Positions 1 to 32,718 of a stretch of 32,718 nt of DNA are shown here, in pieces. This DNA is from a bacterium. GTDB lineage: Bacteria > Zhuqueibacterota > Zhuqueibacteria > Residuimicrobiales > Krinioviventaceae. Each line of letters starts with the position of its first letter. Position 1 is the stretch's first letter. A program made the position numbers and the translations under genes. The notes beneath the pieces are model-generated. The model searched no databases and was not told the DNA's origin. It saw only the letters and a program-made list of their open reading frames with translations. The stretch is from assembly GCA_029561455.1 (NCBI GenBank), contig JAKQIY010000038.1:1-32718 (forward strand). Direction: 5' to 3'.

Positions 1-52
1 CTTCTATGACGGTGTGTACTTTAAAACTTGACGAATACTTGTTCTTGGGCAT
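1..52 (-). CDS. IS3-type transposase OrfA, N-terminal fragment (runs off window)
   Basis: Reading the minus strand from base 52 gives an ATG followed by MPKNKYSSSFKVHTVIE, open to the window edge. The 'KYSSSFKVHTVIE' pattern is typical of the start of the helix-turn-helix OrfA protein of IS3-family elements, which binds the ends of the element. An AGGAG ribosome-binding site lies at 60-64 on the same strand, about seven bases before the ATG, which supports a real start. Only 17 residues are visible, so the family is inferred from this short motif and it could be another HTH_Tnp_1 protein. The element's outer end should lie somewhere in 65-170, but I could not define its inverted repeat. Confidence 0.6.
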   Translation of the reverse strand, partial: MPKNKYSSSFKVHTVIE

Positions 53-173
53 GATCTTTCTCCTCTTATTACTCTAAGTTAAGCATTCATGCCCTAAACT
101 AAAAATATTTTCTTAATAAACATTATACGGAAACAATACGAAAAATATTGATTCAAAAAGTAAATTCATTGAT

Positions 174-623
174 ATGCTTGAACGATCTAGAAGATCTATT
201 TTTATAGTCGCTGGTGAATTAGACTCCAGTTTCTTTTGTGGTCAAATTATAAATAAAATTAAACAAAAATTAGATGATATTTCATCTTATCATATCAATA
301 TTATATTTAAAAAAGATGATTTGAAAGATAAAACCATTAAACAATTCAAAAAAGATAACCCTTTGTTAGTAAAATTGCTATTAAATCCCGATTATTCCAA
401 TAGGGTAAGAATATACTGGGCTTCGAAACGTCCTCGTTATCATTTTATTGTCGCTGACACAGATACACTTTTAGAAGAAAAAGATCATCCAGCAAATGAA
501 AGCAGAGAAGTTTATATTAGATATAATGATTTAAAATTGTCAAAAGAGTATATCCAGCATTTTAATAATATGTTAAAAGAATCCGACATTATCCATGAAT
601 TAACTTCAAAAGATTTTGAATAA
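174..623 (+). CDS. Hypothetical protein, PLD-like single-domain fold (degenerate HKD)
   Basis: This 149-residue protein is AT-rich in codon use. It begins with RRSIFIVAGELDSSFF, a strand-plus-turn pattern seen in small proteins related to the phospholipase D superfamily. A second block near residues 86-106 (RPRYHFIVADTDTLLEEKDHP) sits where those proteins carry the HxK(x)4D-type site. Here the histidine is kept but the lysine is missing, so a catalytic PLD reaction is unlikely; a binding or sensing role is an inference. No signal peptide or membrane segment is seen. It ends 12 bases before the next gene, a small membrane protein, so the two are probably one transcript. No strong ribosome-binding site precedes the ATG. 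The fold call is tentative. Confidence 0.5.
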   Translation: MLERSRRSIFIVAGELDSSFFCGQIINKIKQKLDDISSYHINIIFKKDDLKDKTIKQFKKDNPLLVKLLLNPDYSNRVRIYWASKRPRYHFIVADTDTLLEEKDHPANESREVYIRYNDLKLSKEYIQHFNNMLKESDIIHELTSKDFE

Positions 624-635
624 AGGAGCATTTTT

Positions 636-1004
636 ATGTCTATTCAATTGGACCCCATTATAACAACACCAATTCATTTGCTATCGAATGATGCTTGGTG
701 TGATTTTACTGCAGTAATCATTGCTCTTTTATTATGGGCATTTGATAAACCAACTTCTCAAAGAGGAAGACATTGCTTATTTCCAATATGGTTAATATTA
801 ATTATTTTTACATCTATCGGCGCTCTTTGTTTGTTTTTTAATCAATTATTCATCGGTAAATTATTTATAATAATTGAATTAATAATGTTATTATTCATTA
901 CATCAGGTGTATTGTTTGTTTATATTATTACTCATATATTTGGATTCAGGTTGTTGCGTGAGGGAAACATACATGAAGGTATTGGGCCAGGAAATTATTT
1001 TTAA
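636..1004 (+). CDS. Small integral membrane protein, hypothetical
   Basis: This 122-residue protein has about three hydrophobic segments, near residues 22-37, 47-68 and 76-103. A short basic loop (KPTSQRGR) separates the first two. The ATG follows a good AAGGAG ribosome-binding site at 623-628, just after the stop of the PLD-like gene, so translation of the two is likely coupled. I recognise no family. The pairing of a soluble PLD-like protein with a membrane partner in an AT-rich, IS-bordered block could suggest a two-component accessory or defence module, but nothing in the sequence proves it. Confidence 0.55.
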   Translation: MSIQLDPIITTPIHLLSNDAWCDFTAVIIALLLWAFDKPTSQRGRHCLFPIWLILIIFTSIGALCLFFNQLFIGKLFIIIELIMLLFITSGVLFVYIITHIFGFRLLREGNIHEGIGPGNYF

Positions 1005-1379
1005 TCATTAAATACTTTATACCCTATGAATACTAGTTGAAGTAACCAAATCATACTAAATTAATATATATAAAATAATACAATGGGTAACCCCAAATTC
1101 ATTCAATATTGTGTAAAGGAATAAAATTGATTCAAATAGTATTTTCCGGTTATAATATAGTACCTTGTCCAAATTGAGTTGCCAAACGGTAAAAGGGATA
1201 CCATTTGATAGATTTATTAATTTTGATATAAGTAAATTAACTTATTAAAAAAACATTTCTTTATGAAGAAAGAGGGGTTTATAAATATTTGATTATAATT
1301 CATTGTTTTGTTCATTAATTTAACGATATTATAATAAATATATAGAGAGAATTTACACAATAATAAAGAGACTCAACAT
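1005..1379. other. AT-rich intergenic stretch, no gene seen
   Basis: About 375 bases separate the membrane-protein gene from the ATPase gene. The stretch is strongly AT-rich, carries stops in all frames, and shows only weak short hairpins (for example around 1257-1270). No terminator, tRNA or repeat could be supported. The ATPase promoter presumably lies here, but no convincing box pair stands out. Confidence 0.4.
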
Positions 1380-2879
1380 ATGAATAATTTTGAAGATTTT
1401 TATAAGAGTATGGGATTAACAGAATACCCTTTTTCCACATACACAACTGAGAACGAGAAAGGAAAAGAAGAAAAACTATTTGTTTCTCCAGCATGTTACG
1501 CACCAATAATTCAAAATTATAAAGAAAAAAATACAATTCTTCTTACTGGTGATAGAGGAACAGGTAAGACTGCAATTCTTCTTGACTTCATGAGAAATAC
1601 AGATTTAAATTCAACTCTATTTTGCAGGATAGATGATTACTCTAATTTAAGTGAAAATTTCCATCTTCCAGAATTTTACAAATTTTTAATAACAAATATA
1701 TCAGTCACATTGTTTGACAAATTGTCATCCAATCAAAATAGAATAAGAAAACTTTGTACTGATGATAAAGTATTATTATCATATCTACTTAAAAATTTTG
1801 TTCCTATTGTCTCTAAAAGGTTATTGAAAACCAAAATAGAGAAAATTCAGATTCCTTGCTATAAAAGAATTTTTATAAAAATCCTTAATATATTAAGACC
1901 AATAATTAATTATGGGGCAACTGCAGGTGGGGTATTTATAGAAGAATACATTGCAAAACATTTTAAAACCTTACCTCCTTTAGAAAAAAAAATTAACATT
2001 AAAGATTATTTCCCTGAATTACCATTAACAATTGATGAAGAATTCCAAAATATTGAAATTGGATATCAACTAATTAATGATTTAGTTACTATTGTTCAAA
2101 AACTGGGTTATAATAGAGTTCTCTGTTTATTAGATAAATTAGACGAAGATTCAAGATTAGAAAATGATGCAGAATATATTTCTTCTTTCGTAGAACCAAT
2201 TTTAACTGACAACAAGCTTTTGCTAAATGATAAACTTCAACTAATTGTTTCCCTATGGATTACTCCATTTAACTTCTTACTTAAAAAAGTAAGAACACAA
2301 AAGCACTATTGCCCCAAATTACAATGGGAAAAAATTGATTTGGAACACGCGTTAAATGCAAGGCTTAACACCTATTCAAACTCAAGGATAATAGATTACA
2401 AAGTACTTTTTGAAAGTAACTTTTCCAAAGAAAACTTCGAATTACTTTTTGAACTTGCTAATTCGAATCCTCGTGATTTATGGCATTTATTAGATAAATT
2501 ATTTAACATACAATATTCTACTAACCCAGAATCAAAATTTATTACATCTGAAGTTTTACCCATTGCAATAGAAAAATTTATAACTGATTTTAATTATTTT
2601 GAATATTATCCAAGAAAAAAAAATGCACGATCAAATACAATGGACTTTTATAGTTTTACTGCTCACCTACTAACACTTGATGATTATGATTTTACTAAAA
2701 ATAAACTTAATGAATTAGCTGGTACTGGAGGTTCTACAAATAATTATGTAGTAGGCATGGAAAGGATAGGTTTAATTGTAAAATATAGTCAAGAAGGTGG
2801 TAATGTCCATTATAGGATTAAAGATCCTAAAGTAAAATATGCTTTAAATAATGATATCTCCATTGAAAGAAAAATATAA
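1380..2879 (+). CDS. P-loop ATPase, Sll1717-like / STAND-AAA type
   Basis: This 499-residue protein has a clear Walker A motif, GDRGTGKT, at residues 57-64. A Walker B-like strand, RVLCLLDKLDED, lies near residues 246-257. The N terminus (FEDFYKSMGLTEYPFSTYTTENE) and the L-D-K-L-D-E motif match the P-loop ATPase group annotated as the Sll1717 family, whose members are often found among defence and accessory genes. A winged-helix-like C terminus is plausible around residues 425-495 (GSTNNYVVGMERIGLIVKY). It is predicted to be cytosolic and to use ATP binding to switch or assemble; its partner and substrate are unknown. It stands alone, with 375 bases before it and no overlapping gene. Codon use is AT-rich, unlike the carbohydrate genes downstream, which suggests acquisition by transfer. 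Confidence 0.75.
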   Translation: MNNFEDFYKSMGLTEYPFSTYTTENEKGKEEKLFVSPACYAPIIQNYKEKNTILLTGDRGTGKTAILLDFMRNTDLNSTLFCRIDDYSNLSENFHLPEFYKFLITNISVTLFDKLSSNQNRIRKLCTDDKVLLSYLLKNFVPIVSKRLLKTKIEKIQIPCYKRIFIKILNILRPIINYGATAGGVFIEEYIAKHFKTLPPLEKKINIKDYFPELPLTIDEEFQNIEIGYQLINDLVTIVQKLGYNRVLCLLDKLDEDSRLENDAEYISSFVEPILTDNKLLLNDKLQLIVSLWITPFNFLLKKVRTQKHYCPKLQWEKIDLEHALNARLNTYSNSRIIDYKVLFESNFSKENFELLFELANSNPRDLWHLLDKLFNIQYSTNPESKFITSEVLPIAIEKFITDFNYFEYYPRKKNARSNTMDFYSFTAHLLTLDDYDFTKNKLNELAGTGGSTNNYVVGMERIGLIVKYSQEGGNVHYRIKDPKVKYALNNDISIERKI

Positions 2880-3003
2880 TCGGTTGTTCTAACTACAATA
2901 AGTTTATTTATTAGATAAAGTATTTGTAAATCTGTTCTATATGTCTCATTACTATAAGCTATATTGAGATAAGCAACACAAAAATACCTAAAAGGCGATA
3001 GTA

Positions 3004-3276
3004 ATGAATAAATTAGATAAATATGAACAAGAACTGGTCGAATCCTGGGAAAATGATGAATGGGTATCGGAAGAAAATATTGAGGAAAAGAAAAAAGAAT
3101 ATGCCCGTTACGCCAGAAATACTTTTCTTAAAAATAAACGGATAAATATCCGTCTTTCAGAACAAGATTTTATTGACATAAAAACCAAATCCCTTGAAGA
3201 GGGTGTACCTTACCAAACGCTTATTGCCAGTATTATTCACAAATATGTGAACGGCAAACTTGCCGAACAGGGTTAA
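3004..3276 (+). CDS. CopG/ribbon-helix-helix antitoxin-like protein, orphan
   Basis: This 90-residue protein has a charged N-terminal half rich in Glu and Lys. Its C terminus is the RHH pattern NIRLSEQDFIDIKTKSLEEG, then VPYQTLIASIIHKYVNGKL, which matches the CopG_antitoxin family. Such proteins dimerise, bind their own operator and neutralise a RelE- or BrnT-like toxin encoded next to them. Here no toxin gene is seen: 2880-3003 upstream and 3277-3567 downstream are non-coding. It may be an orphan left from a lost pair, or act on a toxin elsewhere. The ATG follows an AAGGCGATAGTA sequence that can serve as a weak ribosome-binding site. Confidence 0.75.
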   Translation: MNKLDKYEQELVESWENDEWVSEENIEEKKKEYARYARNTFLKNKRINIRLSEQDFIDIKTKSLEEGVPYQTLIASIIHKYVNGKLAEQG

Positions 3277-3567
3277 AACGCACCATTATTCCTTTTCCCC
3301 TCCCCAAAATTTCCTCTTGCATCTTTACTGGAAATTAAGTAAATAAACACAGTGCATTAATTTTTCATTTATCGGTTGGCAGGTTTGCCGTACAAATTAT
3401 TGTAATTATTTATATTAACGCAATATTTGAAAAATAAAGGCCGGAATAAAAATTTACTGTTTTGTCCGGTGGGAACAGGGAGTTTTCATAATTTTACAAA
3501 GGCAGGTCACGTTGATATTTAAATGCACCGGGGGAAAATCAATCATTTCACAATTTGGGAGTTTAAG

Positions 3568-6129
3568 ATGAAACAAAACGCAACAAGATCACAGGTCAGG
3601 TTTTTAATTTCATTCATCCTTCTGGTCATAATCTCGCTATCGTCCGGTAGCGGATTCTGCCAGGATAACGCCCTGAAACTCAATGACAAGGGTTATTTTA
3701 CTTCGCCGGCCTTTGATGTGCTGGTATTCGAAAACGAGTATAACGGCATGTTCTTTGACGAAAAGACCTCCGGCATTCTGCTCATTCACCACGGCGTGCG
3801 TATTGCCACCGGTGGCGCGCTGCGCCTGAAACCCACTCCGGAGCAGTGGGATCAGATCCCCACGGTGATCGAGCGCAAGGTGAATAAAGAAACCAACAGC
3901 ATCGACGTGCTGATGCGCTACAAAGATCTGGCATTCGATTCCCGCCTGCATGTGGAACCGCAGGGCAGCAATATTCTCATCAGTATAATACTTGACCAGC
4001 CCCTGCCGCAGAACCTGGAAGGCCGCGCCGGGCTGAACATCGAGTTCCTGCCCACCGAGTACTGGGAAAAAACCTACCTAATGGATGGCACAAGCGGCGT
4101 TTTCCCGCTGTATCCCTCCGGGCCGATGGAAGTGAAACCCGCCGCCACGCAGATCCAACAGTTCGCCGGGCATTTCACCTATGACGACCGCGGCCGCGGC
4201 GAGTATACTGAAGTGAAAGCGATTGCCGCCGGCAAAACTCTTATCCTCGCGCCGGAAGCGCCGGAACGCCGCCTCCAGATCACCTCTCTCGACGGTGAAC
4301 TGGGCCTGTACGACGGTCGTAACGTAGCGCAAAACGGCTGGTATGTTGTTCGCCAGTTGATTCCCGCCGGTAAAACCGGCAAGGTCGCCGAGTGGCTGGT
4401 AACGCCGAACCGTGTGCCGAACTGGGTGCGCACCCCCAATATCGGCCATTCCCAGTTGGGTTATTTGCCGAACCAGGAAAAAAGAGCGGTCATTGAACTG
4501 GATCCGAACGATAAACCCCTCAAAGAAGCGACGCTGCTGAAACTGAACGACAAGGGCGAATGGGTTTCCGCATTTCAAGGCGCAGTTAAAGAGTGGGGTA
4601 AATACCTGCGCTATCATTATGTTACCTTTGATTTTACGACTGTAAAGGAGCCGGGCTTGTACGCTATTCAATATGGCGCGCACAAAACCGAACCGTTCCA
4701 GATCGGCGCGCATATCTTTGATAATGCCTGGCAGCAGACGCTGGATGTGTGGTTCCCGGTGCAAATGGATCACATGTTCGTGAACGAAGGCTATCGCGTC
4801 TGGCACGGCGCGGCGCATCTCGATGACGCCCGCCAGGCCCCGCTCAATCACCAGCATTTTGACGGCTTTCAGATGGGCGAATCGACCGAAACCCAATACC
4901 AGCCCGGCGAACACGTCCCCGGCCTGAATATTGGCGGCTGGTTCGACGCCGGCGATTATGACATTCGCACCGGCTCGCATTGCCAGGCTATTACCGCATT
5001 AGTTAATGCCTGGGAACAGTTTAAGATCGACCGCGATGAAACGCTGGTCGATCAGAAACAACGCTATGTGGATATTCACCATCCCGACGGCGCCCCGGAT
5101 ATTTTGCAGCAAATTGAGCATGGTATTCTGGCCCAGGTCGCCCAGCATCGCGCCTTTGGCCGCGCCGCTACCACCATTGTCGAAGCGCACCTGCATCAAT
5201 ACCACCATCTTGGCGACGCTGTTAACATTACGGATAACCTGGTTTACAATCCGAATCTCAAATTGTACGAGAGCGACGGCTTTAGCAGCGGCACCCCGGA
5301 TGATCGCTGGGTATTTACCAATAAAACCCCCTTTAATAATTACGCATCCATCGGCGCCCTGGCCGCCTCCGCTCGCGCCCTGCGTGGTTACAATGACGCC
5401 CTGGCTGAAGAATGTTTGAATTTTGCGAAAAAAGCCTGGCAGGATGAGCAAGCCGCGCCGCCCCAGCCAACCCAGACCAGGTTCAGGTTTGGCGGCGCTA
5501 TGGAACTGGAACCCGCCCTGCAACTTTTTATTGCCACTAAAGACCAGCAGTACAGCGATATATTCCAGGAAAAGTTATGGCCGGCCATGGAAAAAGGCTC
5601 AAACTTTATGATCGAAACAGCGGTCAGCGCCGTGCCGTATATGGACAAATCATACCGCGATAAACTGGCGCCGTATATCAAAAAATATAAAGCGGCAAAC
5701 GATGAAATTTTCAAACAGAATCCTTATGGCGTAACCATTGGCACGGGCGGCTGGGCCGGCAACGGCGGCATTGTCGATTGGGCATGTACCAATTACCTGC
5801 TGCATAAAACCTTCCCGGAAATCATTAGCGCTGAATATACGCTGCGCGGCATATCCTATATTTTGGGCTGTCATCCGTATTCCAATGTTTCGTTTGTTTC
5901 CGGCGTCGGCACGCGCTCCAAGAAATACGCCTACGGTAATAATCGCGCGGATTTGAGCTTTATTGCAGGCGGCGTGGTGCCCGGCGTGCTGGTGCTGAAA
6001 CCGGATTTCCCGGAACACATGGAAGACTGGCCGTTTTTGTGGGGCGAAAATGAATATGTAATCGATATTTGCGCCCAGTATGTGTACCTGGCCAATGCGG
6101 CATTAGAGTTGGGTAAAGAATTGAAATAA
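3568..6129 (+). CDS. Glycoside hydrolase family 9 endoglucanase-type enzyme, secreted
   Basis: This exported protein of about 853 residues is predicted to cut beta-glucans. I start it at 3568, not at the upstream in-frame ATG 3523, because MKQNATRSQVRFLISFILL begins a proper signal peptide ending near GFCQ, with a GGGAG site just upstream. Residues ~25-285 form a beta-rich N-terminal domain I cannot name. Residues ~290-380 look like the Ig-like CelD_N module that precedes many GH9 domains. The catalytic (alpha/alpha)6 domain follows, with WFDAGDYD (Asp460 and Asp463), the late block GCHPYSNVSFVSGVG, and a C-terminal WGENEYVID that should hold the general acid Glu. No sorting tail or dockerin is present. 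A hairpin terminator follows directly. Confidence 0.9.
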   Translation: MKQNATRSQVRFLISFILLVIISLSSGSGFCQDNALKLNDKGYFTSPAFDVLVFENEYNGMFFDEKTSGILLIHHGVRIATGGALRLKPTPEQWDQIPTVIERKVNKETNSIDVLMRYKDLAFDSRLHVEPQGSNILISIILDQPLPQNLEGRAGLNIEFLPTEYWEKTYLMDGTSGVFPLYPSGPMEVKPAATQIQQFAGHFTYDDRGRGEYTEVKAIAAGKTLILAPEAPERRLQITSLDGELGLYDGRNVAQNGWYVVRQLIPAGKTGKVAEWLVTPNRVPNWVRTPNIGHSQLGYLPNQEKRAVIELDPNDKPLKEATLLKLNDKGEWVSAFQGAVKEWGKYLRYHYVTFDFTTVKEPGLYAIQYGAHKTEPFQIGAHIFDNAWQQTLDVWFPVQMDHMFVNEGYRVWHGAAHLDDARQAPLNHQHFDGFQMGESTETQYQPGEHVPGLNIGGWFDAGDYDIRTGSHCQAITALVNAWEQFKIDRDETLVDQKQRYVDIHHPDGAPDILQQIEHGILAQVAQHRAFGRAATTIVEAHLHQYHHLGDAVNITDNLVYNPNLKLYESDGFSSGTPDDRWVFTNKTPFNNYASIGALAASARALRGYNDALAEECLNFAKKAWQDEQAAPPQPTQTRFRFGGAMELEPALQLFIATKDQQYSDIFQEKLWPAMEKGSNFMIETAVSAVPYMDKSYRDKLAPYIKKYKAANDEIFKQNPYGVTIGTGGWAGNGGIVDWACTNYLLHKTFPEIISAEYTLRGISYILGCHPYSNVSFVSGVGTRSKKYAYGNNRADLSFIAGGVVPGVLVLKPDFPEHMEDWPFLWGENEYVIDICAQYVYLANAALELGKELK

Positions 6130-6150
6130 TAATTTTTTAACAGAACGTAG

Positions 6151-6200
6151 AGCCGGTTCCCGCTGTTCGGATAGGGAACCGGCTTTATATTTGTTCTTTA
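6151..6200 (+). terminator. Rho-independent terminator after the GH9 gene
   Basis: A perfect 11-base stem, AGCCGGTTCCC at 6151-6161 pairing with GGGAACCGGCT at 6174-6184, has a 12-base loop and is followed by a T-rich tract. It lies 21 bases after the GH9 stop, so GH9 is probably transcribed alone. Confidence 0.8.
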
Positions 6201-6352
6201 TAGTGTATCTTACGATTCCAATCTCCTGATTGGAATCCATTTGTATAAAATCTCTGCTTTAAAGAACGCACGGACTAACAATATTTAACAAGTGATCAGA
6301 GATTGCAGGCAAACGCGTTTCAAATCCAAAGATGATAAAAAGAAAAGATGAT

Positions 6353-6428
6353 AATATTATCCGCAGATTACGCAGATGAACGCAAATGAAAATTTCTTGC
6401 TCCCTCACCCATCCAAACCGGAGTTTGG
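6353..6428. repeat. 76-bp direct repeat, copy 1
   Basis: This segment recurs at 6701-6776 with only two differences (bases 6360/6708 and 6418/6766). It contains the spaced words CCGCAGATTACGCAGAT, related to the ACGCAGA words seen near 14701 and 22646. No coding function is seen. Confidence 0.85.
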
Positions 6429-6512
6429 ATGGAAAATTACTCTTGAAACTCTTTTTCAAATATTAGAACATTGTAGATAATATTCTCTCATTGCCATTAT
6501 ATTTATGTTGTG

Positions 6513-6552
6513 GTTATGTGAACACAATATAGATTGACTTTAGTCACATAAC
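6513..6552. repeat. Short inverted repeat GTTATGTGA / TCACATAAC
   Basis: A nine-base inverted repeat spans 6513-6521 and 6544-6552. It lacks a T tail and sits mid-spacer, so it is more likely a protein-binding or folded site than a terminator. Function is unknown. Confidence 0.35.
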
Positions 6553-6578
6553 AATTTGTTTTGGCTAAAGCCTTCTGA

Positions 6579-6692
6579 TCGCCCTGGATTTCCAAATCCA
6601 GGGCGCAAAACAGAGTGGGGTTTCTCACCCCACGGCGGGATGGAATCCCGCTGCCAAGCCCGGCCCTGGACAAGGGGGTTCAAGGCCATCAT
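6579..6692. repeat. REP-like multi-stem palindromic element, copy A
   Basis: Four adjacent hairpins make up this unit. They are GCCCTGGATT/AATCCAGGGC at 6581-6604, GTGGGG/CCCCAC near 6614-6632, GCGGGAT/ATCCCGC near 6635-6651, and an imperfect GGCC...GGCC stem at 6663-6687 that ends in ATCATAA. The same order and sequences recur at 17171-17285, and partly at 18151-18270 and 10022-10096. Confidence 0.8.
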
Positions 6693-6700
6693 AAGATAAA

Positions 6701-6776
6701 AATATTAGCCGCAGATTACGCAGATGAACGCAAATGAAAATTTCTTGCTCCCTCACCCATCCAAATCGGAGTTTGG
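6701..6776. repeat. 76-bp direct repeat, copy 2
   Basis: This is the second copy of the segment at 6353-6428, with 74 of 76 bases identical and 348 bases between matching positions. The two copies flank the palindromic element at 6579-6692. It ends about 120 bases before the start of the dehydratase-like gene. Confidence 0.85.
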
Positions 6777-6895
6777 GAGTGTGATTATGCGACAGAGTTT
6801 GGGAGTGAGATTATGTAATTGAGATTAAGATCGAGAAGTAAACTGACGTAAAGAGACTCAAAAAGTATGAAAACTCATCTATAAAAGGAAATCCC

Positions 6896-7954
6896 ATGAA
6901 CGACTCGCGCCGGAATTTTATAAAAAAAACTGCTTTGCTAGCGGGATTGTCCGCCGCCGACTTGAGCGCCGCTGCTAATTCGGAAACTGGGAAAAAGCGC
7001 AATCGCGATAAAGTGTGGGCCGAACTGTGCCTGGCGCATTTTTTCGGATTCGACGACGCCCGGCTTAAACTGTCCACACAAATGGGTGTGTTGGGCGCGG
7101 TAACCAGCGGCGGCGGCGACCTGAAACAAACCCAGGCGCATTTCCGCGAGGCGGGACTCGAATGGCGCGTCCTGGAAGGTGTGAATCTGAGTCGCGCCCA
7201 GCTTGGCGTAGCGGGCCGCGATGAAGATATTGACAGGCTGCTCACCCTCATCAAGGGTTGCGCGGAGATCGGCATCGATACCATCTGCTACAACTGGATG
7301 CCGGTGATCAGTTGGGCGCGCACGGACATGGCGCGCGTCAACCGCGGCGGCTCGCTGGTATGCGCTTTCGATTATGATCAAATCAGGGACAACTCTCTCA
7401 CCGAGTACGGCGAATTCACCCCGGACGACCTGTGGAAGAACATGCAGTATTTCCTGGATGCCGTCATTCCCGTGGCCGAGCAATATAACGTCAAAATGGC
7501 GCTGCATCCCGACGACCCGCCGGTGGACAAGATTCGCGGCATTCCCCGCATTTTCACCAACGTCGAGGCATTTCAGCGGCTCATCGCCATGAATCCCAGT
7601 TATTACAACGGTATTTGTTTCTGCCAGGGCAGCTTTGCCAGCCAAAAAGATACCGATGTCCCGGCCGCGATCCGCTATTTCGGCTCGCGCAATAAAATCC
7701 ATTTTGTGCATTTTCGGGATGTCTCCGGCGACACCACTCATTTCTGCGAGGAATGGCACGATAACGGTAAAACCGATATGTACGAAGCCATGAAAGCCTA
7801 TTACGAGGTCGGATTCCACGGCCCGCTGCGTCCCGACCATGTGCCGACCATCGTGGGCGACAGCAACGAGCATCCCGGTTACAGCAACCTGGGAACATTG
7901 TTTGCTATCGGCTATATCAAGGGCCTTATGGAAGCGGTGGCGAAAAATGCGTAA
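6896..7954 (+). CDS. Mannonate dehydratase-like protein (UxuA family) with Tat-like leader
   Basis: UxuA turns D-mannonate into 2-keto-3-deoxygluconate in hexuronate breakdown, normally in the cytosol. This 352-residue protein shows the family's blocks. The expected metal ligands are His204 in MALHPDDPP, Cys243 in CFCQGSF, His272 in IHFVHFRDV, and Asp314 in LRPDHVP; the His-Cys-His-Asp set matches known UxuA structures. The WHDNGKTDMYEAM block is also typical. The odd feature is the N terminus, SRRNFIKKTALLAGL, a twin-arginine motif before a hydrophobic stretch, which predicts export or a periplasmic location. This may mean a relative with another sugar-acid substrate. It lies 70 bases before the GH97 gene, probably co-transcribed. 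A GGAAATCCC sequence before ATG gives a modest ribosome-binding site. Confidence 0.85.
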   Translation: MNDSRRNFIKKTALLAGLSAADLSAAANSETGKKRNRDKVWAELCLAHFFGFDDARLKLSTQMGVLGAVTSGGGDLKQTQAHFREAGLEWRVLEGVNLSRAQLGVAGRDEDIDRLLTLIKGCAEIGIDTICYNWMPVISWARTDMARVNRGGSLVCAFDYDQIRDNSLTEYGEFTPDDLWKNMQYFLDAVIPVAEQYNVKMALHPDDPPVDKIRGIPRIFTNVEAFQRLIAMNPSYYNGICFCQGSFASQKDTDVPAAIRYFGSRNKIHFVHFRDVSGDTTHFCEEWHDNGKTDMYEAMKAYYEVGFHGPLRPDHVPTIVGDSNEHPGYSNLGTLFAIGYIKGLMEAVAKNA

Positions 7955-8024
7955 CAGCATTTTACTGATTAAAAGAACAATTATCAAATTTTAAGATAAA
8001 CTTGTTTACAAAAGGAGTATGGTC

Positions 8025-10007
8025 ATGTTAAAAAAAATCGGTTTGCTTATGTTGGTAATGTTCCTGTGCGTTTCGGTTTTACCGGCGCAAAAGCAACAGG
8101 CGTTCGAATTAAAGTCCCCGGATGGCAGCATTACACTGCAAATCACAGCCGGAGAAAAATTGCTCTGGTCTTTACAGTTCAAAGGCCAACAGATCATCGA
8201 GCCGTCGGTTATATCCATGCAATTGCAAAACGGTGAAATCCTGGGCGAAAAGGTCAAGGTCGCTTCCGTGAAAACCGCCAATATCAACAGCCAATTTAAT
8301 GCCCTGTTTTATAAAAGGGCGGTCGTGCAAGATGTATGCAACCAGCTTACTTTGAATTGCACAAAGGACTGGGGGGTCATATTCCGGGTTTACAATGACG
8401 CGTCGGCGTATCGCTTTTTTACCAAACGAAAAGGCGAGATCATCATCAAAAATGAAGAGGCCAACTTTAATTTCAGCGCCGATCACAAAGCCTTTATCCC
8501 CATCCAGTGGGATTACCGCGACGGTCAAAAGTTCAACACTTCTTTCGAGTCGTTATACCGGGAAATCCCTCTCTCCCAATTCCCACGGGATTCCGTTGCT
8601 TTTCTGCCGCTGCTGGTAGATGCCGGTCCCTGCAAAGTGGAAATTATTGAAGCCGATCTTGAAGATTATCCGGGTTTGAATATGGATTTGAATGCTACCG
8701 GCAAGGGTCTTAAAGGCGTATTCGCCCCCTATCCTCTTGAATCTCAACCCAAACAATGGCATTGGCTGAACTTTATTCCGACCCAAAGGGCCGATTACAT
8801 TGCCAAAACCACCGGATCCCGCAGTTTCCCCTGGCGCGCCGTGATCATTGCCGACCAGGATACGGATTTGCTAAATTGCGATATTGTGCAAAAACTGGCT
8901 TCGCCCTGCCGGTTGACGGACGTCTCCTGGATCAAACCCGGCCAGGTAGCATGGGACTGGTGGAATGACTGGAATATATCGCATGTGGATTTTAAAGCCG
9001 GCATCAACACCGAAACCTACAAATACTTTATCGATTTTGCCGCGGCGAACAATATCCCTTATATCCTGCTCGACGCCGGCTGGACTAAAGACGGCGATCT
9101 GACGCAGTGCATACCCGTTCTCAACCTGAAAGAACTGGTTGCTTATGGCGAGCAAAAAAATGTGGGACTGGTTCTATGGGCTTTGTGGTATCATATTCTC
9201 ACCCAAAAAGACAAAGCGTTCCCCTGGTTTGAGCAAATGGGTATTAAAGGTCTTAAAATTGATTTTATTGACCGCGATGACCAGCTTGCCGTGGCCTCGA
9301 CCTTTGAAATTGCTCAACTGGCGGCGCAGCATCACCTGATGGTCGATTATCACGGCGTTTTTAAACCCGCCGGGATACAGCGCACGTATCCCAACGTGGT
9401 GGGCAATGAGGGCGTAAAGGGCATGGAAAATGTTAAATGGGCCAATGAGGATGTGCCTCGTTATGATGTAACCCTTCCCTTTATCCGTAATGTGGCCGGA
9501 CCAATGGACTATACACCCGGCGCTATGCGTAATGCCAATCGCGCCAATTTCCGGCCGATCAACTCTATGCCGATGAGCCAGGGCACCCGCTGCCACCAAC
9601 TGGCGATGTATGTGGTTTACGAAGTACCCCTGCAAATGCTGTCGGATAATCCCACTGTTTATATGCAAGAGCAGGAATGCACCAATTTCATTACCAAAAT
9701 CCCGGTGATGTACGACGAAACCGTGCCCCTTGACGGCCAGGTGGCCGAATATGTAGCGATTGCCCGTAAAAAGGGCGAAACCTGGTATATTGGCGCCATG
9801 AGCAACTGGACGCCCCGCGATCTCACGCTCGATTGCTCCTTCCTGGGCGCCGGCGAGTATACCGCTGCCATCTTCCAGGATGGCGTAAACGCCGACCGCG
9901 ATGCTACGGATTATAAAAAAGTAACCAGAAAACTTTCCGCAGCGGACAAACTGACCATTCACCTGGCTCCCGGCGGCGGCTGGGCGGCGATTTTGGAAAA
10001 GCTGTAA
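8025..10007 (+). CDS. Glycoside hydrolase family 97, retaining alpha-galactosidase-like
   Basis: This exported enzyme of 660 residues is predicted to remove alpha-linked sugars from oligosaccharides in the periplasm. I start it at 8025 because AAAGGAGT (8011-8018) is properly spaced from that ATG and too close to the in-frame ATG at 8019; MLKKIGLLMLVMFLCVSVLPAQ is then a signal peptide. The N-terminal beta-sandwich starts with FELKSPDGSITLQI, as in GH97. The central (beta/alpha)8 barrel contains GLKIDFIDRDDQ and VGNEGVKGMENVKW. The Asp of KIDF (Asp413) and the Glu of GMENV (Glu468) are 55 residues apart, which agrees with the nucleophile and acid/base spacing I recall for retaining GH97 alpha-galactosidase. 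Substrate assignment is inference. It follows the dehydratase-like gene closely. Confidence 0.88.
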   Translation: MLKKIGLLMLVMFLCVSVLPAQKQQAFELKSPDGSITLQITAGEKLLWSLQFKGQQIIEPSVISMQLQNGEILGEKVKVASVKTANINSQFNALFYKRAVVQDVCNQLTLNCTKDWGVIFRVYNDASAYRFFTKRKGEIIIKNEEANFNFSADHKAFIPIQWDYRDGQKFNTSFESLYREIPLSQFPRDSVAFLPLLVDAGPCKVEIIEADLEDYPGLNMDLNATGKGLKGVFAPYPLESQPKQWHWLNFIPTQRADYIAKTTGSRSFPWRAVIIADQDTDLLNCDIVQKLASPCRLTDVSWIKPGQVAWDWWNDWNISHVDFKAGINTETYKYFIDFAAANNIPYILLDAGWTKDGDLTQCIPVLNLKELVAYGEQKNVGLVLWALWYHILTQKDKAFPWFEQMGIKGLKIDFIDRDDQLAVASTFEIAQLAAQHHLMVDYHGVFKPAGIQRTYPNVVGNEGVKGMENVKWANEDVPRYDVTLPFIRNVAGPMDYTPGAMRNANRANFRPINSMPMSQGTRCHQLAMYVVYEVPLQMLSDNPTVYMQEQECTNFITKIPVMYDETVPLDGQVAEYVAIARKKGETWYIGAMSNWTPRDLTLDCSFLGAGEYTAAIFQDGVNADRDATDYKKVTRKLSAADKLTIHLAPGGGWAAILEKL

Positions 10008-10021
10008 GCTTTCGATTCATC

Positions 10022-10096
10022 ATCGCCCTGGATTTATTGGTCTGGGGCGATGAATTTAAATTAAGGCTCGCCCTGGGGATGTTCCCAAGGGCGTAC
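10022..10096. repeat. REP-like palindromic element, diverged copy
   Basis: After the GH97 gene lie ATCGCCCTGGATTTATTGG...GGGGCGAT and then CGCCCTGGGGATGTTCCCAAGGGCG. These are diverged versions of the GCCCTGG stems at 6579 and 17171. The first hairpin begins 15 bases after the GH97 stop and may also work as a weak terminator. Confidence 0.6.
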
Positions 10097-10172
10097 AATA
10101 ATGTAAAAAGCGTAGATTGGGATTCTATCCCACCTTTTTCACCGAAATAAAATGCTTAAAGAGGCAAGAAAC

Positions 10173-10613
10173 ATGTTAAACTACAACACCCTTGAAGAAG
10201 CTTTTATGTTTGTTAGTTCCGGTATGCAACATGAAAATTATGCCGTAATCAACAAAAAAACCGGGGAAATACATTACCGGGGAGACGTGATAGACAGCGG
10301 CGACCTGTTTGCGGACGATGATAGCGAAGATGAAGACGATGAAGAATTTTTGGGCGATAATTACGTCTACGTGCCGCATAAAAACGACCTGGACTTGGGC
10401 AGGAAACTGGTCTTTGATTTTGTAGCGCAATACCTGCCGGACATGTATAACGAGGTTGAACGCATATTCCGTAGCAGAGGCGCTTATAGCCGTTTTAAAG
10501 CGCTGTTGGATGCTGAAAATCAGTTGCAAAACTGGTACAACTATGAAAACGAACGTACCAAAGCCGCGCTTCTGGAATGGTGTAAAGATAACGGTCTGGA
10601 AGTACAGGATTAA
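10173..10613 (+). CDS. UPF0158 family protein
   Basis: This acidic cytosolic protein has about 146 residues. I start it at 10173 (MLNYNTLEEAF) because AAAGAGG lies eight bases before; the in-frame ATG at 10152 would add seven residues without such a site. The family signature is visible: YAVINKKTGEIHYRG near the start, a run of Asp and Glu at ~47-56, then YVYVPHKNDLDLGRKLVFDF, and the C-terminal RSRGAYSRFKALL...WYNYENERTKAALLEW. Members have no established biochemical role and no catalytic motif is evident. It stands alone between GH97 and a lipoprotein gene, and nothing in the surroundings explains its job. Confidence 0.8.
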   Translation: MLNYNTLEEAFMFVSSGMQHENYAVINKKTGEIHYRGDVIDSGDLFADDDSEDEDDEEFLGDNYVYVPHKNDLDLGRKLVFDFVAQYLPDMYNEVERIFRSRGAYSRFKALLDAENQLQNWYNYENERTKAALLEWCKDNGLEVQD

Positions 10614-10918
10614 GAATAAGATGCCATCGCGTCAGGTCATCTGGCTTGGCGCAAATCATTCCAGCCTCCGGCTGAGATTTCACAAAAATCAAAATATCTC
10701 TTGCATTTATCCGTTATAATTGATTATTTTATCGGCATCCGACACGATTACCATTACCAGGGCGCAGTTTTGCTGTATATTTGAATATTTTGGTTTTGCA
10801 ATATATAAATGATACTCTATATATGCCTCACTTGTCACAAGGGCGACATAAAACAATGAATATTTACAAATGTTATGCGTAAATCATTATACCAATACCA
10901 TTAATAGCAAATACTGTC
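10614..10918. other. Intergenic stretch, no gene seen
   Basis: About 305 bases between the UPF0158 gene and the lipoprotein gene hold no supported ORF. One short stem (CAGCC TCC GGCTG, near 10661-10673) is visible without a T tract. The last ~120 bases are AT-rich and presumably carry the lipoprotein promoter. Confidence 0.35.
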
Positions 10919-11371
10919 ATGCGAAAAACCGGTATTATATCCGTCCTTTTTCTTTTGCTCCTGATTGCTTGTCATTCGGATCAGGAAATGAATGTGTACG
11001 ACGGATTTGAATCCGATCAACTGAGCAATATCTGGAACATGGAAAAAATACTGCCCGGCGCTTTACAGATTCAATCGACCTGCGTTCATACCGGCAAGCG
11101 CGCCGCAAAAATCACTTTATACCGCCAAACGGAAGACATTCGCGACCGGTGGTTGAATTTCAGATTCCAAATTCGCTTTTCCAGAACCCCGCAGGGCCGA
11201 ATCCAGGCCTGGCTGATTGACCGGGAAATCATTAATTATAGCGGCGTCACGGCGTACTCGCAAGAGTATGGCTACCCCACACCGAGTTATTTCTATTTTA
11301 AAATGGGATTGCACAGGGATCAGTTTACACTGCCGATGACTATATATATGACTAAAAGAAACAGAAAGTAG
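10919..11371 (+). pseudogene. Polysaccharide-lyase-like lipoprotein, internally shortened
   Basis: The reading frame is open for 150 residues. A lipoprotein signal (FLLLLIAC, Cys18) leads to YDGFESDQLSNIWNMEK and SGK-type text HTGKRAAKITLY, which match the start of the Polysacc_lyase family (concanavalin A-like fold). The text then jumps at about residues 74-78 to WLNFRFQIRFSRTPQGRIQAWLIDREIINYSG and YFYFKMGLHRDQF, which belong to the end of the same domain. The middle strands, roughly a hundred residues in intact members, are absent, so an in-frame deletion is likely and the product is probably inactive. The end is also abrupt: after TIYM comes a basic tail from a TA-rich run near 11340-11350, where DNY-type residues would be expected. 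A genuinely small relative cannot be excluded. Confidence 0.6.
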
Positions 11372-11490
11372 CAGGGGGATGCAATGGTGAAGATATTAAA
11401 AACCAACACTTGACATTGCAGTACTTTAAAAGTGGCAATAATATTTACATCCATTAACAAAAATTACAAGGATAAAAAGAAAGGTATAAA

Positions 11491-14073
11491 ATGTATGAAA
11501 TAACTTTTATTGATAAAATAAGAAAAGAATTAAAATACCTAAATAGTAAACAGATAGTTTATTTTGCTTGGCTTTGTGCAGTGTATTCTTTACCATTTTT
11601 AGGTAGTCACGGCCATTTTAACTTTTGGAATAGAAACAGTAGACAAAAATATCTCTTTTTTATTTTTTATGCTTTAGATATAAGTGCCTTTTCAACTTTT
11701 ACTTATAAAAAAAAATTTGTAAATCACGCATCTGAAGCTTGTGATTCTGTAGAGGCTGATACTGATGCCCGAAACGTCTCCTCCGCTGTAGACTTTGCCG
11801 CAGATACCGCTGCCCATACAAGGGATTCTAGCTTATTCGCTGTAAATGAAGTTAGGAATACAGCCATAAACGCAGCCATAAACTCATTTTATGCCGCGAA
11901 TAGAAATAATAAAGATTTAAAAATTAGAATTTTACATGATTTAAATAAAATTAGGGATAGGGAAGAAATAAATCCTATAAATACTAAGCATTTTTATGGT
12001 GTCATTTGGGATAACTTTCAAAAAGCACTTGCTGCTGAAGGATGCAGTTTTTGGGGACGATTGTATCAAAGTATATTTGATAATGGATTTAAAATAAATC
12101 AAAAGGCTCTTATAAAGCGCATGAATGTTCCAAAAGAAATACAGGAACAAGGGGCGTCAGCAGTAGCTAATTATTTGGAAGCATTGGAGAATGAGGGTGA
12201 ACAGAGACTCAACGAAGCACGAATTATTATCCTGGGCGACAAGGGCGCCGGCAAAACCTGTCTGGCTAGAAAATTGACCGATCCCAAGGCGTCAATGACT
12301 ACAGATGCGGAGAGTACGGCCGGCGTCGATACCACGCTGTGGAAACTGAAAAAAGAAAACATAAATATACATATTTGGGATTTTGCCGGGCATACCGTTA
12401 CCCATGCCGTCCATCAATTTTTCCTGTCCGAGCGTTGCCTTTATATTATCGTCTATGACGGCCGCACCGAAGAGCGCAACCGGTTGGAATACTGGCTAAA
12501 TCACATAAAAAACTTTGGCGGTGATTCAAAAGCAATTATTCTGGTCAACCAACGCGATCAACATAGCATCGATATTCCTATCAATTCTCTTAAAGAAAAA
12601 TATTTAATTGAAGATTATTGTACTTTCTCTATTAAAGATGATAATATTGCTCTGGAAAAATTCCATAATAATGTGACAGAGTTTATTAATAATAATCCAT
12701 CCTGGAATAACCAGGTTATACCGGTTAACTATTTTAAAGTCAAAGAAGAACTTGAGGAACTGTTTGTCAACCGCAAACAGGAAAAAGGGACAGAGTATAT
12801 AACGTTAGAGGATTTTATAAATATAACCGGAAAACACAAGTCGGATAAAAATGAAGAATTATTAAAAAATTTGCATGCGCTAGGAATATGTTTATGGTAC
12901 CCGGGTATGGATAGATTTAAAACCCTGGTTCTAAATCCAGAATGGATAAGTCATGGAGTATATAAAATTATAAATTGGGTGAATGAAGCAAAACGATATT
13001 CTTTATCCCTGAATGATTTTATAACGGTGTTTACAGATGATGCCGAACGCTATCCCGTTGATAAACATGAATTTATTTACGAGTTGATGATGCATTATGA
13101 ACTGGCTTATGAAACGGACGGTAAAGATAAATGTTTAATCATCCCGCATTTGTTAAAGGAAGATCAACCTGCTTCGTTGCCTGTTTTTCAAATTGGTGAC
13201 AGCTTGATGTTGCGCTACAAAGCGGAACAGCCTCTGCCCCCTAATACAATTTCCCGTTTTATTGTGCGACATAACCGGGAAATAAAAAAAGATAGGAATA
13301 AAAATTTAGTCTGGAGATATGGAGTTATATTAGAAGACGGTAAAGGGAATATAGCCTTGGTGCGGGAAGAAGACCGCACAATAAGCGTCTCCGTTAAAGG
13401 GCCGGGGAAAACAGAGTACATCAGTACATTAAGAGAAACCCTCAACGACATTTTTAACAGCTACAAAAGCAACAAACCGGAATTGCAATACCGGGTCGAA
13501 CGCTTCGGACAAATACTGGATGAGGTGGAAAAACAGAATCCCTTGTGGTTGCCGGATAGTAAGATTTTGACTCATACTCAGGAAAATATCCCCTATTTTG
13601 ATGATAAGACAAGACAGCAGATCGATTTGCATTATACGGTCAACTATTACAATATTACTGCACAAACGCTCATAAGTGGACAAGGGAATGAATATTTTGA
13701 CAATTCAATTCACAATACCTTTAATTTTCAAGAATGTAATATAAATTTACAAGGTAATTTAAACGAACTGGCGCGGTTGATTGCAAAAAAAGGTAATGTT
13801 AAAGACTCTGAAGAGTTGAAGGATGCCGCAGCAGTATTGGAAGAAGTGGAAAAGTGCACAAGCAAAGAAGATGTCAAGAAAAAAGGGCTTTTACATAGTC
13901 TACAAAGTATCATGGAAAAATTAGGCGATGAAGATTCTAGTCTACATAAAACAGTTGCGGGACTAGAGAAAGGCATCAGTATTGCCCAGGATATTGCCCA
14001 AAAGTACAATGATATTGCCCAATGGGTGGGCTGGCCGCAAGTTCCCCGGCCGTTTTTGAAAAAGCAGGAATAG
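11491..14073 (+). CDS. Roco-type GTPase (Roc-COR) with unrecognised N-terminal domain
   Basis: This 860-residue cytosolic protein has a Ras-like Roc domain: P-loop GDKGAGKT at 249-256, switch II DFAGH at 297-301, and a NQRD specificity motif at 353-356 that replaces the usual NKxD. A COR-like region follows at ~410-650, including LNPEWISHGVYKIINW. Classical Roco proteins carry leucine-rich repeats before Roc; this one does not. Residues 1-95 hold an AWLCAVYSLPFLGSHGHFNFW block. Residues ~78-155 form an Ala-rich helical stretch resembling immunity-protein helices. The C terminus (~690-860) begins with NTFNFQECNINLQGNLNELARLI and ends in helices with IAQDIAQKYNDIAQW. The protein is likely a nucleotide-driven switch in a conflict or signalling system. 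A BrnT/antitoxin pair follows after 61 bases. The 5' part is more AT-rich than the Roc-coding part. Confidence 0.82.
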   Translation: MYEITFIDKIRKELKYLNSKQIVYFAWLCAVYSLPFLGSHGHFNFWNRNSRQKYLFFIFYALDISAFSTFTYKKKFVNHASEACDSVEADTDARNVSSAVDFAADTAAHTRDSSLFAVNEVRNTAINAAINSFYAANRNNKDLKIRILHDLNKIRDREEINPINTKHFYGVIWDNFQKALAAEGCSFWGRLYQSIFDNGFKINQKALIKRMNVPKEIQEQGASAVANYLEALENEGEQRLNEARIIILGDKGAGKTCLARKLTDPKASMTTDAESTAGVDTTLWKLKKENINIHIWDFAGHTVTHAVHQFFLSERCLYIIVYDGRTEERNRLEYWLNHIKNFGGDSKAIILVNQRDQHSIDIPINSLKEKYLIEDYCTFSIKDDNIALEKFHNNVTEFINNNPSWNNQVIPVNYFKVKEELEELFVNRKQEKGTEYITLEDFINITGKHKSDKNEELLKNLHALGICLWYPGMDRFKTLVLNPEWISHGVYKIINWVNEAKRYSLSLNDFITVFTDDAERYPVDKHEFIYELMMHYELAYETDGKDKCLIIPHLLKEDQPASLPVFQIGDSLMLRYKAEQPLPPNTISRFIVRHNREIKKDRNKNLVWRYGVILEDGKGNIALVREEDRTISVSVKGPGKTEYISTLRETLNDIFNSYKSNKPELQYRVERFGQILDEVEKQNPLWLPDSKILTHTQENIPYFDDKTRQQIDLHYTVNYYNITAQTLISGQGNEYFDNSIHNTFNFQECNINLQGNLNELARLIAKKGNVKDSEELKDAAAVLEEVEKCTSKEDVKKKGLLHSLQSIMEKLGDEDSSLHKTVAGLEKGISIAQDIAQKYNDIAQWVGWPQVPRPFLKKQE

Positions 14074-14134
14074 GAATAAATAAATCCCATGCCCTGCCTT
14101 TAATCCGGAAGAACACAGGAGGAATAATCTTAAA

Positions 14135-14410
14135 ATGCTTTTTGAATGGGATCAAAAGAAAGCACAACAGAATTTGATAAAACACGGCGTAACCTTTGAA
14201 GAAGCAAGAACTGCATTTCGGGATGACATGTCAATTACTATATCCGATCCCTTACATTCTGAAGATGAGGAAAGATTTATCTTGCTTGGATATTCAGAAA
14301 AGAATAGATTAATAGTAGTCGTGCACACAGATCGCCAAAATCAAATTCGGATAATAAGCGCTCGGCGCGCAAGTAAAAATGAAAGAATACAATATGAAAA
14401 AAGAAAATAA
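14135..14410 (+). CDS. brnT: BrnT-family ribonuclease toxin
   Basis: This 91-residue protein matches BrnT throughout: FEWDQKKAQQNLIKHGVTFEEA at the start, then DPLHSEDEERFILLGYSEKNRLIVVVH, and the C-terminal IRIISARRASKNER. BrnT toxins are RelE-fold ribonucleases that halt translation and are held inactive by an antitoxin encoded downstream. The expected Lys/His and Arg residues are present (Lys18-His19 in the LIKHG block and Arg70-Arg71 in ISARRAS), so the toxin looks intact. An AGGAGGAA site lies before the ATG. The antitoxin gene overlaps or abuts its 3' end. Confidence 0.9.
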   Translation: MLFEWDQKKAQQNLIKHGVTFEEARTAFRDDMSITISDPLHSEDEERFILLGYSEKNRLIVVVHTDRQNQIRIISARRASKNERIQYEKRK

Positions 14411-14606
14411 ACATGAAGATATGCTGACCGAGTATGATTTTAGCCAGGGCATCCGCGGGAAATATGCCCGGCAATATGAGGAAGGCGCTAATATAGTCAA
14501 GATTGATCCGGATCTTTTAGATTATTTTCCGGACCAAAAATCAGTCAATGAAGCGCTGCGGAGTTTGGTAGCGATCATTAAAAAATACGAAAAGATTCAA
14601 CAATAA
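14394..14606 (+). CDS. Antitoxin partner of BrnT (BrnA-like)
   Basis: This small protein carries the pattern YDFSQGIRGKYARQYEEGANIV, then KIDPDLLDYFPDQKSVNEALRSLV. It is typical of small ribbon-helix-helix-type antitoxins found behind BrnT genes. The strand IVKIDPD would bind DNA and the N-terminal part would cover the toxin. The start is not certain: in-frame ATGs occur at 14379, 14394 and 14421. I use 14394, which overlaps the toxin end by 17 bases, a usual arrangement for coupled translation. None has a strong ribosome-binding site. The pair probably represses its own promoter through the antitoxin, as known BrnTA operons do. Confidence 0.75.
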   Translation: MKKENKHEDMLTEYDFSQGIRGKYARQYEEGANIVKIDPDLLDYFPDQKSVNEALRSLVAIIKKYEKIQQ

Positions 14607-14896
14607 CCGGAATATTGTTGAGGATTGTTTTGATAAAAACGGGTTTATTCATAAACGACATGCAGGTCGTGCCTTTAGCACAACATTTTTAAGAGAATTA
14701 TCCACAGATAACGCAGATTTTCGCAGATGAGCCGGTATCGGTTCTCACCGCATTTGCCCCCCTGCTCCAACTGTCCCCCGCTGGCTTGGCTCCAGCTTTT
14801 ATCCCGCAATTGCATGAAAATAGTAGTATTTTACATTTTTTCTTTTATATTTAATAGTCAACCCTGAAATCATTACCACTTCCATAGAGGCGTACC

Positions 14897-16417
14897 ATGA
14901 ACTATGGTAAAAACCTTTTGGGGATTCTTTTAATGGTGGTTGTTTCATCAACCTGTCATTACAAAATTATCAATTACGGACCGGTAACGGTTTGTCCAGA
15001 TAACCAGCATTATTTTATGGTCAACGGCCAAATCCGTGTACTCATCACCTCCGATCACCATTACGGCGCCGTCATTGACCGGGATTTTGATTACACCGCC
15101 TATTTAAACTATCTTGCCGAACAGGGCATGAACCATACCCGCATTTATCCCGGCGGTATGTTCGAGCCGCCGGACAAGTATTTACCCGGCAATCCGTTGG
15201 GGCCTCTGCCCGGACGGCAAATTCTGCCCTGGACGCAATCCACCGAAACCGGCGCCAACCCGGCGCTCGCCGCAGCGGGACAGCCATCGTACAAGTTCGA
15301 CCTTGAACAATGGAATCCCGAATATTTCAGCCGCTTAAAGGCGTTTGTGGAACTGGCGCGGCAAAAAGATATTATCGTCGAAGTGGCATTTTTCAACGGC
15401 ATGTACGCGGACTGCTGGCCGCTGATGGCTATGTATCACGGCAACAATATTCAAAATGTCGGCAACTATGAAACGCAAGAATGCGGACTGTACACCACCG
15501 CTGATCCCCGCAACCGGGATGTAATGAACTACCAGCAAGCCTATATTACCAAGATCACTACAGAACTCAACGAATTCGACAACCTCATTTATGATATTTG
15601 CGACGAGCCTTCGCTGGTGGGCAAACCGGACGGCAGCATCGACGTCATGCCCGACAGCCTGGTTAGCCCCTGGCTGCTGGCCATGAAAGACGCCTTTATC
15701 GCTGCGGAAGCGCCGTTGCCCAAAAAACACCTGCTGGGACAAACCGTGCAAAACCTCTCCCCTGATCATTCCGCCGAGTCCTGGTGCCAGTGGCTGCCCG
15801 CCGAGTATGTCCGTCCCGCTCTTAATGCGTTGGAAAAAGACTACAGCGCCAATAAACCGATCTTGGATGTGGAATCGAATTATTTTGGTATGAGCCTGGT
15901 CAAACAATCCTATACGGTCGATAACGTGCGCGCCGAGGGCTGGTGGTTCATTGTCGGCGGCGGCGCGGGATTCATCAACCTGAACGGGGAATATCACCGG
16001 GGACAGGAACAAGGCGGCGCTGATACCCAGACGCAAATTGTCCCGCAAAAGCAAATTCTAAAAAAATATATACATAGTTTTGAACTGGCCGGGATGTCCC
16101 GCTTTACCGGTTACAGCGGCCTGCCTGAAAATACGGTTTCCAGCGCCCTGGCGCAGCCGGGTGCCCAATACGCGCTGTACCTGTGTCACGGCGCCATGGA
16201 TCCGGAATGGGGCGCGCATCTAGCTGTCACCCCGGGAGCCTGGCAGGACACCCTGACCCTGCAGGCAGTGCCGTCGGCGCTGTATGCCGTGGAATGGATT
16301 GATCCTGCAAGCGGAACTCTGGTTCACGACAAGACCATACTCTGGTCCGGGGGCGATATGACGCTGACCACCCCGGAATATACAATTGATATTGCCCTGC
16401 GGATGTTTCGGGAATAA
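14897..16417 (+). CDS. GH5-like glycoside hydrolase, exported
   Basis: This 506-residue exported protein has a hydrophobic leader MNYGKNLLGILLMVVVSSTCH; the Cys could be a lipid site, but the residues before it fit a lipobox poorly. The body is a TIM-barrel glycosidase of the cellulase/DUF4038-like type: DFDYTAYLNYLAEQGMNHTRIYPGGMF early, then DIIVEVAFFNGMY, and NLIYDICDEPSLVG with Glu237 as probable acid/base. ILDVESNYF with Glu326 is a candidate for the second carboxylate. A small C-terminal beta domain (~410-506) follows. Its substrate is unknown; the nearby GH9 and GH97 enzymes suggest plant-type glycans. The spacer upstream (14607-14896) contains an ACGCAGA-type repeat word. It ends 39 bases before the next gene, likely co-transcribed. 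Confidence 0.75.
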   Translation: MNYGKNLLGILLMVVVSSTCHYKIINYGPVTVCPDNQHYFMVNGQIRVLITSDHHYGAVIDRDFDYTAYLNYLAEQGMNHTRIYPGGMFEPPDKYLPGNPLGPLPGRQILPWTQSTETGANPALAAAGQPSYKFDLEQWNPEYFSRLKAFVELARQKDIIVEVAFFNGMYADCWPLMAMYHGNNIQNVGNYETQECGLYTTADPRNRDVMNYQQAYITKITTELNEFDNLIYDICDEPSLVGKPDGSIDVMPDSLVSPWLLAMKDAFIAAEAPLPKKHLLGQTVQNLSPDHSAESWCQWLPAEYVRPALNALEKDYSANKPILDVESNYFGMSLVKQSYTVDNVRAEGWWFIVGGGAGFINLNGEYHRGQEQGGADTQTQIVPQKQILKKYIHSFELAGMSRFTGYSGLPENTVSSALAQPGAQYALYLCHGAMDPEWGAHLAVTPGAWQDTLTLQAVPSALYAVEWIDPASGTLVHDKTILWSGGDMTLTTPEYTIDIALRMFRE

Positions 16418-16456
16418 ATAGCGGAATAATAAAAATCATTATACAGGACATTAAAC

Positions 16457-17158
16457 ATGGAAGAAAACAGGTTTTTCAAGACCATTTGGCGAATCGACGG
16501 CATCCTGCTGCTGATCGTTGGACTATTGGCGATTATTGTTTTGGCGTATGCGCTTTTTGGCGTTATTGGTAATTCCGGCGCTTCTAGAGACGAACAGGTT
16601 TATGATACCAAACAAACCGATTCGAAAGAAGCTGTGCACTGGCAATTGGGTTCGCTAATACCTGTTGAAGGTAGTTCTGCGGTTATGCTGCCGCTGGAAA
16701 CGGGCGACCGGTATTCGGAATCCGGTTACAAGGATTACGGCATTTCGGCGTGGAATTTCCTGTTCATTGACAGCAGGAATAATAAAAATCACTGGCTTTT
16801 CGACAATAACCGGAACATGATCCTTGCTTCCGATCTGTTGGTTGAAGAGAATTACAGCGCGAGCGTCAACCCGGTGCGCGCTATAGTTTACCAACTCGTT
16901 ACAGCGGACAGCGACGGGGATGGTGAACTGACCAGTTATGATAGGCAAAGCGTCGGTTTGTCACAACCGGACGGCTACAATTACCGTGAAGTAGTGAAAG
17001 ATATTGATTTTGTCATCGGTCACAGGTTGGTGGATAAAGATAACCTGCTGCTGGTGTACCAGCACGGCGGCAAAACCAGGTCGGCGCTGGTATCGCTAAA
17101 GGCATTTACCATTACAAACGAGCGAGAGATAGACCTGGCCGGGAATGGTGGAGAATAA
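16457..17158 (+). CDS. Single-pass membrane protein with EF-hand-like calcium loop
   Basis: This 233-residue protein has a short cytosolic N terminus and one membrane helix at ~15-38 (ILLLIVGLLAIIVLAYALFGVIG). It ends in an outside domain. That domain contains DSDGDGELTSYD at 151-162, which fits the calcium loop of an EF hand or dockerin at positions 1, 3, 5, 7 and 12 (the last is Asp in place of the usual Glu). Later strands (LLLVYQHGGKTRSALVSLKAF) are beta-like, as in a sensor or propeller fragment. I recognise no named family. It follows the GH5-like gene by 39 bases, so it may share its transcript, but a functional link is not proven. A REP-like element begins 12 bases after the stop. Confidence 0.6.
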   Translation: MEENRFFKTIWRIDGILLLIVGLLAIIVLAYALFGVIGNSGASRDEQVYDTKQTDSKEAVHWQLGSLIPVEGSSAVMLPLETGDRYSESGYKDYGISAWNFLFIDSRNNKNHWLFDNNRNMILASDLLVEENYSASVNPVRAIVYQLVTADSDGDGELTSYDRQSVGLSQPDGYNYREVVKDIDFVIGHRLVDKDNLLLVYQHGGKTRSALVSLKAFTITNEREIDLAGNGGE

Positions 17159-17170
17159 TTAATAAAACCG

Positions 17171-17285
17171 ATCGCCCTGGATTTCCCAATCCAGGGCGCA
17201 CAATAAAGTGGGGTTCCAACCTCAAAGCGGGATGGAATCCCGCTCTCAATTTTGGCCCTGGACAAGGAGGTCCAGGGCCATCATA
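17171..17285. repeat. REP-like multi-stem palindromic element, copy B
   Basis: This is the best preserved copy. GCCCTGGATT/AATCCAGGGC lies at 17173-17196, GCGGGATGGAATCCCGC at 17227-17243, and a perfect GGCCCTGGAC/GTCCAGGGCC stem at 17254-17279, followed by ATCATAA. The order of stems matches 6579-6692. Confidence 0.85.
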
Positions 17286-17333
17286 AAAATTAATGCTCAA
17301 CAAGGAATCGAAGATTCTTAAACTATCCCGATA

Positions 17334-17641
17334 CTAATCTGGACAGACTGTGTGAAAACGAATGTAAATGCCAGGTTATTAGCGTTTCGAAGTAGTTCGG
17401 ATTCTACCGGAACCGGAGTACAGGCCCTTTATGGACTGCAGGCCGCCGCAGGTGGCCTCGAAAAGCTTTATTGTTTGAATAAAAACATCTAGTTGAATAA
17501 CATAAAATTTATATGTAATAATCGTCAAGTTTTCTTGTTTCAGATGTTATTTGGGCCTGCGGCCCAATGCATCGCATAAAGGCGATGCGCTCCATTTTTT
17601 ATAGCAATCTTTTTGGTTTTCACACAGTCTCAGGAGATTAG
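17334..17641. mobile_element. MITE-like non-coding element with 26-bp terminal inverted repeats
   Basis: The ends are inverted copies that match at 22 of 26 bases. An inner perfect 15-base arm, AGACTGTGTGAAAAC at 17345-17359, pairs with 17616-17630; an outer CTAATCT at 17334-17340 pairs with 17635-17641, with four unmatched bases between. The CTGTGTGAAAAC core looks like the ends of IS256-type elements. The 256-base interior has no ORF but holds two GC-rich hairpins. I found no target-site duplication, so the exact boundaries and mobility are uncertain. Confidence 0.6.
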
Positions 17642-17681
17642 GAACGAGAAGAAATAAAGTGGGAGGAAACAAATCCGGCTT

Positions 17682-18104
17682 ATGTTTGAAAAAATACAAA
17701 AACCATCGACTGAACCTAAAAGAAAATTTAAATTATTGTTGCTGAGCGGCGAGTTCGGCATTGTGAAACTCGCTGCGGATGAGAAAATCCCGGAATGGGC
17801 GCTGAAAAGCGAGTTCTATTCCATTACCCGCACCGCCGGGGAAATGACAGTGGTATGCGACAGCCGCTACATTCCGGCAGATTATTCGTTTGCCGGGGAC
17901 TGGAAATGCCTCAAGCTGGAAGGCGTTTATGATCTGAACGAAACCGGCGTCATTGCCGCGCTGTCCGATATACTGGCGAAAAACGGTATCAGTATTTTTG
18001 TGGTTTCAACCTGGCCCACGGACTATATTCTGCTGCGACAGCAAAATTTGGTCAAGGCGTTATTCGTTCTGCAAAAAGACGGGCATACGGTACTGCGGGG
18101 ATGA
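17682..18104 (+). CDS. ACT-domain protein (ACT_7 / CASTOR-like)
   Basis: This 140-residue cytosolic protein has two ACT-like units. The first (~17-75) has FKLLLLSGEFGIVKLAADE and SITRTAGEMTVVCDSRYIP, a pattern typical of the CASTOR/ACT_7 family. The second (~80-140) has LEGVYDLNETGVIAALSDILAKNGISIFVVSTWPTDYILL. Such proteins bind amino acids or similar small molecules and regulate partners; no catalytic residues are expected. It stands alone, 40 bases after the MITE-like element, with GGGAGGAAAC upstream of the ATG as ribosome-binding site. Its partner is not seen here. A REP-like element follows. Confidence 0.82.
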   Translation: MFEKIQKPSTEPKRKFKLLLLSGEFGIVKLAADEKIPEWALKSEFYSITRTAGEMTVVCDSRYIPADYSFAGDWKCLKLEGVYDLNETGVIAALSDILAKNGISIFVVSTWPTDYILLRQQNLVKALFVLQKDGHTVLRG

Positions 18105-18150
18105 ACAACCGGGCTATTGATTTTCTTTTTTGATATTGATCCAAGACTGA

Positions 18151-18270
18151 TGGCCCTGGACCGCAGATCCGACACCGGCGGATTTCCCAATCCAGGGCAT
18201 ATAATATATTGGGTTTCCAGCCCCTCAATCCCGGCCCTGGACAAAAGAGTCCAGGGCCATCATAATAAAA
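18151..18270. repeat. REP-like palindromic element, copy C with interrupted first stem
   Basis: The unit begins with GGCCCTGGA and ends with GGCCCTGGAC...GTCCAGGGCC (18233-18258) followed by ATCATAA, as in copy B. The first stem is interrupted by about 19 extra bases (CCGCAGATCCGACACCGGC, 18160-18178) before GGATTTCCCAATCCAGGGC resumes. The middle GCGGGAT stem is missing. Confidence 0.7.
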
Positions 18271-18299
18271 TTTTCAGTTGCGTAACGCCTTGATATACA

Positions 18300-20012
18300 T
18301 TAAAACCCCATGATCTTGCAATCAATGATCTTTTGCGGGGAGACGTTGACATCGTCTTTGGCTCTTATAATATATTTTACATACTCTTTATCTACACCAT
18401 GAATTTTAAAATTAATCAGATCGTTCATAGATAAATTCTTCAGGCCGGTTGAATAAATACCGCGGATAAATTCCGGCGAAACACCCTGAATGGTCAGTTC
18501 GACAATTTTCGAAGCCGGAATATTTTTATAGCCCAATTCATTCAAGGCGGATATTAATTCCGGTTCCACACCGTGTATTTTAAATTCTACCAGCCTGGAC
18601 AGGGGAATATCCTTAAAGCCGGCGGCATGGATTTGCCGGATATATTCCGGGGATACACCCTGAATGCTCAATTCTATCAATCGCGAAGGCTCGATATCAT
18701 TATAACCCAGGTCGCGCATCGTTCTGATCAATTCCGGGTCAACATCATGTATTTTGAATTCAACCAGTCGGGATATGGGGATACCTTTAAATCCTGCGGC
18801 ATGCATTTGCCGGACATAATCGGGTGTTACTCCCTGAATGGTCAACTCGACCAATGTTTCGGGATTGATATCGGTATTGCCCAGGTCGCGCAGGATTTTT
18901 ACCAGTTCGGGATTAACGCCATGGATTTTAAATTCCACCAGGCGGGACAGAGGAATATCCTTATAGCCGGCTTCATGGATTCGCCGGATATAATCGGGCG
19001 ACACCCCCTGAATTTTTAATTCGATGATGTGTGATTTGGATATATCGGTATAACCCAGATCAGCCAGGGCTTTTAAATAATCCGGAGTTACACCCTGAAT
19101 CTTGAATTCCACCAGGTCGGATAAATCCAGATCACGGAATCCGGCGGCATGAACCTGCCGGATATAGTCCGGTGAAACACCCTGAATTGTTAATTCAACT
19201 ATTTTGGAAGGCGATATATCGGCATAACCCAGTTCATGCAAAGCTTTGACCAGTTCCGGCTTGACATCGTGAATTTTAAATTCAACCAACCGCGACATGG
19301 GGATATTTTTAAAACCCTGTAAATCCATTTCTTTAATGTATTGGGGGGTAACACCGTGAATTTTAAAAGCGATCAAATCATCCGCCGATATATCGGTATA
19401 CCCCAAACGTGACAATTCCTGAATAAAGTCGATACTTACATCATGAATCCGAAAGCTGACCATGTCATCAACAGATACATCCTTGTAACCGAGGGAATGC
19501 AGCTTTTTGATAAAGTCAATATTCACGTTAAAAATGGCCATAGAGACCAGTTTCGAGCCCTCGATACCCGCATAACCCAGCCTGGTGAGTTCCCCGATAT
19601 ATTTTGTATTAACATCGGCCAGGCATAACAGCAACATATCTTTCTCATTGATACGTCCAAAACCATTTTTATGCAAGAATGCGGAGAAATCTTTATCGGG
19701 AGTAAAGGTAAAAACCCCAAAGCCTTTTTTGCCGGAATTTTTGCCCTCAAAGGTGATTATCCCGGCGTCCCGCTGCAGGGTAAAAGGTTGATTGGAATCC
19801 ATTTGCAGGTTTTTAAAATCCCGCTTGCTGAATTCATTGGAATAATTCCAATTGTTTTTATCCCAAAAGCCATCTTCAATCTTTAAAGACAAACGCACGC
19901 TATCGCTGCTGAACCTGGCCGTCCAGTCCCCTTCCACATCCCAGGCAGCGCATGCCTGACCGGCGCCACCGATGAGCAAAAATAATACAATTATTATATA
20001 ATATGGTTTCAT
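18300..20012 (-). CDS. Exported protein with sixteen ~29-residue tandem repeats
   Basis: This 570-residue protein has a signal peptide (MKPYYIIIVLFLLIGGAGQACA) and a beta-rich N-terminal domain at ~23-107. From residue 108 to the end it is made of sixteen repeats: a diverged first unit of 27 residues, fourteen of 29, and a last one of 30. The consensus is xPxYIxxLxxLGYxDIxxSxLVEFKIHGV. Units 5-15 alternate between a PELVKALxELGY...IVELTIQGV form and a PDYIRQIHAAGF...LVEFKIHGV form, so the true period is 58 residues (174 bases). The helix-loop-helix solenoid suggests protein binding in the periplasm. An AGGAG site precedes the ATG. Upstream, at 20117-20128, lies a copy of the motif found upstream of the ECF sigma gene, so it is likely a target of that sigma factor. 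Confidence 0.85.
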   Translation of the reverse strand: MKPYYIIIVLFLLIGGAGQACAAWDVEGDWTARFSSDSVRLSLKIEDGFWDKNNWNYSNEFSKRDFKNLQMDSNQPFTLQRDAGIITFEGKNSGKKGFGVFTFTPDKDFSAFLHKNGFGRINEKDMLLLCLADVNTKYIGELTRLGYAGIEGSKLVSMAIFNVNIDFIKKLHSLGYKDVSVDDMVSFRIHDVSIDFIQELSRLGYTDISADDLIAFKIHGVTPQYIKEMDLQGFKNIPMSRLVEFKIHDVKPELVKALHELGYADISPSKIVELTIQGVSPDYIRQVHAAGFRDLDLSDLVEFKIQGVTPDYLKALADLGYTDISKSHIIELKIQGVSPDYIRRIHEAGYKDIPLSRLVEFKIHGVNPELVKILRDLGNTDINPETLVELTIQGVTPDYVRQMHAAGFKGIPISRLVEFKIHDVDPELIRTMRDLGYNDIEPSRLIELSIQGVSPEYIRQIHAAGFKDIPLSRLVEFKIHGVEPELISALNELGYKNIPASKIVELTIQGVSPEFIRGIYSTGLKNLSMNDLINFKIHGVDKEYVKYIIRAKDDVNVSPQKIIDCKIMGF

Positions 20013-20094
20013 TTGTATAACTCCTGAATAATTTTCAATGCTTTAACTGATTTTTATTACCTTCCTGCAGGAGGGTGCTGATAGTTTCATATTA

Positions 20095-20128
20095 CTAAAC
20101 CGACCCACTGCTAAATGGTTACAAAAAT
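20095..20128 (-). promoter_or_regulatory. Candidate ECF-type promoter for the repeat-protein gene
   Basis: On the minus strand ATTTTTGTAACC (20128-20117) is followed after 15 bases by GGTT. The same 12 bases and the same spacing to GGTT occur upstream of the sigma gene (21554-21543). GTAACC resembles the -35 box of ECF promoters. The predicted start site would leave a leader of about 70 bases. No transcript data support it. Confidence 0.5.
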
Positions 20129-20133
20129 TCATA

Positions 20134-20937
20134 TCAAATCAATGTTAAAATTGTTTTCTCAATTTTTTCACGTACCTGGGACTCTAAAACCCGGGTTTTC
20201 AGTAGCGTTTGCATAGGCGCAACGGACGATTTCTCCTGCAACGTCAGCATCACATCCGCCAGCAACAACAGCACCTGCGAATCATACTGCGTACTGATCG
20301 CCTGCACCAGCCCGGCGCGCACCAGGGGTTTATCAGCAAAGCGTTGCAGTGTTTTAATCGCGACCAGGCGCACATTAACATTCGGATCGTTATGCAAAGT
20401 TTGCAACAAGGCATAAATGACCGCATCTTGAGCGGTATCCAAACTGGCTGCCTGATAAATACCCTGTAATCGCTCCGCCGGGGAGGAATGAGTAAGCAAG
20501 GTCAGCGTCAACATGGTTTTCATATTGGCAATTTCAGTATTCATGCTGTTTATTTGCCGGTTATAATCTGTTTTCGGCGTCAGCCAGTACCCGGCGCCCC
20601 AGCCTGAAAAAAACAGTAAAAGACTAAAAGCCAACACTGCGGCAAACCGCCAGACATTGGTTTGAACTAGTCCCTGTAAAAAGGTCGCTTTACCGGACGG
20701 CCTTTCAGCCGGGCGGTTAGAAAAAGCAGAGAGCATTGTATAAAAATTATCCGTCATCCTTTCACCGGGATCGGGAATTGCCAATTCCGATAGCCCTGCC
20801 GTTACTTTTTCCAGTTCGGCAAGTTCCTGCCCGCTCATACCCGCATCAAGTAACTTGTGCTTTATTTCTAACTTTTTATCAAGATCATTGCGGCATTCAA
20901 GATATGCCAGCGCCAGATCTTCAATATTATTTTTCAT
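20134..20937 (-). CDS. Anti-sigma factor-like membrane protein with HEAT-type C terminus
   Basis: This 267-residue protein has a cytosolic N-terminal half (~1-92), one membrane helix at ~93-117 (WRFAAVLAFSLLLFFSGWGAGYWL), and an outside HEAT-like helical region at ~155-267 (NVRLVAIKTLQRFADKPLVRAGL). Its start overlaps the 3' end of the ECF sigma gene by 11 bases, so they are translationally coupled. By this arrangement it should bind and hold the sigma factor at the membrane, releasing it on an outside signal. No Cys/His zinc motif of the ZAS type is evident. The repeat-protein gene lies downstream on the same strand and is a possible partner in sensing. Confidence 0.75.
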   Translation of the reverse strand: MKNNIEDLALAYLECRNDLDKKLEIKHKLLDAGMSGQELAELEKVTAGLSELAIPDPGERMTDNFYTMLSAFSNRPAERPSGKATFLQGLVQTNVWRFAAVLAFSLLLFFSGWGAGYWLTPKTDYNRQINSMNTEIANMKTMLTLTLLTHSSPAERLQGIYQAASLDTAQDAVIYALLQTLHNDPNVNVRLVAIKTLQRFADKPLVRAGLVQAISTQYDSQVLLLLADVMLTLQEKSSVAPMQTLLKTRVLESQVREKIEKTILTLI

Positions 20938-21484
20938 AACATTTGTCCATTTGCATAAAAATATCTTTTAATTCCATCAGCGCCCGAAACACCTTTATTT
21001 TCACATTATTTTCGGAACAGCCCAGAATTTCACCTATCTCTTTATATTTTAATTGCTGATACTTGCATAAAATCAACAATTCTCGCTTTTCTGCATGCAT
21101 TTGCAGTAACGCTTTTTCCAAAAGCTGTAATTGCTCTTCCCTGATAATTTCACAGTCGCCGGTAGCCTCCTCAGCCAGATCATAGCCGCTAAAATCATCT
21201 ACAGCCTTGTAACGGTTATTCCGGTTACAATGGTCTATAAAAACATTATGGGCAACCTGGTACATCCAGATATGAAATTCACCATAACCGGTAAAATTGT
21301 GCCGGTATTTGAGCAGGCGCAGGAATACATTTTGAACCAGGTCTTCGCTGCCGTGCAAATCCCTGCCCAGGCGGTAAAAATAGGCAAACAGAGGCTTTTT
21401 ATAGCGTTCAAACAGCAGGCCCAGTTTTTCGAGGTCGCCGTTCCTCACCAGGAGCATTACTTCATTATCGGAATAGGGTTCCAT
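20927..21484 (-). CDS. ECF-type RNA polymerase sigma factor
   Basis: This protein of 185 residues contains sigma region 2 (LFERYKKPLFAYFYRLGRDLHGSEDLVQNVFLRLLKY, then FHIWMYQVAHNVFIDHCNRN). It also has region 4 (LLILCKYQQLKYKEIGEILGCSENNVKIKVFRALMEL). ECF factors direct polymerase to stress or surface genes. I use ATG 21484 (MEPYSDNEV) because the longer frame needs a TTG at 21517, which would lie before the start site predicted from the upstream motif. Neither start has a clear ribosome-binding site. Its 3' end overlaps the anti-sigma gene by 11 bases. The matched motif at 21543-21554 suggests it controls its own gene. Confidence 0.9.
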   Translation of the reverse strand: MEPYSDNEVMLLVRNGDLEKLGLLFERYKKPLFAYFYRLGRDLHGSEDLVQNVFLRLLKYRHNFTGYGEFHIWMYQVAHNVFIDHCNRNNRYKAVDDFSGYDLAEEATGDCEIIREEQLQLLEKALLQMHAEKRELLILCKYQQLKYKEIGEILGCSENNVKIKVFRALMELKDIFMQMDKCYEK

Positions 21485-21520
21485 TTTTAACCATTTTTTA
21501 GAGTCATAACATACCAATCT

Positions 21521-21554
21521 TATAACCCGGTTGCAAGCAAAAGGTTACAAAAAT
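21521..21554 (-). promoter_or_regulatory. Candidate autoregulated ECF promoter upstream of the sigma gene
   Basis: On the minus strand ATTTTTGTAACC (21554-21543) is followed by 15 bases and then GGTT. This 12-mer is identical to that at 20128-20117. If GTAACC is the -35 box, transcription should begin near 21511, which leaves a ~27-base leader before ATG 21484. This is inference from matching sites. Confidence 0.5.
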
Positions 21555-21768
21555 ATTTTACTTTTTTAATTATTCACAAGCGGAAAAAACACTGCCGGGC
21601 AGCAAGCTATAAATGATCCGCACCAGTGTCGCAATCTGCGGCAGGTAATAACATATTCAGGGAATACAGGAATTCCCCGAACCAGATGCCTGTTAATTTA
21701 TGCAAAGTTAAAAACCCGCAGAGAATAAAACCACTTGCGGGAAAAGAAAATGTTAACAGGAGTGTCGT

Positions 21769-22335
21769 ATGAAAAGCATAATTATTATTACCCTGGTCAT
21801 GGTATTGAACATTACCGCAGGATTTTCGCAAAATCCATCTACAGAAACCCGTAATGCCATCAACAAATACCTTACCGCTCTTAATGACAAAGATGTAGCA
21901 GTGCGCTTACAGGCCTTAAAATTACTAAATGATTTGAAAACCCTGTACCCGGATTACCAGATGAAAGAGTTTGACACGTTTCTATCATCACAAATCATGC
22001 AGACAGCTACCAAAGGATGGATTGCCGCGCTAGCATCGGATGTGCCAGGAGTAAGACATAGTACATTACATGTGCTGGTGCGTTTGAAATCCGATTTCCC
22101 GAAACTGGACATGAGCGTATTCAACAACGCGCTAAAAAAAATGAGCGATAAAGATAAGCAGCTACATCTTCAGGTCGATGCCAAAATTGCTTTTATTTAT
22201 CTCAACAGTTCCGAGTTGGCTGCAACTATTAAAATCCAGGAAGATATGGCGCCTGGTGATGTGTTTACCATTATCCATAGTGAAATGGATGTTTTATTTC
22301 AAAACAATAACCCCATAGCAGCAAACCTGGAATAA
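21769..22335 (+). CDS. Exported HEAT-like helical protein, hypothetical
   Basis: This 188-residue protein has a signal peptide (MKSIIIITLVMVLNITAGFSQ). The mature part is all helical, with two HEAT-like blocks: VAVRLQALKLLNDLKTLYPDYQM at ~44-65 and PGVRHSTLHVLVRLKSDFPKLDM at ~95-117. A strong ribosome-binding site, ACAGGAG, precedes the ATG. It is divergent from the sigma gene and shares helical-repeat style with the anti-sigma C terminus, so a role in the same envelope response is possible. No matching ECF motif was seen upstream. No enzymatic motif is present. A strong terminator follows. Confidence 0.7.
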   Translation: MKSIIIITLVMVLNITAGFSQNPSTETRNAINKYLTALNDKDVAVRLQALKLLNDLKTLYPDYQMKEFDTFLSSQIMQTATKGWIAALASDVPGVRHSTLHVLVRLKSDFPKLDMSVFNNALKKMSDKDKQLHLQVDAKIAFIYLNSSELAATIKIQEDMAPGDVFTIIHSEMDVLFQNNNPIAANLE

Positions 22336-22345
22336 GAGCAAAAAG

Positions 22346-22385
22346 CGGACAAAAAGCGTGGGGGCTTTTTGTCCGGTCCCCTTTT
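22346..22385 (+). terminator. Rho-independent terminator
   Basis: A perfect 12-base stem, CGGACAAAAAGC at 22346-22357 pairing with GCTTTTTGTCCG at 22364-22375, has a six-base loop. A short T run follows after CCCC. It lies 11 bases after the HEAT-like gene. Confidence 0.75.
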
Positions 22386-23048
22386 AGATCACCTTTTCCC
22401 CCTTTATATGGCACAATATTGCTTGTAGTGGGTAATTCTCCCACTATTTAAGAACAATAATACAGTCCTATCTGTTATAAAGACCTGGTTAATGCAACTT
22501 TTTTAAAGAATCACAATGAAAACATTAAACTTGTGTTTGAAGACAAATATTGCCTGCCATCCATATAATTAATTTTTAAACTAAACTCAATTAAGAACAT
22601 ACTGCTATTAATAAACGCAACAATAACAATTAGTTGATTGCTTTTCTCTGCGTTTTCGGCGGCCTCTGCGGTAAAATGAAAAGAATGAAACCGCAGAGGT
22701 CATGGAGGACGCAGAGGGGAAAAAGAATAAAACTTTTCCACGTCTTTTATATTCAAAAGAAATTGAATACAAATTGTTCATATTGAGCCATTCATACTTT
22801 TAACAATGGTTCAACCGGTAAAATTACTCACAGAAAAGCATATAGAACCCTCATTATTTTGTAAAATGAAAAAGCTCCGGTTTATATTTAAATTCTTCAA
22901 TGGCAAAATTAATCTTTTCTTTTGATACAGATCAACTTTTTGCAGTTTTTCAGTTGACTTGAAAGAACTATTTTGTATATTAAATATGTTTTATGGGTAC
23001 ATTGCGGAATTATCTTAAAAGGCTCGCTTATAAATTATGGAGTCAACA
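22386..23048. other. Long AT-rich spacer with one nested palindrome
   Basis: About 660 bases before the transglutaminase gene hold no supported gene. The only clear structure is the inverted repeat at 22646-22716. The rest is AT-rich, with stops in all frames. The transglutaminase promoter should lie near 22940-23010; no certain boxes were found. Confidence 0.4.
22646..22716. repeat. Nested inverted repeat of the ACGCAGAG type
   Basis: An outer pair CTCTGCGT (22646-22653) and ACGCAGAG (22709-22716) encloses an inner pair CCTCTGCGGT (22663-22672) and ACCGCAGAGG (22690-22699). The words resemble CCGCAGATTACGCAGAT in the repeats at 6353, 6701 and near 14701. Confidence 0.65.
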
Positions 23049-24746
23049 ATGAAAAAAATCGTTCTGTTATTGTGTTTGCTGGTAGTAGTTCCCTATACCT
23101 TGGCGGAAAATTACCTCATCAATGGCGGCCAGGAATCGCAAATCAATTACCAGATGGTGCAAAAGATCGCCCCGGCGTCCGGCACCAAAAAACTGACGCT
23201 CACTTTTGTAGAGCCGGTTACCTTTACCTCCCCAACTTATAATCAGCGTATAACAAATTTCAACCTGGATTTTTCGCTGCCCCCAAACGACCGCAAAGAA
23301 AGCCTGGATAAACGCGGTAACAAGGTGATCAAACTGGAATGGAAGAATCCGGTCAATACCATTACGACCACAATATCAATAATTGCCCAGAATACCACGA
23401 AATTACAATCCTTGCAGACCGGCGCGCCCTTTCCGCCGGCCAACCTGTCGGCCGCCGATAAAGCATACCTGACGTCTACCGAGCAGGTGCCTTCGGATGA
23501 TCCGCGCATAGCTGCAAAAGCGCGGGAGTTGACCGCCGGCTCTAAAACCGAATTCGACGCTGTGCAAAAAATTCTTACCTGGGTGGTCGATCATTTGAAT
23601 TACGTCCTGTTACCTCAAAGCTACAATGCCATGTATTCGTTTGAAACCGGCAAGGGTAATTGCCAGAACTATTCGCACCTGGCGGCAGCGCTGATGCGCG
23701 CGGTTGGTATTCCGGCGCGGATCGTCAACGGTGTAACCCTCAAGCAACCTTATGACATCAATACCGGCAGTGGTACCATGACCATGCGCATGGCGCAAGG
23801 CCGCCATTCATGGATTGAAGTGTTTTTCCCGGATCTAGGCTGGGTGCCGTTCGACCCGCAGCAAACCGCGCTGTATGTCAGCAACCGGTTCATTCGTGTG
23901 GAAATCGGCCTCGATAACAACGAAACCGCCAATGATGGCCTGGTGCGCTGGACCCAGGATCGCGGTTACGACGACCAGCCCGGTTTTGAAGAAGTGATCG
24001 ACGCCGCCCTGGGAGGCGACAGGGTAACACTGAACGCCCAGAAACAAACCTATGGCCCGCAAAAATTAATGTTCTACCCGCCGGTTGAAGCATCCTTTGC
24101 AAAGATCACTACACCCCCGCCGCCCAAGCTGCCGGAACCGGTTTCCGATCAAAAGCTGAAAACTCTGCAATATCCCAAAGCCTACATGTTCGGCAACCTG
24201 GAATACCCGGAGAATCTCGATTTTATGACCACCCGCGGTCCGGCGCAGCAAGCCGGAAACGGCGATATGGAAATGCGTAAAAACTTTTTGGTAGAAACCG
24301 CCGAATACGTAACCACGCAGGGCAACCAGTACGCCCAGACGTTTATTCTGAAAAAGCCCATGCAGGTACATAAAGTCGGCCTGGCGCTGCACAAATTTGG
24401 CGGCGACGGGCAATTGTGGGTTGAAATATACAAAGATAACGGCAAAGGCCAACCAGGCGATTATATTATTACCAGCGAGTATCTGCCCATCGGCAGCATG
24501 AAATATTCTGCCGGGTATACCTGGATAGATTTCGATTTCTCTAAAGAGAAACCGGCGCTCTCCCCCGGTCGGTACTGGATTGCATTGGGATTTACCGGCA
24601 GCCCCATTATTAACTGGTTCTTTACCTATGGCAAACCGGTCGGCCCGGATGACGGCACCCGCTATAAAACTATGTTTGACGACACCTGGAGCCGCAGTTT
24701 ATCGTTCGAATTCAACTACCGCGTCGCCGGATTTACCACCAATTAA
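23049..24746 (+). CDS. Exported transglutaminase-like protein with C-terminal beta domain
   Basis: I start this 565-residue protein at 23049 (MKKIVLLLCLLVVVPYTLA), where a signal peptide begins and TGGAG lies upstream; the in-frame ATG at 23037 adds four residues. Residues ~25-140 are beta-rich. The transglutaminase core has the full triad: Cys205 in GNCQNYSHLAAALMRAVGIPARIV, His253 in GRHSWIEVF, and Asp269 in VPFDPQ. Residues ~405-565 form a jelly-roll of the choice-of-anchor R type (AQTFILKKPMQVHKVGLAL...GRYWIALGF). It probably acts on proteins or peptides in the periplasm or outside, as a protease or cross-linker. A hairpin terminator follows, so it is likely monocistronic. Confidence 0.85.
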   Translation: MKKIVLLLCLLVVVPYTLAENYLINGGQESQINYQMVQKIAPASGTKKLTLTFVEPVTFTSPTYNQRITNFNLDFSLPPNDRKESLDKRGNKVIKLEWKNPVNTITTTISIIAQNTTKLQSLQTGAPFPPANLSAADKAYLTSTEQVPSDDPRIAAKARELTAGSKTEFDAVQKILTWVVDHLNYVLLPQSYNAMYSFETGKGNCQNYSHLAAALMRAVGIPARIVNGVTLKQPYDINTGSGTMTMRMAQGRHSWIEVFFPDLGWVPFDPQQTALYVSNRFIRVEIGLDNNETANDGLVRWTQDRGYDDQPGFEEVIDAALGGDRVTLNAQKQTYGPQKLMFYPPVEASFAKITTPPPPKLPEPVSDQKLKTLQYPKAYMFGNLEYPENLDFMTTRGPAQQAGNGDMEMRKNFLVETAEYVTTQGNQYAQTFILKKPMQVHKVGLALHKFGGDGQLWVEIYKDNGKGQPGDYIITSEYLPIGSMKYSAGYTWIDFDFSKEKPALSPGRYWIALGFTGSPIINWFFTYGKPVGPDDGTRYKTMFDDTWSRSLSFEFNYRVAGFTTN

Positions 24747-24766
24747 GCTGCATGTAGCAGTTTTTA

Positions 24767-24800
24767 CCGGGAGGCGGCACAGCCTCCCGGATATTTTTAT
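24767..24800 (+). terminator. Hairpin terminator after the transglutaminase gene
   Basis: CCGGGAGGC at 24767-24775 pairs with GCCTCCCGG at 24782-24790 and is followed by ATATTTTTATT. It lies 21 bases after the transglutaminase stop and before the small gene at 24814. Confidence 0.75.
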
Positions 24801-24813
24801 TCAGGGAAGGTTA

Positions 24814-25020
24814 ATGAGAGGAGAAATATTTCATACCTTAGCAGCCGAATCGATTGAAGAAAAAGCGCGCTGGTTCCACTCTCTATCTGTAGTAGAGCGG
24901 CTGGAATTATTGTGCGCCTGGACAGATGTGATATTGGCAATCAACCCGGGAATTTTGGAGACTAAAAATGCTCAACCGATTGCAGGACGTATTCAGGTTT
25001 TAACCAAAGATCGGCTATAA
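24814..25020 (+). CDS. Small conserved-looking hypothetical protein (68 residues)
   Basis: The start is the ATG at 24814 after an AGGGAAGG ribosome-binding site at 24803-24810; the longer open frame from 24580 overlaps the transglutaminase gene and is not used. The protein (MRGEIFHTLAAESIEEKARW, then FHSLSVVERLELLCAWTDVI) is mostly helical and ends in AQPIAGRIQVLTKDRL. I recall similar small proteins encoded beside nucleotidyltransferase-like genes, but no such partner is present here. Its role is unknown. Confidence 0.6.
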   Translation: MRGEIFHTLAAESIEEKARWFHSLSVVERLELLCAWTDVILAINPGILETKNAQPIAGRIQVLTKDRL

Positions 25021-25141
25021 ATCCTTAACCACAGGTTTTAATAAAACAAATAACAATCCCTAAATTCCGCTATTCTACGACTCTCGCAGGGAAACAATTA
25101 GTTTCAGTTCATTGCACAAACTATTCAAGGAGGGTACCACG

Positions 25142-26983
25142 ATGCAACGGAAATCTGTCTTTATGTATGCCTGCCTGCTTTTTTGCACTTTTTTCACCCT
25201 GGCGCAAGCTGTTACACTGACCGTAACCACCACCGCCGATAGCGGTCCCGGCTCGCTGCGGCAAGCGCTGACGGACGCAAACACCAACCCGGCCGCCGAT
25301 ACGATCATCTTTAACATTCCACAAACTGATGTCGGGTACAATCCTGAAACGGGAGTGTGGACAATACAACCGGTCACAGACTTGTCACGTTTGGAAAGTG
25401 ACAGTACCTTTATTGATGCAACGACACAAACAACTAACCAGGGCAATTTGAATCTGTACGGGCCGGAAATCGAACTCAATGGCGGCAATGTTCTCGAAAA
25501 CGGCTTTTATATTACCGGCGCATACAATAAAATTCAGGGGCTGGTTATAAACCATTTTACATATGTCGGCGTGTTTATCCGATTCACAACTGCCAGGGGA
25601 AATTCAATTAGTGGAAATTATATCGGCACCGATGCTACCGGTATAACAGCGCTCGGCTGCGAGACGGGAATAAGGATTCATGGAGCTGCTCATAATACTA
25701 TTGGCGGTAGCATCGAAACCGAACGCAATCTCTTATCCGGGAATGGCTGGGGTATTATTATTGCCGATTCAGGAGCGGACAGTAATATAGTTATCGGCAA
25801 TTATATTGGCGTCGACGCTACGGGAAACACAGCGCTTGGTAATACCTATGGAGGAATTTTAATTACTGAAAATTCCACAGACAATAAAATTGGTGGAATT
25901 TCCCCAGGCGAACGGAATGTAATCTCCGGGTCTACTTATCGGGGCAACATAACTACAGGTAATGGTATTTCTATAGAGCGTTGTAGCGGTAACAGAATTC
26001 TTGGAAATTTTATCGGCACCAATAAAGACGGTAACGCGCCCTTGCCGAATATTGATTACGGTATCAGCATTAACGGCGCCGCCGGTAATATCATCGGTGG
26101 CCTGGAATCCGGCGCTGCAAATGTCATTTCCGGTAATGACTGGGGCGGTATTTTTATCCGTTTCACGGAATCGCAAAATAATGTAATAACAGGGAATTTT
26201 ATTGGTACGGATCTCACCGCTACCCTTAACCTAGGTAATTTTGCCGAAGGAGTATACCTGGATTATGGCGCACGAAAAAACTGCATCGGGCCGCAAAACA
26301 TAATTATCAATAACGGGGCTTATGGTGTGCAAATTGCCCACGATACAACCCGATATAATACCATAACACAAAATATTATCGCGAACCATAATAACAAGGG
26401 GATTTTTTATAATACCGAAGCCAGTTCGGTAATTGCCACCCCGCCGCAAATACAACAGGTAACAGATAGCTATGTCTCCGGCACCTCGTTTCCCGGCTGG
26501 ACAGTGGAAATCTTTTCCGATACCCTTGATGAAGCGTCGATATACGAAGGATCGATAATAGCTGATGAAACCGGGAACTTTACCTGGTACGGAACAGTCA
26601 CCGGGCCGAATGTATGCGCTACCGCGACAGATACTTCCGGCAGCACTTCGGAATTCAGCATACCGTTTACGACCGGAATAAAAACAGATCCAGTACACAA
26701 ACCAAAAGGCTTTGCATTGCATCAGAATTACCCCAACCCGTTCAACCCGATCACAACGATCAGTTATAAACTGCCGAATAACGGGCATGTTTTGTTAGAG
26801 ATATTCGATGCGACGGGCAGGAAAATCACCACCCTGGTGAACCAAACTCTTAAAGCCGGCAGTCATACCATTTCCTGGAACGGCCGCAATGCCGCCGGAC
26901 AACCAGTTCCATCCGGTGTTTACTTTTACCGGCTGCGCTCCGAAAATTTCAATGCAACCCGTAAAATGTTGTTGCTGAGATAA
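25142..26983 (+). CDS. Secreted parallel beta-helix protein with type IX sorting tail
   Basis: I start this 613-residue protein at 25142 (MQRKSVFMYACLLFCTFF), because an AAGGAGGG site lies upstream and a signal peptide follows. Residues ~25-60 (TADSGPGSLRQALTDANTNPAADTIIFNIP) match the CSLREA-type start of surface beta-helix proteins. Residues ~100-440 hold repeated NxIxGNYIGTDATG and NxIGG...NVISGN units, typical of a right-handed parallel beta-helix. A linker at ~440-520 leads to the sorting domain at ~525-613, FALHQNYPNPFNP to SGVYFYRLRS, ending in MLLLR. It is likely carried across the outer membrane and anchored or released there. No catalytic residues are visible; binding of carbohydrate or host surface is inference. 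Confidence 0.85.
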   Translation: MQRKSVFMYACLLFCTFFTLAQAVTLTVTTTADSGPGSLRQALTDANTNPAADTIIFNIPQTDVGYNPETGVWTIQPVTDLSRLESDSTFIDATTQTTNQGNLNLYGPEIELNGGNVLENGFYITGAYNKIQGLVINHFTYVGVFIRFTTARGNSISGNYIGTDATGITALGCETGIRIHGAAHNTIGGSIETERNLLSGNGWGIIIADSGADSNIVIGNYIGVDATGNTALGNTYGGILITENSTDNKIGGISPGERNVISGSTYRGNITTGNGISIERCSGNRILGNFIGTNKDGNAPLPNIDYGISINGAAGNIIGGLESGAANVISGNDWGGIFIRFTESQNNVITGNFIGTDLTATLNLGNFAEGVYLDYGARKNCIGPQNIIINNGAYGVQIAHDTTRYNTITQNIIANHNNKGIFYNTEASSVIATPPQIQQVTDSYVSGTSFPGWTVEIFSDTLDEASIYEGSIIADETGNFTWYGTVTGPNVCATATDTSGSTSEFSIPFTTGIKTDPVHKPKGFALHQNYPNPFNPITTISYKLPNNGHVLLEIFDATGRKITTLVNQTLKAGSHTISWNGRNAAGQPVPSGVYFYRLRSENFNATRKMLLLR

Positions 26984-27128
26984 CCCGGCTATAAAACGCC
27001 GGCGCAGCCCAGGATGGTGCAAAACCGAGCAATACTTTTGAATTAATATTTGAAAATTGATATTTTATTATTATTTTGCTTTATGCATAATTGAACATTT
27101 AAAATGAAATCTGAAAGGGAAAACACTT

Positions 27129-27620
27129 ATGTACGAACAAAGTATCACCTTACTCAACAAAGCGGTAGCCGATGAAATGGCGGCGGCGCATCAGTATATG
27201 TATTTTCATTTTCATTGTGAAGACCAGGGTTATAAATTATTATCCCTGCTTTTTGAAAGAACCGCAATTGAAGAAATGCGGCATGTTGAATTGTGCGCTG
27301 AACGTATTTTATTCCTGGGTGGCGAAGTGGAAATGACAGCATCGGCCGCTGTAGAAAAAATCCACGATGTTAAAGCCATGCTGGAAATGGCGCGCAAGAT
27401 GGAACAGGGCAGTATTCGCGATTATAATAAATGGGCGAATGAATGTTCCGTAAACGCCGATTCCGGTTCACGCAAGGTTTTCGAGGGACTGGTGGCCGAT
27501 GAAGAACGGCATTATAGCCAGTACGACCTGGAAATGGAAAAGATCAAAAAGTTTGGCGAACAATACCTGGCGCTTCAATCCATAGAAGGCAGCAAAGGCG
27601 CGCCGGCCAGCGCGGAATAA
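27129..27620 (+). CDS. bfr: Bacterioferritin
   Basis: This 163-residue ferritin-like protein stores iron and oxidises Fe(II). All ferroxidase residues are in place: Glu16, Glu49, His52, Glu92, Glu125 and His128, each two less than the E. coli numbering. Met50, at the position of the heme ligand Met52, is also kept, so heme binding between subunits is plausible. It has no signal peptide and is cytosolic. A GAAAGGG site precedes the ATG. It stands alone, without a bacterioferritin-associated ferredoxin gene, and ends at a clear terminator. Confidence 0.93.
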   Translation: MYEQSITLLNKAVADEMAAAHQYMYFHFHCEDQGYKLLSLLFERTAIEEMRHVELCAERILFLGGEVEMTASAAVEKIHDVKAMLEMARKMEQGSIRDYNKWANECSVNADSGSRKVFEGLVADEERHYSQYDLEMEKIKKFGEQYLALQSIEGSKGAPASAE

Positions 27621-27672
27621 GCAGTAGTTGTCCTTGTATAATGATTCAGATATTTTTTAGAAAAAGAAAGTG

Positions 27673-27707
27673 CGCCCTGGGAACATTACCCAGGGCGTTC
27701 TTTTTTT
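27673..27707 (+). terminator. Rho-independent terminator after bfr
   Basis: CGCCCTGGG at 27673-27681 pairs with CCCAGGGCG at 27689-27697 and is followed by TTCTTTTTTT. The stem word is the same as in the REP-like family, so the terminator may derive from one of its stems. Confidence 0.85.
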
Positions 27708-27719
27708 ATGGGGGCTTTA

Positions 27720-28012
27720 GATTGCGCGGGGGTGCAACCCCGGCGCGATCTTTGGGCAACCGCGAGGTTGCCCCTACAAAAAATCGTTATTTGCGGATAA
27801 TTACTTGAATACAACCCCGGCGCGATCTTGCTTGCTGATCGCAGATTTGGGCCTGCGGCCCGGCAAGGCACAATGCCCTGCATTCTTGTGCGCCCCGGGG
27901 AACAACCCCGGGGCGAGCTATATTATTAAATTTTAGATGCGTAGCACATTTATTCCTGCAATTATTTGTTATTTGTATTTTCTTTTCTTCTCACGTCTCA
28001 CGTTTCACGTTT
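27720..28012. repeat. Cluster of GC-rich palindromes between convergent genes
   Basis: Between the convergent bfr and peptidase genes lie several stems: GGGCAAC/GTTGCCC at 27754-27773, GGGCCTGCGGCCC near 27849-27861, and CGCCCCGGGG/CCCCGGGGCG at 27891-27915. Three tandem 7-mers of the form TCACGTY follow at 27991-28011. No gene is supported. The GGGCCTGCGGCCC word also occurs inside the MITE-like element at 17553-17565. Confidence 0.65.
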
Positions 28013-28033
28013 AAAAACTGCCAGCTTGTTACT

Positions 28034-31000
28034 TTATATACGAAATTTTGAATGATTGCGCCTTGCCGCACACCTCATGCGCACAAAATAAATGCCCGAC
28101 GCCACGCTGCGGCCGGTATTGTCGCAGCCGTTCCAGACGGCGCGGTAGGAACCGGTTGCACGACGCTCATCCACCAGGGTTTGCACGCGGCGGCCAAGCA
28201 GGTCATAGATGGCGATCTGTACCGGGCTGTCTTTTTCGACATTGAAATTAATCGTCGTCGACGAATTAAATGGATTCGGATAAATACCGGCCTGGAACGC
28301 CACAGTATCCGCCGGGGACGCGGTGGCCGCTTCTTCCGCAATATATGGCTGCGGTACGGGTATAGATACTCCGCGGCGGCGCGCTTTGGTTTGACCTTTG
28401 ACCTGGGTAAAGTCGATCCAGCCTTCCAGGGCCGCTTCCAGTTCCATCTCCAATACGTCATTATTATGCCGTTCCCGCAGAATACCCGCGATACGTTCGG
28501 CGTTTTTCATGTCTTTCAATGAGGCGTAATAGGAACAAATATCCAGCAGCATGGTGCGCTCATACGAAGAGCCTTTGGGGACTTCATCGAGCAGCTTTTC
28601 GGCGTTTTTCATATCGTTGCGGCTGGCGTACAGGTAGCATAACCAGTTGCGACTGTGGTACTGGATCTGCGGGTCTCTTTCTTTTTTCAAATCGCCCAGA
28701 AACGCTTCCAGTTCACCGAGTCGGCCGATCTTGCGGGCGGCCTTGCCCATGCGGAACACCGCCTGGTCGGCTTTAATGGACGTTTTATCCTGCTGCAACA
28801 TCTGTTTCAGATCCTGCATGGCCCCGGCGTAATCCTTTTGCCGGTATTTTTCGAAACCGGCATTAAAGGGCGATGCAGCTGCTTTTAACAGCAACGGCCC
28901 GGCCGGCGGCTCAACGTCCAGCTTGGGCGAGAAATCGACATTGCCGCCATCGGCGTTATAATAAGAGCCGGTTCCGGTGCCGTTGGCCCACCAGCTTAAC
29001 TCGGCGATGATATTACCCGGCGTGTCGTTATAAATGTAATAGCGGCTGCCGCGATTCTTGAAAATGTTATTGCCGGTAATATTCGGATAATCGCCTAACA
29101 GCGGGCTGCCGCCGCCGATAAATACCGCCTGGGTGGCGATTTGCGACATATCGAACATATTACCGCCGGAATCGGCAAAACTGTAGAACTGCGGCGCGGA
29201 GGTGGAAGAAAACATAAATACGCCGGACTCGGTTTGTGAGCGGAACTCGTTGCGGGTGAACACCCCGTCCGCGCCCCAAATGCGCGCTCCGGTCTTGCCG
29301 ATGCCGTAAAAGCGGTTATCCACCAGGGTTGGATCCGACTCACTCAGCATCTGCAGCGGATAGGTGCCGGTTGTGTGGACATAGCATTGCCGTATTTCCG
29401 GCTCCGCGTCGATGCCGATGATGTTAAAGCCGCGTTTTTCCATATTAAAGAATTCGCTGGTTTTTATAAGCGGACTGGAATTGATGATGGTAATGCCGTC
29501 CATACAATCCCGAACGATACTATCGGTAATACGGGACAGCGATGCGCCGCCGCCCTCAAAGATAATGCCCTGGGCTTTGGTGGTATCGTTGCCAAAATCG
29601 ATGGTGCAATTATCCGCCCAGAACTGGCCATAGACGAGCAGGCTGTCGTTGACAAATAAATTGGCGTGATCGAAATTGACGGTTGCCGCGCTATCAATGA
29701 TACACTCATTAAGAGTAACAGTTGAGTTTGTGCTAAAGTTATATGAGGCATTTGGATCAAATGTAGCAGGCTCCTGAAAAGATGCAATCGAACTACTGCA
29801 GAATTCCCCTTCGCCGCTATGACCTGAACCACCCATATAATATATGGTTGTATGCGGCATATAGGTGCAATGGGATGTTCTGTAAAAATAGGCATAATTA
29901 TAATAACTTATAGTAGAATATTCTCCAAATACAAAAGTACCGTGCAAATAAACCGTATCATGAAAATTTACCTCGGAATTTTCTCCAAATGTGCATGAAG
30001 AACCAGCATTTAAAATAGTTGTATCCTGAATATTAACAACAGTATTGTTGCCAAATGAAATATTGGCGCCATCATTTAATGTAAATTTATCATTAAAATT
30101 TACTATTAAATTATCACCAAAAGTATAATGATCCCCACTATAAATTAAATTACTTGGTTTAGTACTAAATTTTGAATTAAATACTACAGAAGAATTTGTA
30201 GAACCTTCTATCACTAAACTCTCTTTTTCAATTTCAACATTAAAAAATAAACTTGCATCGGAGGATAATGTAATTTTCTGAGGTAAATAGCAATACCCGT
30301 TTAACTGGAATGTCTTTTGAATATAAATATTAGCACTATAAAAAAATACCTTACCCCCATCGCCAATTATAAAATCTTTATTAAACCAAGCAATACCGTT
30401 ACCAAAAGAAAGAGATCCTGATATTATAACAGAACCATTAAATTTTACGTCTAAATAATTTCTAAAAGAAATCGTAGAACCGGTATTAATAGTAATATTT
30501 TTCATAATTTCCAATTCGGAATCATTTGTCCAACCACCCATTAAATCATCATCACTGAATATTACACTACCGGACCCGGAAATCACAAGACTATCAATTT
30601 TTAACTTAGCGCCTTCTTCAAGAAAAACGTTTGTTCCAGGAACAATCGTAAGAATTGTGCCATCAGTAAAAGTTAAATCATCCATAACTCTTATTGTACC
30701 GGACCAGGTTGTGTCTTGGGTTATAACACCGCTCCATGCATTTGAAAGATAGCCAGGTATTACTTGCAAGATTCCAATATCAGAATCACCGCATCCTACT
30801 GAATTACCTAACAGATTATCACTCATATACACAGGATCTTCATGACATCCTCCATTCATATTTACAAGTCTCCATCGGTCAGTTCGTTCAGCAGCATAAT
30901 TAACATATTTATATCCAACTGCGCAAACTGCATGACCCCCCTGGTCTGCATACTCCCAATCAGGGTAATGAAAAAGTATTTCAGCGACTAAAACAGGATC

Positions 31001-32230
31001 CAGGGTTAATAAATATTTTGAATAACTCATTACAAAAGGCCTTGGTGGATTATGATTAATTTCAGAGCAATATAAATCCCAGCTTCCATCAACATCATAA
31101 TCACCAAAATCATCATATATTGTTGTATTAAATTCATAATAATTATGATATTTAGAATAAGTACAAACACCTAAAATAGCATCTTCCCCATCTTCTATAC
31201 CTGCGGTTTGTCCTAATGTAAAGGGACCTGCCGGGTATATTTCACTATCAATTAAATGGTAATAACCATCTACGTATTTTTTTAATACTGAATTGTATGT
31301 ACCAGGATACGTGCTACCTGGTTGAAATTCTTCTTGATTTTCATCACCATCTATTAATCTATCATAGCCGTGATCATTCCAATAACCTAAAACCATTGCT
31401 ACCGAAATCGGAACACACCCTTTATCATAATTTTTAAAATCAGGTTCTTGACATTCACCATTTGCACTGAAATAACTGGGAACTCCATTGATTATTACTT
31501 CGCCACTTTCGTTTGTCATTATTTTTTGTTTTTTATTTTCAGGGGAATGTGATTCTATTGTCTCTAATCTTTTTGATGTTTTTATTTTTTGGAATAAAGT
31601 ATCCGGAATAATTATATCTTCCTGCATCATGTTTACATAAAAGCCTTTTTCATTATTTTTAAATCCCATAAACATATCAGTAAAGCCAAGAAAATAGTAA
31701 TCTCCCTCAACCGGGTCATCTGTATTTAATTTTATTTTAGCCTGGGTTTCCACATCATAAAAGGTTACAATATGTGGAGGAAGACCATTATAAGCCATTC
31801 CGACATAAGGTTTATCTTTTCCCTGAAACACAAAAACGGTCGCATATTCTTCAGCATTTCGCATTTTTTTCATATTCTCAGTGATTTGGCTTGACCATTT
31901 TTGTATATTTTTAGAATCATTACATGATTTTGCATTATCAAGTTCTATTTCCGCTTCCTTTTTCAGATCATGAAATGTTTTTATTGAATTTCGTAATTGT
32001 TCTTTATCAGCAATATCCTTGTATTTTTTGTTAATAATAAAAACCCAGGAATTTTGAGTACCGTCTAAAGTATTGTAAGGTGTACCCTTGTTAATTTTAC
32101 CGGGGAAATTACTGTCGGCCCATTTTTTGGCAACCTTTTGAAATTCTGCCGGCGCTTCAAATTTATTTTCTGCTAATATTATAGAGAAAAACATGAAAAT
32201 AAAAAAGAATAAAAAAATCCTGCGTAACAT
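28034..32230 (-). CDS. Secreted C39-like peptidase / beta-helix / TPR-like protein, frameshifted sorting tail
   Basis: This protein of about 1398 residues starts at 32230 (MLRRIFLFFFIFMFFSIILA), where a signal peptide begins and GGGAGGA lies upstream. An N-terminal region (~25-265) resembles the propeptide of C10/C39-type peptidases. The C39-like domain follows: Cys272 in KGCVPISVAMVLGYW, His433 in GGHAVCAVGY, and Asn457/Asn459 in VNMNGG. Residues ~480-1130 form a long beta-helix with NFDHANLF-type rungs. A TPR-like helical part follows at ~1140-1270. The sorting domain begins at IYPNPFNSS, but its last residues (CAARRNHSKFRI) read in the wrong frame. AT-rich DNA changes sharply to GC-rich near 29700 within the gene. 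Confidence 0.8.
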   Translation of the reverse strand: MLRRIFLFFFIFMFFSIILAENKFEAPAEFQKVAKKWADSNFPGKINKGTPYNTLDGTQNSWVFIINKKYKDIADKEQLRNSIKTFHDLKKEAEIELDNAKSCNDSKNIQKWSSQITENMKKMRNAEEYATVFVFQGKDKPYVGMAYNGLPPHIVTFYDVETQAKIKLNTDDPVEGDYYFLGFTDMFMGFKNNEKGFYVNMMQEDIIIPDTLFQKIKTSKRLETIESHSPENKKQKIMTNESGEVIINGVPSYFSANGECQEPDFKNYDKGCVPISVAMVLGYWNDHGYDRLIDGDENQEEFQPGSTYPGTYNSVLKKYVDGYYHLIDSEIYPAGPFTLGQTAGIEDGEDAILGVCTYSKYHNYYEFNTTIYDDFGDYDVDGSWDLYCSEINHNPPRPFVMSYSKYLLTLDPVLVAEILFHYPDWEYADQGGHAVCAVGYKYVNYAAERTDRWRLVNMNGGCHEDPVYMSDNLLGNSVGCGDSDIGILQVIPGYLSNAWSGVITQDTTWSGTIRVMDDLTFTDGTILTIVPGTNVFLEEGAKLKIDSLVISGSGSVIFSDDDLMGGWTNDSELEIMKNITINTGSTISFRNYLDVKFNGSVIISGSLSFGNGIAWFNKDFIIGDGGKVFFYSANIYIQKTFQLNGYCYLPQKITLSSDASLFFNVEIEKESLVIEGSTNSSVVFNSKFSTKPSNLIYSGDHYTFGDNLIVNFNDKFTLNDGANISFGNNTVVNIQDTTILNAGSSCTFGENSEVNFHDTVYLHGTFVFGEYSTISYYNYAYFYRTSHCTYMPHTTIYYMGGSGHSGEGEFCSSSIASFQEPATFDPNASYNFSTNSTVTLNECIIDSAATVNFDHANLFVNDSLLVYGQFWADNCTIDFGNDTTKAQGIIFEGGGASLSRITDSIVRDCMDGITIINSSPLIKTSEFFNMEKRGFNIIGIDAEPEIRQCYVHTTGTYPLQMLSESDPTLVDNRFYGIGKTGARIWGADGVFTRNEFRSQTESGVFMFSSTSAPQFYSFADSGGNMFDMSQIATQAVFIGGGSPLLGDYPNITGNNIFKNRGSRYYIYNDTPGNIIAELSWWANGTGTGSYYNADGGNVDFSPKLDVEPPAGPLLLKAAASPFNAGFEKYRQKDYAGAMQDLKQMLQQDKTSIKADQAVFRMGKAARKIGRLGELEAFLGDLKKERDPQIQYHSRNWLCYLYASRNDMKNAEKLLDEVPKGSSYERTMLLDICSYYASLKDMKNAERIAGILRERHNNDVLEMELEAALEGWIDFTQVKGQTKARRRGVSIPVPQPYIAEEAATASPADTVAFQAGIYPNPFNSSTTINFNVEKDSPVQIAIYDLLGRRVQTLVDERRATGSYRAVWNGCDNTGRSVASGIYFVRMRCAARRNHSKFRI

Positions 32231-32324
32231 AATAAATCCTCCCACTAAAAATTTATTATTGATTAGTACTTTATCCCATATCAAATTGTAAAAATTTATA
32301 AAAAAGAATATTAGAGTAAATACA

Positions 32325-32718
32325 TTATTTTAAAAACACCAGTCGCTCTGTCGCTATGGTTTGTCCATTTAATGCTATTTGGTAAAAATAAATCCCCGAA
32401 GGGACTGATTTCCCATTGTCGTCAAGACCGTTCCAGTGCAGGGTATATACCCCGGGTTGATTGTTACCATGAAAAAGTGTTTTTACAAGTTGACCTTGCA
32501 GATTATAAATTAATAATTTTACATCGCTTTTATGTAATAACCGGTATTGAATTCTGGTTTCCGAATTGAAAGGATTCGGATAGTTTTGGAATAATGTGGT
32601 TTTACACGGTATATTAATTTTTGGTTTATTTGTAATTTTTGTTTGGGTATCTTTATAAATTGAAACTCCAATATGAGTACCGATTATTACGTTTCCTGTT
32701 TTATCCGTTGCTAAATCA
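32325..32718 (-). CDS. Two-component-propeller-type protein, C-terminal part with sorting tail (partial)
   Basis: The frame is open from the window edge to a TAA at 32325-32327, so only the last ~130 residues are visible. They start with DLATDKTGNVIIGTHIGVSIY, which matches one blade of the regulator-propeller repeats (Reg_prop). A short linker leads to a sorting domain, TLFQNYPNPFNSETRIQYRL to SGIYFYQIALNG, ending in ERLVFLK. The protein is therefore a secreted or surface propeller. It is encoded upstream of the peptidase gene on the same strand, with 94 bases between, so the two may be co-transcribed. Confidence 0.85.
   Translation of the reverse strand, partial: DLATDKTGNVIIGTHIGVSIYKDTQTKITNKPKINIPCKTTLFQNYPNPFNSETRIQYRLLHKSDVKLLIYNLQGQLVKTLFHGNNQPGVYTLHWNGLDDNGKSVPSGIYFYQIALNGQTIATERLVFLK

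Follow-up and report, generated by a model that had tools for sequence, protein, structure and literature searches.

Predicted promoters of a shared two-box form before an ECF sigma factor gene and an exported 29-residue-repeat protein gene

The window, a stretch of 32,718 nucleotides of bacterial DNA (contig JAKQIY010000038.1), carries the same 12-base motif upstream of an ECF sigma factor gene and of a nearby gene for an exported repeat protein. We asked whether the two copies are promoters and which sigma factor reads them. From comparison with related genomes, a stress-response sigma factor very probably uses the repeated motif as its on-switch. The features concerned are these:

21521..21549, minus strand: predicted promoter 1, upstream of the sigma gene; -35 TGTAACC (21549-21543), N16, -10 GTTATA (21526-21521)
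20927..21484, minus strand: ECF sigma factor, 185 aa, ATG at 21484; Pfam Sigma70_r2 (4e-14) and Sigma70_r4_2 (3e-13)
20134..20937, minus strand: candidate anti-sigma factor, 267 aa, overlapping the sigma gene; homologous to zf-HC2 plus HEAT anti-sigmas
20095..20123, minus strand: predicted promoter 2, upstream of the repeat-protein gene; -35 TGTAACC (20123-20117), N16, -10 GTTTAG (20100-20095)
18300..20012, minus strand: exported repeat protein, 570 aa; signal peptide, beta-rich N-terminal domain and 14 tandem 29-residue units (residues 159-564)

The sigma ATG lies ~40 bases downstream of the -10 of promoter 1. Promoter 2 comes directly after the anti-sigma stop codon, in the 121-base gap between the anti-sigma and repeat genes, and ~85 bases separate its -10 from the repeat-gene ATG, which is preceded by an AGGAG ribosome site.

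The sigma factor consists of Sigma70_r2 (residues 23-90) and Sigma70_r4_2 (residues 119-171) joined by a short linker, with no other domains, as is required of ECF group IV; the AAC -35 and GT-containing -10 that this group has before its own gene are found at 21549-21521 as TGTAACC-N16-GTTATA. Its relatives in the PDB are SigE, SigH and SigW. AAC at -35, CGT at -10 and positive autoregulation have been described as hallmarks of ECF sigma factors (PMC8103513), and the shape of the predicted boxes agrees with that description. The anti-sigma has N-terminal helices, a single transmembrane helix predicted at about residues 95-116 and a C-terminal HEAT domain; in its AF2 model (pLDDT 70) the C-terminal half matches HEAT/ARM-type folds with Z about 14. 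Class I anti-sigmas are encoded with their sigma and have an N-terminal three-helix bundle plus a fourth helix; here the modelled N-terminal helices span residues 3-14, 19-31, 36-51 and 63-73, with low confidence past residue 50. A further HEAT-like protein, exported, is encoded at 21769-22335 (plus strand), divergently from the sigma gene.

Direct reading of the minus strand confirms the initial annotation on the motif itself: ATTTTTGTAACC occurs at 21554-21543 and 20128-20117, with GGTT 15 bases past GTAACC at both. The annotation had noticed no other intergenic copy, and no third copy of ATTTTTGTAACC was found anywhere in the window at up to one mismatch. In a pattern search of the 5.85 Mb genome, TTTTTGTAACC-N15-GGTT was unique to the two sites. 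The ATTTTTGTAACC 12-mer taken alone is weak evidence, because 0.55 matches at one mismatch or fewer are expected in a shuffled window, two or more were reached in 11 of 100 shuffles, and some 12-mer is common to ~0.5% of unrelated 150-nt upstream pairs, of which the window has more than 200. Two occurrences of TGTAAC-N14-18-GGTT were reached in 1 of 100 shuffles. Genome-wide, the loose pattern TGTAAC-N15-17-GGTT gave 58 matches against 47 for its reversed control, so it is unspecific and cannot decide the promoter question; the scan with a loose motif that had been proposed as a check thus runs at background level and would have led to a wrong rejection of the promoter idea. TGTAACYWWTY-N12-GT gave 8 matches in the same genome and 9 in the control, and therefore a large regulon is not visible with this pattern there. 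Over 63 genomes, TAACCTTTT-N12-GTNTA gave 11 matches, below the reversed control, five of them at sigma genes of this group. Neither this pattern nor the covariance-type model described below revealed a large regulon.

Conservation in place was more informative. Searching the 63 genomes of the class with an anti-sigma profile gave ~20 near-full-length homologues, including a sister copy on contig C51 of the same genome. In almost all loci they belong to a canonical operon found across the class: sigma, a zf-HC2/HEAT anti-sigma, then one or two exported Toastrack (DUF4097-like) proteins. The C51 copy (L077) is canonical, although its Toastrack Pfam matches fall just below the gathering cut-off. 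A two-box element of the form AAC[C/T]-T-rich-N12-GT lies upstream of sigma in 18 of 19 readable loci, which span many families of the class and include one from a different class. Within the class set it is seen in 17 of 18 sigma upstreams; the exception, L081, has only the -35 box intact. At L076 (3745-3770) the -35 box TGTAACCTTTT is doubled in tandem upstream of the sigma gene, 13 bases apart.

A matrix of 26 bits was prepared from 15 relatives' sites, leaving out the window and G025 (Calditrichaeota bacterium CLD2 25). AAC and GT are invariant in these aligned sites and the spacing is fixed at 16 bases. In leave-one-out runs the true site ranked first in 15 of 15 loci, ranks that are somewhat optimistic because the canonical sites had first been gathered by regular expression; the window sites, those of another genome (G078) and the 26-gene control described below were outside the training set. 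In the window, the relatives' matrix placed promoter 1 second and promoter 2 third of 65,370 positions. A covariance-type sequence model gave the two sites E of about 0.04 and 0.7 within the window and listed neither genome-wide, where it ranked the C51 promoter, itself a training site, first and a site on contig C26 second; they are missed because the variant branch has drifted from the canonical -10. What is kept between species is TG[T/C]AACC-N16-GT. The ECF reading of the boxes given in the initial annotation therefore holds at the conserved positions but not in its GGTT: the GG before TT appears incidental, and by this alignment the -10 consists of GT at N16 and the A/T-rich bases after it. 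Four genomes with 30 ECF sigma genes between them served as a specificity control: G[T/C]AACC-N16-GT stands upstream of 4/4 of this group and 0/26 others. Since it is missing before the 26 other genes, the element is a promoter peculiar to this group, not something common to ECF promoters or AT-rich DNA at large.

The window belongs to a variant of the canonical operon that was also found in G025 and G078, and comprises sigma, an anti-sigma without zinc ligands and the exported 29-residue-repeat protein. G025 has the same gene order, with 51% identity to the window sigma, 34% to the anti-sigma and about 41-42% to the repeat protein; TGTAACC-N16-GT lies upstream of both its sigma gene and its repeat gene, the latter site ranking first of 37,936 positions by the matrix. 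The third cluster, in G078, a genome of another class, came from a phylum-wide repeat-protein search (82 genomes) in which its repeat-protein orthologue scored E 3e-138. Its gene order is sigma, anti-sigma, one Toastrack protein and repeat protein, with TGCAACC-N16-GTGTTA upstream of sigma and TGCAACC-N16-GTGATA upstream of the repeat gene, the top two plus-strand matrix sites in 14 kb. Both promoters are thus present in 3/3 variant clusters, the evidence for promoter 2 coming from these three loci, where an equally good site would fall by chance in the 200 nt before the repeat gene with a probability of about 0.008, 0.004 and 0.024. The T/C position agrees between both sites of each genome (TGT in the window and G025, TGC in G078). 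The window and G025 sigma and anti-sigma fall in a clade of their own, with full support, outside the canonical operons. No Toastrack (DUF4097) gene was found at the window or G025 loci; the one kept in G078 (L157, reverse-strand coordinates 5507-6280) lies between the anti-sigma and repeat genes, possibly an arrangement intermediate between canonical and variant operon. Anti-sigmas of the zf-HC2 family are defined by a zinc-binding Hx3Cx2C motif (PMC7406223). Neither that motif nor a Cys pair was found in the anti-sigmas of the window, G025 and G078, although most canonical relatives have it; class I anti-sigmas without zinc are common (PMC7406223). Homologues of the divergent HEAT-like protein at 21769-22335 were not found in the G025 or G078 clusters.

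Because the promoter lies before both the sigma gene and the repeat gene in the window, G025 and G078, the promoter reading and the three-gene unit are both supported. Drawing on the positions of the sites, their conservation, their group specificity and the gene order, all read directly from the genomes compared, we consider it highly probable that both motifs are promoters of the ECF sigma factor (20927-21484), promoter 1 for sigma and anti-sigma with positive feedback and promoter 2 for the repeat protein. The autoregulation and co-control suggested in the initial annotation gain support from the sites kept in place among relatives and missing before 26 other ECF sigma genes, and its three-gene unit from the same variant cluster recurring in the three genomes.

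Other readings have to be weighed against this one. Both promoters could be real and yet be read mainly by another ECF sigma, for instance the C51 sister, making a cross-regulated set and not a self-contained unit. The C51 operon does carry a promoter like these (GGCAACCTTTT-N12-GTCTATA), so sequence does not settle which of the two sigmas reads promoter 2. On C26 a near-perfect site precedes the gene of an exported 204-aa protein, whose orthologue in G001 keeps TGTAACCTTT...GT at the same spacing; as G001 lacks a sigma of this group, other sigmas may read similar boxes. We nevertheless regard the reading as unlikely: both promoters are kept in G025 and G078, where the variant sigma is the sole member of this group, and the T/C letter agrees at both sites in each genome. 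The C26 site itself (TTGTAACCTTTTTCCCTCGCTACCGTTTATATA, G000:C26:89463-89494; L087, L121) is a near-perfect canonical promoter ~80 bases before the GGFGGP protein. We do not count that protein as a third target, since a similar site is kept by the same-genus orthologue only, in a genome without this sigma group; single matches elsewhere are, for the same reason, not to be assigned to the window sigma.

That promoter 1 is real while the repeat gene's copy arose by chance, the gene being transcribed by read-through or from a housekeeping promoter, would fit the facts that a 12-mer common to two upstreams is not rare and that the loose pattern is at genome background. It is very improbable, given that two other genomes have the same site in the same place within otherwise unlike intergenic sequences and that the product of the chances at the three loci is about 1e-6. 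The idea that the motif has nothing to do with sigma recognition, being a repressor operator or some general AT-rich element, has only a low-complexity T tract in its favour and can practically be dismissed: there are two boxes at a fixed 16-base spacing with AAC and GT invariant, and they are missing before the 26 other ECF genes.

If both motifs are promoters of the window sigma, the unit would work as follows. At rest the membrane anti-sigma would hold the sigma. An envelope signal, presumably sensed via the extracytoplasmic HEAT domain of the anti-sigma, would free it, and the freed sigma would bind promoter 1, raising its own operon in a positive feedback loop, and promoter 2, which would drive the repeat protein separately. 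The variant would then be a branch of a class-wide autoregulated ECF system whose usual cargo is two exported Toastrack proteins, and whose cargo here would be, or include, the repeat protein, served by a separate promoter copy.

Each of the 14 repeat units is exactly 29 residues long. The AF2 model of the repeat protein has pLDDT 45, at which a fold search is not interpretable, and its sequence similarity to a chain of a designed nanocage (E 2e-11) was taken as helical-repeat likeness only. The same repeat (profile E 1.6e-104) is fused to an M56/BlaR1 peptidase (Pfam Peptidase_M56) in genome G061 (L105, G061:C407, 7161-9776), and a short protein encoded after that peptidase gene (10535-11206) has the same N-terminal domain and repeats. 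Outside the phylum, an exported protein of the family is encoded in an Alteromonadaceae MAG (L104, 5875-6960); no sigma or anti-sigma of this group was recognised beside it. The repeat is one module under two kinds of regulators, the ECF sigma unit and, in G061, the M56 peptidase. The protein may be an effector or a sensor. More speculatively, and with low probability, the repeat solenoid may be the regulator's partner as well as an output, binding the anti-sigma at its extracytoplasmic HEAT domain and setting the threshold of sigma release, the two helical-repeat surfaces forming the sensor and the promoter pair a built-in feedback loop.

Sigma2 plus sigma4 domains, a co-encoded membrane anti-sigma and an AAC -35/GT -10 promoter before its own sigma gene are features that the unit shares with autoregulated ECF systems having class I anti-sigmas, of the RpoE/RseA and SigW/RsiW type; unlike these, its anti-sigma has a C-terminal HEAT domain and no Hx3Cx2C, and a second promoter copy serves the exported repeat protein. 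With the class-wide ECF-HEAT-Toastrack operon it shares homologous sigma and anti-sigma and the promoter type, but its branch is a separate clade to which the repeat protein and second promoter have been added. The M56/BlaR1-type peptidase of G061 has the same repeats, but fused to a peptidase sensor and with no ECF sigma of this group adjoining. Toastrack proteins have been proposed to partner envelope stress systems (PMC11237479). This fits an envelope role, although the same paper predicts an intracellular location for the domain. No description of this operon was found in the literature searched; the system is a variant of the familiar autoregulated ECF sigma/anti-sigma unit and not a new class.

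For a sigma group of a poorly studied phylum, the analysis predicts a promoter code from sequence alone, tested in relatives, and it links an uncharacterised family of 29-residue-repeat proteins to envelope-type regulation. The variant is an example of cargo exchange by an ECF unit: G078 has a Toastrack gene as well as the repeat gene, before which a separate copy of the promoter stands. The six sites in three genomes are ready-made constructs for tests of sigma-promoter coevolution. If the repeat solenoid is indeed the regulator's partner, M56 peptidase sensors elsewhere would use this repeat module too.
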